The notes under the pieces were generated by a model. It made no database searches. It saw only the letters and a list, made by a program, of their open reading frames with translations, and had not been told where the DNA came from. The position numbers and the translations under genes were made by a program. DNA of 57,476 nt from positions 1-57,476 of IMG/VR virus record IMGVR_UViG_3300050821_002180. One strand, given 5' to 3'. Each line of letters opens with the position of its first letter. Position 1 is the stretch's first letter. This document shows, one piece after another, positions 1 through 57,476 of the stretch. This stretch comes from a virus.

Positions 1-3000
1 ATATCAAATACAAAAATGTCGGCCACGGTGCCAATCGCTCCTGCTGCGCTAGGAGTGAACCCAGTACCGCCAATGTTCGTAGCGGTTGTGGTGGTTAACG
101 TTGGCAGCGTGCCATCAACGCCTGTAACTGCAAGTCCAGTGCTTATTCTGTCCGCGGCATAAATATTCGTGGGTGCTGTAGTTGTTGCTTGAATTCCAAA
201 AAAGTTAGCCGCGGCAGCCGTCGCTTGGGAATAGGAGCCGTGGCAAACGAATGAATAATTGTGATTCGTAGCCGGTAGAGTCCACGTTAATCCAGTGATC
301 GTTACCAGCGATGTGCTGGCTGTCGTGAAGTTGGAAGCTACTTGAACCGTGTTCCCTGTGCGAATGAAAGCTGAACTGTTTCCGGCTGTCCCGTTGCCGA
401 CGTCCACGATGCCTGCGGCATCGCGCGAGAGTCCGGTATCCGCATTCCAGTTGTAAACGGTCCCACTGGGCAATTGCAGAGAATTGGAAATCGTGATCGG
501 ATTTGTGGATGTACCGGCAACCGCTGGAGCCGTGAAGGTAGCAGAGCCGCTCGTCGAGCCGGCGAGCGCCAAAATTCCACTGCTCGTGCCCGCTAAACCA
601 ACAGTGAGTGTGGGTGCTGAAAACTGTAATTGTGTCGTAATGCTTTCCGTCACGACGCCAGAAGAATTTGACCAAATAGGAAAACCCGTAGCCGCCGCAC
701 CCGGCAAAGTCAACGAATAAGCAGTAACCGAAGTCGGAGCTTGCTCGATGATCGTATTGGCTGGAATGTTCGTATTCGCAGTAGTGTTCGTCGAACCTTG
801 CGTGAATCCGACGAAACCGGCCGTCGTCCCCGCAACGGAAACGACTCCCGCAAGGCCCGCGGTTCCGCTACCACCGGTTCCCGCCGCGCCTGGCGTGAGC
901 ACTATGTTCCCGCCGTTAGCATTCGCGCCCGTGCCTGACCCAGCCCCGCCGTTCCCTGCCGTGAGGTTGACCGCACCACCTGCCCCACCGGTCCCCGCCG
1001 TTGCTCCGGATGCCGCGCCGCCCGCTCCAGCGTTAAGTGTCACAATCGAGCCCGCGCCCGCCGTGCCTGTCGCGGTCGTGTTTGCACCGCCAGTTAAGCC
1101 GCTCACAAGGAAAAGAGTCCCCGCTGATGGGCTAGGCGTAGTCGAGGATGAGGCGATAGCCGTGCCTTGGATGACAAATTCCCCAGTAGCACCAGCCGTG
1201 CCAGATCCCCCGATACCGGCTTTGCCAAGAGTTACCGTGAAATTTCCGCCACTCGCGTTCGTTCCGGTACCCGCCGAGGCTCCCCCGTTGCCAGTAATAA
1301 AGGCGAGTGCGCCGCCAGCACCACCCACGGCATTGGTACCCGTGCCCGCTCCGCCGATGCCCCCATTTAGGGATACGCCGGAACCCACACCGGCTGTACC
1401 AGCCGCATTCGACGATGGACCCCCTGCTACCCCAGAAACGTTGAAAATCGTTCCTGCAGCCACGCCAGTCGCATTGGCCGTAGATGCTGGCGCGTTGCCA
1501 GTAATCTGGAACTGACCAACCGTTCCAGCGGTTCCGGTCGCGCTATTCGTCCCAGGTGCGCCCAGCGTTACTATGAAACTGCCGCCACTACCTGCGGTCG
1601 CCGCGCCCGTGCCGCCGTTGCCGCCCGCTCCAGTCGTCCAGGAGACCCCGCCGCCGTTGCCGCCATTGTTTGTAGCGGTTCCTCCCGCGGCGCCGCCCGC
1701 TCCAGTCGTCAAGGTGAAAGCGCCACCCGCTCCTCCAATACCTGTAGTCGCGCCGCCCGCCGAGCCCGCGCCGGTCAAGAGCGTAATGGGAGCGCCGACG
1801 CTGCCCGCATTGCTTGCACCAGACGCGCCTCCCGCTGCTGCCGCCGAGATACTTAGCACAGCCGGTGCGTTTGCGTTTGCTGGTCCTGCCGCGCCCTGCG
1901 TGATTTGCAGAGCAATGGCTGTCGTCGTTGTGAGAGTGGTGATCTGTGTTTCCGCTGCTCCTGCGGTCGTCGCCGCTGTCGTCTCGCCCATCGTCACGCA
2001 AGTTGTGCCGCTCGTGAGCGCGCAGTTGATGGTCAAAGGATTGTTGCCGTCCGCTATCGCCGCAATCGCTCCGGTCGCACTGACCACCTGATTGATCGGG
2101 ATATTCGGCAAATCTCCAGCGACAAGCGCGCATGGCGTAAATGTCGTTGCGGCTCCGCATGTCCCAATAACTTGATGTGAAGTTTGACTAGTAGCAGGTG
2201 TGATCGCCACGACGCCCGCGCTAGAAGTTACCGCCGCCGAAAGCCACGATGGAACTGTTATCGATGTTGCTACCGTCGCAGAACCGGTTGGCAAGGAAAG
2301 CGTAGTGGAACCCAAGGCACCAGTTACGGGTGACAGAGTGATGCTGCCGCTCGTTGCATTCGCAAAGGCTAACGTTCCGACTGTTGACCCTGCTACACCA
2401 AGAGTCGGTGTTGCGGTGAACGCGGGACCCGAGCCAGCAAGAACTTGACCAGCCGCGCCAGTAATCGACACGGCACCTGCAGCGCTTACGGCTATCGGTG
2501 CAGTCCCCGTGATTGCGCCGCCCCCACTCGACGTCACGCAAGTCGTGCAGGTGATGTTGCCAGTCGCTGTCGTAATAGCGAGAGGCGAGGACGCGGTGAC
2601 TGCGGGTGTTCCCGAAGAGGTTCCAGCCGTCCATGTTGGCGTGCCTGCCGCCGCCTGAGTTGTGATGGTCAGAGTTCCGCTAGTTGTCCCAAGGATTAAG
2701 AGGTTGCCCTGCGTACCCACCGCGCCAAGAGAAATCTGTCCAGCCGCTTCGACGACGTTTGCCAAGCAGGATACCGCTGTGCCTGTGGCTGCATAGTAAG
2801 CGACACCACCGTTGGTCGCGCAATTGTTTACGGTGCCACTTCCTCCGCCGCCTGTCGCCAGCACGACCGCAGTATTCATTTGGATCAATGGAAGCGTCGT
2901 ACTAGCCGTGAAGGTTGTCCCATCAGGTAAAGTCCAAGCCCCAGATGTAGCCATCACGATTCCAACTGTCGCACCCTGCGCGTTGGTGCAGCTCGAGGTA

Positions 3001-6000
3001 CCAGCCGAATCCGTGACTTTGCCGGCAGTCGAGCCGGCGCAAACCGTATGTCCAAGCGTTACGGCCGCACTCGCGTTGACGGGGATCTGCGCATCGGTAG
3101 CGACTTGGACGGTATTTGTGTTCACGAGTTCGGCGATGCCAATCCATGACTGTGGTGTAGCTCCGCAATCAGCTACCGTCATCGCCGCGGATTCGCATTG
3201 GAGGTTCCACTGGGTAACGGTCGTACCTTTGACATAGATAGCGAGTTGAACAAAAAGACCTTGCAAGCCTTGAGTTGCACCAGTACTTGCGCCAGGCAAA
3301 AGTTCGATATTCCCACCTGCGCTCGTCGCATTTGTTGCTGCGTTTGTACCACCTTCAAGGAGCACGCCGCCACCAGCCGCGGTTGCGCCGCCTGCGCCGG
3401 TTTCATTTGCGCCACGCAGCGTCAAACTCCCAAGAACGGAATTCGCGCTGGCATCTTGTCCACCGGAGATCGACCAACTTTGTGTCGTAGTCGTATTATT
3501 CAGGAGATTTGAACTGTACTGAATCGTAGTGGTCTGGCTGGCTTGCGAACCCGCGCCAGTCATCAAGGCATTGGAAGTTAAGGAAGCCGCCGAGGTTACA
3601 CAGGTCGCGCAAGCAATCGTGCCCGTGGTCGTAATTGTTCCGCCTGTGATCGGACTCGTTGTGGCGATACTCGTGACGGTTCCAGAGGCATTTCCTGCTT
3701 GGCCTTGCATCTGCCAGTTTGTTCCATCGAATTCAAGCAGGCTGTCTGTTCCCACCAAGAGGTCATTGGCGATCAAGTTGGTCCCACCGGCTTGTTTTTT
3801 GATCGTTGCAGCGGATGTGCTATTCACATTCAGCGTTGCCGAACCTGTGTTTGCGACATCCGCTTGGAAGAGAATTATGTCTCCATCGACAGGAGTGAAG
3901 GATGGAGAAGTAGAGCATGTATAAGCCGTCCCCGAGGCTGAGGCCGCAGCACAAGTCAAAACAGAAGAAACGCCGTGCGCTGTAGCTGCAATGAGTTGTT
4001 TGCTTGCGTTCGTGCCGATGACTCCCGCCGACGTTGGAATTGCCGCACCCTCGATCTGGACAACGGTAGTCGCAAGCGCTCCTGCGGTATTCGTGACATC
4101 ACCCGTGAGAGCCGGGAATCCGCTCGCCTGCAAACGCCCATTCGCATCGGTGGGGAGAATTTCCGCGCTCCACCAGTTTGTGTTATCGCTCCACCAGAAG
4201 GCACATTCTGGATTGCTGCCCGAGACAGCACCCAAGAGTTTCAGTGCGGCGTTGCCGTTCACTGTCGATGTCGTTGGTGTGTCCGTGGCCACAACGGTTC
4301 CGGTATTGCAATGCACGAATGCATAGTTACTGGCAAAACCGCTTGAACCGGCCTGTGCAACCGTGACAGCCGTGGAGGTAGTATTATTTGTCGTCAACAA
4401 AAGCGTGACGCGATCCGTTGCGGGTGTCGTCGAGCCGGTCGATTGCCCAACGATAGAATAGGTAGCGCCAGCCTGTGAATCGGTTGGGACTCCGGGGAGG
4501 TTACAGGTCGGCGCCACCGCAGCGCTGGCAGTCACGACAAATCCGCAGTTGTACGAACTGTTTGTCGTCGGCGAGTTCAGTCCGGTCAGCAAACCACCGC
4601 TGCCAGCATAGACCAACGCATCTTGCGTGAGCGCCGAATCGGTCACATTTGTTCCGGTGATTCCGCCTGCCGAAGTTACCGTTGCGCTCGTCGAGCCGAG
4701 ATTGAGCGTACCCAGCGTTGCGGTCACCGAAAGTACAGCACTACCGCTAGTGGCGCCGTTGAGCGTCAAACTTCCAGGCAGGACCATGGCGCCGCCCGCG
4801 CTCAAGGTTGCTGTTGCTGAAGGCGTCTGCGATCCTTGGCTTCCTGCGCCGGTCATAATTGCCGTGCTGGTCAAGGATGCAGCACTAGTCACGCACGTCG
4901 CGCAAGCAATGGTTCCCGTTCCCGTGATCGTGCCGCCCGTGATCGGTCCGGTCGTCGCAATGCTTGTGACCGTGCCAACAGTAGCTTCATCGATCGTTGC
5001 GAAATAATTGGTTCCATCCGAAACAACGTAAGCGCTTGTCGGAGCCGTGGAAGACCCAGCATTTAGCGTAACGTTAGCGGCCACTCCATTGATGTTTTGC
5101 CCGTTGCGTCCGATTGTAACCACGCCGCTGCCATAGTTCACGACATTTATGCATTGCCCCGAGGCGGGCTGAGATGCAGAAGAAACCAAGGTGATCGTGA
5201 ACGTCCCGGAGGCCGCAGTAATCGTCTTGCATCCAGAAAAATCTGCCGCCGTTGCCGAATAGGTCGTCGTCTGTGGATTCACTACGAATGGTTGATCGGC
5301 GACGAGTTGTTTCGAGCCATTGGTACCAATGAAGAAAGTAGACACGGGAATCGCCGCTCCCTCGATCTGCACGACAGTTGTCGCCATGGATCCGGCCGTG
5401 GTGACATCTCCGGACAGATTTGAGACTTGCGAACCCTGGCCGCCAGCGCCAGCCATGATTTGACCGGAAATCAAAGCCGAGGCTGAAGTCACGCACGTTG
5501 CGCACGCTATTGTGCCGCTCGAAGTGATTGTGCCCCCAGTGATGGGCGAAGTAGTGGCAATACTCGTAACCGTGCCGGACCCGATAGGCGCATTGCCAAT
5601 CGTATAGAACTCCCAATAAGTGCCATCATAGGTCGCGAGCAAATACACGCCAGCTTGCAAATCTCCCGATGCGAGCGTCGAAGTCCCTTGCCATTTACGG
5701 GCATGGACCGCTGAAGAACTGTTTACGTTGATCGTTACGTCGCCAGTATTCGTCGTGGTTGTTTTGTAGATGATCGTATCGCCAGCCGCGGGCGTGAAAC
5801 CCGGTGAAGATGTACAACTTTGCGCAGTTCCCGATCCGGAAGAATCCAAGCAAAGATTGGGAGCCGCGAGGTTGTGAGCCGTATCGGTAATCAGTTGAGC
5901 GCTGCCATTCGAACCCAGAACGCTCGCGCTAGTGGGGATGACCCCATTATTTACTTTTCCTACGGTCGTCGCGAGTGAGCCGGCACTGTTGGTCACGTCC

Positions 6001-7571
6001 CCCGTAAGTGCGGGGAAAGCTGCTGTGGGAAGTGTCGTCGTGGGGACGCAGATTTTGTTGATGCCCGTATAAGCGCAGATTTGATTTGCTACAGCATTCG
6101 AGGTCTGCGTGACGAGATTTGTATAGAGAACTCCGGAATCTAGCAAAATTGTTCCTGTGGTATTCGAGAACGCAGCAACATCGTTCGTCGTCGAGCTTCC
6201 AGGCCCGCTTACATTGCCACCGCCTGTGGGTGTCGCCCATGTCGCATCGCCACGCCAGAAAGTCGTGTTACTTGCTCCGGAACCGCCATTCAGATTGCTG
6301 ACTGGTAGATTTCCGGTGACACCTCCGTTCCCCGAAGTAGCCAAGTTGATTGCGGGGACCTGCGCAGCCACTAATGCACAAAACGTTGGGGCAGCCGTTA
6401 AACTCGTGCAATTTCCGAAAACCGTATTTGCGCCTTGCGTGTTCAGCGCGAAAGACAAGGCTGGCGTCGTCGTTGCCGTGGCCACTGAGGTCGTAAAAAG
6501 TGGGGAGAGAGTTCCGGCCGTAAAAGTCGTCACAGTGCCGTTCGTGCCGTTCGCGGCTGCGGTGATTAAGCCCTTGGCGTTTACTGTAATATTCGCGTTC
6601 GTGAACGAACCCACATTAGAGTTGACCGTTGCGAGAGTCGTCACGCATGATCCCGCAGTGGTTGTGATGTCCCCGGTGAGTGCGGGAAAGAATCCGCAGC
6701 CAAGCGTTGCAGAAAGCGAACCCGCTGAACCCGTAGTGTTCTGGTTGAACGTCGGGAAATTCGTCATGTTAGCCGCGCTGATCGTCGGCGCGGTTTGGTA
6801 GCTCGGGACACCGGCACCGCCCGTGGGTGGACCTGCCAAGACAGAATTCTGGGCTGCGTTAGTCAAAGTAAAACTAAGCGCTGGTGTCGTGGTCGCCGTG
6901 GAAACAAACGTGGTAAAAATTGGGGACAGATTACCCGCGCTAAAAGAAGATACCGTTCCACCGGTTATCAAACAGTTGCCACCAGAACTTGTAAGGCAGG
7001 TCAGTTGACTTGTTCCCGCATTTATATACAGCCGGAAGTTTCCCGCTGCGGGGTTACTTGGTGTCGAGATCCCCGTGATGTCCTGAAAGCTGCTGCCAAT
7101 GCCTCCGGTGAATGCGCTGCCGCCTGTTCCTCCACCGCTGCGCGCGAACTCCGTCCAGACCGTACCGTTTAGTACCAAACTTAGGGAATTCGAAGTAGCG
7201 CATGACCAAGAAGAGTTGACGAGAATTGTTGCGGAGTTTGCGACAGTCGTAAAAGTATCACTGGGTCCGCAGAGCAAACGAAGAGTCTGATGCGGGAAAC
7301 CACCTAGAAAATTGGTAATCGTAGTTGCGCCGGTATTTTGCGTAATCCAGTTTGCTTGCTGCGAGATCGTAGGTGTTGTGCCAGTCGGAAGATTTGCCGC
7401 ACCCCCGAGAATAGAATCGATCAGGCTCAGATCATTGTCGATGGGGACTTGCCAGTTTGTGGACTGGTAGGCAGGAATCACCAATTGAATATTGGGCGTG
7501 ATGGTTTGGCCTTGCCCATAAAGAGTATTCACCACAAGCAAGGTTAAACAGATTAGAGTTGTTTTTTTCAT
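1..7571 (-). CDS. Giant secreted-type tail fibre/adhesin, 3' end cut by window edge
   Basis: The frame starting at ATG 7571 has no stop down to base 3, giving at least 2,523 codons. It opens with a Sec-type signal peptide ([20 protein letters not shown]), then a domain of about 140 residues ([33 protein letters not shown]) shared with the next fibre upstream. The middle has three copies of a module beginning [15 protein letters not shown] and ending [10 protein letters not shown] (about 5582-5437, 4985-4838 and 3688-3537), alternating with [10 protein letters not shown]-type segments near 6680, 6010, 5410 and 4125. From about 2000 to 840 it is extremely Gly/Ala/Thr-rich ([16 protein letters not shown]), suggesting stacked glycine-rich helices. 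The role as receptor-binding fibre is inferred from position after the baseplate and from composition. Long plus-strand frames here are antisense shadows. Confidence 0.88.
3537..5582 (-). repeat. Three copies of a [15 protein letters not shown] module inside the giant fibre gene
   Basis: The copies lie at about 5582-5437, 4985-4838 and 3688-3537. Each encodes GTVTSIATT(S/G)PITGGTIT followed by [12 protein letters not shown](A/S)(S/A)L and a GAG(G/S)Q tail. A degenerate fourth remnant ([17 protein letters not shown]) lies near 2600-2510. The copies are similar enough at DNA level to recombine. Confidence 0.8.
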
Positions 7572-7586
7572 CTCAGTTCACTACCT

Positions 7587-9362
7587 CTAAAAACACTTCC
7601 ACGAAACGCCGTTAGAAAATGCAAGCGCTTTGTTGGAAGAACTTCCGACGCAAGTCTGACCTTCTGCCGAAATGGTCGTGGAATCCGTGACATACATCAT
7701 CAAACCGGGATTGGAAGCCGCCGAGGGTAGCGCCGAAACGATCACGCCTCCTGCTCTAACGCCATCATTGAAAGAAGCTACTCCGCTTCCTGTGTCAGCC
7801 TCAATAGAGAACTTTGTGCCACTGCCCGGCGTGGTCTGAGGACGAATTTTTATAGGAGCGTAGTCGGTGGTGGAGAGTCCCAATTGGTCCGCGATGTCTA
7901 TGCCGTATTCATTAGTTACAGTTTCCGATGGATTGCCTCCGCTACTGTTTGTGGGAGAGTAAATCCAAATCGGAGAAATTGTTACCGTATGTCCAGACGC
8001 ACGATTGAGAACAGTCCGCGCCTTGAGACCCGTCAGACGATTTGCAGTCGCCGTGATTGCTTCTTCGTCAGTTCCGAAGACTGACATCCCATAGGCGACA
8101 CCAGTAGTTCCCGCTGTCGGGTCAACCGCACCAACAAATTGAGCGGCATTAGAATCACTGCCGGATATGGACGATTGCGACTCCACAAATAAAATCGTTC
8201 CACCATTCACAGGAGGACCGTAGACAAATTCAAACAGGTTATCCCCTGTCCCCGTAGAAAACATTAAAAAGTCTAATTCGTTGGTGTCAGTGATTTGGTC
8301 GCAAGGAACCGGAGAATTGCAAAGAGCCGTCAGGGGAGCATATTTTAGATTCGTCCCGCCGAACGCTCCAGCATTGTTGTACTGAAGCGAACTGAGAGGA
8401 GTTCCGGCAGTTCCCGACAGACAATTGGTTCCAGAACTCGTGAGACAGGTTAGAAGTCCTGAAGTGGAATCCATGTACAAGCGGTTGTAGCCTGAAGCCG
8501 GATTTCCAGGATTCGATTGAAGCACATTGTCTTCAAAGCCGATTTTGCTCCAGCGGAATTTCCCATTATTCCAATTCAGGTTGTTTGCGGTATCTACTCC
8601 AAGAATGTCGTATCCGGATGAACTGTCTACCCAGTTCAATTGTCCATTGAGAATGCCCTCTTGCAACACAATCCCCAGCGGAGCGCCAGCTATGGCAGGA
8701 CAAGATGTGGTCGTGTAGCACACTTCGACAACTCCGCCACCTCCTCCTACTCCCGTGCCGACTTGAAGTTGCGCTCCTCCAGTCGCACTGTTGTTTATTA
8801 TCAATTTATCAAGAGACCCATCCGGACCAATCGCGGAACCCGCGACACAGCCTAATGTTCCAGAATTGTTGTACTGGAGTGACAAGGGAATAAAAATACA
8901 GGGAGTGCTTCCTCCACCACCCGCACCACCGCTGCGAGCTACTTCGATCCACTTGCTGTTCAGCAAAACCAAGGTGATCGAGAGAGAAGAAGAACAGGAC
9001 CATGGCGAAGAACCCACGGAGATATTCGCTGAACCAGTGATGAGCGTAAGGCCATCTCCGCAGAAAATTCTCACAGTTTGACCTGGAAGGCCACCGACTA
9101 GATTGGTGATCGTCGTAGAAACCGTGTTCTGTGTAATCCAGTTTGCTTGTTGTGAGATCAGCGGCGTCGCGCCAACGGGAAGAGTTTGCGTACCTGCGAT
9201 AATCCCATCGAGCGCATTCATGTCGTAGTTGATAGGGACCTGCCAGTTCGTTTGGTTGAACGCAGGAATCTGGAGTTGCAAGTTTGGAGTGTTCGTAGCT
9301 TGGGAAGACGCGCGAACCGCAAAAAGACAAAACAATGGAAGTGCGGCCAAGACTCGTAACAT
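7587..9362 (-). CDS. Second secreted-type tail fibre
   Basis: 591 residues from ATG 9362: signal peptide MLRVLAALPLFCLFAVRASS, then a domain ([44 protein letters not shown]) closely matching the N-terminus of the giant fibre. SLQYNN motifs (LSLQYNNSGTLG, LSSLQYNNAGAFG) mark repeated shaft units, and the C-terminal half is a Gly/Ser/Thr-rich fibre domain ending SFNDGVRAGG...GVSWKCF. The open frame continues upstream to 10022 through the antisense of an HNH gene. I reject that longer form because the region upstream of 9362 is the endonuclease gene and a new signal peptide begins here. No strong Shine-Dalgarno is seen at 9362, so expression may depend on upstream translation. Receptor binding is inferred. 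Confidence 0.82.
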   Translation of the reverse strand: MLRVLAALPLFCLFAVRASSQATNTPNLQLQIPAFNQTNWQVPINYDMNALDGIIAGTQTLPVGATPLISQQANWITQNTVSTTITNLVGGLPGQTVRIFCGDGLTLITGSANISVGSSPWSCSSSLSITLVLLNSKWIEVARSGGAGGGGSTPCIFIPLSLQYNNSGTLGCVAGSAIGPDGSLDKLIINNSATGGAQLQVGTGVGGGGGVVEVCYTTTSCPAIAGAPLGIVLQEGILNGQLNWVDSSSGYDILGVDTANNLNWNNGKFRWSKIGFEDNVLQSNPGNPASGYNRLYMDSTSGLLTCLTSSGTNCLSGTAGTPLSSLQYNNAGAFGGTNLKYAPLTALCNSPVPCDQITDTNELDFLMFSTGTGDNLFEFVYGPPVNGGTILFVESQSSISGSDSNAAQFVGAVDPTAGTTGVAYGMSVFGTDEEAITATANRLTGLKARTVLNRASGHTVTISPIWIYSPTNSSGGNPSETVTNEYGIDIADQLGLSTTDYAPIKIRPQTTPGSGTKFSIEADTGSGVASFNDGVRAGGVIVSALPSAASNPGLMMYVTDSTTISAEGQTCVGSSSNKALAFSNGVSWKCF

Positions 9363-9404
9363 GCTAAAATGGCTGGGTCGCACAAATCCTTTCGTGGAGG
9401 ATTC

Positions 9405-9920
9405 ATGCCGAAAAGCCGAGTTAAGCGGCATTCCGTTACCCAGCCATCTGACCAATCTTATCGTCTGATTCCACTTACACAAGGGCAAAATACTCTTGTC
9501 GATGCTTCCGATTATGACTGGTTGATGCAATGGAACTGGTGCATCTACAAAACAAGAAGAGGAAAATTGTATGCCAATCGGTGGAAGGGTACAACACGCA
9601 TTTGGATGCACAGAGAAATTCTTGGTTGCTCTATAGACAAAGAGACCGACCATCAAAACGGAAATAGTTTGGACAACCGCAGATTCAATTTGAGAGAAGC
9701 ATCGCGACCACAGAATGCAAAGAATCGAAAACCAAATAAAGGCCATAAACTCAAGGGGGTTCGTTGGCATGAAGAGGGTAATGGATGGCAGGCGAGAATT
9801 CATTGTAACGGAAAATCTAAACATCTTGGACTTTTCAAAACAGAAAAAGAAGCAGCCGAGGCTTATGATGAAGCCGCAAAAAGATTGCATGGAGAATTCG
9901 CTCGTCTCAATTTTCAATAG
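9405..9920 (+). CDS. HNH homing endonuclease with AP2 DNA-binding domain
   Basis: 171 residues, opposite in strand to its neighbours. ATG 9405 has a GGAGG five bases upstream, preferred over the earlier in-frame start at 9369. An HNH core lies at about residues 69-107 (HREILG, DHQNGNSLDNRRFNLR, N104). A C-terminal AP2/ERF-like domain runs from about 114 to 171 (KGVRWHEEGNGWQARI, HLGLFKTEKEAAEAYDEAA, LNF). HNH-AP2 proteins are well-known phage homing endonucleases. It sits between a truncated fibre N-terminus (9921-10004) and a complete fibre gene. Its codon register is aligned antisense to the fibre frame and contains no TTA, CTA or TCA codon, so the fibre-strand frame stays open through it. 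Confidence 0.9.
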   Translation: MPKSRVKRHSVTQPSDQSYRLIPLTQGQNTLVDASDYDWLMQWNWCIYKTRRGKLYANRWKGTTRIWMHREILGCSIDKETDHQNGNSLDNRRFNLREASRPQNAKNRKPNKGHKLKGVRWHEEGNGWQARIHCNGKSKHLGLFKTEKEAAEAYDEAAKRLHGEFARLNFQ

Positions 9921-10004
9921 ATTCGGCGTGACCGTAGACTGCGCAAAAACCATAACTGCACTCATGGCCGCGAGGATCAACAACAAGAGATGGCGTTTAT
10001 TCAT
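9921..10004 (-). pseudogene. Remnant 5' end of a fibre gene cut by the HNH insertion
   Basis: ATG 10004 overlaps the stop of the upstream gene (ATGA) and encodes a signal peptide MNKRHLLLLILAAMSAVMVFAQ followed by STVTPNL, the same entry as the two downstream fibres ([24 protein letters not shown]). Homology to fibres ends exactly where the stop codon of the antisense HNH gene lies. Either the endonuclease interrupted this gene and the downstream part acquired its own signal peptide, or a third fibre paralogue was mostly deleted. The frame remains open to 7587, so a fusion including antisense endonuclease sequence is possible but unlikely. Confidence 0.6.
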
Positions 10005-10504
10005 GGATGAATCCCAATGCAATCCACTTCCGCATAAGTTGAGGCCATAGAACCATTAGAGGTTCCGTTATAGATGGTAACCGTTACGTTACTCGAACTT
10101 TTGCTCACCGCTCCAATATAAGGAAAGTTTGTAGCCGTGATCCCTGAACATGAGACGCCATATCCGGAATCCACGAATCCAGTCCCAGGCCAATTCAAAG
10201 TAGTTGTGCAACTCGCATAGGATGCTCCTGATGTCGTACATACTGAGGTTGTAATCGCTGTTAGGACTTGAGAATATCCGCATCCGCTCGTCGTTGTATT
10301 CTTGTTCGCGTCCGTACAAAAGGGGATGCCAGGCGAACTTGAAGTCGTTCCAGCCTGCTGCACAATGCCACTGTTACCCTGCGTGCCCGTGAGTACAGTT
10401 CCACCTCCGATCTGAAGCGAAGGAACGCGGGTCTTGGAAGCAGCCCAAGCACTCGCACAAATCAGAAGCAGTCCAATGAATGCGCTAACAATTCCTTTTC
10501 TCAT
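10001..10504 (-). CDS. Small secreted fibre-associated protein
   Basis: 167 residues from ATG 10504, with AGGAG six bases upstream; a GTG one codon earlier is possible but too close to the Shine-Dalgarno. A clear signal peptide (MRKGIVSAFIGLLLICASAWA) precedes a Ser/Thr/Gly-rich body with about eight cysteines (FCTDANKN, SGCGYSQ, SVCTT, VSCSG, VDCIG) that could form disulfides after export. It resembles the tips of Acidobacteria-type metagenomic fibres in composition, but I recognise no named family. Its stop overlaps the start of the fibre remnant downstream. Confidence 0.72.
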   Translation of the reverse strand: MRKGIVSAFIGLLLICASAWAASKTRVPSLQIGGGTVLTGTQGNSGIVQQAGTTSSSPGIPFCTDANKNTTTSGCGYSQVLTAITTSVCTTSGASYASCTTTLNWPGTGFVDSGYGVSCSGITATNFPYIGAVSKSSSNVTVTIYNGTSNGSMASTYAEVDCIGIHP

Positions 10505-10513
10505 CACGTTCTC

Positions 10514-11071
10514 CTAACTCACAACCATTGCAGAACAAGGTCTGATAATTCCAGCCTCGTCTCTGATGAACGACTGAATGCTTGTCGCGTTCGGCGCCGG
10601 ATCAATAGGATCGCCAATCCACGCCATTGTCCGTCCACCGGTCGCGTCCTGGTGGATGATGAAATTCACGATCTGTCCGTTGGACATATTCACCAAACTA
10701 GAACTCGTCACGTTCCCTGTAAGAGTAATCGCAAAAGTGTTTCCCTGACTGGCGTCAAAGACCGGCGTTGCGCTGAAAGGCACGGCAATAAGGGAAAAAA
10801 CCGCTTTGCGGGCTATGGCGATAAGCGCATTCGTGAGATTTGCTAACAAGGTCGCAAGGACTGCATCATTCGCGTTGAAACCTTGAGCAACGATAAATTC
10901 AGCCAGCGCCACAACCATTGTAGTCGCCTGATAAAAGAGTTTGTTCGCCGTCGCGCTCGGGAAGATTCCATCAAGGGGTGCTCCGCCTACTCGCAGCGCA
11001 TCGCCTGCGTAGGCGGCATCAGTTTCCTGGTTTGCGAGTGTCGAGTTCCACTGGAGAAAATTTGTGCTCAA
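10514..11071 (-). CDS. Tail fibre/receptor-binding-type protein
   Basis: 185 residues beginning at a TTG (11071) four to five bases after AGGAGAG; no better start is available. The N-terminal helical part (FYQATTMVVALAEFIVAQGF) precedes a beta-rich C-terminal domain (GNTFAITLTGNVTSSSLVN, GQIVNFIIHQDATGGRTMAW) of a type widespread at the ends of phage fibre proteins. It has no signal peptide, unlike the three genes after it, so it could be the structural connector between baseplate and fibres. Function inferred from sequence type and position. Confidence 0.68.
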   Translation of the reverse strand: MSTNFLQWNSTLANQETDAAYAGDALRVGGAPLDGIFPSATANKLFYQATTMVVALAEFIVAQGFNANDAVLATLLANLTNALIAIARKAVFSLIAVPFSATPVFDASQGNTFAITLTGNVTSSSLVNMSNGQIVNFIIHQDATGGRTMAWIGDPIDPAPNATSIQSFIRDEAGIIRPCSAMVVS

Positions 11072-11080
11072 TGTGCTCTC

Positions 11081-11707
11081 CTACGTAAACTTCCCAATAT
11101 CGAATCCCGCGATAAAGCTGTTGTTCAGATCGAAGCCAAAGGCCGGCAAGTTGAAAACGTAGTTGTACAGAACGGCTTGCGGCCGCGGCACAATGAGTCC
11201 ATTTATAATCATCTGCTCAAGAATCGATGTAAAAGAACCCGTTAGAAAGATAGTCGCACTCATGTTTTGGTGATCCGCGATGATGATTTGCCCGCCAGGA
11301 AAAAGCGTTTCCCATATCGTTTGCAAACCATCGATCGTTCCGTCCCACTGATTCTGTGCTGCTTTTGCCTTGAGGTAAATACGATATGTGAGGTCATCCA
11401 AAATTGGATTGAGTCCACCAGTCGGCTGAAATGGAAGAACGCGAGAGGCTCCTACAATGGTCCCGATGGCATCTAGCTGAGGTCCGAGTGCGGAATCTAC
11501 ATCAAATGCGACTTCCATGGAAACGAGACACTGAGACGCATCATCAAATTTCCTTAGTAACAAGGAAAGGAACGCATTTAATTTTGGAGAATTTCGGTAT
11601 TGTGAAGTAAGGAGGCCCAAATAATATCCCAAGGGAAGATTTTCAATGGGACTTGCCCCATACTTACCTGATCCATACTGACTGAGAGGATTGCCAAAGG
11701 AACTCAC
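11081..11707 (-). CDS. DUF2612-like baseplate protein
   Basis: 208 residues starting at GTG 11707, whose bases overlap the stop of the GIY-YIG gene (GTGA). The sequence LTSQYRNSPKLNAFL, GPQLDAIGTIVGASR, LTYRIYLKAKAAQNQWDGT and GGQIIIADHQNMS matches the DUF2612 family, found beside baseplate J in contractile phages and thought to sit where fibres attach. Its position directly after the J-like protein, separated only by the endonuclease, fits. Confidence 0.82.
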   Translation of the reverse strand: MSSFGNPLSQYGSGKYGASPIENLPLGYYLGLLTSQYRNSPKLNAFLSLLLRKFDDASQCLVSMEVAFDVDSALGPQLDAIGTIVGASRVLPFQPTGGLNPILDDLTYRIYLKAKAAQNQWDGTIDGLQTIWETLFPGGQIIIADHQNMSATIFLTGSFTSILEQMIINGLIVPRPQAVLYNYVFNLPAFGFDLNNSFIAGFDIGKFT

Positions 11708-12453
11708 TTTGTCCCTCCTGCAATCTCCGCACGCTTCAGACTATTTCTCAGTCGGAGAGATTGAGACATTTTGGCAATGGTTTCTGGGGGTCTCTTTTTA
11801 CCCTTCCAGTAACTAGGCTTACCCATGTGCGCTAACGAAAGTTTGCGTTTGGTTTCCTCAGAAGCTTTTATTCCACGCCTTGATGGTCTTTCTCCACGAT
11901 GCGAAAGAGACAAATTCTTTCGATGCTCAGCAGAGAATGGCTTGCCCCGTTTAGAAGCCGACATTTTTTGAATTGATTCTTTGGTGTGCCTTCTTCCTAG
12001 CCAAATCTGAGCATGTTTACGTGCTGTCTCTTCTGATTGCTTTCTACCTGTCAGTGATTGGGAAATTTTACGACGTGTTTCCAATGAAGGCGACTTTCCT
12101 TTGGTGGGGCTTGGTCTACCTTTCCTGGTCAAAGACATCCGTGCCCTTGCTTCCTCGGAATGCTTCATCCCGAGAACCCCTTCCCCTCCATCCGTAAGAT
12201 TGTAGCCATTGGGAACTTTACAATTGAGATAGGCGATCCAGTACTTTTCTTTCTGATTTAGAACTGACTCATCCTCAGCCGTATCTATGACCGAAAAATC
12301 GAATGATGTAATACCGTATTTTTTGATAGCCTTGTGAAAATAGGATAGACGTGAGGCTCTTAAATGGCCTGCAATTCTTTCCTGTAGGGTGTGCGCGGTC
12401 TTCCCCACGTAAATCTTGCCATTTATCCTGTTCGTCGCTTTGTAGACGATCAT
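11704..12453 (-). CDS. GIY-YIG homing endonuclease with NUMOD3 repeats
   Basis: 249 residues. The N-terminus has the GIY-YIG signature in the form VYKATNRINGKIYVGKT with the downstream catalytic arginine region (TLQERIAGH) and a Glu-rich segment near residue 65. From about residue 95 to 235 there are repeated NUMOD3-type DNA-binding motifs (HSEEARARMSLTRKG, SLETRRKISQSLTGRK, SEETKRKLSLAHMGK). It lies in the same direction as the baseplate operon, with start and stop abutting or overlapping both neighbours, so it is expressed with them and appears precisely tolerated. Codon use is more AT-rich than its neighbours. Confidence 0.92.
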   Translation of the reverse strand: MIVYKATNRINGKIYVGKTAHTLQERIAGHLRASRLSYFHKAIKKYGITSFDFSVIDTAEDESVLNQKEKYWIAYLNCKVPNGYNLTDGGEGVLGMKHSEEARARMSLTRKGRPSPTKGKSPSLETRRKISQSLTGRKQSEETARKHAQIWLGRRHTKESIQKMSASKRGKPFSAEHRKNLSLSHRGERPSRRGIKASEETKRKLSLAHMGKPSYWKGKKRPPETIAKMSQSLRLRNSLKRAEIAGGTK

Positions 12454-13659
12454 TTAGACGCTCGTGACAACTACATTAGCACTGACTCCGCTTGCAACTT
12501 GGTAAAAGTTCAAGGGTATATCTACGGTTCCCGCAGGACTCGGGACAATATCCGAAAAAACGGAACGAATCGAAAATGCTGGCATGTCGGGGTTCGAACG
12601 CGCATTAAGAGCCGCACCATAAAGCTCAGAGTAAACAACCGACTGCCCAATTTCCAAAGAATTCAAATATTGAGTTATGTCCGCTTGGATCTGTGCCAGC
12701 GTTGCGCTCGTGAATCCAAAGAGACCGTGTACAGTCATCGTGACGTAGATGGGTACATAACTTGGCGTCAAGAAACCGATTGCCGTGGGATAGCCCGTGA
12801 TGGGGTCGAGGACCACGACTGTAACGCTTTGGGCTGTCGTGACTCCGTTGACTTGGCTGTTCGTGAGGCAGCCGATGCCACGGTTGTTGTAGATAGCCTG
12901 AGCAATCGCAGCCTGCGTTCCACCCTCGACTACGCAAGTGATCGAATGACCTGGATTCCCAAAGGCATCCACGGCACCAGTAAAATTCTCCAAGACATTC
13001 AGGCGCGTGACTCCCGCGAGAGCTGCGATGTCGGCGCGCGTACCTGCGAGCATCGTTTTCGATGGCACGGCTACCGAAATGGATTGACGAGCGCGGAACT
13101 GCGAATCGGTTTCGATGGGATTTCCCGGAGTCGCAGCCGCAGCGTTGTTCACACTCGTCCAGCCGGCCGTAGGCGTCGCAATGATCGAAATGGTCCCTAT
13201 CCCTGCACTCACATTCCCCGGCGTCGTGCAAGTCCCCGTTACGTTGATTGTTCCGCCACCTGGGATTACTACAGACGGGGGAAGGAGCCAGGTAAAGCCA
13301 TTCGCATCCTGTGCGGCGCCATTGATTATCGTGGCTCCAGGAGTTCCGACTATCGTAAGATTTGCAGTCGAAAAGGTATAAGGAAGACGCGCGATGCCGT
13401 TGAGTTTGTACAGCCTGTCTTGTCCAGCGCCAACGGCCGTCAGAGCCCCGAATTGGTTGTAGACATATTGAAGCGCTTGCATCACATCCGAGGTCTTGAG
13501 CGAAACAATCGAGATCAACTGATAGATGGCGCTGTCGGTTCCGACGTAATTATTTGCTCCAAAAATTGCCAAGTATCCGGCGAGATTATCCGCGAGGATA
13601 TCCGTATAGACGGGTATTGATAATCCCGCTGGGCCAACCGTTGGTCGATTGTAAGCCAT
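12454..13659 (-). CDS. Baseplate J-like wedge protein (gp6/gp47 family)
   Basis: 401 residues. The family signature is clear: N-terminal domain, then VSAGIGTISIIATPTAGWTSVNNAAAATPGNPIETDSQFRARQ is split across the central conserved block (GWTSVNN, ETDSQFRAR, TRADIAALAGV), followed by NVLENFTG and GIGCL. These proteins form the wedge ring of contractile-tail baseplates. It directly follows the gp25-like gene (TAG then ATG). A 409-codon open frame antisense to it is a shadow. Confidence 0.92.
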   Translation of the reverse strand: MAYNRPTVGPAGLSIPVYTDILADNLAGYLAIFGANNYVGTDSAIYQLISIVSLKTSDVMQALQYVYNQFGALTAVGAGQDRLYKLNGIARLPYTFSTANLTIVGTPGATIINGAAQDANGFTWLLPPSVVIPGGGTINVTGTCTTPGNVSAGIGTISIIATPTAGWTSVNNAAAATPGNPIETDSQFRARQSISVAVPSKTMLAGTRADIAALAGVTRLNVLENFTGAVDAFGNPGHSITCVVEGGTQAAIAQAIYNNRGIGCLTNSQVNGVTTAQSVTVVVLDPITGYPTAIGFLTPSYVPIYVTMTVHGLFGFTSATLAQIQADITQYLNSLEIGQSVVYSELYGAALNARSNPDMPAFSIRSVFSDIVPSPAGTVDIPLNFYQVASGVSANVVVTSV

Positions 13660-14049
13660 CTATCCTTGGCTCCCTGCAAAGGCCGCTGGCGCAAACTGAA
13701 CCGACACAGCGCCGAAAGAAGTATCGGCTGTGGCGCTAAAACTGAATTTCCGCGAAGCCGAAGCGAAAGTTGCGTTTATGTTTTGCACGGTCGAGACAAA
13801 CGGAGTTCCACTAATACGCGCGGCGAGCGCTGCGGACATGACTTGCTGCCCATTGGGAGTAGCGCGCGCTCCGATGATTTCCTGAAACATTGGTGTCCCG
13901 AGATTCAAGTCTTCCCACCACTCTCCTTCGAAAAGTAGAACGCGGGTCTTGATAGCCTGCTCGACTGCCTGCAAATCTTGAAGTGCGGCCCGAGGATCAA
14001 AGATCGGGTCGTAAGACGCGTCGAGTTGAAGATACGTGATGCTGCTCAT
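13660..14049 (-). CDS. gp25-like baseplate wedge / sheath initiator
   Basis: 129 residues. The motif LLFEGEWWEDLNLGTPMFQEIIG at about residues 38-60 (in parts FEGEWWEDLNLG and PMFQEI) is typical of gp25/GPW-type proteins, which nucleate sheath polymerisation. It overlaps the spike gene by ATGA and abuts the J-like gene, the usual order in contractile systems. Confidence 0.85.
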   Translation of the reverse strand: MSSITYLQLDASYDPIFDPRAALQDLQAVEQAIKTRVLLFEGEWWEDLNLGTPMFQEIIGARATPNGQQVMSAALAARISGTPFVSTVQNINATFASASRKFSFSATADTSFGAVSVQFAPAAFAGSQG

Positions 14050-14753
14050 GCGACTGGTCCCGAAGTGCCGCCGCCTGTTTGCACTCCCGTGTGTTCGTGC
14101 GTCAAGAAAACCTTTCCGTCAAGTTTGGTGTTGGCTCCAGAAGACGCCGCGACGATTTGCGCCCCTGAGATGTTCACGTTCCCCGAGGCGGAAATGTCTA
14201 CGTCCCCCGACGATTGAATTAAAACTTTGGGCGCAGTCAGGGTGATACCGGCGAGTGCCACATCTATGACTACGGTGTCGTCATCGCTGCGGAGTTGCGC
14301 GGAATTCGCTGAATAATGCGCTAGGACTCGTGGCTGGCTCCACATTCCAGGATAAAACCCGCAATCTGTAATGTCGTGACGGCGCCGCTCAAGTTGATTC
14401 TGCGTTCCACCACGAACCCACCAAAGATCAATACACATGTCGCAGAATACGAGCATGCCTTCATCGCCGGCCGTCAGGGGCATCGTGAGGCAAAATCCTC
14501 CCGCGCGCGGCAGCACTACGGGAACTTTATAGATTGGCTGGATAGCAACATTCTGAGGTCCGGAATCGGTTCTCACTACCTCGCGTAATGCGATTTGTAC
14601 GGTCACCGTTTGTTCGACCGGATCAAACGATTGCACGATAGCAGGAATCGCTACCCGCAAATCAGCAAGTGCCTGCTTGAGAATCTCCTGCCACTGGGAA
14701 CTCTCAGCATAGTTGAGTTGCGATGGCGTAAGTTGCGGGACACTCGTGCTCAT
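14046..14753 (-). CDS. Central baseplate spike (Gp138/gpV-like)
   Basis: 235 residues. The N-terminal OB-type region (IVQSFDPVEQTVTVQI, VPVVLPRAGGFCLTMPL, GDEGMLVFCDMCIDLWW) matches the Gp138 N-terminal family. The C-terminal beta-helix repeats (VDISASGNVNISGAQI) end with FLTHEHTGVQTGGG, a tip of the kind in which an H-x-H pair (HEH) binds a metal in P2 and phi92 spikes. It is expected to pierce the host outer membrane, which favours a Gram-negative host. ATGA overlaps join it to both neighbours. Confidence 0.87.
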   Translation of the reverse strand: MSTSVPQLTPSQLNYAESSQWQEILKQALADLRVAIPAIVQSFDPVEQTVTVQIALREVVRTDSGPQNVAIQPIYKVPVVLPRAGGFCLTMPLTAGDEGMLVFCDMCIDLWWVRGGTQNQLERRRHDITDCGFYPGMWSQPRVLAHYSANSAQLRSDDDTVVIDVALAGITLTAPKVLIQSSGDVDISASGNVNISGAQIVAASSGANTKLDGKVFLTHEHTGVQTGGGTSGPVA

Positions 14754-15790
14754 GGAGCCGCTCCTGCTGCCGCTGCAACAAAGGTTCCGCTCAAAAGCCC
14801 TTGCGCGTACCCGCGCGTGTAACCGGTAACTTCCGTGTAAAAATCATTCTCTCGCGTATCCCCGTAATGATGGACCTGGGCTGCAACGAATAGGCCGCTC
14901 TGGTCGAGAGGCGTCAAAATCTGCCCGTACTGCAATTTGAGTTGGGAAATAACGGTCTGGTCGAGTTTCACAAGCAAAGGTGGCAATTGGACTTTCAACC
15001 GCGGATCGAGCAGGACCGTGAAGATAGCGCCGAATGGGCTTTGTCGGGGCACGCCGATGATGCTTCGCGTGATCTCCGGGTCGGGGTTCGCTTCGCTCTG
15101 ATTCGGTGGAAAGGGAGGAGCGAATACAAGGTCCGGGTCTACTTTGACGGCCGGATTAAATAGTTCAGTTAGATAATGCTGATTTCCTCCTATCCAATGA
15201 TTCAGGAAATTGTCATCGGACATCTGCGCGATGTACTTGCTCACTTTTCCAAAAATCGTTTTACCTCGCGGATATTGTTTGGCAGCCAGGAGTTGATTGG
15301 CCTTGTCGCTGACTTGCTCTCCTGCGTTCCCATTCATCTGTTCGATCATCTTCGAAACTACATTCAACTGCGAGGACATCGGCCCCATCGCGAGATTCAC
15401 AAATTGCTGCTCGAGCAGCCAAGGTCCGGCCATGCAATTGAAACTCATCGTCAAGTCAACTACTGCTTTCCGGTCAAAGATGACTTGGAGTATTGGCCCA
15501 TCCCAGATAATCGAGGATTTGCTCGGGCCGTCCTGATAACCGGCTTCCAGTGTGAGCCATACGGCATTGAACAAGAGATTTTGCATCGCCGGGTCATTCA
15601 GGTTGTAGACCGTCACAAAGGCATACCAAAAAGGCGATGGCAGCGTACTTTCGAGAACATCGAAGGTGACGCGGAGCGCTTCGGGGTCCCAAGAACTCTG
15701 AGACAACACCTGTACGGCACCGGACGCGAGTTTTACGGAAAGTTTCCATGCGCGTCCCCATAGAGGAATCGAAGAAGGGGCTAGAGTCAT
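14750..15790 (-). CDS. Baseplate hub protein (gp27/gpD-like position)
   Basis: 346 residues without an enzyme motif. Segments such as RVTFDVLESTLPSPFWYAFVTVYNLNDPAM and GDTRENDFYTEVTGYTRGY (short parts cited: TVYNLNDP, DFYTEVTGY) are typical of proteins encoded between the plug and the spike in Pam3-like contractile phages, where the trimeric hub sits. Assignment rests on gene order and general hub-like content rather than a specific motif. Overlaps both neighbours by ATGA. Confidence 0.7.
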   Translation of the reverse strand: MTLAPSSIPLWGRAWKLSVKLASGAVQVLSQSSWDPEALRVTFDVLESTLPSPFWYAFVTVYNLNDPAMQNLLFNAVWLTLEAGYQDGPSKSSIIWDGPILQVIFDRKAVVDLTMSFNCMAGPWLLEQQFVNLAMGPMSSQLNVVSKMIEQMNGNAGEQVSDKANQLLAAKQYPRGKTIFGKVSKYIAQMSDDNFLNHWIGGNQHYLTELFNPAVKVDPDLVFAPPFPPNQSEANPDPEITRSIIGVPRQSPFGAIFTVLLDPRLKVQLPPLLVKLDQTVISQLKLQYGQILTPLDQSGLFVAAQVHHYGDTRENDFYTEVTGYTRGYAQGLLSGTFVAAAAGAAP

Positions 15791-16152
15791 AACGCCGCCT
15801 CATCGACAAGTTCATCAGCCGTGTCGTCCCAGAGGAGTGCAAAAGCTGTGCCGAGGTCTGTCTTACCTGGGTAGTCGGATGAAGAATTTCCCAAGTTCAG
15901 GATGAATGCCGAGCCTATGTGCAAATAATTGTATTGCGATAGAAGGTTCGCCGCAGGATACCATCCTGTGATGAGTGGCAATGAATCGAGAATCAGGACG
16001 CCGGCCGAATTCGAAATACTCATCACCCAATAGCCAGCCATCTCTGACCATCGAATGTTCAAATTTAAGGTAAGTGGAGCACCATCAACCTGTAAGGTCA
16101 CGGCGAAATTCTGATTGGGACTGGCTGTTAGTGGCACGATCTGCGCTGACAT
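15787..16152 (-). CDS. Baseplate plug protein (Pam3 gp18-like)
   Basis: 121 residues. The pattern NQNFAVTLQVDGAPLTLNL, YWVMSISNSAGVLIL and PAANLLSQYNYLHIG fits the small cyanophage Pam3 plug family, which closes the tube inside the hub. The size and the location between Dit-like and hub genes agree. Confidence 0.78.
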   Translation of the reverse strand: MSAQIVPLTASPNQNFAVTLQVDGAPLTLNLNIRWSEMAGYWVMSISNSAGVLILDSLPLITGWYPAANLLSQYNYLHIGSAFILNLGNSSSDYPGKTDLGTAFALLWDDTADELVDEAAL

Positions 16153-16886
16153 TATTTTCCTGCCGGCAAACTATTAAGATTGTTGATGTTCACGCTCGAC
16201 CAGTCACCTGGGCCTACGGTAGTAGATGGCACTGCCGGTGCGGTCGAGCCTGTCACATTGTTCTGTGAATTCTCCGTTGGTGTAGGAGGTTGAGGATTCA
16301 CCGTCCCTAGATTCGTGCTGTTGGTGTCCTGTGGTCGCGCGCTATCTGGCGTCGTGACGATATTTGCGATGAAAATTTGCCCGAACTCGACACGCATGCG
16401 TAAACCTTGGATGGTCTTTACGCTTTCACGAGGAGACAGCGAAAGAACGACCATATTCGAATACGTTCTCAGTCGCGTCGTAATCGAGAAAGGAATCCGC
16501 GAGAACTGCAAGGCGAGCATCGTTTGATAGGCCGAAACGCTTTTCGATGGCGAACCTTGCCAGGTGCTCGGCTTGTAGTAGGAATCCATGACATCGGACA
16601 TCCCCACATCCAGGATGAGGTGAGCGGGCACGATAAAAGCATGGTCCGAAATACTGGCACCGGTTTGGACTGGATGCTCCGTACGGCGCAATTGCTGTTC
16701 GTGCTCGATTTGTATATCAGCATCAAAAGCGTAAAGCGTCTGTGAGGTTGGCAGCGTGACCGTAGAACCGGATGCGTTGCTATATTGGCCAGCTTTCGGC
16801 TGTCCAGGAAACGTGATGATGACTTTGGCTGGCGATGCGGCAGCCCATTGCAAAGGACGATAGGGTGCGGTGCTCAATAGGACCAT
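16152..16886 (-). CDS. Dit-like tail/baseplate protein
   Basis: 244 residues. The block DIQIEHEQQLRRTEHPVQTG and SISDHAFIVPAHLILDVGMSD is diagnostic of Dit-like N-terminal domains, the ring joining tube to hub. A Pro/Thr/Asn-rich, probably disordered tail follows residue 200. It overlaps the tape-measure gene by 13 bases and shares one base of TAATG with the plug gene. Confidence 0.83.
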   Translation of the reverse strand: MVLLSTAPYRPLQWAAASPAKVIITFPGQPKAGQYSNASGSTVTLPTSQTLYAFDADIQIEHEQQLRRTEHPVQTGASISDHAFIVPAHLILDVGMSDVMDSYYKPSTWQGSPSKSVSAYQTMLALQFSRIPFSITTRLRTYSNMVVLSLSPRESVKTIQGLRMRVEFGQIFIANIVTTPDSARPQDTNSTNLGTVNPQPPTPTENSQNNVTGSTAPAVPSTTVGPGDWSSVNINNLNSLPAGK

Positions 16887-18412
16887 CCTGGGTTAGAAAA
16901 TTCAGCCAAATTTCTTTGTACTCTCTGCTTATCGGCTTCGCGGATTGCGTCAATCACAGCCCACTTGATTCCTTCTTTTGAAGCCCCTTCGGGGACGTGT
17001 AGATTGAGTGTGCCGATCTGGATTCCTGCTTGAACGTGTGTAACCTTGCTGGCATAGGCCGCGTTCGCGCCAGCATCTTTGCTTCCGTAGTAATGCTCGA
17101 GTGCCGTTCGAGAATTCCCGTACTGCGCTAGGAGTTGCTTGAGATAGAGGACTCCGCCAAAGATATTTTGGGATTCGCTTCGAGGATCGACACCAAGGGA
17201 TTTTGCCGTGCCGGGTTGAAGTTGAAATATCCCCGTGGCGTGAGAGCCAGGGGTAGAGGACATCAGCACTTTCCCGGATTTGTCGTATTGCTGGTAGTTG
17301 CTCTCGACTTGCGCAACCGCGAGCGCCAGATCCACGGGGACACCCAACTGTTTGGCCACTTTTGAAATGTAAGAAATAACATCCGTGTTCTCTATAGATT
17401 TAGCTAAATCCGAACCGCCCAATCCCATCGCTGCGGGGAGACCGAGTTCTCCTGAGATTTTCTTCCTCGCTTGATTTCCCAAGATAGTCCCGGCCGCACT
17501 CAATTCTGTTTTCGCGCCCTTGAAGTCTCCACTCGCCACATCGGAAGCGGCTATCAGTAAATGGCTGAGAACTATTTCAGCCTGAGTCAAGGCGAGCACG
17601 AGATTCTTTACGGCCGTGATTGTGTACTGAATGGCCTTGGCGATCTTATCGAAACTCAATGCCGTTCCTGAGAGCGACTTATCCCCAGACAAGAGGCCAA
17701 TCAAATTGGTAAAGACGACCGCGAATTGCTTCGTGAGTTCCCATGTTGCCGCCATCACGTCCTTGACATCGATGAGAATGGGCTTGAGATTCGTCGCAAT
17801 CCATTCCGCAATGGCTGGCATGTTGGCGATAAACCATTCGTTGAACTTGCGCATTCGCGCGAGCACGTCGTCGATGTTCGTCCCGAAGGCGCGCGCGAGG
17901 TCTTGCACGACATTCATCGTGAGGTATTCGAGTTCGACGCCAAAGCGCGTCCATTCGAACCGTACATCCCGAATCTTGAGCATCTGATTCTCGAAGTCAG
18001 GTCCGAGTTCTTCGGTAAGGGCACGCTGATCTTTGACGAGTTGATTGAAGCGTCGAGCGAGTTCTGGGTCCCACATGATGTTCTCAAGGGGCTGACCGAG
18101 GGCATCAATCGCAATCTTCAATTCGCGGGCCACTGGCAAAGACGTGTACATATGCAGCGCGAGCAGGCGGTATTCCTGATCGGCCATCGCCGTCTTATCC
18201 GCGATCCCAATGGCAGCCGCACCAATGGCGGCGAAGGCTCCTACGGCGCCAGCTTGGAATTCCAGAACCTTCTTTCCCATCCGGAAAAATTCGTTGTCAA
18301 CCAGCGAGGAGGTATTGCGTAGCGCAGCGGCGAAGCGAGCGTAGGAGACCGTATCGTCGAGAAAAGACAACTTCACGAGATATTCAGAAAGTACGTTGGT
18401 CCCCGAGCCCAT
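16874..18412 (-). CDS. Tape measure protein with lytic transglycosylase domain
   Basis: 512 residues, short for a tape measure. A hydrophobic segment (VGAFAAIGAAAIGIAD, about residues 55-70) and long helical stretches with LTKQFAVVFTNLIGLL precede an SLT-type domain from about residue 345: YISKVAKQLGVPVDLALAVAQVESNY with the catalytic Glu in QVESNY, then GSHATGIFQLQPGTAKSLG. The domain would cleave peptidoglycan locally during DNA injection. It is the only muralytic domain I found in the window. Confidence 0.85.
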   Translation of the reverse strand: MGSGTNVLSEYLVKLSFLDDTVSYARFAAALRNTSSLVDNEFFRMGKKVLEFQAGAVGAFAAIGAAAIGIADKTAMADQEYRLLALHMYTSLPVARELKIAIDALGQPLENIMWDPELARRFNQLVKDQRALTEELGPDFENQMLKIRDVRFEWTRFGVELEYLTMNVVQDLARAFGTNIDDVLARMRKFNEWFIANMPAIAEWIATNLKPILIDVKDVMAATWELTKQFAVVFTNLIGLLSGDKSLSGTALSFDKIAKAIQYTITAVKNLVLALTQAEIVLSHLLIAASDVASGDFKGAKTELSAAGTILGNQARKKISGELGLPAAMGLGGSDLAKSIENTDVISYISKVAKQLGVPVDLALAVAQVESNYQQYDKSGKVLMSSTPGSHATGIFQLQPGTAKSLGVDPRSESQNIFGGVLYLKQLLAQYGNSRTALEHYYGSKDAGANAAYASKVTHVQAGIQIGTLNLHVPEGASKEGIKWAVIDAIREADKQRVQRNLAEFSNPGWSY

Positions 18413-19074
18413 CTACACTTTCTCCTGACTCTCGCGATACAAACGCGCGTTCTCTTCTTTCCAGTCCAGCAAGAAATTTACTTCGCAGAGGTCATTAAAA
18501 TCGTAGGTGCCGTCCTCCATCTCGCACTGTCTCCACATTCCTGCAAGCACCGGACGCCATAGAAACGAATCAAGCCAAGCGGGGAATGCTATTCCTTCAA
18601 AAGTAGAGGCCGTTTCCCCGCCAGCGCGTTCAAGCCTCCCTCGGCGAAAAAATCCGAGAAGTTGAACACCATTGCTTCCACTTCGAGTTTCATCACGAGT
18701 TGCATGTCGTCTCGGATTTCTGGAACCCACTCGCTGCCATTTGTCAGAGGCACCGGAAGTTCTGTGCCTTCGTGCTCTTTCATCAGCGCACAGATCGCGA
18801 GACATTTGTTCTGCACGAAATTGTGCATGTCGTATTCGAGCCCGCGGAGGAAAGCGGCGAAGACAATTGCGCGTACTGTGTCTTCGCCGTTAGGTTCAGC
18901 CGCAGAAGAAGAGGGGGCTGAGGCAGAACCGGCAGGAGGCGCTTCGGAGAAGTTTTGCCCCTTGAGTCCTGCACCAATCATCTGCATTAAAATGTATGAC
19001 CCGACATTGGGGGCGAAGCGGCGGATCTGGTAACGCTGACCGCCAATCTCGACGATTTTAGTTTTCTCGTTCAT
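18413..19074 (-). CDS. Tail assembly chaperone fusion made by -1 frameshifting
   Basis: This product reads the first chaperone frame from ATG 19074 to the slippery T TTT TTC at 18652-18646, then shifts to the -1 frame and ends at 18413. The result is about 220 residues (143 + 77). The -1 frame alone is open from 18805, but its upstream part is a shadow of the first frame and only the segment after the slip looks protein-like (FEGIAFPAWLDSFLW, YDFNDLCEVNFLLDWKEENARLY). Frameshifted G/GT-type chaperones load on the tape measure in many tailed phages, and the position just upstream of the tape measure is the expected one. Confidence 0.82.
18589..19074 (-). CDS. Tail assembly chaperone, short form
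   Basis: 161 residues, unshifted product. QRYQIRRFAPNVGSYILMQM and a low-complexity Ala/Ser/Pro linker (about residues 45-62) precede a helical domain (TVRAIVFAAFLRGLEYDMHNF, cited in part) and the C-terminus FSDFFAEGGLNALAG. It ends in TAG at 18589, beyond the frameshift site. The antisense HNH gene at 19133-19795 separates it from the tube gene. Confidence 0.85.
   Translation of the reverse strand: MNEKTKIVEIGGQRYQIRRFAPNVGSYILMQMIGAGLKGQNFSEAPPAGSASAPSSSAAEPNGEDTVRAIVFAAFLRGLEYDMHNFVQNKCLAICALMKEHEGTELPVPLTNGSEWVPEIRDDMQLVMKLEVEAMVFNFSDFFAEGGLNALAGKRPLLLKE
18646..18652 (-). promoter_or_regulatory. -1 programmed frameshift heptamer T TTT TTC
   Basis: On the minus strand the codons GAT TTT TTC give the ideal X XXY YYZ heptamer TTTTTTC in the zero frame. 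Downstream, GGAGGC can pair with GCCTCT (one G-U) around a loop of about 23 bases, which may act as a stimulator. The shift joins two frames that are individually incomplete. Confidence 0.85.
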
Positions 19075-19132
19075 GGATTCCCTGCCTCGATTAGCACCAC
19101 ATACTCTGTTATTATTGACATAGGAGAACTCC

Positions 19133-19795
19133 GTGACGAAACTTGTCGATTTGACTAAAAAAACGTTCGGCTATCTTCGCGTACTTCGCAGAGCACGCAA
19201 TCGCCATGGTCGAGTACGTTGGCACTGTCGCTGTAAATGCGGGAAACATACAGCGGTCGCCAGCAGTAATCTTATATCGCGGGGAGTTGTTAGTTGTGGT
19301 TGCAAGCAACATGAATACACGAGGAAGGATTATTTCTTTGATTCCCTGAAAAGACCTCTTCCCGGTGGAGATAAATGCCTTGAGTGGCCATATGCCAAGA
19401 TGAGTGGCTATGGATACTTTACGACAAATAAAAGGAATTTTTCCTGTCATCGCGAGGCATGGAAATATTTTAATGGTCGTATCCCAAAAGGAAAATGCGT
19501 TCTTCACCACTGCGACAATCCGCCATGTTATCGTAGGAATCATTTGTTCCTTGGAAATAACAAAATCAATGCCTTGGATCGCCATCGCAAAGGAAGGGGA
19601 AAGATGATGTTTAGCAAAACATACCATCCGCTTCGCAGACTGAGCGATAACGACGTAGCTAAAATCCGTAAATCCTACGAAAGAGGAGAACTTCAACGAG
19701 AGATTGCCGACCGTTTTGCGGTCTGTCGTTCTTACGTCAGTATGATAGTTAATGGTCATAAAAGATCAAATGTTAACTATTTGGGCCGCCATTAA
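19133..19795 (+). CDS. HNH homing endonuclease with zinc ribbon and HTH
   Basis: 220 residues, antisense to the tail operon. GTG 19133 is preceded by AGGAGA. The N-terminus has clustered cysteines (HCRCKCG, VSCGCKQ), likely a zinc site. The HNH core is at about 122-150 (CVLHHCDNPPCYRRNHLFLGNNKIN, cited in part as HHCDNPPC and LFLGNNKIN). A C-terminal helix-turn-helix lies at about 171-208 (LSDNDVAKIRKSY, IADRFAVCRSYVSMIV). Its 3' end overlaps the 3' end of the tube gene by 30 bases. It is AT-richer than the flanking genes, in keeping with recent entry. Confidence 0.9.
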   Translation: MTKLVDLTKKTFGYLRVLRRARNRHGRVRWHCRCKCGKHTAVASSNLISRGVVSCGCKQHEYTRKDYFFDSLKRPLPGGDKCLEWPYAKMSGYGYFTTNKRNFSCHREAWKYFNGRIPKGKCVLHHCDNPPCYRRNHLFLGNNKINALDRHRKGRGKMMFSKTYHPLRRLSDNDVAKIRKSYERGELQREIADRFAVCRSYVSMIVNGHKRSNVNYLGRH

Positions 19796-20227
19796 AGTCC
19801 AGGTAATATTCTGGCCCTTGGCTGCGTAGGGCTTGTCGGGAGTTTTCTGGAAAGAAACGCCAGACAAAGTGTGATAGGAGCCATCGAGGACCGTGCGGAA
19901 TGTAAGGCTGGTCGACGACCAATTGCTGACATCACCAGAATCCGCAGCCGTGATGAGCTGATTGTAGAGATCGAGAAGCGCATGGTGGAGTTCCGATGTT
20001 TGTTGAACTTCAATCGTGGCTTCGCCGCTGGCTCCAGCTACGTAGGACGGCATGACGACGCCATCGGCGGCCGTTTCGAATTCCGTGCGTTGCGTGAGCA
20101 TACGAATGCTGATTTGACCAGTGCCAATGTTTCCGCCGACAATCTGGAAAGGTTGACCTAGCAGGGGATTGTTGAGGACTCCACTGAGGTCTTTGAAGCT
20201 ATAAGTCGTTTGAACGGGGCCAGCCAT
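19766..20227 (-). CDS. Tail tube protein (DUF3277-like)
   Basis: 153 residues. TYSFKDLSGVLNNPLLGQPFQIVGG, TGQISIRMLTQRTEFETAADGVVM and the C-terminal FQKTPDKPYAAKGQNITWTL (short parts) match the KPP10-type DUF3277 tube proteins. It lies immediately after the sheath gene in transcription order, with only a 71-residue gene between, as expected for tube and sheath. Confidence 0.85.
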   Translation of the reverse strand: MAGPVQTTYSFKDLSGVLNNPLLGQPFQIVGGNIGTGQISIRMLTQRTEFETAADGVVMPSYVAGASGEATIEVQQTSELHHALLDLYNQLITAADSGDVSNWSSTSLTFRTVLDGSYHTLSGVSFQKTPDKPYAAKGQNITWTLMAAQIVNI

Positions 20228-20228
20228 T

Positions 20229-20444
20229 TTAAGTTCCTCCTACGTTGCCACTTCGAATTTCTTCCAGAGTTGCGCCGCATTGAATACAGCGTTCCACGAA
20301 TCCCGCAGGTACTTCCTTTTCGTATCCGCCTTCATCTTTGACTGTTGCCGGATATTCTTGAATCGCGATTTGATGGCCACGACCCAAGCAGACGTAGGCG
20401 TTGACCATTTTCATTGACGCGATATTCGGTAACTTATCTTCCAC
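20229..20444 (-). CDS. Small conserved tail-module protein
   Basis: 71 residues from GTG 20444, with GGAGAG upstream. It includes a CIQCG motif and a single upstream Cys (YVCLGRGHQ), a possible partial zinc site. It lies one base from the tube gene and nine bases from the sheath gene. No function recognised. Confidence 0.6.
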   Translation of the reverse strand: MEDKLPNIASMKMVNAYVCLGRGHQIAIQEYPATVKDEGGYEKEVPAGFVERCIQCGATLEEIRSGNVGGT

Positions 20445-20453
20445 AGTCTCTCC

Positions 20454-21845
20454 CTACAGTTGCACGCTGACCTGGACTACGACGCTATGCACGGCACCAG
20501 CTTCCTTGATCGTGCAATAGATCGGCATGGCTTGCCGCGCTTGGCGAGCAGCGGGACTCTGGCTGGCGTAGGGAGGCGCTTGGTTCAAGTAGCCCAATGG
20601 CAACGGCGCCCCTGTTGCGAGACCAAGGACAGGCGCTCCATTCCAGATGCCAGGCCCGATGTAACCGATGCTTGCCAAGAAAGCGCAGGCCGAATCGACC
20701 TGGGCAATGAGTTGGTGCTCGCCGGCATCCGTTTGCGGAACCTTTGGTACGCTGACCAAAAGATTCATCAAGTTTATTTGGATCTGGGCGACAAGCATCG
20801 CGCGATACAAAATCTGGTCAAAGAATTCTCCGCTTGGCAAAACTCCGGAAGCGAAGAATCCGATGAATGCACCGAACGTCCCGACCGTGTTGCAGTTCTG
20901 GGTTACCAGAGTGTTGTACTGCGTCTGCGTCAGTGGTTCAGGAGCAATACCCACCAGAGGTTTCAAGTTCAGCGTAAACGCGCTTCCGGCCGTCGCGGTG
21001 TTTAATCCCATGGCGAGACCGAGGATTGCAGCCGCCGCATAGATATTATTCGGGAATGTCCCGCCCTGCGTGGTGTTGTAACTGAGCAAAGCACGGTCCT
21101 TGAGAGCTTGCATTTGCAGAGCGATATTTCCAGCCGTGCCGTTCACAACTGCGGCGTCGGCGGTCGATGCAAAGTAAAAGAGTGATTGCCAGTTTGCGGT
21201 GGAATAAGCAGCCAGCGCGAGATGGTCCGTATCCGTTGCGCCGATGCACATGAATCCGTACCACTGCTGGTTTGCTTGCTGACAGGCTTGAACGGCCTGG
21301 AGGAGTGTTTCCCCTACAGCGGTGATATCTACCGTGAGGCCGACGCCCGCGCCACTCGTGGTCGTTGGCAGGTTGTTGGCGAGCGCATAGCCTGTGCCCT
21401 GATTTCCAATCGTTGTGCCAAGTGTCAAGACGTTTCCGCTACCGCCTACAGTCAAAACAACCAGTTTCGCATTCGAGGAACCTACCTGGGTGGGCGTGAC
21501 CGTATCGCCAACGGCGTATCCCGTGCCGGCCGCACCCGTATGCGGAATGGCTGTCTCGATTGCCGTGAGGTCTTGACGGCCGATCCAAACAAATTGCGCA
21601 GGTTCGTTTTGCTCAAAGTAGAGTTGTGCCGCTAGGTATTCGCCTTCGACGGCGGTAAATCCATCGGCGATCATCGCCGCGAGCGTGGCGTACTGACGCA
21701 AACGCGGATTCGCTCCATAGGACGGAATGACTGGCGAAGAACCAACAATCAATCCTTGATTGAAGGGACGAACAGCCACCTGGCCGACAGCGGCCTGCAC
21801 GTTGACTTGAATAAAATCACTGATTGGGAGCGGTCCTGGCGCCAT
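20454..21845 (-). CDS. Tail sheath protein (DUF3383-like)
   Basis: 463 residues from ATG 21845, which has AGGAGG seven bases upstream; the frame is open to 21911 but the longer form would overlap the preceding gene. Conserved features: PISDFIQVNV, FNQGLIVGSS, YATLAAMIADGF, AAQLYFEQN, then KDRALLSYN, GLNTATAGSAFTLNLK and the C-terminal GYIGPGIWNG. An inserted domain at about residues 118-190 repeats GTGYAVGD / GTGYALAN and interrupts the usual fold between IETAIP and LLQAVQACQQ, probably a surface domain on the sheath. Confidence 0.87.
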   Translation of the reverse strand: MAPGPLPISDFIQVNVQAAVGQVAVRPFNQGLIVGSSPVIPSYGANPRLRQYATLAAMIADGFTAVEGEYLAAQLYFEQNEPAQFVWIGRQDLTAIETAIPHTGAAGTGYAVGDTVTPTQVGSSNAKLVVLTVGGSGNVLTLGTTIGNQGTGYALANNLPTTTSGAGVGLTVDITAVGETLLQAVQACQQANQQWYGFMCIGATDTDHLALAAYSTANWQSLFYFASTADAAVVNGTAGNIALQMQALKDRALLSYNTTQGGTFPNNIYAAAAILGLAMGLNTATAGSAFTLNLKPLVGIAPEPLTQTQYNTLVTQNCNTVGTFGAFIGFFASGVLPSGEFFDQILYRAMLVAQIQINLMNLLVSVPKVPQTDAGEHQLIAQVDSACAFLASIGYIGPGIWNGAPVLGLATGAPLPLGYLNQAPPYASQSPAARQARQAMPIYCTIKEAGAVHSVVVQVSVQL

Positions 21846-21855
21846 GGTATTCCTC

Positions 21856-22578
21856 CTAAGTTCCGAACGGCTGTTGTCCAAAAGATCCAGCGCCGTAACC
21901 TGGCGCTGCAACCTTGATATCGGCGATTAGCGTTGTTCCCGAAGTATCGGTTTCAAGGATGACTTCCTCGCTGACCACGGTCTGACGCGCAATCGTTTCT
22001 GTGACAAATTCATACACTTCGAATTCCATATCCACGCGCTCGAACCATTGACCATTGCCATTTTCTTCGGGAACGCGAATCGGTTCAGGAAAATCGCTCA
22101 CGGGAAAAAGGTTGCTCTGCGCTAGAAGATTCGTGAAGTAGTCCTGATAAAACGCGCTGCGAATAGCTCGCGCGCGGTCGTAAGAATTCGGACCATACAA
22201 CGTGAAGTGTACGGCCCAGGCGTTCGTGTAATTCCACTGTTCGGTGAGCGCGGGATTCCCGTTGAGGGCCCCCCCATAGGGTTCGAGTCCGAAAAGGTTG
22301 TCGCCCCATCCTTGCGGTCCCCAGTTGAAACGGTCGCGAATTCGCGTGTAGGGATCTTCTCGGGGCATGCAACGGAAAAAGCAGACGTCATCGCCCGGCC
22401 CATCGATAAAAGGTGCGCCTTGCGTTGGATACATGACTCGGACGAGCGAAGTATCTTGTGGACTCGGCACTCCCAACATCCCGCAGATAAGTGGCTGAAA
22501 AACCATGTTTATCTGCTGGAGCGTGAGAGCGCTCGAAGTCAGAATGCTCGAATCCGGATATGTGACAGACTGGCCCAA
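21856..22578 (-). CDS. Neck / tail terminator protein (gp12-like)
   Basis: 240 residues. The block ALTLQQINMVFQPLICGMLG, DVCFFRCMPREDPYTRIRD and WAVHFTLYGPNSYDRARAIRSAF (cited in part) fits the neck/terminator proteins that lie just before the sheath gene in phages with DUF3383 sheaths. The Gly-rich end (PGYGAGSFGQQPFG) is flexible. Assignment depends on family resemblance and synteny. Confidence 0.72.
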   Translation of the reverse strand: MGQSVTYPDSSILTSSALTLQQINMVFQPLICGMLGVPSPQDTSLVRVMYPTQGAPFIDGPGDDVCFFRCMPREDPYTRIRDRFNWGPQGWGDNLFGLEPYGGALNGNPALTEQWNYTNAWAVHFTLYGPNSYDRARAIRSAFYQDYFTNLLAQSNLFPVSDFPEPIRVPEENGNGQWFERVDMEFEVYEFVTETIARQTVVSEEVILETDTSGTTLIADIKVAAPGYGAGSFGQQPFGT

Positions 22579-22588
22579 AATCGCTCCT

Positions 22589-22840
22589 TTACGAATGCGG
22601 CATGATACGAATATTCAGGGAATTGCAAACACCGCCATCTCCAACCGATTGGCTCCCAAAAGCGTTGACTTCGACATTCGGGAAGTAGCCTTGCGCATCC
22701 AGAACGTCCGAAATGAGTTCGGCTGCTTTTTGCCGAAGAGTTTCTTCCGGTTCTGCGCATTCCGAAGCCTTTTCAAACTGTTCCGCAACTGCGGCCTTGA
22801 CTTCTTCAATCTTTCCTTTTGCTGCAACGCTCCAAGACAT
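22589..22840 (-). CDS. Small head-tail module protein
   Basis: 83 residues with a strong AGGAGG Shine-Dalgarno. A helical N-terminus (KGKIEEVKAAVAEQFEKA) precedes a short C-terminal strand region (GGVCNSLNIRI). Similar small proteins occur in connector regions of other phages, but no role is known. Confidence 0.7.
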   Translation of the reverse strand: MSWSVAAKGKIEEVKAAVAEQFEKASECAEPEETLRQKAAELISDVLDAQGYFPNVEVNAFGSQSVGDGGVCNSLNIRIMPHS

Positions 22841-22851
22841 TTGCTTTCCTC

Positions 22852-23217
22852 CTAATCAGACTTCATGCGTACCGCAAGCGCTTTCCAGAACCCGTAATCT
22901 TGCTGCTGGGCCACATGCAGCACGCGGTAATTGAGACCCTGCCAAACCAAGATATCGCTTGACTGCCCCACGCCAGCAATCGCGTTCGTCCCGTAAATCG
23001 GCTGCGAAGACCAAAATGCTTTTACTTCTTTCACGCGGTCCCCTTCGGCAAGCATCGAAATATCCCGGTCAGTCGCTGGCTGAACCGGGCCATACGAGGA
23101 AAGCGTCGTAGTCGAGGACTGCCAAACTCCATACTGAAACCCCGTTCCCGTAGACCGTAAAATCGTAAAAACTTGCGCGAGATCGGCGTCAGAAACTATG
23201 TCGCTGACATCGATCAT
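22852..23217 (-). CDS. Head-tail stopper-like protein
   Basis: 121 residues. MIDVSDIVSDADLAQVF, GFQYGVWQSSTTTL and LVWQGLNYRVLHVAQQQDYGFWKALAVRM (parts) resemble stopper/adaptor proteins with a small beta-barrel. It overlaps the exported HNH gene by ATGA. Role inferred from location in the connector block. Confidence 0.62.
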   Translation of the reverse strand: MIDVSDIVSDADLAQVFTILRSTGTGFQYGVWQSSTTTLSSYGPVQPATDRDISMLAEGDRVKEVKAFWSSQPIYGTNAIAGVGQSSDILVWQGLNYRVLHVAQQQDYGFWKALAVRMKSD

Positions 23218-23729
23218 TTCTGCTTTTCCATTTCGAGGTACGCGCTATACCAATCTACAGAAATTTTCTGTTGCGCTTCTTGGAGTTCCATGTTGCCGCT
23301 ACACACCTGTTTGTGCAGCCAGTTTTCCAGTTTGTCTTTCTGATAGGCTCCCGGCTGGTCTGGCGTGAGATACGGTTGCGCCCAGAGGTTGGTAGGGTCA
23401 TCGGCTCCTCCGAGTTCACGCGAGATCAGATGGTCAATCTCACAATTCTTGGTGATCTTTTTTCCTTTAGCTCCCTTATGCGAAACCGGTGCACAGGTGC
23501 CCGTCTTAGGACCTGTACCGTATGCTGCGTAGACCTGCGCTTTCATCTTTTCCGTGACGGCGCGTTCGTCTTTTCCCCATTTCGTTGAACAAGAAATTTT
23601 CTTGGTGACTGCGGGATTTGTTTTTCCTGGTGTCACTATCGGGTCTGGTAGCAGCACGGACCCATGATGTCGATAATGTGCTTGCTGTGGGGCGAGAGAC
23701 AGTAAAAGTATGAGCAAGGTCGGCGTCAT
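23214..23729 (-). CDS. Exported HNH-family nuclease
   Basis: 171 residues. A hydrophobic N-terminus (MTPTLLILLLSLAPQQA) looks like a signal peptide or anchor. The nuclease core is CEIDHLISRELGGADD (about 96-111) with NLWAQPY (114-120) and a downstream H139/K140, the DH...N...H pattern of one-metal HNH enzymes. Four cysteines (47, 79, 96, 143) could form disulfides outside the cytoplasm. Unlike the homing endonucleases it is on the operon strand, with TAATG and ATGA overlaps to both connector genes. Possible roles are degradation of competing DNA at entry or nucleotide scavenging; not demonstrable here. Confidence 0.8.
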   Translation of the reverse strand: MTPTLLILLLSLAPQQAHYRHHGSVLLPDPIVTPGKTNPAVTKKISCSTKWGKDERAVTEKMKAQVYAAYGTGPKTGTCAPVSHKGAKGKKITKNCEIDHLISRELGGADDPTNLWAQPYLTPDQPGAYQKDKLENWLHKQVCSGNMELQEAQQKISVDWYSAYLEMEKQK

Positions 23730-24214
23730 TAAATATCTCTTACCACGAAAGTTATAGAGCGTCTGAGAGCCGAAGTGTCAATCAAGGGCCGACTGGAACC
23801 CTTGCGTCGAATCGTCTCCGGACTGTTAGGAGCCCAATTATTTCTAGCGTCTGTGAACCAAGCCTTTGCCGCGTTACTACCTGCGGTGCCAGCGCGACGC
23901 ATGAATTGTTTCGCCTGTTGCGGCTCGCCATCGAATTGCGCTTTGACAGCCTGCTTGAGTTCTGCGGCTATGGCCTGTTTGTTGCCGTCCGCTTCGATGG
24001 CTGGCTCGATCACCGGACGCGCGGGAATATTTCGCATCGGCGAGCCGTGTGTGTGAATGTACAAAAGCGAAGAGTTATTAATTTTATCCTTTGGCCGGAT
24101 GGTCTTGGCCTGCGGAATCCCCACGAGGACTTCCATCTTCATGATGGCGTCGAGGGAGTTGCGGACCTGTTGCGCTCCGGGTCCGCGTTGCGTAATTGTA
24201 ACGTTTGGTCCCAT
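23729..24214 (-). CDS. Tail completion / HK97 gp10-like protein
   Basis: 161 residues. PMRNIPARPVIEPAIEAD, an Ala/Lys-rich helical middle and RPLIDTSALRRSITFVV (parts cited) are characteristic of gp10-like neck or tail-completion proteins. It shares TAATG with the next gene. Confidence 0.75.
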   Translation of the reverse strand: MGPNVTITQRGPGAQQVRNSLDAIMKMEVLVGIPQAKTIRPKDKINNSSLLYIHTHGSPMRNIPARPVIEPAIEADGNKQAIAAELKQAVKAQFDGEPQQAKQFMRRAGTAGSNAAKAWFTDARNNWAPNSPETIRRKGSSRPLIDTSALRRSITFVVRDI

Positions 24215-24215
24215 C

Positions 24216-24929
24216 TTATTTGGTAAACCATTTTCCGGCTGTGAAGCAGTAGTAGATTACGATTGTGCCTGCGCCATGTGAAAAACCTACGCCCGCTCCG
24301 CCAGCATTGATTGTGTCTGTACCGTTCGGGTAGACCAGCAACGCATTCGTAGCTTGGTTGTTATTAATTGCGACCTCGGCACCGCTCACGGATGGTGGAA
24401 GTAATACGCCTGTTCCGGCAGGCACAGTCGAGACGTTGTAGGCCATGCGCGGCGGAAGTACGGTTGCATTTCCCTGGTTCGTGCCAGCCGCTACGACTCC
24501 ATCTAGCGTAGATACTGTCTGGAGTCCACCAGCGAATCCATTTGCGAGCCCTTCCGTGTACCACGCACCCGGTGTGGCGCAGGAATAGAGGACAAACGAA
24601 GCTGGCATCTGACTGACGCCAACCGCAGTCGCAGCATCATCAATCGTGTCGGTTCCAGCCCCGAAGACCTGCACTGGATTGGCACCATGATTGATGATGA
24701 GAATTTCCAGTCCGGCGACGGATAGTGGAAGTTTTACGCTGTCCCCCGGATTAGTGACTACAGTGATCCGGTTGGTTTGTGCTACCAACTGAGTGGCCAA
24801 AGCCTGGCCACCACCCACATGCGCAGCAATTAGGTCTTGCGCAGACTCGTAGATAAAACCGTACGCACCGATGTTTTGAAATGTTACCGTTCCCGTTGTT
24901 GGGTTATAATCTCCGCCAGCTTCAGCCAT
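24216..24929 (-). CDS. Duplicated-domain decoration protein
   Basis: 237 residues made of two similar halves of about 95 residues. Landmarks shared in order are T.V......LP.S..G.E..I.N...N...V...GTDTI......GV and a final GAWYTEG / GKWFTK. The first copy spans about 40-135 and the second about 146-237. The repeated unit looks like a small beta-sandwich common on phage surfaces. It lies between the DUF4054-like connector and gp10-like genes, so a capsid or neck decoration is most likely. Confidence 0.68.
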   Translation of the reverse strand: MAEAGGDYNPTTGTVTFQNIGAYGFIYESAQDLIAAHVGGGQALATQLVAQTNRITVVTNPGDSVKLPLSVAGLEILIINHGANPVQVFGAGTDTIDDAATAVGVSQMPASFVLYSCATPGAWYTEGLANGFAGGLQTVSTLDGVVAAGTNQGNATVLPPRMAYNVSTVPAGTGVLLPPSVSGAEVAINNNQATNALLVYPNGTDTINAGGAGVGFSHGAGTIVIYYCFTAGKWFTK

Positions 24930-24941
24930 TGAGTGCTCCTT

Positions 24942-25667
24942 TCACCACAACATCATTGGACCCATGCCGACAATACGCGCCATAGTCGCGAGTTGCTGTC
25001 CGTACACAGTCAAATTCCACGCTCCCCAATCTTCAAGACCGCCTACGAGCTGGTAACTGGCGGAAACATCTCCTACACTCTTCGCGATCAGAATCCCGAA
25101 AGCCAAGCCCTGGCCAGCAGCCTGAGTTGCTGTCGATGCGGGCGCTCCCTCGCTGCGTGCATAAAGGTCCGCGAAGTGTGCCACAAAGAGCGCCATAGCA
25201 AAGGTCCACTGTTCGAGCCACTTGCCCTGTACGAGCGAGGCTGATGCGAGAGCAATGTAGACTTGCAGGACCGCAATCGGAACTAGTGGAGCATTCCAGA
25301 CCGTGAGAGGAACGTTAGACGCAGAATTGATCGGCGCATTCGAAAGCGTAATTGCCCCAGTGCCTATCGCTTGGATAAATGTTCCATCTGGGATATTTGC
25401 GCCTGCTACGGGATTACCTACCGCCATCCCCGCCGTGGAACTAACATTTGCAACTTGATTCCCCGCCACGAGTGTTGCCGTTGGAACAGGCGCAAGCGGA
25501 GGCCCACCCCACTTAGGGTAGAACGCGAAAAAGTCCTGGATGAAATAGGGAGGATTAGACCCGACGACTATGTTGTTGACGAAGCCGCTGAAATCACCGA
25601 AGCCGGTGAGATCAACCGAGGGACCCCATTGCGAGGCCAGCCACCCATTCCAATCCGGCGTTCCCAT
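24942..25667 (-). CDS. DUF4054-like head-tail adaptor with inserted domain
   Basis: 241 residues; the family is usually near 130. The ends match DUF4054: FFAFYPKWGG, LEQWTFAMALFVAHFADLYA, AKSVGDVSASYQ, TVYGQQLATMARI. Between them, residues about 60-120 carry an insert (VSSTAGMAVGNPVAGANIPDGTFI, GAITLSNAPINSAS) related to one in the cement protein at 27932-28723. The insert probably projects from the connector. Confidence 0.77.
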   Translation of the reverse strand: MGTPDWNGWLASQWGPSVDLTGFGDFSGFVNNIVVGSNPPYFIQDFFAFYPKWGGPPLAPVPTATLVAGNQVANVSSTAGMAVGNPVAGANIPDGTFIQAIGTGAITLSNAPINSASNVPLTVWNAPLVPIAVLQVYIALASASLVQGKWLEQWTFAMALFVAHFADLYARSEGAPASTATQAAGQGLAFGILIAKSVGDVSASYQLVGGLEDWGAWNLTVYGQQLATMARIVGMGPMMLW

Positions 25668-25685
25668 CGCGCCTCATCTTCTGCT

Positions 25686-26105
25686 TTAAGCAGTGCCCGC
25701 GACCTTTTCCTTGATAGCCGCAACCATCTCGTCTTTTTTCAGTTTGTCGTCTAGTTCCAGGCCATGCACTTCCAAGGCGTGGAGCTGAAGTTCGTCCTTG
25801 CTCAGTTTGCTGAGATCAACCAGCCCCAAGTCGCCGGGTTTCGCGTCTTTCGCGTCTCCACCGGTAACAGGCTTGGGAATCGCCGCTGGTTTGGCTTTCG
25901 GAATGATGACTTCCATCATGTCCTCGTGCGTGACGGCCTCTTGGAAAGTGTCCAGTTTGCCTACCCAATCCGGAACTTCCTGGGGATCTTTGCTATCCGG
26001 TACGTGGTGGGTGCGAAGTACCTTCCCTGGAATCCAGTCATCACCTACCTGCTTGCCGGGACTCCATTCTTGAAACAGAATTTTGCGCTTCGCAATAACG
26101 TACAT
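25686..26105 (-). CDS. Capsid-module protein with SAP/HeH-like C-terminus
   Basis: 139 residues. A basic N-terminal strand region (MYVIAKRKILFQEW) and an Ala/Pro/Lys linker precede a C-terminal helix-extension-helix-like segment (DLSKLSKDELQLHALEVHGLELDDKLKKDEMVAAI, cited as LSKDELQLHALEVHG and KKDEMVAAI), typical of small DNA- or protein-binding motifs. Location between capsid and connector genes suggests a virion or assembly role. Confidence 0.62.
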   Translation of the reverse strand: MYVIAKRKILFQEWSPGKQVGDDWIPGKVLRTHHVPDSKDPQEVPDWVGKLDTFQEAVTHEDMMEVIIPKAKPAAIPKPVTGGDAKDAKPGDLGLVDLSKLSKDELQLHALEVHGLELDDKLKKDEMVAAIKEKVAGTA

Positions 26106-26171
26106 AGACGCACTCCTTCGCGGGGAAATTCCCCACTGGATTCCAAAGTTAGGCCCAAAACCAGAAAATCG

Positions 26172-26732
26172 TTAAAATCTGTTTCGCTTCCGAATGTTCT
26201 CGGCCTCAGTGATGACTCGCAAATTCCAGGGCACATGCAGCCCACACACGACGGCTTCACCATGTAGGTTCACCCCGCGCAAGGGGATAATATGATCGAC
26301 AACGTGCGAAATTCCGGTTGTGCGCGTCATGCGTTTAGCCCGCGTGTAAAGTTTGTTGATGGCCTTCCAATGCTGCAAGGTGAGCCACGGCGGGACCGCC
26401 TGCATTTTGTTCGCGTAATCTCGCCCACTTGATCCAGGATTGGCCTCGCGCCAGTCACGAAGATATTTTCTTCGCGCTTCCCGCTGTTCGGGCGATAAAC
26501 TTCGCCATCGCCTTCGAGAATAATTACGACATCGGAGCAAGAGTTTTTCGTGGTCCCGCTTAAATGTTCTTGCCGAGTAATTTCGCGCAGCGCGACGCCC
26601 GCAAAGAAGGCAAGTGAAATTGTTAACGTAACGCGGGGCGACATGGCCTTGGCTGCACGGTTTCCCCGTGAAGTACATCGGCGAGTTGAGTGATATTGCT
26701 TCACTTCGGCTGATTACCTTCTGGCCGCTCAT
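26172..26732 (-). CDS. HNH homing endonuclease
   Basis: 186 residues. An N-terminal zinc site (C26, H30, C41, C44: KPCSQGH and CLLCGRRA) and a basic Arg-rich middle precede an HNH core at about 143-186 (VVDHIIPLRG, VCGLHVPWNLRVITEAEN). It lies on the operon strand between the capsid gene and the SAP-like gene, and has its own TATAAT box six bases before the ATG and no Shine-Dalgarno. This is the third HNH homing gene in the window. Confidence 0.9.
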   Translation of the reverse strand: MSGQKVISRSEAISLNSPMYFTGKPCSQGHVAPRYVNNFTCLLCGRRAARNYSARTFKRDHEKLLLRCRNYSRRRWRSLSPEQREARRKYLRDWREANPGSSGRDYANKMQAVPPWLTLQHWKAINKLYTRAKRMTRTTGISHVVDHIIPLRGVNLHGEAVVCGLHVPWNLRVITEAENIRKRNRF

Positions 26733-26738
26733 GCGACC

Positions 26739-26744
26739 ATTATA
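26739..26744 (-). promoter_or_regulatory. -10 box giving a leaderless mRNA for the HNH gene
   Basis: A perfect TATAAT on the minus strand is followed by GGTCGC and then ATG. A TTGAAC lies 19 bases upstream. Initiation about seven bases after the box would fall at the start codon. Confidence 0.5.
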
Positions 26745-26765
26745 CGCCTAAGTCCTTTGTTATGT

Positions 26766-27890
26766 TCAAATTCCGTACATATATAACAGGGTCGTGGGAC
26801 GGAGGATTTGTGGGACTCCTATGCATCCCATGAAAAGCGTTTCGTATCCCGTGCTCTGAACAGAAGGCACGGTGAACACCTTCTGAATAGGTTGCGGAAT
26901 CTTGAGATAGAGACTCTCTTCGGCCTTGCGGTAGAAAAGAATTTCGCTGGTTGCGCCTGTGCCTTGCGTGCTGATCCACGGGTCGGGCAGCGGCAAAATC
27001 TCGAAGTCGACGCCCTGGCGTCGCGCGACGTTGTTCATCAAAATGTATTCGAGCACGGAGTTGAAGCCACCCGTGGTCATGGGCTGATTCAGCACGCCCC
27101 AATGCTCGTAATCCACGAGTGCGGTATCGGGAATACCTTCCACGTCGTAACCGCTGTTTTGCTGGACCTGAATAATGCCCGTATTGAAGTCATTCAGGAT
27201 TTGTGTTGTGGTCTTCGTCGACCAAGTTGCGGTATTGCCCGTCCCGGTGAGAGGAGCCTGCACAGACGTAATGGCGGAGTTGTTCATCAACCCGCCGTAG
27301 CCGCCCCATCCGAGGTAGGTTACGCGATCAAGGGCTTTGTTCCAGATCAAGCGCAAGCCGGTGTCGAGGAGTTGTTGCAGCGAATAAGGCGCCGGAATCC
27401 CGAATTTCTTCGAATCGATCAGTTTTTGCAGATCGACATACGAAATGCGCATCGCCTGCGCCCAAATAAACGCCGGCCAGATGCCTTTCAGGACTTCGGC
27501 CTGAACGATACCCACATCGACGTTCTTGTTTTCCATCAAGCCGAACTGATTGTTCGCGGACGATCCGTAGTTCGCGGCCCATGCGGTGAGTTCTTCGACG
27601 TAGCCGCCACCGGTTTTGATGGGGATATCGCGCGCATGCGTGACCGCTGCCAATGGTTCGACGAGCTTCACATCTGGCAGTTCGAGCATCGAGGCGAGAT
27701 AGGCCAAGCCCGTGCCAGTCGTCGCGTCAATAGCTTGGCCGCGTTCGAGCAAGTCTTGGCACACTTGCAGAGCAAGTTGCGCCTGCTTTTTGCTGTCGCC
27801 GCTGTAAGACCACCGCGGCATCGTATTGAAACGCTGGATTGCCCGTTGCGCGTCCATCGCGGCGTCACGCCGCGCGAGTTTTGCAAACAT
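26766..27890 (-). CDS. Major capsid protein (DUF2184 family)
   Basis: 374 residues with GGAGG upstream of ATG 27890. Family features include the N-terminal DAAMDAQRAIQRFN, the central YVDLQKLIDSKKFGIPAPYSLQQLL, LIWNKALDRVTYLGW, then VDYEHWGVLNQPM and RRQGVDFEILPLPDPW (parts). DUF2184 proteins are HK97-fold capsid proteins of contractile phages. It follows the cement and protease genes as expected. A 375-codon plus-strand frame antisense to it is a shadow. Confidence 0.9.
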   Translation of the reverse strand: MFAKLARRDAAMDAQRAIQRFNTMPRWSYSGDSKKQAQLALQVCQDLLERGQAIDATTGTGLAYLASMLELPDVKLVEPLAAVTHARDIPIKTGGGYVEELTAWAANYGSSANNQFGLMENKNVDVGIVQAEVLKGIWPAFIWAQAMRISYVDLQKLIDSKKFGIPAPYSLQQLLDTGLRLIWNKALDRVTYLGWGGYGGLMNNSAITSVQAPLTGTGNTATWSTKTTTQILNDFNTGIIQVQQNSGYDVEGIPDTALVDYEHWGVLNQPMTTGGFNSVLEYILMNNVARRQGVDFEILPLPDPWISTQGTGATSEILFYRKAEESLYLKIPQPIQKVFTVPSVQSTGYETLFMGCIGVPQILRPTTLLYMYGI

Positions 27891-27931
27891 TTCAATCCTC
27901 CAGTTCTAACTCTGCTTGAGCGCCGCTATGC

Positions 27932-28723
27932 TTAGGCAGCAGCTCGAGAAAGCACAACCAACTCGCAAACGTTGTTGGCATCCATCGCGCCGTTTTTGAA
28001 AAACGCCTGGCAAACGGTGGGGTCCAACAAAATGTTGTTATTGCCATCGTTGTTGGATTCGATGTCGCCGAGGAGTCCGGCCGGGATGCCGCCGTTCACG
28101 ATGGCGCGCAAGTAAGCCGGCCCACCAGCGACGGGAGCGCCTACGGGAACCTTGATCGTAATGGCTCCGCGCGTCAGGATGCCGACGTACTGGCCTGGCA
28201 TGTAGTAACCCAAGGTCGGGCTTGGCACCGGAGCGCCTGGAGTCAAACCGTAGGTGAACATCGTCTTGACTTCGCGAGTCGCAAAGCCCGCAAGCGTTGC
28301 GAATTGCAAAACCGTGTTGGCGTTGTTGGCGCCGGTCGGAGTCTTCGACAGAGTGACTTGACCGTTGACGGGGTTGATCGAGACAACGTAGGTCCCCGCA
28401 GGAATCGCGGCATTGAAAACAAACATGCCAACCGCGATACCGGCAAGGTTGCCCGGCGTCACGATGGGGCTGGCATTGTTCAGTCCGGAGCCGCCGACCT
28501 GTAAACCTCCGCCAGTCGCCTGCCAATCCTGGTACTGCTTGCAGGTTCCGCCCACCGCATCCGGCAAGAGCATGACGGCATCGCCGAAGTTGATGTTGTT
28601 GGCGTTGTTGACGTTTGCTTGGCGAGCGAGAATGAACGGGTCGCCTCCACCGGAGCGCGATACTTCGCCGATAAACCCAAAAGGAGTTCCGACTACCGGA
28701 ATAACTTGTCCGAATGCGCCCAT
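27932..28723 (-). CDS. Capsid cement/decoration protein with inserted domain
   Basis: 263 residues with AAGGAG upstream. The start GQVIPVVGTPFGFIGEVSRSGGGDPFILARQ (parts) and later GYYMPGQYVGILTRGAITIKV resemble structural cement proteins. Residues about 85-135 hold an insert (TPGNLAGIAVGMFVFNAAIPAGTYV, GQVTLSKTPTGANN) of the same type as in the DUF4054-like adaptor. Location between protease and capsid genes supports a head role. Confidence 0.78.
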   Translation of the reverse strand: MGAFGQVIPVVGTPFGFIGEVSRSGGGDPFILARQANVNNANNINFGDAVMLLPDAVGGTCKQYQDWQATGGGLQVGGSGLNNASPIVTPGNLAGIAVGMFVFNAAIPAGTYVVSINPVNGQVTLSKTPTGANNANTVLQFATLAGFATREVKTMFTYGLTPGAPVPSPTLGYYMPGQYVGILTRGAITIKVPVGAPVAGGPAYLRAIVNGGIPAGLLGDIESNNDGNNNILLDPTVCQAFFKNGAMDANNVCELVVLSRAAA

Positions 28724-28783
28724 CGTTTTTCTCCTTCTCCGTTACAGCACCAGCCCAGTTAGGGCCGAAAAAATCAGAAATGT

Positions 28784-30394
28784 TTAGTTCGTGCCTGCGC
28801 CGTTGCGAAGGAACTTGGCAGACGGCCGGCCAGTTTTCTTCATTGCGTCGGCATAGATTTTGTCTGCGTCTGCGGCTCGCTTTTCCGCTTCTGACAGGCG
28901 AGGCTTGAACTCTTTGTCCGCGTCTGTACCTTCGTGGCGAGTCGTTGCAGATTTCAGAAAGTCGGCATAACTGCCATTGCCGGTATCCGTCTTCTTGACG
29001 ATCTTTTTCAGCGAACTCGTGAGTGTGTCGAACGCCGCTTTCAGCTTCTTGTCATTCGAGCGCGCAACGAAAGGCTTGAGGAACTTGAGAAGTTGCAGGT
29101 TGGAGTCCGCGACCAATGACTGGACATCAGCCGCTTTGAGCGCACCCTTGGGCCGTTCATTGGCCGCGAGCACGGGTTCGGAGCGGACGATCTCGGCGTC
29201 TTCGCCTTCTTTCTCCTCTTTCTCTTCTTTTTCTTCCTCGTCCGCAGCATCCTCTTCGGCTTGCTCGTGTTCCGTTTCCTTGTCTTTGCCCTTGTCCATG
29301 CAATCGTCGCAACGGCAGCCTTCGGGATGCTTGTCGTCGTGGGCCTCGCCCTCGACAAAGTCATTCACCTTTTTCTTGAACTCCTCCATCTCGGCGTCGA
29401 GCGCGGCCTCGGTAGATGCATCGAGGAGTTTGTCGAGTTTGTCGTGCATGGCCTTGCGCGCATCATTCGCCGCTTGCTTTTCTTTGTCGTCGACCCCGGC
29501 GCTGCGCGTTTCAGTCCCGCCGACTTCCTTGAAAATCTTGACGCCATCTTTGGTCGTGCCGACATATTCCATCTTCGGTGCTTTGTCGGCCTCTTTGCCA
29601 TCGGTCGCGATGCTGATGACGTTATCGCGCTTTTTCTCGCCATCCACCGCTTCGGCAGCCGCGAGCACGTTCGGATCGCGCAAGGCTTCTGCGATATCCT
29701 CCGAGGGTGCGTCTTTGGCAAACACACGGAATCCTTCGCCCAAGAGATGCTTGAAAATGTTTTTCACGCGAGTCTCCTTCTTGACCGGAGCAGGAATAGG
29801 TTCCGGTGCTGAATCGTTGATGCGGGCCTCTTCGCCAGCTCGTGCCTTTTGAACGAGCGCGACGTGATTCCCGAGAATGTCGCGCTGATCCCATCGATAA
29901 CCCTCGCGGGCGAGTCGATAGGTATAACCGCAAGAAAGTTCTCGCTGGCCGGTTTCGACGGCGCGAATAGCTTCCTCGTCCTTAACGATAATGTCCGCGA
30001 GGAGCGGTAAATTCCCATCACTGAGGGGCTCGTCTCCTTGACGAACATTCTGGACATGTCCGCGGCTGTGACGGTTATCGTTCTGCGGAGTAAGCAGCTC
30101 GTCCGGGTGAGTGAGGGTGAAAGTCTTGCCCTCAAAACTTGCGATAGTGGCGCGCGAGAAGACTTCCGAAGGGTCGCGCCAAATCTGGATTTCTTCATCG
30201 GGGTTGTAACGCTCACTGAGCAAACCCTGGGGATCGGCGATTTCAGAGACGCGATAAGTCTGGAAGCCAGTTCGCGCGATGACCGCGTTCCTGCAAATAA
30301 GATAACCGTCTTGGGTTCGCGCGATGTTGTCGCTGAGGTGTTCCCCATGGTAGGCAACGCGGCGGTCGAGGGCGACGGGCACATCACGCCTCAC
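28784..30394 (-). CDS. Capsid maturation protease fused to scaffold (DUF2213-like)
   Basis: 536 residues from GTG 30394. Residues 1-185 form the protease domain: TLTHPDEL with candidate His96, RELSCGYTY with candidate Ser154, and [17 protein letters not shown] closing the domain. The rest is strongly acidic and Lys/Glu/Asp-rich with predicted coiled coils (EEAWE-like runs around residues 375-400) and a C-terminal helical region, typical of a scaffold in cis. The enzyme would assemble inside procapsids and cut scaffold and capsid N-termini. It overlaps the preceding small gene by 11 bases. Confidence 0.83.
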
Positions 30395-30626
30395 CTATGG
30401 TGAGTTTCAATGCGTTCCGGGGAGCCACTTTTGCGCCATGAGGCAGCGGGTCTTTTATCTCGGTCATTTTGTTGACGGCTTGAGGCGCTAGACTTGAACC
30501 ATCGCCGGTCTTGCGCGCATTACTCAAGGCTGCGGCAACCGCTTGGTTTTCGGGATGGCCATGGCGACGCATCTCTTCGATATTCTTGCTGACCGTTTCC
30601 CGCGAAGATCCAGACTTGAGTGGCAT
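30384..30626 (-). CDS. Small conserved phage protein upstream of the protease
   Basis: 80 residues. The N-terminus [20 protein letters not shown] and [16 protein letters not shown] is a widespread phage family usually found near portal or capsid genes, of unknown function. It is the first leftward gene at the divergent boundary with the RHH gene. An inverted repeat CACTA-CTTA-TAGTG lies just upstream. Confidence 0.72.
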
Positions 30627-30683
30627 GAACGAAAGAACGATACCACTACTTATAGTGCCGTTTGAAAAACGGGCGGATAAAAT

Positions 30684-30711
30684 TTGACAAATGTAATACT
30701 CTCGCTATACG
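30684..30711 (+). promoter_or_regulatory. Promoter for the RHH/glycosyltransferase cluster
   Basis: TTGACA (30684-30689), 16 bases, TATACG (30706-30711). The predicted start site lies within about five bases of ATG 30722, giving a nearly leaderless message. It also argues that the earlier in-frame ATG at 30662, upstream of this promoter, is not used. Confidence 0.6.
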
Positions 30712-30721
30712 CTACACGGCG

Positions 30722-30874
30722 ATGCTTCCAGAGCGAAAACTTGTAAGTTTCCGCATCAGTATTAGGGTTTTGAGGTTGCTGGATGCGCTATCCATGGAAT
30801 TAGGAATGAACAAAACAAGTGTCATTGCGCAAGCTATTCGAGTTCTTGCCAAACGAGAGAAAGTGAAGGCGTAA
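30722..30874 (+). CDS. Ribbon-helix-helix regulator
   Basis: 50 residues. RKLVSFRISIRVLRLLDALS and MNKTSVIAQAIRVLAKREK form the strand-helix-helix of Arc/CopG-type repressors. It is the first gene of the rightward accessory cluster, separated from the next by TAA-ATG, so it may autoregulate. The inverted repeat near 30640-30655 is a candidate site. Confidence 0.75.
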   Translation: MLPERKLVSFRISIRVLRLLDALSMELGMNKTSVIAQAIRVLAKREKVKA

Positions 30875-31297
30875 ATGAGCCAAGAAACCCAAAAGTTACG
30901 TGGGCGACCTGTGACATATAGTGAGGCGCGAGCTTCAGCACAACGCCTTATTAATTCTCACTTTGGCGGCAGCCCCGATCCTGCACGAACTTCTATCCCT
31001 GCACGATTCTCCGATGATGACCTAACAATCATTGACTTCATTGAAGAACAGGCGGCGGCGCGTGTCGCGGTTATTCACGTCGAACGAGCGGAGTTAGCTC
31101 CTGGTAAGAAAGAACTTCTAACATTCCTCGCTAGGCCGGAAGACTCCTGGGGGCCAGCGGAATATGGCTTGGTGATTTGCGATGTTGTGCGCCACATCGC
31201 CAATGCGTTCAAGGTGCCCGATAAAAATGTCTGGTACTGGATTGAAAAAGAACGCGCAAAGCATACGACTCCTATCATTCAAATTCACCAAGCATAA
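30875..31297 (+). CDS. Uncharacterised accessory protein
   Basis: 140 residues directly following the RHH gene. The N-terminus RGRPVTYSEARASAQRLINSHFG is basic; the rest is mixed helix/strand (DLTIIDFIEEQAAARVAVIHV, YGLVICDVVRHIANAF) without a motif I recognise. Co-transcription with the regulator is likely. Confidence 0.68.
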   Translation: MSQETQKLRGRPVTYSEARASAQRLINSHFGGSPDPARTSIPARFSDDDLTIIDFIEEQAAARVAVIHVERAELAPGKKELLTFLARPEDSWGPAEYGLVICDVVRHIANAFKVPDKNVWYWIEKERAKHTTPIIQIHQA

Positions 31298-31308
31298 AAA
31301 GGAGAATT

Positions 31309-32100
31309 GTGAAAAAAACTTTGTGGACGGTGAATGTTGACAACTACGCTCCGGAGATGACCGCTCTCACGCATCCCTTGCTCAAGCGCTACGCGGAAAA
31401 GTGCGATGCAGAATTCCGCGTCATCACCGAGCGCAAGTTTCCCAATTTCCCTCCTGTATATGAGAAGTTGCAAGTTTACGAGTTGGGGAAAGACAGCGAC
31501 TGGAACATAGTGATCGATTCAGACGCCATCGTTCACCCGGACATGTTCGACGTGACGAATCATTTGTCCGGAGATACGGTCTGTCACAACGCAAACGACA
31601 TGGCAGGGAACCGCTGGAAGTACGACCGTTTCTTTGCACGGGACGGCCGGCACATCGGCTCCTGCAATTGGTTTACTGTGGGTTCCAATTGGTGCATCGA
31701 ACTCTGGAAACCTCTCGACGATCTAACACTCGAAGAAGCCGTTGCGAATATCAGCCCGACTGTCCACGAGCGCGCGACGCATTTGCGTCAGTGTCAGAAT
31801 CCTCAATGCCGCTACGAGGTTCCGGTTAGCGAGACCTCCGATGTAGTCAGCGAATGCACACGCTGCGGCCAGAAGGCCAAGAGAATAAAAAAGGCAGTCA
31901 TCAAAGCCGAGCATTTAATTGATGACTACACACTCAGCCGGAATATCGCCAAGTACGGCTTGAAGTTCACGACCGTTCGCGCCATCCAAGAGAAACTCAA
32001 CGAGCGCGGATTCTACCTGTGGCACATCTACACGGACACGCTCGAAGAGAAGTTGCGGAAGACAAAAGAGGTTCTCGCTGGATGGGGAATTGAGACATAA
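31309..32100 (+). CDS. GT-A-like glycosyltransferase with inserted zinc ribbon
   Basis: 263 residues from GTG 31309 after AAGGAG. The sugar-nucleotide site is suggested by WNIVIDSDAIVHPDMF with a D-x-D at residues 70-72, and GRHIGSCNWFTVGSNWCIELW looks like the acceptor region. Residues 162-186 insert a four-Cys zinc ribbon (CQNPQC and CTRCG), unusual in this fold. A glycan or modified-base acceptor is possible; the neighbouring nucleotidyltransferase and methyltransferase hint at a sugar pathway, but the substrate cannot be read from sequence. Confidence 0.7.
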   Translation: MKKTLWTVNVDNYAPEMTALTHPLLKRYAEKCDAEFRVITERKFPNFPPVYEKLQVYELGKDSDWNIVIDSDAIVHPDMFDVTNHLSGDTVCHNANDMAGNRWKYDRFFARDGRHIGSCNWFTVGSNWCIELWKPLDDLTLEEAVANISPTVHERATHLRQCQNPQCRYEVPVSETSDVVSECTRCGQKAKRIKKAVIKAEHLIDDYTLSRNIAKYGLKFTTVRAIQEKLNERGFYLWHIYTDTLEEKLRKTKEVLAGWGIET

Positions 32101-32301
32101 ATGGACCCAGAACTCATCGGCCCTGATCCCGTGTGGAAGTGCATACGCGAGGGCAAGGGGCACATCTACTACGCCTTGGGCCTGGCATTTCTACTCACCG
32201 TCGCCGTGGCTGCCGGCGCACCGCTGTGGTTTTGCGTCATCACAACGGGATTGATCGGCGGAGTCTTTGCTGATTTGTGGGCTCACGAGGTACTTCATTG
32301 A
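32101..32301 (+). CDS. Small two-segment membrane protein
   Basis: 66 residues, TAA-ATG after the glycosyltransferase. Two hydrophobic helices (YYALGLAFLLTVAVAAGAPL, FCVITTGLIGGVFADLW) make it holin-like in size and topology, but there is no adjacent endolysin, so that label is not supported. Confidence 0.6.
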   Translation: MDPELIGPDPVWKCIREGKGHIYYALGLAFLLTVAVAAGAPLWFCVITTGLIGGVFADLWAHEVLH

Positions 32302-32504
32302 TAGAACGCTTAACAATGATTTTGGAAAGGATTCATCCAGGTGACGAACCTCGCTGTTTCAAGTTATGGGCATGCCGCGGTGAAGGACGCGGATGTACTC
32401 GCAACACGTTTCGCAGAAGCAAAGTCCATTGTGAAGATTGCGTTGAAACCAAAAACGAAGAAACGATAGCGGAACTTATAACTAGAATGAATAGAGCCAA
32501 TTGA
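32298..32504 (+). CDS. Small cysteine-rich protein
   Basis: 68 residues if it starts at TTG 32298, which overlaps the previous stop (TTGA) with GAGG upstream; ATG 32316 is the alternative. CFKLWACRGEGRGCTRN and CEDC suggest a zinc-binding ribbon. Confidence 0.5.
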   Translation: MIERLTMILERIHPGDEPRCFKLWACRGEGRGCTRNTFRRSKVHCEDCVETKNEETIAELITRMNRAN

Positions 32505-32505
32505 C

Positions 32506-32928
32506 ATGGAAACCGAACGCCACCGCGCAAATTACATCGGTGCCCCTGAGTTTTTCCATTTGAATTCTTTATGCCGAATCCTCAATGACGCTTTCGGCTA
32601 TCACAATTATCTAGTCGGCTCCTCGATCATCAAGCGGGATTTCCGCGACGTGGATATCCGCTGCATCTTGGAAGATGAGGAGTTTGACCGGATGTTTCCG
32701 GATTCCAAAGGGACCGCTGGCACAGGCAAAGGTGAATGCTCCTGGGTGCATGACGCCCGATGGTCTATCCTATGCGCATCTATTTCGGAATGGCTGTCAA
32801 CACGCTCCAACCTCAAAGTGGACTTCCAGATTCAGCGCCAGACGAACGCCAATGAGATGTATCCTCATGGACTAGGACACGAACGGCACGCATTGGGCCT
32901 ATTCATCCATGAGGCTGACCGAACTTGA
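32506..32928 (+). CDS. Minimal nucleotidyltransferase-fold protein
   Basis: 140 residues. The pol-beta-like signature is visible: YLVGSSIIKRDFRDVDIRCIL with GSS at 38-40 and D48/D50, and a third acidic residue D106 in LKVDFQIQ. The protein is little more than the catalytic core. Minimal NTases act as tRNA or small-molecule nucleotidyltransferases or as toxins (MNT type); no HEPN partner lies beside it. Function open. Confidence 0.7.
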   Translation: METERHRANYIGAPEFFHLNSLCRILNDAFGYHNYLVGSSIIKRDFRDVDIRCILEDEEFDRMFPDSKGTAGTGKGECSWVHDARWSILCASISEWLSTRSNLKVDFQIQRQTNANEMYPHGLGHERHALGLFIHEADRT

Positions 32929-33325
32929 GCCACGTTTCATCCGATACATTGACCGCGTTGAACCGCGTGAGTTTGCTGTCGGAGATCCGCTCACTTGGCG
33001 AGCTCGCGGCTGCCCCTCGGAGCGCCGTGTCGTCACCGTGCATTACACCCATCGCGTCGAAGCGCTCGCGGAAGCACAAGGGATTGAGTTCCTCTGCCCT
33101 GTGTGCTTTGCAAAGAATCGCGGCGCGGTTGGAACGCATTGGTGCGAAGTCTCCTTCGAAGGACGCGGCGTCAAACCCGCTCAGGGTAGTCACACGGACA
33201 AAGGTTTGCCGTCCAGATGGACAGTCTCAGGAACGAGCCTGGCAAACCTTACGTTGATGCCATCGATTAAGTTGGAAGGCGGATGCGCTTGGCATGGCTA
33301 CATCACGAATGGCGGAATAAGTTAG
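32909..33325 (+). CDS. DUF6527-like protein
   Basis: 138 residues. The pattern GIEFLCPVCFAKNRGAVGTH, VSFEGRGV, RWTVSGTSLANLTLMPSI and GCAWHGYITNG (in parts) matches the DUF6527 family seen in many phages. Conserved Cys/His positions suggest metal binding. It starts 20 bases inside the previous gene and its end meets the methyltransferase tail to tail. Confidence 0.75.
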   Translation: MRLTELEPRFIRYIDRVEPREFAVGDPLTWRARGCPSERRVVTVHYTHRVEALAEAQGIEFLCPVCFAKNRGAVGTHWCEVSFEGRGVKPAQGSHTDKGLPSRWTVSGTSLANLTLMPSIKLEGGCAWHGYITNGGIS

Positions 33326-33831
33326 GTCTGCTCCCACCAAATGCTTGTCTCTGGCACTAGCTTCGCGTGAGGAAAGAACGCTCTCACCGCGCGGTCTACG
33401 TCCCATCCTTCGGTGTAATCGTGGCCGCAGAATAAAGCGCCAGGAGCGCACCAAGCCAGCCAGTATTCGATGTCGTGGTACACGTTGTCATACCTGTGGT
33501 CGCCGTCGATGAAGACCATGTTGGGACGTTTGTAGAGCCATTGCCCGATATTCATGTGGTCTGCGTGGACTGGCACGACGCGGCCTTTCGAACTGGAAAG
33601 ATTCTCCTGGAATTTCCTGAATGTCTTTTCCTTCTCCCAGAGCATCTCCCAATTGTCTACCGCATAGACGGTGCCAGGGCAATGGTCTGCGAGCGCTCGA
33701 GTGGATCGGCCATAATAGCAACCTAACTCGACGATGACATCGTGTGTGACCGCTTGCTCTGATAGCCACTGAAGTTCGAGACTGGACATCCATCCTTCGA
33801 TTTCTAGAGCTGTTGAAATATTGACCGTCAT
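33322..33831 (-). CDS. Class I SAM-dependent methyltransferase
   Basis: 169 residues. VIVELGCYYGRSTRAL is the SAM-binding loop, VYAVDNWE carries the acidic residue after strand 2, and MVFIDGDHRYDNVYHDIEYW with GALFCGHDY is typical of the Methyltransf_24 type. These often methylate sugars or small molecules. It ends convergently with the DUF6527-like gene. Confidence 0.82.
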   Translation of the reverse strand: MTVNISTALEIEGWMSSLELQWLSEQAVTHDVIVELGCYYGRSTRALADHCPGTVYAVDNWEMLWEKEKTFRKFQENLSSSKGRVVPVHADHMNIGQWLYKRPNMVFIDGDHRYDNVYHDIEYWLAWCAPGALFCGHDYTEGWDVDRAVRAFFPHAKLVPETSIWWEQT

Positions 33832-33866
33832 TCCATCTGTCCTCCTTCATTCCTTTGACGTTTTGT

Positions 33867-34226
33867 TCATGTCCCGGCTTTTTGCATCCACACTCTTTCA
33901 CATTCTACATCCGCAAATATTACGTTATTCGCCTCCGCCCCCTTCCCTGCGCCTCCGACGAATGCGTGGCACCACTGACTGTTTATGAAATCACACAAGG
34001 AGTCTGCTAATTCTTTAGTGGGAATGTCCATGATTAACCAAAAATCCACAACATCTATGCGCCCGTCAGATTGTCTTAGTTGCTCTTTGATGCCGAATGT
34101 TTTCCCTAAAGCGCATTCGTGATCCACTCCAACCGTATATCTCTTTGCAAACGGAGCCTTGGTTAATTTCTTATAGACAGACGCTATGTTATCAGGGAAA
34201 TAACAACGCTCTCCATTTAGTTTCAT
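33867..34226 (-). CDS. Uncharacterised protein
   Basis: 119 residues from ATG 34226, with AAGGAG eight bases upstream; the longer start at 34241 is upstream of this signal. KRYTVGVDHECALGK, DVVDFWLIMDIPTKELAD and NNVIFADVECERVW are seen but no family is recognised. It faces away from the gene at 34374. Confidence 0.65.
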   Translation of the reverse strand: MKLNGERCYFPDNIASVYKKLTKAPFAKRYTVGVDHECALGKTFGIKEQLRQSDGRIDVVDFWLIMDIPTKELADSLCDFINSQWCHAFVGGAGKGAEANNVIFADVECERVWMQKAGT

Positions 34227-34308
34227 TTTTCTCCTTCTCATTTATAGGGACAAAGCGGCTCGTGCTTCTCGCTTGCCATGACGGGTAGGATAGCACATTT
34301 TAGACCTC

Positions 34309-34341
34309 TTGACGTAAACGCTTATTTATAGTAAACGTTTA
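34309..34341. promoter_or_regulatory. Operator-like repeats in the 34.2-34.4 kb divergent region
   Basis: TAAACG occurs at 34315-34320 and again as the perfect palindrome TAAACGTTTA at 34332-34341. TTGACG (34309-34314) could be a rightward -35 element; a -10 of good quality is not evident. A GCGGG-GAAT-CCCGC hairpin follows just before the Shine-Dalgarno of the next gene. Confidence 0.4.
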
Positions 34342-34373
34342 GCTCGCGGGGAATCCCGCAAAGGAGAAACTTG

Positions 34374-35057
34374 ATGAGCAGAGCAAACACAGCCGTCGCG
34401 ATGGTCCCCAAAGGAGAAACTGGCAAGGTTATTCCAATAGTGCGGCCAACCATCAGTCATCTGGTCGCAATGATCGAAGGCATCACGCCACTTCTACAGA
34501 ATCCGAAAACTGCGGATTATCTTCAGGCAATTGAGAATCCCGGAGATGCTGCACCGAGCAACAAAGTGAAAAATCCAGATAAGGAGTATAAGGATCGTTT
34601 GCGGGCCAGCAAGGGATTGTACCTGCACCCGGTCGAAGCATTCACTGGCCGCAAGGGAGTATTCCAATCAGCGGCTAAGGTGGCGCGTCTTCGCAAAATC
34701 AATTCGAAGATCGTAATGACTGGCATAAAGATTGAACATGATCTCTTGTCCGAATTCGCTGATGGCATTCGGCCCTACATCGTCATCAACAGCAAGAGCG
34801 GCCCTGTCAACGACAAACACATTGCCGAGATCGAGAAAATGGGACGCCACATCCCCATCCCGATTTATCGCCCTCGCTTTGATGACTGGTCTATGGAACT
34901 CCGTATTTCCTATTGGCCGAGCCTTGTCAGTCTTTCAAACTTGATGTCACTTCTCGCTACGGCGGGGGAAATTGGCATTGGGTCCTATCGACCTGAGAAT
35001 GGTGGAACCTTCGGGACGTTCAAGGTTTCATCGGCGCGGGAAGTTCCAAAGTTTTAG
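34374..35057 (+). CDS. Conserved phage protein, possible nucleic-acid-metabolism role
   Basis: 227 residues from ATG 34374 (AAGGAG upstream; an in-frame TTG precedes it). The layout SHLVAMIEGITPLLQN, EYKDRLRASKGLYLHP, ... RPRFDDWSMELRISYWP, GEIGIGSYRPENGGTFGTFKV (parts) belongs to a family repeatedly encoded near recombination or replication genes of phages, function unknown to me. It lies directly before the first pentanucleotide tract. Confidence 0.7.
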   Translation: MSRANTAVAMVPKGETGKVIPIVRPTISHLVAMIEGITPLLQNPKTADYLQAIENPGDAAPSNKVKNPDKEYKDRLRASKGLYLHPVEAFTGRKGVFQSAAKVARLRKINSKIVMTGIKIEHDLLSEFADGIRPYIVINSKSGPVNDKHIAEIEKMGRHIPIPIYRPRFDDWSMELRISYWPSLVSLSNLMSLLATAGEIGIGSYRPENGGTFGTFKVSSAREVPKF

Positions 35058-35061
35058 CAGA

Positions 35062-35304
35062 CTCGCAGCTAAGCGGAGCAAAGCCATGCGACGCTTGGCG
35101 TAGCCGAGCCTAGCAAAGCAAAGCCGAGCCTTTCAAACCCAAAGCGCAGCCAAGCTGAGCGCGGCGCGGCAGAGCGAAGCGCGGCGAGGCCAAGCGAGGC
35201 CTAGCACTTGCAAAGCACTTCAAACTCGAAGCCTAGCGAAGCGAAGCCGAGCTTAGCCGAGCAAGGTTTAGCGAAGCAAAGCCAAGCATGGCCTTTCAAA
35301 CTCG
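35062..35304 (+). repeat. Pentanucleotide NNRGC repeat tract 1
   Basis: About 240 bases of degenerate five-base units ending in GC (taaGC ggaGC aaaGC, cgaGC ctaGC aaaGC, gaaGC caaGC). The tract is broken by the element TTCAAAC followed by C or T, at 35132, 35219 and 35295, after which the GC phase restarts. It lies between the genes ending at 35057 and starting at 35329 and shows no coding frame. Confidence 0.85.
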
Positions 35305-35328
35305 CACCAATATTTTTAAGGAGGATTC

Positions 35329-35919
35329 ATGGACAAAAGTTCAAAGACTTACATCCCGGCCCCTGGTTTCCACTTGTCGAGAACTGAAGCCAATAAGATC
35401 GGCAAGGCAATTGACATCTTTCTGAAAAAAGCTGGACGCGAACCAACGGTTGAGGAATTCGCAAAAGTGACTCGCGCCAGTTCCAATCCAGCCCATGCGG
35501 TCGTGGCTAAGAAATACAGAGAGATGACTCGCACTGCATGGGCAAATGCCGCCGATTACTGCATTCGTGGTGTTGATGTAATATGGGTCTCCAGTGGCGG
35601 TGAAACATCGGCTCCTTCGAAGGCGTTCTACATTCTACAAATTCCAACAAGTGCGCCTGCTAGTTCCGAGGCAAGACTCATTTTGTCTCAGGGACAAGTA
35701 GCGCAATCTGCCGAAGCGCTGGCCAGCCAGGAATCGCTCATGCGCCAAACAATCCGCACGGCCTTTTGTGACTTCGCTGTCGTAGCCGGATTTGTGAAAG
35801 CGCGACAATCCGTGCTACTCCTTCTCAGCGAGTTGAAAGTACAATCTAGGGCGGAGGTGCATCATGGTCAGAAGGTGCGCACGTCGCAAGTGCGGCGTAA
35901 AATTCACACCGCGCATTAA
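35329..35919 (+). CDS. Uncharacterised protein between the repeat tracts
   Basis: 196 residues with AAGGAGG upstream. YIPAPGFHLSRTEANKIGKAIDIF and a PTVEEFAKVTRASSNPAH segment suggest a helical N-terminus; the middle is Ala/Ser-rich. No family recognised. Its 3' end overlaps the small zinc-finger gene, and both genes lie between the two pentanucleotide tracts. Confidence 0.65.
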   Translation: MDKSSKTYIPAPGFHLSRTEANKIGKAIDIFLKKAGREPTVEEFAKVTRASSNPAHAVVAKKYREMTRTAWANAADYCIRGVDVIWVSSGGETSAPSKAFYILQIPTSAPASSEARLILSQGQVAQSAEALASQESLMRQTIRTAFCDFAVVAGFVKARQSVLLLLSELKVQSRAEVHHGQKVRTSQVRRKIHTAH

Positions 35920-36004
35920 GTCACAACGTTTCCATTCTCCGAAATGCAAGAATGCGGAAGCGCAGGCAAGATTTAGGACACGAAGCGTAGCGAAGCCAAG
36001 CTGA
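35864..36004 (+). CDS. Small zinc-finger protein running into the repeat tract
   Basis: 46 residues from ATG 35864, with GGAGG seven bases upstream, overlapping the previous gene. CARRKCGVKF and RFHSPKCKN give a C-x4-C...H-x3-C site (Cys5, Cys10, His24, Cys28). The last seven codons (SVAKPS and stop) are already part of the NNRGC repeats, so the tract has invaded or shaped the gene end. Confidence 0.6.
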   Translation: MVRRCARRKCGVKFTPRIKSQRFHSPKCKNAEAQARFRTRSVAKPS

Positions 36005-36098
36005 GCGAAGCCGAGCGACGCCTAGCGGAGCGGAGCGAAGCAATTCAAACCCAAAGCGCAGCGCAGCCTAGCATCGCGCAGCCTAGCACAGCGAAGCG
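35979..36098 (+). repeat. Pentanucleotide NNRGC repeat tract 2
   Basis: About 120 bases of the same units (cgaaGC gtaGC gaaGC caaGC tgaGC) with one TTCAAACCCAAAGCGCAG element at 36044, identical over this stretch to the one in tract 1 at 35132. It ends nine bases before the stop of the convergent Mu F-like gene. Confidence 0.82.
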
Positions 36099-36106
36099 AA
36101 CTCAAA

Positions 36107-36943
36107 TCATGCGGCCAGTTTTTGGAATCCAGAAAGTTTTATGAATTGACCGCGAGTTACCCGGAGAATTCGTCCTCCCGTGAAACATTTCGTGGGCCAC
36201 GCGATAATATCCAGCGAGATGAGCGGCAAAAAGTTACAGCGGCAATTTGGGAATTCGCCAGCCAATCCACGTCCAAGAGTGGAGGGTTGTCCGATCAATG
36301 CCTCGGGCTGAGGGGGATCATCAAAGCGCATTAGCGCGCCATCTAGATTTTTGTGCGATGGTCTTACGCGCTGGTCCTTTGCCGTAATCCATTGTCCCCA
36401 TTGAAGCCCTAAATCTTCTGCTCTTGCTCTTGTTAATGCCGTGCTCGCTTTTGAAGTTTCTGTCCGTGCAATCAATGCGGCCCGCGCCTTGGTAATCTGC
36501 GGGACTTTCTTCCGTAGATAATCTGCAATTGTTTCTGGTCGTAGACCTTCGAGTTGTAGTCTAGAAATTTCATTGTTCACTTCTTGGCGAATCGTAGCGG
36601 GAATCGAAGAGATAAGTTTGGCATTCTCGGCGACGAGTTCGTGGACGCGCTGGCCTACGCCGGTTTCCATTTCCTTTTGTAAGGCTTCGAAGATTTCACG
36701 TCCGCGGCTGGCTTCGCGCGCGGCCTCCCGCCAAGATCGTGCATTTACCACTTTGATTTGCGTGACCATGCGCCGCGCGATCGATGCTGCAAGGGATTCC
36801 AGTACCTCGGGAGTGCGTGAAAGATTGGCGAAGGCTTGGAGCACGCTGTCAGGCGTGAGGTCATCAGGCAGGAACTTTCCTATTAGCTTTTGTATTAGCC
36901 TGCGATATTCCGTCTCGATGCGGTTTGGAGGATCGAACGGCAT
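36107..36943 (-). CDS. Mu F-like head morphogenesis protein
   Basis: 278 residues. The C-terminal half is diagnostic: RTETSKASTALTRARAEDLG, WITAKDQRVRPSHKNLDG and GEFPNCRCNF. The N-terminal half is helical with PETIADYLRKKVPQI. Such proteins are minor head proteins that accompany the portal; here it is separated from the portal by the small-gene run and the tRNA cluster. Confidence 0.88.
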   Translation of the reverse strand: MPFDPPNRIETEYRRLIQKLIGKFLPDDLTPDSVLQAFANLSRTPEVLESLAASIARRMVTQIKVVNARSWREAAREASRGREIFEALQKEMETGVGQRVHELVAENAKLISSIPATIRQEVNNEISRLQLEGLRPETIADYLRKKVPQITKARAALIARTETSKASTALTRARAEDLGLQWGQWITAKDQRVRPSHKNLDGALMRFDDPPQPEALIGQPSTLGRGLAGEFPNCRCNFLPLISLDIIAWPTKCFTGGRILRVTRGQFIKLSGFQKLAA

Positions 36944-36973
36944 AGCGCGAGAATATCACGATAGAAACCGAAA

Positions 36974-37020
36974 CCCCTCATTGGAATCAACACGTCGGTT
37001 GAACGACTTCCAATGAGGGG
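36974..37020 (-). terminator. Strong hairpin downstream of the tRNA cluster
   Basis: Perfect 13-base inverted repeat CCCCTCATTGGAA (36974-36986) and TTCCAATGAGGGG (37008-37020), with an inner TCAAC/GTTGA pair. On the minus strand it follows the last tRNA and is trailed by TTTCGGTTT, so it may end tRNA transcription or be a processing site before the Mu F-like gene. Confidence 0.6.
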
Positions 37021-37087
37021 CCACGGTCACTGCGTCTTGTTTTTAGGTTGTAACGTGCGAGAGTCCTTCGTTTTCTCTCGTCAAATT

Positions 37088-37164
37088 TGGTCGGGAACCT
37101 CGGATTCGAACCGAGAGTCTCGTGCTCCCAGGGCACGCGGGTTAAGCCGTTTCCCTAGTTCCCG
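37088..37164 (-). tRNA. tRNA-Pro (anticodon TGG), CCA encoded
   Basis: Acceptor CGGGAAC/GTTCCCG with A73 and an encoded CCA; anticodon loop CCTGGGA closed by CGTGC/GCACG; T-arm CTCGG-TTCGAAT-CCGAG. Position 33 is C instead of the near-universal U, which is unusual. Confidence 0.87.
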
Positions 37165-37165
37165 A

Positions 37166-37237
37166 TTGCGGTGACTGGATTCGAACCAGCGACCTACGGA
37201 TTATGAGCCCGTCGCGCTACCTCTGCGCCACACCGCT
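37166..37237 (-). tRNA. tRNA-Met (anticodon CAT), CCA not encoded
   Basis: Anticodon loop CTCATAA in stem ACGGG/TCCGT, D-stem GCGC/GCGC, T-arm GCTGG-TTCGAAT-CCAGT. The acceptor pairs at six positions, but 1-72 is A-A, an initiator-like mismatch. The 11-24 pair is C-G, as in elongators. An Ile2 (modified CAT) identity cannot be excluded. It is one base from tRNA-Pro. Confidence 0.83.
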
Positions 37238-37276
37238 GTAAGTTTTATACGCTCAAGGGATTGCTATGTCAAGAAT

Positions 37277-37362
37277 TGGCGGAGGGTGGACGAATCGAAC
37301 GCCCGTCATCTCTGACGCCCTGGGTTTCGAGTCCAGTTGCCGGCCATTTAGCAGCACCCTCC
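37277..37362 (-). tRNA. tRNA-Ser (anticodon CGA), CCA encoded
   Basis: Acceptor GGAGGGT/ACCCTCC with G73 and CCA; anticodon loop CTCGAAA; long class II variable arm with CGTCA/TGACG stem. One mismatch (A-C) closes the anticodon stem. Confidence 0.87.
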
Positions 37363-37414
37363 GATGGAGAGTGCGAAGATGATTCGTTCGTCATAGCGGT
37401 AATCCTATCACATT

Positions 37415-37500
37415 TGGCGGAGCAGGAGAGACTTGAACTCCCACGTCCTTTCGGACGACAGATTAGCAATCTGTTGCGGCTACCATTTCGCCACTGCTCC
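37415..37500 (-). tRNA. tRNA-Ser (anticodon GCT), CCA encoded
   Basis: Acceptor GGAGCAG/CTGCTCC, G73, CCA; anticodon loop TTGCTAA in ACAGA/TCTGT; long variable arm CGTCC-GAAA-GGACG; T-arm with TTCAAGT loop. Confidence 0.92.
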
Positions 37501-37505
37501 AAACT

Positions 37506-37597
37506 TGGTGCGCTCTATCGGACTCGAACCGATACGGGCCTACTTAGGTGCCAAGAGATTTTAAGTCTCTCGCGTCTGCCAATTCCGCCAAGAGCGC
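37506..37597 (-). tRNA. tRNA-Leu (anticodon TAA), CCA encoded
   Basis: Acceptor GCGCTCT/AGAGCGC, A73, CCA; anticodon loop CTTAAAA in AGAGA/TCTCT; class II variable arm; T-arm TATCGG-TTCGAGT-CCGATA. Confidence 0.92.
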
Positions 37598-37612
37598 AAA
37601 ATAAAAACGGTC

Positions 37613-37698
37613 GCTGGCGGTGGGATTCGAACCCACATTTCCGGGCCTTATGGTTATTGTGCCCGGCGTACTACCAACTCATTTTGTACTACGCCATG
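37613..37698 (-). tRNA. Degenerate tRNA-like element
   Basis: A perfect T-arm GTGGG-TTCGAAT-CCCAC and a D-loop AGTTGGTAG are present, but the anticodon stem CCGGGC/GCCCGG encloses a 14-base loop (ACAATAACCATAAG) and two acceptor pairs are lost. No anticodon can be assigned and CCA is not encoded. Probably a decaying tRNA gene. Confidence 0.5.
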
Positions 37699-37759
37699 GA
37701 CCGCTTGGGTGTCATCATCCGGCCCAGGGGAGCGCGGAGTGGTAACGCGAGGGATTCTA

Positions 37760-38056
37760 TCACGCTTTGCGCCACAGTTCGATGAACCTGCCTTGCGGGG
37801 TCTCTGGCTGCCATCCACGGCGCCGCAACATTCCTTCGAGCCGATCGCTCACGACATTCCAGATGACAACATTTGTTGGCAAGGAATCCAAGAAGCGTCC
37901 TACATCTCCGCAGCCTTCACGCACAGCCTTCAATTGCTCGATGCGAATGAACGTACCGTCATCCGTAGCCCATCCCAACACGCTAGGCGCGAGTAGATCG
38001 AACTCTCTGCATTCTTCGTCGAAAGGATGGACAGGGAAAGTGAGTGTCGTGCTCAT
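37760..38056 (-). CDS. Conserved small phage protein
   Basis: 98 residues. FDEECREFDLLAPSVLGWATDDG, DSLPTNVVIWNVVSDRLEGMLRRRGW (parts) and a basic C-terminus look protein-like; the opposing plus frame is a shadow. The ending SDRLEGMLRRRGW resembles the last strands of GNAT-like folds, but no acetyl-CoA loop is seen. Joined by ATGA to the 29-residue gene upstream. Confidence 0.62.
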   Translation of the reverse strand: MSTTLTFPVHPFDEECREFDLLAPSVLGWATDDGTFIRIEQLKAVREGCGDVGRFLDSLPTNVVIWNVVSDRLEGMLRRRGWQPETPQGRFIELWRKA

Positions 38057-38142
38057 AGGATTTTCTTACGATGGTCCATGCGCCAGCATAGCCACCAGCC
38101 AAGCATCGCGAGCCCCAAACCGAAAGTGAAACAGATAATCAT
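38053..38142 (-). CDS. 29-residue membrane peptide
   Basis: ATG 38142 to TGA 38053: one hydrophobic helix (MIICFTFGLGLAMLGWWLCW) followed by a basic RMDHRKK end. Start and stop both overlap neighbours as ATGA. Function unknown. Confidence 0.5.
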   Translation of the reverse strand: MIICFTFGLGLAMLGWWLCWRMDHRKKIL

Positions 38143-38315
38143 TCCTTTGCTCGACGGCCGCATTCGGGGCAATACGTTGGTTTGAGTTGGTCGTCCAGAT
38201 CGTTCACGTAGTAAAAAATGGCCTTGCACTCAGAGCATGAGAGTTGGAGCGTTTCGAGTGTGCGTTTCTCCATAAATCCGATGCGCGTTTCTTCGGTGAG
38301 TCGTTTCGAGGCCAT
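38139..38315 (-). CDS. Small zinc-ribbon protein
   Basis: 58 residues from ATG 38315. LSCSECKAIFYYV and YCPECGRRAKE form a classic C-x2-C...C-x2-C ribbon (27, 30, 49, 52). It lies in an overlapping chain of tiny leftward genes. Confidence 0.62.
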   Translation of the reverse strand: MASKRLTEETRIGFMEKRTLETLQLSCSECKAIFYYVNDLDDQLKPTYCPECGRRAKE

Positions 38316-38321
38316 CACAGA

Positions 38322-38426
38322 TTACCCGCCGATGCTGGAAAGAAAATCGTAGAGCACTTTGAATCCCAACGCGATACCGACAAGGACAGCACCCACAAAG
38401 AGAATCAATTTCCAATGCCTACGCAT
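38322..38426 (-). CDS. 34-residue membrane peptide
   Basis: MRRHWKLILFVGAVLVGIAL then GFKVLYDFLSSIGG: basic start and one membrane helix. ATG 38426 overlaps the end of the upstream gene (ATGCGTAG). Confidence 0.48.
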   Translation of the reverse strand: MRRHWKLILFVGAVLVGIALGFKVLYDFLSSIGG

Positions 38427-38574
38427 CGACTGTCCGCGAGAGCACGAAACAATACCATGCGCAAGCTAACCCGCACACAATAGAAGGCAGAACGAATCCG
38501 CGATATGCGCAGCGAATCATTCCGCAGGTAAAGAAGAAGAGGAGAAATTTAAAAGTCGCTCTTGGGCTGGGCAT
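38419..38574 (-). CDS. Small hydrophobic membrane protein
   Basis: 51 residues from ATG 38574, or 33 from an internal ATG at 38520. Two hydrophobic stretches (FKFLLFFFTCGM, FVLPSIVCGLACAWYCFVL). With its two membrane-peptide neighbours it could be part of a lysis or exclusion function, but there is no direct evidence. Confidence 0.45.
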   Translation of the reverse strand: MPSPRATFKFLLFFFTCGMIRCAYRGFVLPSIVCGLACAWYCFVLSRTVDA

Positions 38575-38674
38575 TCCAAACGCTCTTTCTGGCTACTTGG
38601 GAGCGACCTGCCACTAGTATGCAGACTAATTCCGTCGCTCCCTTTCGCCCGTCGTTGTGGGTTGTAAATGGATA

Positions 38675-39181
38675 TCAAAATGGCATCCGTTCTTCGTCCT
38701 CTTGCTCAATCTCCTCTTCGTCTTCTACGTCGCAATGTGCCCTGTGTCCGTCTTCTGGATTCCCGCCGCAACAGGCGAACGTCCGATCTTGCGCTGGTGC
38801 TTGGAGGAGTTTTTCCTTGTCAGGCATTTCCAGAAGAATGAGTTCGCGCCGAATCACTCTCTCAAGAGCAGCGCGTGCGGTCGCTTCCGTACATGGAGTG
38901 ATGGAGTAGATTGCGCCCGGTCCAATTAGTCGAGACTTCGCTGGCGAGGCAGGGCGTTTTACTTTCGCGCCCGCTGGAACCCACCTCGTTCCTTTCTCGC
39001 TGTCCATGGCATATTCAGGTGCTTCGAGAACGTACTCGCGTTCAGGAAGTTCAGGGGTGTCGCATCTGAATAAGACCGCAGAGCCATACGCTTCCGTGGT
39101 CACATAGCCCACTTCCTTTGCGTGACCAAACATCTCCACGAGAGCCCACCCTTCGAAACTTGCTACTTTTGGTTCAGCCAT
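38675..39181 (-). CDS. Conserved phage protein
   Basis: 168 residues from ATG 39181 with AGGAGG upstream; the longer frame to 39220 lacks this signal. VASFEGWALVEMFGHAKEVGYVTTEAYGSAVLFRCDTPELPEREYVL (cited in parts: ASFEGWALVEMFGH, GSAVLFRCDTPELPERE) is a block I have seen in many phage proteins of unknown role. A CCGG...HCD segment and an acidic tail end it. Confidence 0.7.
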   Translation of the reverse strand: MAEPKVASFEGWALVEMFGHAKEVGYVTTEAYGSAVLFRCDTPELPEREYVLEAPEYAMDSEKGTRWVPAGAKVKRPASPAKSRLIGPGAIYSITPCTEATARAALERVIRRELILLEMPDKEKLLQAPAQDRTFACCGGNPEDGHRAHCDVEDEEEIEQEDEERMPF

Positions 39182-39188
39182 ATTCCTC

Positions 39189-39473
39189 CTAGTTAGCCCA
39201 CTTTCCCCATGGGGCCACACGCATCAGTTCGCGAATCTTGCGCCGCGAGTCCAAGATTTCTTTTGGCAGATGCTTTGGTAATTCGTGATGCGGTTGCATG
39301 AGACTCCACAAAACACTCTCCGGTATAACACCCACTACATTCTTGTCGTAACCGAATCGCTTGTTCCACAGTTGCGCATATTCGTTCCAACTATTCGCAG
39401 CGCGCCGCCAAGTCCGCGATGAGTAAGCGTGCGCCTTGTAGAGTTTCCCATTCCTGAACCAAACGACCAGCAT
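39189..39473 (-). CDS. Uncharacterised basic protein
   Basis: 94 residues rich in Trp/Arg/Lys (YSSRTWRRAANSWNEYAQLWNKRFG). It shares TAATG with the preceding gene. No family recognised. Confidence 0.58.
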   Translation of the reverse strand: MLVVWFRNGKLYKAHAYSSRTWRRAANSWNEYAQLWNKRFGYDKNVVGVIPESVLWSLMQPHHELPKHLPKEILDSRRKIRELMRVAPWGKWAN

Positions 39474-39745
39474 TATGCTGGCTCCAGATATTTTAGCGAC
39501 ACGATCATGATGTTGCCCGCGTCTTTGTAGCCGACGTCAATTCTAATCATTGCGCGCGGAGGCCAGCCCGGTCCCGTCAAGCGCACGCCAAGCAATTCCG
39601 TAATGATTCCAGTTTTTCCGGCATGAGGATGCGGCGCTGTCGTCTCTACGGTATTACCTTCGCTGGCCCGCTCTGGAAGAGGTTGACCTAGCTCCGCGAT
39701 AGGGATTGGCTTCGTGGTGACGCGGACATGATCGCCTGTCTTCAT
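39473..39745 (-). CDS. Small SH3/KOW-like protein
   Basis: 90 residues. GDHVRVTTKPIP, GKTGIITELLGVRLTG and IRIDVGYKDAGNIMIVSLKYLEP look like a single small barrel. Binding partner unknown. Confidence 0.6.
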   Translation of the reverse strand: MKTGDHVRVTTKPIPIAELGQPLPERASEGNTVETTAPHPHAGKTGIITELLGVRLTGPGWPPRAMIRIDVGYKDAGNIMIVSLKYLEPA

Positions 39746-39750
39746 AAGAA

Positions 39751-40188
39751 TCAGTGATGCAGAATTACGACGTGCGACAAATCAACGTGGCTCGTTTCCG
39801 TCCAGTTGTCTTCCGCTGGTTTGTTCAGGCCGCCGTGCCATTGGTAAGCACCCCAGCCGATGATTCCGAGATTGCTCCCGTAGCTAATGCTGTCCCCCAC
39901 CTTGCCGCCGAGTTTGTATCCTACAATCTGCCCCACGACATCAAGTGCCATGGTTGTTCCGTACTCACCCCACGCGGCACCGTAATGCCCTTGGCAGTTC
40001 TCGACGTTTGGGATGCGGCAACGACGGAGCCCCTCCTCATAAACCACACCAGCTACGACCGTAGTTACGACTCGCGTGCGGATAGGATGGTCGCGGAACT
40101 GACGCTTCGTCCAATCAATAGGGCCAGCTTGCGCATGCGCAGAACAAAGCAAAAGAACTCCAAGAGCGATTATTTTCTTCATAGTCAT
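39751..40188 (-). CDS. Secreted protein
   Basis: 145 residues starting at ATG 40188, overlapping the upstream stop as ATGA. A signal peptide (MTMKKIIALGVLLLCSAHAQA) is followed by GPIDWTKRQFRDHPIRT, two cysteines (RRCRIPNVENC) and a Gly-rich hydrophobic segment (VGQIVGYKLGGKVGDSISYG). Role unknown. Confidence 0.62.
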   Translation of the reverse strand: MTMKKIIALGVLLLCSAHAQAGPIDWTKRQFRDHPIRTRVVTTVVAGVVYEEGLRRCRIPNVENCQGHYGAAWGEYGTTMALDVVGQIVGYKLGGKVGDSISYGSNLGIIGWGAYQWHGGLNKPAEDNWTETSHVDLSHVVILHH

Positions 40189-40601
40189 TTCCCGTGTCCT
40201 TTGCAGAACGCCATCCCGCAAGTTTTGCAGGGTTTCACCGCTGGAGCGCTTCCCAATCCAGCATCTCCACTCGCGACAGTCCCCACATCGGTCGAAGATT
40301 CGGGAGCGCTTCCAGATCGCCGGATTGCGTCGTGGGCAACGGTTTCAACTGCTCCAAGCGTACCCGAATGTCGATGACCTCGGCGACGGCCAGATCCTCC
40401 GGTCGCGCCAGCGCTCCGTCCTTCCAGATTAGCGTCTGGAGTCCGAGCGGGGTTTTTACTTCCACGATTTTGAACATGACTACTTCCGTTTCCGGGCTGG
40501 GAAAGTATTTGCCGTTTTATCCATGAACTGAGCGGTCGGCCATCCGCTAGAGCCTGTATTTGTGCGTATTCCTCGTCAGTCACGATGACTGTAATCCGCA
40601 T
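40185..40601 (-). CDS. RHH-type DNA-binding protein with Cys/His tail
   Basis: 138 residues from ATG 40601. The N-terminus MRITVIVTDEEYAQIQALAD and RPLSSWIKRQIL is an RHH-like fold; the end KPCKTCGMAFCKGHGK is a likely metal site. The middle is Ser/Gly/Arg-rich and overlaps a different-frame gene. Three perfect GTGCGCAACT repeats lie immediately upstream, so autoregulation is likely. Confidence 0.6.
   Translation of the reverse strand: MRITVIVTDEEYAQIQALADGRPLSSWIKRQILSQPGNGSSHVQNRGSKNPARTPDANLEGRSAGATGGSGRRRGHRHSGTLGAVETVAHDAIRRSGSAPESSTDVGTVASGDAGLGSAPAVKPCKTCGMAFCKGHGK
40235..40477 (-). CDS. Gene nested out of frame in the RHH gene
   Basis: 80 residues. MFKIVEVKTPLGLQTLIWKD, PEDLAVAEVIDIRVRLEQL and LPNLRPMWGLSRVEMLDW are well-formed protein sequence, more convincing than the low-complexity host frame over the same bases. 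Both may be translated. Confidence 0.5.
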   Translation of the reverse strand: MFKIVEVKTPLGLQTLIWKDGALARPEDLAVAEVIDIRVRLEQLKPLPTTQSGDLEALPNLRPMWGLSRVEMLDWEALQR

Positions 40602-40640
40602 GTGCGCAACTGTACTACAAGTGCGCAACTGTGCGCAACT
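40602..40640. repeat. Three direct repeats GTGCGCAACT upstream of the RHH gene
   Basis: Perfect 10-base copies at 40602-40611, 40621-40630 and 40631-40640, the last two tandem. Related TGCGCAAC elements lie upstream of the terminase small-subunit gene near 45790. Likely operator sites. Confidence 0.65.
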
Positions 40641-40716
40641 ATATGTTTTGTGAGCATGGCCTTCTTTGGGACAGACTTACGCCTGCCTTCGGGCCATGAT
40701 TTACATGGAGGACGTT

Positions 40717-40851
40717 ATGAAAAAGCCAAAGGTATCCACAAAGAAATCGAAGTCGAAGAAAGTTACGAAAGAGCCAGTCAAGGCAGCCCATGTCGAAGAA
40801 GTAGCACCAGCCGCGCCAGTCGCGGAAATTCCAGCAACGCCGCACAATTAG
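40717..40851 (+). CDS. Small Lys/Pro/Ala-rich protein
   Basis: 44 residues from ATG 40717, with GGAGG five bases upstream. Basic start (MKKPKVSTKKSKSKKV), then AAPVAEIPATPHN. Rightward in a leftward region and overlapping the stop of the next gene tail to tail. Composition suggests a nucleic-acid-binding or disordered peptide. Confidence 0.45.
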   Translation: MKKPKVSTKKSKSKKVTKEPVKAAHVEEVAPAAPVAEIPATPHN

Positions 40852-41102
40852 GGTTTTCGTTTATCCCAGTCTTGGTTTTCGAGAACCTTGAACCCACTGG
40901 CCATTTCGTCAACCAAGTTGGTATTCGTGTCAGCGGCGCCCGAGGTGGCTTTTGCGGGGACGCGGGGCATGTCGCCTCTGGCGAGTTCTGTGCGGTGATT
41001 CGCGTCTTCCACTTTTGTGTTGCGCCACTTGCCGCCTGTATTGATGGGCTCCGGTGGACCTGTTACCGATACGGGTGGTTGTCCTTGTTTTAGTGGTGGC
41101 AT
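40848..41102 (-). CDS. Small protein, MPPLK family copy 1
   Basis: 84 residues, largely polar. MPPLKQGQPP, then GGKWRNTKVEDANHRTELARGDMPR. Its MPPLK start and WRNT motif recur in the next gene, suggesting duplicated small virion or assembly proteins. Confidence 0.58.
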   Translation of the reverse strand: MPPLKQGQPPVSVTGPPEPINTGGKWRNTKVEDANHRTELARGDMPRVPAKATSGAADTNTNLVDEMASGFKVLENQDWDKRKP

Positions 41103-41113
41103 GATCGCTCCTT

Positions 41114-41392
41114 TTATTTCTTATTGAAGGCTTTACGCATTGCTTCCTTCTTCTCGGGCGTCAAGTTCTTGCGCTGTTCGGCAGTCAGGGAATTTCTCAT
41201 CCATCCTTCGAAGCCACTAATACCTTTCTCGAACGGCCCAGGTTCCTTACCTTTTGCTTTTCTCGCTGCGGCTGCGGCCTCGCGTGCTTCGGGAGACCAA
41301 GTATCCACATTTGTCGATTCGGGAAGCGTTGATGGTAAACCAGAATCGCCGATAGGAGTGTTGCGCCAACTTGCCGGTTTCAGTGGAGGCAT
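41114..41392 (-). CDS. Small protein, MPPLK family copy 2
   Basis: 92 residues. MPPLKPASWRNTPIGDSG precedes a helical, charged part (PEAREAAAAARKAKGKEPGPF and LTPEKKEAMRKAFNKK). Located just downstream of the portal gene. Confidence 0.6.
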   Translation of the reverse strand: MPPLKPASWRNTPIGDSGLPSTLPESTNVDTWSPEAREAAAAARKAKGKEPGPFEKGISGFEGWMRNSLTAEQRKNLTPEKKEAMRKAFNKK

Positions 41393-41395
41393 AGT

Positions 41396-43369
41396 TTAGC
41401 TCCTTATCATCTGCGGTCGTTTCTTTGTCGCGAGAACGCGATCTATAAACTTTCCAACTGGCAGAATTTCCATTGAACCAAAATGCTCAGGCCGGTCATA
41501 ATTCGAGTAGAACGCAGCGCGTGCTTCGGCTTGCGAACCAAAATTAACGAAACATTTATCCTCATCGAACTCCATGAAGTCGGGTGCCTTCATTGTGTGG
41601 ATGACGTAGACTTCCTCTGAGTTTGGGTCAGGCCCTACAAATACGTCAACGTGGTCCCCATCGGTGCCTCTCGTGTTGCGCAGGTACCCGTAGTCGTGAG
41701 TAAGTGTCACTTCCCAATCGTTGCCGCCTTTGTCTTTGCCCTTGCGCGTCGAGCCAGCTTCATTCTCAATGGAGATATCCAGTCCGTGCCACACGATGCG
41801 TTTATGTAATGAGCGCGCATCTGCGACGACCGCATCTGCAGCACCCGTTTTGCGCAGTATGGATTGAGGACGTTCAGGATGACCAGGACTTGGTCCTTTA
41901 CCTTCGATGCCAGCGAGCAACTCCTCGCCAGGCAGTTCAGGTTCCTCTTCGGCCTCGTTAATCTGTTCGTCGGTAATGTTTGTGAAGACATTCGTGGTTT
42001 CGCCCAAGGCTTGCAATTCTTGCATGGCTGTTTTGCGGCCTATCACGCCCGAATCGTAAGCAGCAAGAATCGGTGCAGAGGCTTTCGTAACTAGCTCTGC
42101 TTTTTCTTCCTCGGTGAGTACGCGGATCGACGGGAAAGACATATCCAAGTCGTCCGGAACTTCGCCAAAATCACTCATCAAGATTACGGGGAAAAGTTTG
42201 TCCAAGTTAGGGCGCAGATGGTTGCTTTGTTCTTTTGCAATGCGCTGCTCATAGAGGAGTTCGTCGGAATCGTTTGTTTGTCCCAAGCCAGTGATGGTAC
42301 GGCCAAAAAGATGCGTGATGGTATCTTCGGCTGCGCCCGCCACATCCATCTGGAACTGTTGATAGACTTCGCTCATGCCGGCGAACGAATACTGGACCGC
42401 TTTCATGTCGCCATCTTTACCAAGGATGAGCATGGACTGATTCGAGAGGATTTCATTCTGTGCCTGAAGCACACTGGCGAGTCGTTGTTGTGCCTGAGTG
42501 CCAGCGCCTAGTCCAGCGAGAAATTGGTCAAGAGTGGGATCGACACGCGCAATAATATTTGCGCGGAACATGAGCTGCAAGATCGACCAAGATGCATTGT
42601 CCTTTTTCCGTAGTTCTTCATAGACCAATTCGAGGATCGAAATACCCCAATAGAGTTGCGCCTGGAGTTCTGGCGTAGGAATCTCTGGACCTGTAAATCT
42701 CAAGATGCGGCTGGAATGCACGCGGAAGTTTTGACCTTTGTCCTGCGCGTAGCAGTTGTAATATTCTGGTAGTCCCCATTCGAGAGGATGCCGCAAGTTT
42801 TCCGAAAGTTCGCTATCTTCGGGCCAGATGCCTACCCAACGATCAAACGGGATGAGTCCTAGATAACTACCTGGGTTCACGTCATCTAGGTCGAGTGGCT
42901 CTGCGAGAATCTTTTCGTGGCCTTTGATGACAATAAGCGCGCCCGCTCCGCCGTAGAGTCGTGCCCACTTCAAGGCTCGGCAAATGTTGTATGGCGAATA
43001 TGTGCGCTGAATCGTCCGATTGAAAGTCTTGATATCCTCTGGGTCAATATCGGACACGAGCTTTGGCCATGCTCGTACCATATCCTCGGCTTTGCCATCC
43101 ACGATTCGGCGCGCGAGCCAGTGATTTCTGTAAAGCGTCAAAAGTAACCAGTAATTATTTGAGAGCCGGACCATTTCATAATCCGTGCCCTCAGTCAAAG
43201 ATGGGCTACCCCATCCCATCCTGGCTACCATGTTCACGAAATAATCGATGCCGGTTTGACGGAGAGGATCGGTCGCGTCTGTCGCGACTCCATTGCCATT
43301 GGCGTGACCGTTTTTCTTGGCTTTGGCGATGCGGTCGCGGGCGATGCGCTTTTTGGTTTTGGCTCTCAC
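41396..43369 (-). CDS. Portal protein fused to a pyrophosphatase-like domain
   Basis: 657 residues. Residues about 35-480 are a DUF1073-type portal: DYFVNMVARMGWG, RLSNNYWLLLTLYRNHWLARRIVD, ARLYGGAGALIVI, LIPFDRWVG, LFGRTITGLG. After a flexible stretch, residues about 527-645 are an InPase-type domain: HGLDISIENEAGSTRKG, DYGYLRNTRGTDGDHVDVFVG with the metal-binding DGDHVD, and FDEDKCFVNFG. Such domains are known from polyvalent phage proteins. On the portal it would be carried in the virion or procapsid. ATGA overlap with the upstream small gene. Confidence 0.88.
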   Translation of the reverse strand: MRAKTKKRIARDRIAKAKKNGHANGNGVATDATDPLRQTGIDYFVNMVARMGWGSPSLTEGTDYEMVRLSNNYWLLLTLYRNHWLARRIVDGKAEDMVRAWPKLVSDIDPEDIKTFNRTIQRTYSPYNICRALKWARLYGGAGALIVIKGHEKILAEPLDLDDVNPGSYLGLIPFDRWVGIWPEDSELSENLRHPLEWGLPEYYNCYAQDKGQNFRVHSSRILRFTGPEIPTPELQAQLYWGISILELVYEELRKKDNASWSILQLMFRANIIARVDPTLDQFLAGLGAGTQAQQRLASVLQAQNEILSNQSMLILGKDGDMKAVQYSFAGMSEVYQQFQMDVAGAAEDTITHLFGRTITGLGQTNDSDELLYEQRIAKEQSNHLRPNLDKLFPVILMSDFGEVPDDLDMSFPSIRVLTEEEKAELVTKASAPILAAYDSGVIGRKTAMQELQALGETTNVFTNITDEQINEAEEEPELPGEELLAGIEGKGPSPGHPERPQSILRKTGAADAVVADARSLHKRIVWHGLDISIENEAGSTRKGKDKGGNDWEVTLTHDYGYLRNTRGTDGDHVDVFVGPDPNSEEVYVIHTMKAPDFMEFDEDKCFVNFGSQAEARAAFYSNYDRPEHFGSMEILPVGKFIDRVLATKKRPQMIRS

Positions 43370-43572
43370 TGAATTTTAGACAACTCAAGATCATCAGCGA
43401 AAATAATAAACTTTATATTCTGAGGCTGCAGGAGGTCATTTATTAAGTTGACTTGCTTTGCGAAAACCTCGCCTACCCCACCAGTTGGAATTCGTATTGC
43501 ATAACTGTGGTTAGGCTCAAGTTCGAAAACGTCGGTGAGCGGTATGAGACTTTTGAGTTTTTTAATATCCAT
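43366..43572 (-). CDS. Small protein preceding the portal
   Basis: 68 residues, AT-richer than its neighbours. MDIKKLKSLIPLTDVFELEP, IRIPTGGVGEVFAKQVNLIND, IKFIIFADDLELSKI. Overlaps the portal start by ATGA. Unknown role. Confidence 0.62.
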   Translation of the reverse strand: MDIKKLKSLIPLTDVFELEPNHSYAIRIPTGGVGEVFAKQVNLINDLLQPQNIKFIIFADDLELSKIQ

Positions 43573-43578
43573 GGAATC

Positions 43579-43902
43579 TCACTTGTTCGTGACTGACCAG
43601 CTCGCCGTGCTCGTGCCGTTCGCGGCCGAGACCACAAAGACTTGCGCGAGGTCGTTCACATCGAACGCATCCGAGGCACCCGCTGAAATAAGTTTTCCGT
43701 TGGCTGTCGTAACACCGTTATTGTTGCCGTAGAACAGCGCTCCACCGACTGCGGCAAGGTTTACATGGACGCCTTCGCCGCGGACTGCTCCGCCACTGAG
43801 CACTGCTCCAAGGGGATTCTGCGGGACTACGGAGGGCAACGGTTGCGCGGGGCCGGTCGTTACCGCTTGCTGGCCCGTCGCGAGTAACGGGTAATTCGGC
43901 AT
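43579..43902 (-). CDS. Small virion-type protein
   Basis: 107 residues, Gly/Ala/Val/Thr-rich and beta-like (GVHVNLAAVGGALFYGNNNGV, AQVFVVSAANGTSTASWSVTN). Between terminase and portal; possibly a small decoration or head protein. Confidence 0.62.
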   Translation of the reverse strand: MPNYPLLATGQQAVTTGPAQPLPSVVPQNPLGAVLSGGAVRGEGVHVNLAAVGGALFYGNNNGVTTANGKLISAGASDAFDVNDLAQVFVVSAANGTSTASWSVTNK

Positions 43903-43926
43903 AGGCCACCTCGCGGAAAGTATAGC

Positions 43927-45165
43927 CTAAGCCGCTGCCAGCATGTAGCGGTACTTTGGAATCTTGGTGTGTAGTCCGTACCGAAGGCAATCAGCTTCAT
44001 CATCGTTCTGCTTTAGGGGCTCCTCGACACCTCGCTTGGCTTTGTTGGGGTCCCAGACGTGGGCCATGATCCCCCGGAGCGTGCGCACACATTTCCGATT
44101 GATACGCAGTTTCCGCATTGCCATCATGCCGGCGACAGTCTGCAATCCTTCGGTGACTTCGTTCTTTGCCTCAGCTACCCATATTCCGCGCCCTGCACAT
44201 TCGTTTCGGAAACTGAGAGCCTCGGGCGGAATGATAACTTGGCAGGCTTGGTTCCCCATGAATTTGATGAGATTGTCCGCGTGTTGGCCGTCCGTGAGTT
44301 GGCGCATCTCTTGTTCGCTGTCCCACACAAATTCGCGGTCAAGCCAAACCGTATCGCCATCGTCCCAGAATTCTTGGTAAACGTGAGGATGGTTTGTTCC
44401 GTAGTCGTTGCTGATCCAGTGGTCTTGGTGCCCGCCAGCATTCTTGAGCGTGATCGGTGCTTCGTCATAAATGAGTTCATCGCTCCACGCATCGCCCCAG
44501 ATTGAGCCTTGCGCCATGACCCAGAGTCCGAGGATAAAGCGCATGTAGAACATGCCCTTGTAGAATTTCTTGAGCGTGTCCACGTAATCTCTGCCGAGAT
44601 TCGGATTGTCTTCCATCGTCATGTGCAGATGGAACAATTCCTTTTGGAGTTCTCCGAGCGCCTTGTCAATAAAGCGTACCTTGAGCCAGTGCATCGGATT
44701 GTCGGGATTCGTCGTAGCGTAGAGCCGCGCGCCTTCGGGCGACATACGGGTGAGAAGCATGTCCCAAAAGGATTCGGGCATGAGCACAGCTTCGTCGACG
44801 ATGGCTACGCCCACCGTGCTGCCACGAATGAATTTTTCCGAAGCGATATCTCGAGCACCGAGTATTTTCCATTCCGTACCGAAGATGCTCAAGTGTCCTG
44901 TGTGCTGGCTGTAGGAATAATCGCGGTCGTCAATCAGGTCGAAGAGGTCTTTGAGAATGTTGGTGTAAACCGTGCCGGCCGTCTGGCCGATGAGCACGCG
45001 CCATCCAGGAACTTCGCTGTAACACGCTTGCCAGATTTTCGGATGCAGAGCCCAAGTTTTCCCAGAGCGTACAGATCCATCGAGGATATTGATGCGCTTA
45101 TCCTCGTGGAGAGGGCGCAGAGCAAAATCGTGAATGCGTGGGCCGTAATTAAGTCCGGATACCAA
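43927..45165 (-). CDS. terL: Terminase large subunit
   Basis: 412 residues. Walker A GSVRSGKT (30-37), Walker B VAIVDEA (about 120-126), coupling motif ATTNP (150-154), nuclease acidic residues in SNDYGTNH (D254) and DDEADCLRYGL near the end. This is the PBSX-type packaging motor. The only good start is TTG 45165; the frame is the same as the upstream gene, whose TGA lies five codons earlier, so readthrough could fuse them. Confidence 0.93.
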   Translation of the reverse strand: MVSGLNYGPRIHDFALRPLHEDKRINILDGSVRSGKTWALHPKIWQACYSEVPGWRVLIGQTAGTVYTNILKDLFDLIDDRDYSYSQHTGHLSIFGTEWKILGARDIASEKFIRGSTVGVAIVDEAVLMPESFWDMLLTRMSPEGARLYATTNPDNPMHWLKVRFIDKALGELQKELFHLHMTMEDNPNLGRDYVDTLKKFYKGMFYMRFILGLWVMAQGSIWGDAWSDELIYDEAPITLKNAGGHQDHWISNDYGTNHPHVYQEFWDDGDTVWLDREFVWDSEQEMRQLTDGQHADNLIKFMGNQACQVIIPPEALSFRNECAGRGIWVAEAKNEVTEGLQTVAGMMAMRKLRINRKCVRTLRGIMAHVWDPNKAKRGVEEPLKQNDDEADCLRYGLHTKIPKYRYMLAAA

Positions 45166-45180
45166 GCGTGTGCCTGGGAC

Positions 45181-45753
45181 TCACGATTTCTCTTCCGTAG
45201 GAGTCGGGGAATCATCTGGCGGTGACGTCGCGGGTGGATTGGTGCGAGCTGCAGCGAGTGCGCCGATGAGTCCTTCAAGCCGATCTCTGCGACCCGTCCA
45301 CTCGATGCGCATTGTTGACCGGCCTTCTTGGGCTTCGCGTATTTCCGTCATTGCGTGAACGTCACCACTCACGATGCCTTCGAGGTAGGCGCGGAATCCA
45401 AGCGTGCGATTGAAAGTAATTCCCTCGGGCAAATAGTCGGCATGTTCCATTTTCGCTGGCAAGTCGGGGCGAGGGTTCATCTTCATCGCTTCCGACAAGT
45501 ACGCGCATGCTTGGCAGCCTAACAGCGCATTGAGTCTCCATCGCAGCGGGTCCGGGAGCACGCAATCACCAATCAATGTGTATTCGTCAGTGACCGGACG
45601 CCGGCCGTTTTTGCCCTCGGGGTTGAGCACCTGGCCGGGTTTTACTGGGATAAGATTCTTGAGAGTGTTAGGCGAAATGGTGCGCTTCATTCGATCCTTG
45701 GCACCTTTGGGCCTGCCCCGTTTTCTTTTGAACTTAATTTTGGGGATGTTCAT
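45181..45753 (-). CDS. Terminase small-subunit-like protein (DUF5681-like)
   Basis: 190 residues. Very basic start (KIKFKRKRGRPKGAKDRMKR), then PVKPGQVLNPEGKNGRRPVTDEY, the motif of DUF5681 proteins that commonly precede large terminases. The rest is helical with a Pro/Thr-rich end. DNA recognition at packaging start is inferred. Confidence 0.75.
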   Translation of the reverse strand: MNIPKIKFKRKRGRPKGAKDRMKRTISPNTLKNLIPVKPGQVLNPEGKNGRRPVTDEYTLIGDCVLPDPLRWRLNALLGCQACAYLSEAMKMNPRPDLPAKMEHADYLPEGITFNRTLGFRAYLEGIVSGDVHAMTEIREAQEGRSTMRIEWTGRRDRLEGLIGALAAARTNPPATSPPDDSPTPTEEKS

Positions 45754-45765
45754 AGCCGCCAGAGA

Positions 45766-45796
45766 ATTATATACCCGAATGCGCAGGGATGCGCAA
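45766..45796 (-). promoter_or_regulatory. Promoter before the terminase operon
   Basis: TATAAT at 45771-45766 on the minus strand, 12 bases before the ATG, so the leader would be about five bases. The -35 region is poor but overlaps a TTGCGCA element like those upstream of the RHH gene at 40601. Confidence 0.5.
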
Positions 45797-45816
45797 CGGT
45801 GAGCAATTGTGCGTAC

Positions 45817-46062
45817 CTATTGAACTGGAGGCCCTCCGATATATTCCGCGCCATCAATGGGGATCATGAGGTTCGTTAGTCCTCTGGCTTGGCAGAAGGG
45901 ACTGCGGCGCCGGTGGTCATTGGCTAGAGCTACGATACAGACTTGTTCCATCCAGTGACACACGTCTTCATCTGACGCGCGTATGGGGACCGCGCAGTCT
46001 ACTTTGACGAGTCCGCAGAGTTCGCAGGAATACTTGCAGAGGATGGTACGGGATTCGCTCAT
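45817..46062 (-). CDS. Small cysteine-containing protein
   Basis: 81 residues. CKYSCELCGLVKVDCAVPI, HWMEQVCIVALANDHRRRSPFC and IPIDGAEYIGGPP suggest a zinc ribbon with a helical part. ATGA overlap with the upstream gene. Confidence 0.62.
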   Translation of the reverse strand: MSESRTILCKYSCELCGLVKVDCAVPIRASDEDVCHWMEQVCIVALANDHRRRSPFCQARGLTNLMIPIDGAEYIGGPPVQ

Positions 46063-46319
46063 GGCACCAATTGGGAGGGACGGAATTCTTTACAGTCGCA
46101 GCGATGCTCATGGGGGACAACAGAAGTGAGGCACGATATCTCTCTTTTCGAGCACTCCATCGCGCCATAGCAGGAATCGCCCGCAGAGGAATGGATAAAT
46201 CGGTTATGGCCACAGGCGCATTGTTCAGTAAATGGATCACTGGCGTAGTAGACGGGATTCCCAAGGGGACATTTGTGGAGTCCTGGCCCGACTTCGATTC
46301 CGCATTTGTAGCAGCGCAT
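46059..46319 (-). CDS. Zinc-ribbon protein
   Basis: 86 residues with several Cys pairs (MRCYKCGIEVGPGLHKC, CACGHNRF, CDCKEF). Likely metal-bound; function unknown. Confidence 0.6.
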   Translation of the reverse strand: MRCYKCGIEVGPGLHKCPLGNPVYYASDPFTEQCACGHNRFIHSSAGDSCYGAMECSKREISCLTSVVPHEHRCDCKEFRPSQLVP

Positions 46320-46320
46320 C

Positions 46321-46599
46321 TCAGTCTCCGATCAAGAGCATGTGCTCACATATCCAGCCGCCACTAGGTTCCATTTCCGTTCCAGTTTTCCAGTTCCACG
46401 CATGAGCGTAAGACGGGAACGATACGATCTGCCATTCGCGACCGCCGCAGTGCTCAGGCTTGCTGCGCATCTTCTCGGTATCGATTTGGACGAACGTACC
46501 GCGCATCACAACCTTTGCGCCTTGTGCTTCCTGCATTTGCGCGCACCAATTCTCCACGGGAGCGATTTCGACTTGCAAGATCACGGTTTGCTTTCCCAC
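46321..46599 (-). CDS. Uncharacterised small protein
   Basis: 92 residues if it starts at GTG 46599; the frame is open to 46659, but that part shadows the upstream gene. KQTVILQVEIAPVENWCAQM, MRGTFVQIDTEKMRSKPEH, WQIVSFPSYAHAWNWKTG. No family recognised. Confidence 0.52.
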   Translation of the reverse strand: MGKQTVILQVEIAPVENWCAQMQEAQGAKVVMRGTFVQIDTEKMRSKPEHCGGREWQIVSFPSYAHAWNWKTGTEMEPSGGWICEHMLLIGD

Positions 46600-46901
46600 T
46601 TCGGTCCATCTGGAGTATCTTCCAAATGGCACGTTCCATCGGAGCGGGCATAGAACCAAGTTTTACCATCAGTCGAACATTCGACCTTGCCTGCTTCGGT
46701 AAGGCTAAGAGTTGAAAGCATAAGTATAGGTCGGTCGGTTGGACAAGCTACGGCTTGTTTTTGGCCTACCAAAGAGAAGAGGTACAGGACACCAAAAAAG
46801 TACGCAATGGCGCCGAATGCCAACACGGCGCCCCAGAACGGATGCCGCAGCGCCCAACCGAGTATTCGATATGCGAGTTCTTTTGTCTGTTCGTCGGTCA
46901 T
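46581..46901 (-). CDS. Membrane-anchored protein
   Basis: 106 residues from ATG 46901, with AAAGG upstream. One membrane helix (PFWGAVLAFGAIAYFFGVLYLF) at about 19-45, then an external domain with two cysteines (VECSTDG, GTCHLED) and DGPKWESK. Topology N-in is likely. Confidence 0.6.
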   Translation of the reverse strand: MTDEQTKELAYRILGWALRHPFWGAVLAFGAIAYFFGVLYLFSLVGQKQAVACPTDRPILMLSTLSLTEAGKVECSTDGKTWFYARSDGTCHLEDTPDGPKWESKP

Positions 46902-46903
46902 GT

Positions 46904-47101
46904 TCAACCTTTCTTAAATATCAATTCGCGAATCTCTTGGCCGCGTTCCAGATATCCTTGCGTTATTGATCTCCCTACCGTATCGCTGCCAAGGACATCC
47001 GGAGCGCGTAAATCCATCATCATACTTTCAAGCGCGCATCGAAGCGTCATTGCCTGCGCTTTACTTAGGAGTACGCCATTTATCGTGATCGTTGGTTCCA
47101 T
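46904..47101 (-). CDS. Small conserved-looking protein
   Basis: 65 residues from ATG 47101. MEPTITINGVLLSKAQAMTLRCALESM is the kind of N-terminus seen in many small phage proteins. The start shares one base with the upstream stop (TGATG). Confidence 0.58.
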   Translation of the reverse strand: MEPTITINGVLLSKAQAMTLRCALESMMMDLRAPDVLGSDTVGRSITQGYLERGQEIRELIFKKG

Positions 47102-47328
47102 CACGGCCTCACCGCGCTGTGCAACCAACGCCAGCCAAGGGACACGAGACCTAAGCCGATGAAGCCGATGGCCAGGATAATACCGAACGCGATTGCGCCG
47201 GTTGCGAGACTCGCATTGTAGGCGTCGCGCTCCTCGCACGCAGGGACCGAAGCATCAGGCGTGGTTAGCCAGAATAGAAACGCTGCGGCTGTACAGAGCG
47301 TAGCGAAGATGAACAATCCGCTTATCAT
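47101..47328 (-). CDS. Two-helix membrane protein
   Basis: 75 residues: MISGLFIFATLCTAAAFLFWL, a short loop with DASVPACEERDAY, then TGAIAFGIILAIGFIGLGLVS and a basic-aromatic end. Holin-like in size, but without a lysis partner nearby. Confidence 0.6.
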   Translation of the reverse strand: MISGLFIFATLCTAAAFLFWLTTPDASVPACEERDAYNASLATGAIAFGIILAIGFIGLGLVSLGWRWLHSAVRP

Positions 47329-47468
47329 GACCGCTCCATTTTAGTGGTGGGCTTGACGTACCCACCGTGAGGATGACGGTCCACGCAAGGCGGAGTGGGA
47401 GGAAATCCCGCAGGACGCGAGACAACCATGCACCCCGAGCCAAGATCAAAGTCGTATCTAGCGTCCAT
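47325..47468 (-). CDS. 47-residue Pro-rich peptide
   Basis: ATG 47468 has AAGGTG upstream and overlaps the end of the previous gene; its TGA overlaps the next start. SRPAGFPPTPPCVDRHPHGGYVK (parts) is polar and Pro/His-rich. Supported only by its perfect overlaps. Confidence 0.42.
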   Translation of the reverse strand: MDARYDFDLGSGCMVVSRPAGFPPTPPCVDRHPHGGYVKPTTKMERS

Positions 47469-47640
47469 TGATGAGCACCTTCACACGATGCGCTCGCGCG
47501 ACATGCGTGTTGAGTCCATGGGCCGCACGAACTGCATGATTCATTTTCGTCGGATCATCCCAATAAATACGCATCCACTTGCAGTCGGGTACGCGGCATT
47601 TCGCAAGAGTCTTTTGAGGTTGGCGAGTATAAGTGCTCAT
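47458..47640 (-). CDS. Zinc-finger-like small protein
   Basis: 60 residues. KCRVPDCKWMRIYW and HAVRAAHGLNTHVARAHRVK give a C-x4-C...H...H C2H2-like arrangement. ATGA overlap with the gene upstream. Confidence 0.58.
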   Translation of the reverse strand: MSTYTRQPQKTLAKCRVPDCKWMRIYWDDPTKMNHAVRAAHGLNTHVARAHRVKVLINGR

Positions 47641-47879
47641 GCAGCCTCCAATTGGTCAAACAAATCTTGGATAGCTTCGTTCTCGGTCTTCCCATGCCCT
47701 ATCGGTCCTGACTTCCAGTGGTCGCCGCTTTCGTCGCTTCCTTCGAAACTGGCGTCATAGGTATTTGAATCGATCGCGCTCCAGTCCAAGCAGCGAATCG
47801 GAATTGGTGGATAGTCAAATGTGGTCACGAGGTCAATCTCTTGCCGAATACTTACGATGGACAGTGGTATGCCGCTCAT
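47637..47879 (-). CDS. Small conserved phage protein
   Basis: 80 residues. FDYPPIPIRCLDWSAIDSNTYDASFEG and GHGKTENEAIQDLFDQLEA recall a widespread small phage family with IP-R-DW motif, function unknown. ATGA overlaps on both sides. Confidence 0.65.
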   Translation of the reverse strand: MSGIPLSIVSIRQEIDLVTTFDYPPIPIRCLDWSAIDSNTYDASFEGSDESGDHWKSGPIGHGKTENEAIQDLFDQLEAA

Positions 47880-47965
47880 TCACCTTCTCCTGTCCGCACG
47901 AGGACCGCTAGAAGAGTGATGGAAAAGATTGCAACCATTGTCCCGCAAATAATAGCCAAGATCAT
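47876..47965 (-). CDS. 29-residue membrane peptide
   Basis: MILAIICGTMVAIFSITLLA then VLVRTGEGE: a single membrane helix. Start and stop overlap both neighbours as ATGA, the best support that it is translated. Confidence 0.48.
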   Translation of the reverse strand: MILAIICGTMVAIFSITLLAVLVRTGEGE

Positions 47966-48195
47966 GGTTGCACTTCCGGCACGTTGGGCATACCGAGCCA
48001 GAGATCGTCCAACACATTCAACGACTCTAACGCACTCTCACACGTCCTGTAATCCCACTGCCCGTCCAGATGTGCTTGGTAGATGTGCGCCCCGACGCGC
48101 TCAATAAATTCCTGCGCTGTCGAGTGGTCAAGTACAGGCAATTCACCTTCAAGCCATCCCTGACGGAGCCATTCACTAGCAGTTTGTATGTTCAT
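47962..48195 (-). CDS. Uncharacterised acidic protein
   Basis: 77 residues with a strong AGGAGG. MNIQTASEWLRQGWLEGELP, FIERVGAHIYQAHLDGQWDYRTCESALESL (parts). First gene after the leftward promoter at 48239-48267. Confidence 0.66.
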   Translation of the reverse strand: MNIQTASEWLRQGWLEGELPVLDHSTAQEFIERVGAHIYQAHLDGQWDYRTCESALESLNVLDDLWLGMPNVPEVQP

Positions 48196-48238
48196 TTGAT
48201 TTCCTCCTGTACTCGGGTGTCAATCCAAGTACGCGCTA

Positions 48239-48267
48239 AATGTACAGAATTAGGGTTTGGCTGTCAA
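48239..48267 (-). promoter_or_regulatory. Leftward promoter
   Basis: TTGACA (48267-48262), 17 bases, TACATT (48244-48239) on the minus strand, 44 bases before the ATG at 48195. The cleanest sigma70-type promoter in the leftward run, in a non-coding gap of about 150 bases. Confidence 0.65.
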
Positions 48268-48343
48268 GGCGAAACGTAAGCGAATGTTTTGTCCTTCAAC
48301 ACTCCTATTAAACCGTATCAATGCTGGCTATTTATCGCGTTAT

Positions 48344-49663
48344 TTATACGCGAGTAAGAAGTTTCGGTTTTAGCCCCATTTCATGGAGGCGCTCGAGCGT
48401 GACGGCCACATAGTTTGGTTCTATCTCCATTCCGTAACAAATACGATCAGTTTGCTCGGCCGCGCAGATTGTAGTGCCGGAACCAGAGAACGGCTCGTAG
48501 CAGATTTCTCCCGTTTTGCTCCATGCTTCGATAACAAATTTAGATAGTTCTACAGGAAAAACTGCTGGATGCCCCTTAGTATGAACTCCTCTCGCAGCTT
48601 CCCGGTTGATGCGAATTACGGAATCCGGGATTTTGTGGTCCTGACCATAGAGTTCAGGAGAGCAAGCAGTATGAATTCGACCATCAGGATGACGTAGCGC
48701 ATCTTTCTTCGCTCGGAATTTCTGCGAGTTTGGTTTCGTTGGAATTATTTTGTTTGGTTTCTGCCGTTCACGATTGAAATGAAATACAAATTCATGGGAT
48801 GGCGCAAGTCTTCCCATCCAGTCTCCAGGCAAGCCACTACCTTGATCCCACACATAAAAACCAAATTTCCGCCATCCGAGTGTACGCATGTGGTTGATCC
48901 ATGAATCCCAATACGAAAGCCATTCGCAGTCCCGATGAACAAGTCCTAAGTTGATTAAGACCTGCGTATTATCATCTGCCGGCAATGCGTCGGACATTGA
49001 CTGCATCATCGCATCCCAGTCGAAATCCTTTCCTTCATAATTACGCTGCTCGAAATAGGGGGGGGATGTGAAAACCACCTTCGCAAGTTCTTTACTCATT
49101 AGAGATGCAACGTGTTGTTTCGATCCCGCATCTCCGCACATCAGACGATGCCGACCGATTCCCCATATTTGCCCTAGCCGTGTTTTCCACTTTCTTGCGA
49201 GTTTCGATGCAATATCATTCTTTGGATGTGGAACGCCGCTTTCTTGAGGTGTGGCCCAGAACTGCACTAGTTCGCGATCATCCCAGAAAGATGATAAATC
49301 CAAATCGAAATCAAGTTTCAAGTCTTTCAATAAATCGGTATTCCAGTCTAGATTAATTTCACTTGTGCGATTGTCGGCGATGGCGAGTTCTCTTGCTTTT
49401 TTTGAATCAAGGTCAAGGTCTGTGCGCTGAACCACGACCAATTCTTTGCCATCGGTTTCTACGACACGGATACGACCACCTTTCTTTTTGATTGCTTCTA
49501 AAGTTTTATTTCCCGCTATGACGCGACCGGAACGATCAATTAAAATGGACCTACCCGCGCCGTATTTCGCGAGTGATTCTGCAATCATTTTTCTGCCGCG
49601 GTCTGTGCCGAGATTGGCATTCTTGTTATCCAGTCTCAAGTCTGTGATCGATTTTATTTTCAT
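48344..49663 (-). CDS. ParB-like domain / DNA methyltransferase
   Basis: 439 residues from ATG 49663. Residues 1-135 are a ParB/Srx-like domain (ILIDRSGRVIAGNKTLEAIKK, ARELAIADNRTSE). From about 160 there is a DNA methyltransferase of the beta order: catalytic TSPPY at 199-203 first and SAM loop FSGSGTT at about 392-398 near the end. TSPPY fits N4-cytosine or N6-adenine modification. With the adjacent GNAT/Mom-like gene it forms a DNA-modification pair, probably for evasion of host restriction. Confidence 0.87.
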   Translation of the reverse strand: MKIKSITDLRLDNKNANLGTDRGRKMIAESLAKYGAGRSILIDRSGRVIAGNKTLEAIKKKGGRIRVVETDGKELVVVQRTDLDLDSKKARELAIADNRTSEINLDWNTDLLKDLKLDFDLDLSSFWDDRELVQFWATPQESGVPHPKNDIASKLARKWKTRLGQIWGIGRHRLMCGDAGSKQHVASLMSKELAKVVFTSPPYFEQRNYEGKDFDWDAMMQSMSDALPADDNTQVLINLGLVHRDCEWLSYWDSWINHMRTLGWRKFGFYVWDQGSGLPGDWMGRLAPSHEFVFHFNRERQKPNKIIPTKPNSQKFRAKKDALRHPDGRIHTACSPELYGQDHKIPDSVIRINREAARGVHTKGHPAVFPVELSKFVIEAWSKTGEICYEPFSGSGTTICAAEQTDRICYGMEIEPNYVAVTLERLHEMGLKPKLLTRV

Positions 49664-49664
49664 G

Positions 49665-50148
49665 TTATGTCCACACGAGCTCCTTTTCAAAAACATGCTT
49701 TCCAGTCTTCGTGAATCCAGTGTGCCGCCATCCAGCGCGAAGATAACATCGGCCTACTGGAAAAGGGCAGAACTCAGCACCTCGTTTTTTTTTGTGTCCC
49801 GAGTTTGCGAGCATCGATAAATGTATAGGCTAGTCCTGGTCCCCATTTTGTGACCGCCAGTCTTTCGGCTTCAAGAATGATGGAACTTGCTTCGCGACAC
49901 GATTCGTTGCGGAAGATGGCGCAGTTGTATCCAACGCGACCGTCCATCCGTTTATCGTCTTGCGGCCACATCCACACAAAGAGAATCGTGCCTTCCGCGT
50001 TCCGTAAAACCAACTTCCGTCCTGAGTAGCAGAATTGTTTCTTCCCAATGCTTCCCGGTCGTCGTGTGTAGTGACGATCTGCAAGCGCACGGCACTCTTG
50101 GTCAAAGTGGTTCGTGCGGATTAGACCGTCTGTGAATGCGAGAAGCAA
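49665..50148 (-). CDS. GNAT/Mom-like protein, frameshifted at an A9 run
   Basis: The first frame (TTG 50148) gives LADRHYTRRPGSIGKKQF, LVLRNAEGTILFVWMWPQDD, CAIFRNESCREASSIILEAE, YTFIDARKL, then hits a run of nine A (49793-49785) and stops at 49774. One base removed from the run restores the expected end, RCYLRAGWRHTGFTKTGKHVFEKE, with a stop at 49665 one base from the methyltransferase start. The corrected length is about 160 residues. The family resembles phage GNAT-fold proteins including Mu Mom. Whether this is sequencing error, mutation or slippage is open. Confidence 0.7.
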
Positions 50149-50163
50149 ATGAGCACGGAGCTT

Positions 50164-50565
50164 TTACTTTTTCGCAGGTACCGATGGCGGTGCCGCAGCT
50201 GTAGGTTGGAGAATGGGCGCTGGCGTGAACTTCTCTTTTTGCCCGTCCCACTGGTGACCAGGATTTGAGTTAAGCGTTTGCGTGATCTGCGCCTGCATTC
50301 GCCTGCTCATACCGTCGATCTGGTCTCCGAGAGCTATCAATTGTTTTACTTTGGGATCTTGCGAAAGCATTTGATACTGCTTCTGAAGCGCCTTTGCGGT
50401 GACGATCTCCTGACGGAAATCATCATTGGGACAAAGTTCATTTGGGCCGGCCACGCAAGGTGCCAGCGCATCGCTCGCGTGAGTCGCGTGGTACGACCCG
50501 AAGAAATAGGCTCCTACCGCGAGCCCGATCACCAAAACTGCAACTACGATCATTTTTACTTTCAA
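50164..50565 (-). CDS. Membrane-anchored periplasmic protein
   Basis: 133 residues; TTG 50565 has AAGGAGAGG upstream. One N-terminal membrane helix (MIVVAVLVIGLAVGAYFFGSY), two cysteines, a helical middle (QEIVTAKALQKQYQMLSQDPKVKQ in parts) and a Pro/Ala-rich end. Topology is like an inner-membrane spanin, but no outer-membrane partner is evident. Confidence 0.6.
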   Translation of the reverse strand: MKVKMIVVAVLVIGLAVGAYFFGSYHATHASDALAPCVAGPNELCPNDDFRQEIVTAKALQKQYQMLSQDPKVKQLIALGDQIDGMSRRMQAQITQTLNSNPGHQWDGQKEKFTPAPILQPTAAAPPSVPAKK

Positions 50566-50659
50566 GTGTTCCTCTCCTTGTCGCCTTTCGGCGTGTCAGA
50601 TTGTGTCACAAAATCAGGTTACTCGGTGCCCTCAGCTCTCATGTGCCGGTGGCTCTGGG

Positions 50660-50884
50660 TCAAACATTCTTCGGTGTTGCAGGCCCAGCTAACGCCCGGA
50701 TAGCTTTTGCCAATGGTTCGCATGGATGTTTCGTGCGCTGCTCAATGATGTATTCGCCTGGCCGCTGCGGGTCCATCACGCAGTAGTGTGTCTCCACGAA
50801 CTCTGCGATTTCCTCAATCGTCGCTCGCCGGATGCCTGCTGCAAATTCACTCAACGCCTCGCTGTCCATTACGCTAGTTCTCAC
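50660..50884 (-). CDS. Small protein
   Basis: 74 residues from GTG 50884, with GGAGGGGAG upstream. MDSEALSEFAAGIRRATIEE, EFVETHYCVMDPQRPGEYIIEQ. The upstream extension overlaps the next gene and is less likely. No family recognised. Confidence 0.58.
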   Translation of the reverse strand: MRTSVMDSEALSEFAAGIRRATIEEIAEFVETHYCVMDPQRPGEYIIEQRTKHPCEPLAKAIRALAGPATPKNV

Positions 50885-51146
50885 TGCTCCCCTCCGACTG
50901 TTTGCCTGTGCCTGCTGGCTCACTCGTTTTACCTGCTAGGCCGCTCGCACCGAAGAACACTATCGGCACACAGTCGCGGCATAGCAACGCATCACTTATT
51001 ACTAGCTTGATTCCGCCATCGATTTTCTCCATCGAAACATCGCAAGCCAATTCATCTTTCAGGTGTCGCTTGCAACGGTCACAGAAAGCATCCATTAACG
51101 GATTGTCCGGCTTCGGTGGTTCAGGTTCCTTTTTACTCCACCACAT
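50874..51146 (-). CDS. Zinc-ribbon protein
   Basis: 90 residues. FCDRCKRHLKDELACDV and LLCRDCVPIVFFG form a two-knuckle zinc site. The end is Ser/Gly-rich. Preceded by GGAG. Confidence 0.62.
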   Translation of the reverse strand: MWWSKKEPEPPKPDNPLMDAFCDRCKRHLKDELACDVSMEKIDGGIKLVISDALLCRDCVPIVFFGASGLAGKTSEPAGTGKQSEGSSEN

Positions 51147-51170
51147 CTTTCGCTCCTCTCTGGCCCGCGC

Positions 51171-51632
51171 TCAGGACTGCTTGGGCGGGCGCTCCACTCG
51201 ACCAATTCCCTTACAGGTCTCACAGGTCACCATGTTTTGCTTGGCCTCGTACTCCTCTTCTGCTCGCTTGCGAGAGCCTGCCGTTTTCTCATCGCGCTCA
51301 GGCCCAGCGGCATCCAAGAGAGGCCACAATTCCTTAGGGTATCCTGAATAGCACGGATTCTGTGGCCGCATCCCGCGCTTCCGGCAAGCGTAAATCGTTC
51401 CCGCATAGGCCGAGTATGATGGCTGGATAGCTTCGCAGTCCTTGATGGCCTGTTCGTAGAGAGGCAGGTCCCGAGGCGTAATGTCTTCGGCGTCGGCGCA
51501 CGCCCAAAAGAACAAATCGTTGCAGTTCTCAGCGATAACAATGCCGCCGTCCGTGTCGAAATAGAACTTGTCTATTCCGCAGTCATGCTCAACGAGAAAA
51601 TGCAGGACCGCCATCGTGTCAGCGTCGCTCAT
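51171..51632 (-). CDS. Uncharacterised protein with Cys-x2-Cys end
   Basis: 153 residues. FYFDTDGGIVIAENCNDLFFWACADAEDITPRDLP (parts: NDLFFWACADAEDIT) followed by a helical region and VTCETCKGIGRVERPPK, a DnaJ-type zinc knuckle fragment. Such proteins are common in phage early regions. Overlaps upstream gene by ATGA. Confidence 0.65.
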   Translation of the reverse strand: MSDADTMAVLHFLVEHDCGIDKFYFDTDGGIVIAENCNDLFFWACADAEDITPRDLPLYEQAIKDCEAIQPSYSAYAGTIYACRKRGMRPQNPCYSGYPKELWPLLDAAGPERDEKTAGSRKRAEEEYEAKQNMVTCETCKGIGRVERPPKQS

Positions 51633-51862
51633 TCGGCTTTTGCCTCCTTGTCTGGCTCCTGGCTGGCTTGCTCAACCCATTTACCTTCCAAGAACCGCTT
51701 AAGGTCTTTCTCTAGCGCAGCGCAAACGCTGTCATCTTGAATTAGGAGTTGCGCATAGCTGTGCGGAATCGTTGTAGTTATCTCAACGGACTCCACCCAC
51801 GCATCGGGGGCATTATCATTTATGGTCAACGTTACTTCGCTGCGCTTCGCGTTAGCTCTCAT
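51629..51862 (-). CDS. Small protein
   Basis: 77 residues. VTLTINDNAPDAWVESVEITTTIPHSYAQLL (parts) then an acidic helical end. No recognised family. Confidence 0.55.
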   Translation of the reverse strand: MRANAKRSEVTLTINDNAPDAWVESVEITTTIPHSYAQLLIQDDSVCAALEKDLKRFLEGKWVEQASQEPDKEAKAE

Positions 51863-51916
51863 GTGTCTCTGCTCCTGAATTGCTTGGTGCTGGCTCCTAG
51901 CTGGAGAGCCGCACAG

Positions 51917-52753
51917 TTACATTTGCCTGAACTTGAGTGCCAGTATTTCCGCTTCCGCAAGTTGAGCCTCAAACATTGCGGTAGCAAGCGGGTCAGGTGC
52001 ATTCACTTTTGATGTTTCAATAGCTGACTTTAACTTCGCAACTTCCGCTTCCACAATTTGCGCTGCCTCTTCACTCGTAAATGTTCTCATACCATTCTCC
52101 TTAGTTGAGGTAACTTCGCGTACCCGCTGCTCGCTCGGCTGGCGGGCTGCCAGCAGGTCTTTCACATCTGTTACAAGGAAAAATTCTCCTAGCGCGTGCT
52201 CTTCCATCGTCCTCTCCGACCCTGTATTCGCCCATCGTCGCAGGTCGGTTAAATACTGTAATGTTATCGGCTGGCGGGCTGCGGCCAGCGCGTGTGACAA
52301 CCTGACTGCCTTGCACAGATTGGCTGGCATCCCACAGCAAAAGTGGTCGCAGAATTCTACGCCGCTAAGAATCTGCGCCGCCTGCACGACTTCTGGCGTT
52401 GCTTCTGGGTGCGAGCATTGAGGCTTGCTGTCTACAAACTCTTTGTCACAGAGGTAGCAGCTTTCACGTATACGGAACTCGTTGCGGTGCCCCGTCCCCG
52501 CCTCCTGAACGGCTGGCGCGGGCACCGGGTCAAGCCCCGCTTCCTTTCGGCATTCGTTGCAAGTCTCTACAAAGTCTCGGTGGGCATGCGGCTCGGCTGG
52601 CGCTCGGCTCTCAGCGGGCTGGGCGGCGAGAGCCTGACGTAGCTGCGTTGCATGATGACTCGCCATCTCCGTTGTATGGTGAAATCCTGTCGGCACATCC
52701 CACGCATCCGCCAACTTCAGCAATGTCTCTCGCAACCTATCGCTAGTTGTCAT
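51917..52753 (-). CDS. Cysteine/histidine-rich uncharacterised protein
   Basis: 278 residues from ATG 52753, which overlaps the upstream stop as ATGA. It has many Cys/His pairs (ETCNECRKEAG, ESCYLCDKEF, QCSHPE, FCDHFCCGMP), suggesting zinc sites, and a helical C-terminus. An AAGGAG lies before an in-frame ATG at about 52090, so a separate 58-residue product (MRTFTSEEAAQIVEAEVAK start) may be made as well. Confidence 0.58.
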   Translation of the reverse strand: MTTSDRLRETLLKLADAWDVPTGFHHTTEMASHHATQLRQALAAQPAESRAPAEPHAHRDFVETCNECRKEAGLDPVPAPAVQEAGTGHRNEFRIRESCYLCDKEFVDSKPQCSHPEATPEVVQAAQILSGVEFCDHFCCGMPANLCKAVRLSHALAAARQPITLQYLTDLRRWANTGSERTMEEHALGEFFLVTDVKDLLAARQPSEQRVREVTSTKENGMRTFTSEEAAQIVEAEVAKLKSAIETSKVNAPDPLATAMFEAQLAEAEILALKFRQM

Positions 52754-53001
52754 TCGAGCCTCATTTCTGGTTTGCCCGGCTCCATCGCTTTGCAAATCGC
52801 GGCTGCCAGCTCAACATAAGGCTCAGTCCAAGCTGCATCATGCCCGATTCGCAATACTTCTTCGCGCTTAAGCTCCACCATCCGCGCCGCTTCCTCCATC
52901 CCGGCACGATGGGCGGAGGCAAGCAACTCAGCAATTTCCCAAGCTGCTTTGATACCTTCAGCTTGCTCCGCTAGTCGCTCAATGAGAGGAGTCGGGGTCA
53001 T
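52750..53001 (-). CDS. Small helical protein
   Basis: 83 residues. LIERLAEQAEGIKAAWEIAELLASAHRAGMEEAARMVE (parts) is of the type found in many early phage genes. No function known. Confidence 0.58.
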   Translation of the reverse strand: MTPTPLIERLAEQAEGIKAAWEIAELLASAHRAGMEEAARMVELKREEVLRIGHDAAWTEPYVELAAAICKAMEPGKPEMRLE

Positions 53002-53248
53002 GCTGTAACGCCTCCCAAATCTCTTTAGCGGAGATTTCGATTTGCTTGCCTTTGTAGCTGACGACTAGTTTCGTGATGCCCCACTCGTCTCCATCAACTT
53101 CAGCAAGACTTAACGTGAGCGATGTTTTGTTCGACAGTACTAAGACCGGTCCTGTTGGCGTTCCTTTCTCCTGCTCCACAATGGAAGTCTCCATCGCAGG
53201 TATCGCAAGACATAGAGATATTGCTTGACGCCTGTTTAGTTTGCTCAT
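52979..53248 (-). CDS. Possible exported small protein
   Basis: 89 residues. NRRQAISLCLAIPAMETSI near the start looks like a short twin-arginine or Sec-type signal, followed by VLVLSNKTSLTLSLAEVDGDEWGITKLVVSY. Its ATG overlaps the stop of a 14-codon leader, so translation is likely coupled. Confidence 0.5.
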   Translation of the reverse strand: MSKLNRRQAISLCLAIPAMETSIVEQEKGTPTGPVLVLSNKTSLTLSLAEVDGDEWGITKLVVSYKGKQIEISAKEIWEALQHDPDSSH

Positions 53249-53289
53249 CGCTTGCGCTCCACCACTCGCGGATCGGGCACGTTAGCCAT
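53245..53289 (-). CDS. 14-codon leader peptide
   Basis: ATG 53289 with AAGGAGG encodes MANVPDPRVVERKR and its TGA overlaps the next ATG. The downstream gene has no Shine-Dalgarno of its own. Likely a translational coupler. Confidence 0.42.
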   Translation of the reverse strand: MANVPDPRVVERKR

Positions 53290-53350
53290 TCTTCCTCCTT
53301 CACGCCGGTTTGCCCACCTGCGGCGCTGTGTCAAGAGCAGCTACCGCAGG

Positions 53351-53545
53351 CTATGTGAATACTTCAATGCGCTCATTAAGAATGTCCAGGTAAGCCTTCA
53401 TTATTCCCGCTTGCTTTGCGAGCCTGGCCCGTTCCGCATCCGCCAAGCTGTAGTAAATTTGCCCACCAATGAAAACGTTCAGCTTTGTCAACTTCTCCGA
53501 CAGTTCGTCCCGCTCTACAATTACTCGCTGCTGGTGTGGTTGCAT
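53351..53545 (-). CDS. Conserved small phage protein (MQPHQQR type)
   Basis: 64 residues from ATG 53545 with AAGGAG upstream. MQPHQQRVIVERDELSEKL, TKLNVFIGG, AGIMKAYLDILNERI. This short helical family occurs in a great many phages; function unknown. The frame is open to 53668 and includes a Cys-rich MACPLCSCYPCQC stretch that could be an alternative N-terminus. Confidence 0.72.
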   Translation of the reverse strand: MQPHQQRVIVERDELSEKLTKLNVFIGGQIYYSLADAERARLAKQAGIMKAYLDILNERIEVFT

Positions 53546-53664
53546 ATTGTTCTCCTTTTCGGTGCACTGGCATGGGTAGCAACTACAAAGCGGACATGCC
53601 ATTTCTGCCAGCGTAGATTCATCAGCCACCTGCCTCATCCTCTCTTCCCTGCCCGCGCCGCGGG

Positions 53665-53862
53665 TCAAACCTTCGCCTTACGAAATAGGTCGGCCACTTC
53701 TCGATGCAGTTCGGCAAGCGCGTGCAATTCGCGGCAGTATCCACTGTCGGGAGTTTTGGATGCCGCTAATCGCGCTTCTGCTCGTCGCGCTAAATCTTCG
53801 TGACGGCGTATCTCGGACTTGATGCTCGCGCTCCAAATAAAATCAGTCCTGTCAGGTCTCAT
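53665..53862 (-). CDS. Small basic helical protein
   Basis: 65 residues. IKSEIRRHEDLARRAEARLA and ELHALAELHREVADLFRKAK suggest a coiled coil. No family recognised. Confidence 0.56.
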   Translation of the reverse strand: MRPDRTDFIWSASIKSEIRRHEDLARRAEARLAASKTPDSGYCRELHALAELHREVADLFRKAKV

Positions 53863-53896
53863 TCGCTCACCTTCGCCGGTCTGCCTGCGCCCGGTG

Positions 53897-54616
53897 TCAG
53901 ACTTTCAAAATATCTTCCTTCTTGATCATCTTCGCGTCGAAATACTTGATGAATTGTTCCGCGCGAGCACGGTAAAGGATTGGGATATCCGAGATTTGAT
54001 GAACGCTGAAAGCTACCGCCATTGGGCAGTTTTCCCAAGAGTGGCATTCCCATGAAGCGTTTACTACATCAAGAAGAGCTTTCCCGCCTGCCTGCAAAAG
54101 CGCCGGTACGGTCCGTTCTCGGTATTCTTTCCAGGTCTCACCAGTTTCAATGGGCGTATCGTCATCCATCTCCGCATAGCGGAGGTCCGCAGAGCTGAGG
54201 TCCGCAGAGCTGAGGTCCGCAGAGCTGAGGTCCGCATAGCGGAGGTTCGCAGAGCTGAGGTTCGCAGAGCGGAGGTCCGCATAGCGGAGGTTCGCAGAGC
54301 GGAGGTTCGCAGAGCTGAGGTTCGCATAGCTGAGGTCCGCATAGCGGAGGTTCGCAGAGCTGAGGTTCGCAGAGCTGAGGTTCGCATAGCGGAGGTTCGC
54401 ATAGCGGAGGTTCGCAGAGCTGAGGTTCGCAGAGCTGAGGTTCGCAGAGCTGAGGTTCGCAGAGCGGAGGTTCGCATAGCGGAGGTTCGCTTTATGCTCA
54501 ATGGCCCATTTGACTGCTAGGCCGAGCTTGAACGATACCGAAACATTCTCATCGCACTCAATCTCCGCAGTGATTTGCACTCTACCTGAAAAGCGATTCT
54601 TGATTTCAACTTTCAT
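53897..54616 (-). CDS. Pentapeptide-repeat protein
   Basis: 239 residues. After an N-terminal cap (FSGRVQITAEIECDEN, KLGLAVKWAIEHK), residues 43-147 are 21 tandem pentapeptides A(N/D)L(R/S)(Y/S), a right-handed quadrilateral helix. A C-terminal domain follows (TWKEYRERTVPALLQAGG, WENCPMAVAFSVH, RAEQFIKYFDA). Some such proteins mimic DNA and protect gyrase; here the role is unknown. At DNA level the repeats are nearly identical 15-mers. Confidence 0.86.
   Translation of the reverse strand: MKVEIKNRFSGRVQITAEIECDENVSVSFKLGLAVKWAIEHKANLRYANLRSANLSSANLSSANLSSANLRYANLRYANLSSANLSSANLRYADLSYANLSSANLRSANLRYADLRSANLSSANLRYADLSSADLSSADLSSADLRYAEMDDDTPIETGETWKEYRERTVPALLQAGGKALLDVVNASWECHSWENCPMAVAFSVHQISDIPILYRARAEQFIKYFDAKMIKKEDILKV
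54176..54490 (-). repeat. 21 tandem 15-base units in the pentapeptide gene
   Basis: Units read GCG-AAC/GAC-CTC/CTG-CGC/AGC-TAT/TCT with very few changes. Length variation by slippage in multiples of 15 keeps the frame. All other frames of the same repeat are also open but low-complexity. Confidence 0.9.
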
Positions 54617-54878
54617 TACCTTTCCTCCCTTTCGCGCCTGCGCCCGTCGCTTGATTGAATTTGGCCCACGCTACGTCCCAATCCCTGCTATTCGATAGGT
54701 TGATGTAGTTACAATCGCGCATCGCCTGCCCCGCGTTGAGCAGGTCTGCTAATCCGCTTTCGACTAGCACGGTCTCGAAGAACTCAGCGTCAATATCCTC
54801 GATGTCTTGGCAGCCTTGCGGTGCATGTTCATGTGCTAGATGCCGCGCCAGATTGCGGATTGCTTCCTGAGTGTCCAT
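54606..54878 (-). CDS. Small acidic protein
   Basis: 90 residues. AIRNLARHLAHEHAPQGCQDIEDIDAEFFETVLVE (parts), CNYINLSNSRDWDVAWAKFN. Overlaps the pentapeptide-gene start by 11 bases. No recognised family. Confidence 0.57.
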   Translation of the reverse strand: MDTQEAIRNLARHLAHEHAPQGCQDIEDIDAEFFETVLVESGLADLLNAGQAMRDCNYINLSNSRDWDVAWAKFNQATGAGAKGRKGNES

Positions 54879-54899
54879 TAGCTTGGCCTCGCCCGCCGC

Positions 54900-55019
54900 T
54901 CACGGCAACGGAATCTGAAACACGATGCGCACAAATGCGTACGAAAGCGCAAAAAGTAGCAACGATGCGCACGTCACCTTGCCTAGACCGAGGGCTGCAC
55001 GCTGGTTGAGAGTTCTCAT
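54900..55019 (-). CDS. 39-residue membrane peptide
   Basis: ATG 55019 overlaps the repressor stop as ATGA. One membrane helix (VTCASLLLFALSYAFVRIVF). Same pattern as other tiny overlapping membrane genes in this run. Confidence 0.48.
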   Translation of the reverse strand: MRTLNQRAALGLGKVTCASLLLFALSYAFVRIVFQIPLP

Positions 55020-55198
55020 TTCGCCCTCGTAATTAGCTCGACGCGCGTCAATCCAAGCTGGCCTAAGAGTTCGTCGCTCGGAGTGCGCTGGCCACGTAAA
55101 ATCATGTAAAGCAAGGATTTGCTAACCTTTAGTTTCTTGGCTGCTTCTGGCACAGAGCCAAGTTTCTCAATCGCTCTTTCTATAGTGGGGTCGCACAT
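55016..55198 (-). CDS. Cro/CI-like HTH regulator
   Basis: 60 residues from ATG 55198. IERAIEKLGSVPEAAKKLKVSKSLLYMILRGQR (helix-turn-helix at about 14-40, in parts SVPEAAKKLKVSKSLLYMIL) and PSDELLGQLGL. The longer frame to 55432 crosses the divergent promoters and is rejected. It faces a rightward early-type cluster, the layout of a genetic switch. No CI-type cleavage domain is present. Confidence 0.75.
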   Translation of the reverse strand: MCDPTIERAIEKLGSVPEAAKKLKVSKSLLYMILRGQRTPSDELLGQLGLTRVELITRAK

Positions 55199-55206
55199 AG
55201 CACGTA

Positions 55207-55295
55207 AGTGTAGACTAAGAATAACGGATGTCAAGTAAAAAAGATGATGTGTGCACAAGATTGTGCTTGACACGTTTCTAGGCTTATGCGAATAT
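55207..55295. promoter_or_regulatory. Divergent promoters with palindromic operator
   Basis: Leftward: TTGACA (55234-55229), 16 bases, TACACT (55212-55207), eight bases before ATG 55198, so probably leaderless. Rightward: TTGACA (55267-55272), 17 bases, GAATAT (55290-55295) for the gene at 55317. A perfect palindrome GCACAAGATTGTGC (55253-55266) touches the rightward -35 and is the best operator candidate. Confidence 0.62.
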
Positions 55296-55316
55296 CCGCA
55301 CATCGGAGACAAGCCT

Positions 55317-55700
55317 ATGCCACTAGAACGCAGAAAGCGCATAACCGAGAGCGATATCGTGAATCGGGCCGTAGCAGCAGATATCGCATGGTGGTTGCGC
55401 ATGAACCAGCGTTGTCCGACGTGCTGCGTCAAACTCGCGGACCTCGAAACGGGAGATAGCCTCTACCGACACATGGCCGGGCAATGCGAGAAAGATTTGT
55501 TGATCGTGGGCATCGACTGGATTCGCTCTGGACAGAACGTTGATGCACCATTGGCCGACGCCGCAGACCGCGAGGAAGTCAAAGTGAAAAGAGAATACGT
55601 GGTCACGGGCAAAATGATGTTGTGGATTGGGTCTATCTTTCTTGCGCTCGCGGCTCTGGGTGGCTACGTGCTGATCGTGAGAATCCTCGGTGGACGCTGA
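55317..55700 (+). CDS. Zinc-finger membrane-anchored protein
   Basis: 127 residues from ATG 55317 with GGAGA upstream; a longer frame would start within the promoter. RRKRITESDIVNRAVAADIAWW, CPTCCVKL plus RHMAGQC make a possible zinc site, and a C-terminal membrane helix follows (MLWIGSIFLALAALGGYVLIV). First gene after the rightward early promoter. Confidence 0.65.
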   Translation: MPLERRKRITESDIVNRAVAADIAWWLRMNQRCPTCCVKLADLETGDSLYRHMAGQCEKDLLIVGIDWIRSGQNVDAPLADAADREEVKVKREYVVTGKMMLWIGSIFLALAALGGYVLIVRILGGR

Positions 55701-56172
55701 ACCAAAAAAACCGCGCAAGAATAAATCGAAGCCCGTTCAGCGGAGTCTCGCGCACATGCGTAAGAATGGCTGGCAGGTCGCTGGCGTGGAGAAATATCTC
55801 AAGGCTCCGGGGATGAAGTTCGGCAGACGTATTGACGTTTGGGGATTTGGTGACTTGCTCGCGTGCCGTCCAGAGATCGTGAGGACTGGCGCGGTCACGC
55901 CGAATCACAAAACAAAAGTCATCTCCAAAGCGGCTATCGCATTGATCCAGTGCTGCGCAGATGACAATGGCGGAAGTTTCGCGGCGCATCGCGCAAAGAT
56001 ATTAAATACTCCGCTGGATTCGTGGACGGACGAACAGCGCGAAGAATCCAAACGAATCTTTGCTCAGTTCAAAATCTGGAAGGAATCTGGCGGTCGGGTC
56101 TTCTTACAGGGATGGGGATACAAGGGCAAGCGTGGCGAGAAGCAATGGACCTTGCGGGAGGAAGTTCTGTGA
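55690..56172 (+). CDS. Possible PD-(D/E)XK-type nuclease
   Basis: 160 residues from GTG 55690, overlapping the previous stop by 11 bases. QRSLAHMRKNGWQVAGVEKYL, RIDVWGFGDLLACRP and VFLQGWGYKGKRGEKQWTLREE (parts) match a common phage family with a resolvase/VRR-NUC-like layout (Asp in VWGFGDLL). The family call is from memory of the pattern; catalytic residues are only partly identifiable. Confidence 0.6.
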   Translation: MDAEPKKPRKNKSKPVQRSLAHMRKNGWQVAGVEKYLKAPGMKFGRRIDVWGFGDLLACRPEIVRTGAVTPNHKTKVISKAAIALIQCCADDNGGSFAAHRAKILNTPLDSWTDEQREESKRIFAQFKIWKESGGRVFLQGWGYKGKRGEKQWTLREEVL

Positions 56173-56324
56173 CCGCAGAGCAGCGAGCCGAGCACCTGAA
56201 AGATATCCAGCAACTCGGCAACGACGACGCAATGCAGCGCGTGCTCGCCGCATATTGGCTTTGGATGTACGCGAAAAAGGAGAATGAGAATGGCTTCACA
56301 AGAACAGGTCATCAAGCCGATTGA
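56169..56324 (+). CDS. Small overlapping protein
   Basis: 51 residues from GTG 56169, whose GTGA overlaps the preceding stop. TAEQRAEHLKDIQQLGNDDAMQRVLAAYWLWMYAKK is amphipathic and continues past the start of the next gene (41-base overlap). Function unknown. Confidence 0.5.
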   Translation: MTAEQRAEHLKDIQQLGNDDAMQRVLAAYWLWMYAKKENENGFTRTGHQAD

Positions 56325-57243
56325 CCCGGAAGTTTTGCCGCCGAGCCATCTGCCCACGTTGCGCGAAGACTTGGCTACGATAGAGAAGTTTTTCAACGAC
56401 CTCACGCCGATCTTCGAAGAGGTCCGAAGACTCAATCAAGCGGGTGGAATAAAAAACCCCGAGACACGCATCCGAGCAGGTGTGCTCAATGCCGAGTGGA
56501 AACGCATCTGCGGCGAGGCCGAAGAAACCATGAAGCCTCACAAGAAGGTTGTGAACGACTTCAAGGAAAAATATGTTCTCACGCCAGAGCGCAAGGTCAA
56601 CAACCGCGGCGAGGAGATCAAGGCACTATTGGGCAACATGATGGCGAAGTGGGACCGCGACGAGCAAGCCGCCAAGGACGCCGAACAGCGACGTCAACAG
56701 TTGGAAGAGAAGCAACGACTAGACCGCATCGCCGAGGAGAAACGCCAAGCCGATGAAGCACAAGCCAAAGAACTTCGCGCGAAACGTGTCGCGGAAATCC
56801 GGCAGGACTTGAAGGACAAGAAGATCACGAAACGTCAGGCCGAGAAGCAATTGCGCGAAGCTGGCGCTATGGAAGAGGCGTTGAAGGCTCAGGCCGCAGC
56901 CGAGGAAGAAGAGGCCAAAGAGAAAGCGACGGAAACGGCAAAGACCGTGAAGGTCCAATCCAATATCCCCACGCTTGCTGGCAACGTGAAACGCATCACG
57001 TACTTGGCAAAGTGTTCTAACCCGCGCGGGTTCATCATGTCCATGATGCAGGCGTTCGCCAAAAAGGACATAGCTACTTTCGAGAGACTCCTGAAAATGG
57101 TGGAAGTCTCGAATGACAAGTTGACCGATGAAGCGAAGGCCCAGATCAAGACTCATTCCGACGACGACCGACACGACCTGACTGCCGCAGAATTTCTTGC
57201 TCTTTATCCATTCGTGGAGTTGGAGGAAAAGAGATCGTATTGA
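56284..57243 (+). CDS. Long coiled-coil protein
   Basis: 319 residues, ATG 56284 (or 56290), after AAGGAG. The N-terminal part (LREDLATIEKFFNDLTPIFEEVRRL) and a Lys/Glu/Ala-rich coiled coil (about 115-225) precede a conserved-looking C-terminal domain (VKRITYLAKCSNPRGFIMSMMQAF, HDLTAAEFLALYPFVELEEK). This is a common protein in phage early operons, sometimes next to recombination genes; function not established. Confidence 0.68.
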   Translation: MRMASQEQVIKPIDPEVLPPSHLPTLREDLATIEKFFNDLTPIFEEVRRLNQAGGIKNPETRIRAGVLNAEWKRICGEAEETMKPHKKVVNDFKEKYVLTPERKVNNRGEEIKALLGNMMAKWDRDEQAAKDAEQRRQQLEEKQRLDRIAEEKRQADEAQAKELRAKRVAEIRQDLKDKKITKRQAEKQLREAGAMEEALKAQAAAEEEEAKEKATETAKTVKVQSNIPTLAGNVKRITYLAKCSNPRGFIMSMMQAFAKKDIATFERLLKMVEVSNDKLTDEAKAQIKTHSDDDRHDLTAAEFLALYPFVELEEKRSY

Positions 57244-57476
57244 GTTTCTCCGCGCCTACACCCACAACAGGCAGTACGCGGAGATGGCCCCGAGGCGCTC
57301 AACGTCTCTGATTGCCCCGCCCGCTGGAGCGGAGGCCGATTCCAGCAAAAGTTTCCCTGCTCTGACAGGGGCAGGGATGGGCGCTGTTATCCGGTTGCGG
57401 TAAAGATGTAGCTCGTAGGGTACGCAGTGATAGGGTTGTTTGTTGACCTTGGGCGTGAGTCTCTTAAATGAGCGTA
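57244..57476. other. Right-edge region without a supported gene
   Basis: The 233 bases after the coiled-coil gene contain a TCCCTGC...GCAGGGA inverted repeat (about 57354-57377) with a ten-base loop and no T-run. Short open frames lack a Shine-Dalgarno. I see no convincing gene before the window ends. Confidence 0.4.

Follow-up and report, generated by a model that had tools for sequence, protein, structure and literature searches.

A phage interference system termed VIPR (Viral Interference Programmable Repeat) is described in a preprint (PMC13142463; bioRxiv 2026.04.26.720920) as consisting of a phage RAMP protein, Vipr, and guide RNAs termed vrRNAs. The published vrRNAs comprise 9-16 pentamers, in which a constant GGY triplet alternates with a variable dinucleotide, NN (PMC13142463). 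Double-stranded DNA is recognised through these NN pairs, with a skip of one base, and competing elements are silenced. A Vipr thumb domain and glycine-rich loop, an invariable 3' tail on the vrRNA and an accessory vap gene are further features of VIPR. The scaffold of all VIPR types is given as GGY "or a related consensus" (PMC13142463, fig. S17). Expression of vrRNAs, binding, the one-base-skip rule and silencing are reported in the preprint for the published systems, and the general VIPR mechanism is already in print.

The window analysed here is a stretch of viral DNA of 57,476 nucleotides (IMG/VR record IMGVR_UViG_3300050821_002180), and its locus at 34374-36108 is a divergent, AGC-type phage VIPR system. 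We put the probability that the two pentamer tracts at this locus are VIPR guide-RNA (vrRNA) arrays at roughly 92%. This assignment draws on the family and predicted fold of the protein, the layout of the locus, the strand bias and block structure of the tracts, and the co-variation of scaffold and Vipr residues. As in the VIPR of Escherichia phage SUSP1 and the type II system of a Pseudomonas fulva prophage, as the preprint describes them, a phage RAMP protein is accompanied by one accessory gene and by flanking pentamer arrays, with a constant triplet alternating with variable NN and 9-16 units per guide. The window blocks, at 9-13 units, fit the published range, which counts in favour of VIPR identity. 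Counting against it are a triplet that is AGC rather than the published GGY, a tail of about 9 nt (TTCAAACYC) with no predicted fold where that of SUSP1 is described as structured, the lack of a target and of a skip-1 signal in the searches described below, and the long branch on which the window Vipr lies. The AGC triplet falls outside a strict GGY definition, but within the preprint's broader wording of a related consensus. The accessory gene also belongs to a different family from that of the SUSP2 VIPR. The features of the locus are as follows:

34374..35057, + strand: vipr, encoding a 227-aa RAMP protein (phrog_4652); Ile164 is encoded at 34863-34865 and Ser204 at 34983-34985
35065..35129, + strand: vrRNA block 1, 13 NNRGC units, then NN=CT
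35132..35140, + strand: block-end element TTCAAACCC, a short tail or junction
35141..35205, + strand: vrRNA block 2, 13 units, then NN=AC
35208..35227, + strand: junction of TTGCAAAGC, AC and TTCAAACTC, where TTGCAAAGC resembles a decayed copy
35228..35292, + strand: vrRNA block 3, 13 units including one AAGGT, then NN=CT
35295..35303, + strand: block-end element TTCAAACTC
35329..35919, + strand: accessory (vap-like) gene, 196 aa, phrog_15946-type family
35982..36041, + strand: vrRNA block 4, 12 units, then NN=AA
36044..36052, + strand: block-end element TTCAAACCC
36053..36097, + strand: vrRNA block 5, 9 units, then NN=GA
36100..36108, + strand: ACTCAAATC, judging by its letters probably a decayed block-end element

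The guide array was picked out from the raw sequence by a reader without tools, who reported two tracts of NNRGC repeats with a period of five. These lie on the + strand at 35065-35292 and 35982-36097, and their periodicity is far above chance. Exact in-phase five-base GC runs reach 13 (35068-35129), 13 (35144-35205) and 7 + 5 (35231-35292) in the first tract and 12 (35985-36041) and 9 (36056-36097) in the second, against a maximum of 3 in the rest of the 57 kb window. GC pairs at lag 5 rise to as many as 21 per 120 nt in the window, compared with at most 7 in whole-window Markov shuffles; inside the tracts they number 36 and 20, compared with 8.4±3.1 and 4.5±2.2 in shuffles. The element TTCAAAC(C/T)C, which the sequence-only reading had seen to break the phase, does so at four sites (35132, 35219, 35295 and 36044), and the breaks are regular, with blocks of exactly 13, 13, 13, 12 and 9 pentamers lying between them. 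At its end each block has NN followed by TTCAAACYC, intact or decayed, and TTCAAACCCAAAGCGCAG is common to both tracts, as had been noticed.

All 60 units have G at position 4 and 59/60 have C at position 5, while position 3 is A in 48, G in 8, C in 3 and T in 1. The constant triplet is AGC in most units, with departures from the scaffold in 4/60 (3 C, 1 T). Entropies for unit positions 1-5 are 1.81, 1.86, 0.96, 0 and 0.12 bits, such that the NN positions are variable and the GC fixed across the five blocks. Folding of the tracts and of their TTCAAACYC tails as RNA gave no structure beyond that of shuffles (z 0.28 and -0.08). An interpretation of TTCAAACYC as a T-loop was rejected because the flanking stem is absent.

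The 34374 protein matches no family in Pfam or NCBIfam, and in PHROGs it matches only phrog_4652, which is annotated as of unknown function. A profile built from 103 relatives retrieves a single PDB entry, 36pp, "SUSP1 Vipr protein" (E=4.5e-55), and the window protein alone matches the same entry with E=3.7e-4. On the evidence of an AlphaFold2 model (pLDDT 85.8), the window Vipr is predicted to be a RAMP protein with a Cas7-type fold; Foldseek ranks Cas7-like subunits from CRISPR complexes of type VII and type III (Csm) highest (E 3e-6). The modelled likeness to type VII Cas7 and Csm3 (TM ~0.5) includes a glycine-rich loop, GIGSYRP at residues 201-207, which aligns to GxG[DE]xRP. Identity to these subunits is however only 10-16%, and the locus has neither cas genes nor a repeat-spacer array. 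A guide array beside a RAMP gene is also the arrangement of class 1 CRISPR-Cas loci, but here the code lies in noncontiguous NN pairs within pentamers instead of contiguous spacers, and adaptation genes are absent. As the unit is 5 nt long and none of the nearby genes examined belongs to a Cas family, the tracts are not CRISPR, and the original view that they are not coding, microsatellite or iteron sequence either is upheld. The window Vipr forms a long lone branch, with no more than 31% identity to any other Vipr, and its tree position is unsure because the tree was built by a quick method and the branch is long.

The AGC scaffold has evolved many times: the tree of 121 Viprs requires 15 changes for it, at least 7 of them forced by well-supported branches. 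When 163 columns of the Vipr alignment were scored for co-variation with the scaffold using phylogenetically independent pairs, two were well ahead of the rest, with 5.96 and 4.86 against 2.97 for the next column and a median of 0.33; these are the acidic residue of the GxG[DE]xRP glycine loop and the first residue of an RxRP motif. Among 216 systems with an assigned scaffold, the loop residue is Asp or Glu in 170/181 GGY systems and in 0/35 AGC systems (Fisher 5e-31), and Arg or Lys precedes RP in 175/181 and 3/35, respectively (Fisher 1e-28). Of 7 tree-independent pairs, 6.0 on average have the acidic residue going with GGY, and none shows the reverse. Unlike nearly all GGY-type Viprs, the window Vipr has Ser204 at the Asp/Glu position and Ile164 at the Arg/Lys position. 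Further shifts with the scaffold affect the His of PLLMH (Asn43 in the window) and another acidic position (Arg77 in the window).

The same residues are informative where tracts are short or missing. Asp/Glu and Arg/Lys occur together in 69 of the 71 Viprs whose loci have no long tract, and these 69 are therefore predicted to be GGY systems; under a looser tract definition, resting on single short runs, the 71 loci give GG in 50 and AG in 4. Three further loci with tracts, from cellular genomes, all combine GGC with Asp/Glu.

From this co-variation we propose that the acidic loop residue and the Arg/Lys recognise the first guanine of the scaffold and are lost when that base is adenine. The Arg might contact the Hoogsteen edge of the guanine and the Asp/Glu its N1/N2 positions. 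The Arg is not essential, since SUSP-type Viprs pair a Ser at this second position with a GGT scaffold, and of the two predicted contacts that of the acidic residue is therefore the stronger prediction. We lean, with some reserve, towards the view that VIPR has at least two scaffold dialects, GGY and AGC, which have been switched repeatedly, are set by two Vipr residues reading guanine and are mutually orthogonal. If A-type systems were orthogonal to G-type systems, the Vipr of one phage could not load the vrRNAs of another. Going by the main text of the preprint, the co-variation between scaffold triplet and Vipr residues is new, although AGC as a scaffold may already be known to its authors. 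It offers a testable rule for RNA recognition by Vipr, in that two residues change together with the first base of the scaffold in many separate lineages and, if the rule is true, mutually orthogonal VIPR systems would be predictable from sequence.

The residue pattern also bears on whether the system is a relic, in which arrays and vipr persist but no longer work. The degenerate elements at 35208 and 36100, the scaffold departures in 4/60 units and the long Vipr branch are all compatible with decay. Nevertheless, vipr is intact, the G at unit position 4 is retained in every one of the 60 units and the window Vipr carries the residues that match an AGC scaffold, which together make decay unlikely.

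If AGC-type systems work as published VIPR does, as we infer, gene 34374 would supply the small RAMP protein Vipr, whose fold is the Cas7 type of CRISPR complexes, and the tracts would be transcribed as five vrRNAs. Each vrRNA would be coated by several copies of Vipr, one per pentamer, in such a way that the protein grips the constant triplet, AGC in this case, and leaves the variable NN pair exposed. The NN pairs would jointly base-pair with one strand of the target DNA, one base being skipped between pairs, and the complex would sit on a gene belonging to a competing phage or another element and silence it, with the 35329 protein assisting.

Natural targets were sought by scanning viral contigs for exact matches to the 8 central NN pairs of blocks 1, 3 and 4, which returned 4, 14 and 20 viral loci, respectively. 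The best extensions were 11/13 pairs for block 4 in L549 and 10/14 for block 3 in L541 and L543. These were rejected as natural targets, being within chance expectation and, for L549, in a frame that is doubtfully coding; no convincing target was found in the viral contigs for these three blocks. The skip rule was examined with 598 vrRNA-like blocks against ~4.6 Mb of fetched DNA, counting blocks with at least 9 matched pairs. A skip of 1 gave 70 blocks, some from loci fetched by the same pattern, compared with 59, 68, 51 and 70 for skips of 0, 2, 3 and 4, and hence no excess. Read with one skip, the five guides give codon-like strings with no forced stops, and the first NN position across the 598 blocks is purine-rich, as in codons; both observations are suggestive only.

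This lack of targets, in the viral-contig scans and in the skip-rule test alike, is the point in favour of another reading, in which the tracts yield a sponge or structural RNA that is bound by Vipr but does not guide it. Against this stand the guide-like block lengths, the contrast between variable NN (1.81 and 1.86 bits) and fixed GC (0 and 0.12 bits) and the guiding activity reported for the published relatives (PMC13142463), and we consider a sponge very unlikely.

The association of tract and gene extends well beyond the window. Viral contigs were scanned with the DNA pattern (RGCNN)7RGC alone, and among the matches listed most were degenerate NNGGC tracts with block breaks and not microsatellites. 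Relatives of the 34374 gene are encoded at 79 of the 101 long-tract viral loci among the matches listed; there, gene and tract are usually adjacent and nearly always on the same strand. In the reciprocal test, 160 loci were picked by protein only, and a GG-lag-5 tract was present on the strand of the gene in 135 and on the opposite strand in 1, mostly within ~1.2 kb of vipr. The functional tie between the tracts and the 34374 protein, suggested at the outset, is thus borne out from both directions, and it survived a check of the 160 protein-picked loci for homologues without tracts. No support was obtained for the suggestions that the tracts serve as an origin, in recombination or in packaging, or that the 34374 protein targets them as double-stranded DNA. 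The tracts are non-coding, repetitive and adjoin small genes, as sites for origin, partition or packaging with in-phase GC steps bound by a phage protein might be, but such a site needs no fixed strand relative to one gene and the neighbouring protein has the fold of an RNA-guide-binding RAMP and a PDB relative named Vipr, which leaves this the least probable reading.

In genome contigs, matches to the pentamer pattern were, by match positions, largely palindromic or simple repeats, and 4/119 such loci encode Vipr or the accessory family (family A or B). A scan for AGC tracts returned many more loci, with 38 Vipr matches within them. Vipr-like proteins are also encoded in Patescibacteria-phylum genomes (L571-L581), where the surrounding ~1.5 kb is free of NN[AG]G[CT] tracts; the acidic G-loop residue is missing from several of these proteins, which may therefore use another scaffold.

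Literature searches on pentanucleotide or GGCNN repeats in phages returned nothing relevant. In phages Trine, Donkeykong and UmaThurman, the pentamer tracts are concealed beneath annotated ORFs. Translated vrRNA arrays are annotated as 'hypothetical proteins' in Mycobacterium phage Donkeykong (gp48; L251 1995-2381) and Gordonia phage UmaThurman (gp40; L252 3128-3451), and one forms the N-terminal part of Trine gp40 (L245 3091-3894). Close relatives of Donkeykong in GenBank probably share this misannotation. The Felix O1-type phages wV8 and SUSP2 (L250, L567) have NNGGT tracts around vipr, and in wV8 an annotated repeat, DR_4, flanks the vipr locus. At a few loci, mainly actinophage VIPR loci (L244, L246, L247, L320, L465 and L008), tRNA-like minihelices comprising an acceptor stem and T arm (GGTTCGANTCC) lie between pentamer blocks, where they are possibly tails or signals for processing by RNase P/Z.

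The accessory gene is preceded by a ribosome-binding site, AAGGAGG, at 35318-35324, and its product matches the profile of the phrog_15946-type family with E=1.7e-17. Members of this family often follow Vipr, and lie beside it at 26 of the 79 DNA-found loci (among the matches listed) and at 74 of the 160 protein-found loci. Profile comparison detected no relationship to the SUSP2 and wV8 accessory gene. An AF2 model of a central family member (pLDDT 95) had no significant match among solved structures, the best of the weak ones being winged-helix DNA-binding proteins and the ROQ RNA-binding domain.

A small ORF at 35864-36004 runs from the last part of the accessory gene into the first part of vrRNA block 4. 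It had been put forward as a 46-residue zinc finger that might bind the tracts; it is a CxxC ORF whose match to zf-CGNR (E=1.2e-4) is below the Pfam cut-off. Relatives are absent from all other fetched VIPR loci, and the ORF is probably unrelated to the VIPR locus or a product of chance. Elsewhere in the window, five tRNA genes are clustered on the - strand at 37088-37597, beside the VIPR locus, and the phage portal protein encoded at 41396-43369 carries an inorganic pyrophosphatase domain at its C terminus (Phage_portal_3 + InPase). A 15-bp tandem repeat of ~21 copies, with the consensus CGCAGAGCTGAGGTT, lies at 54173-54490.
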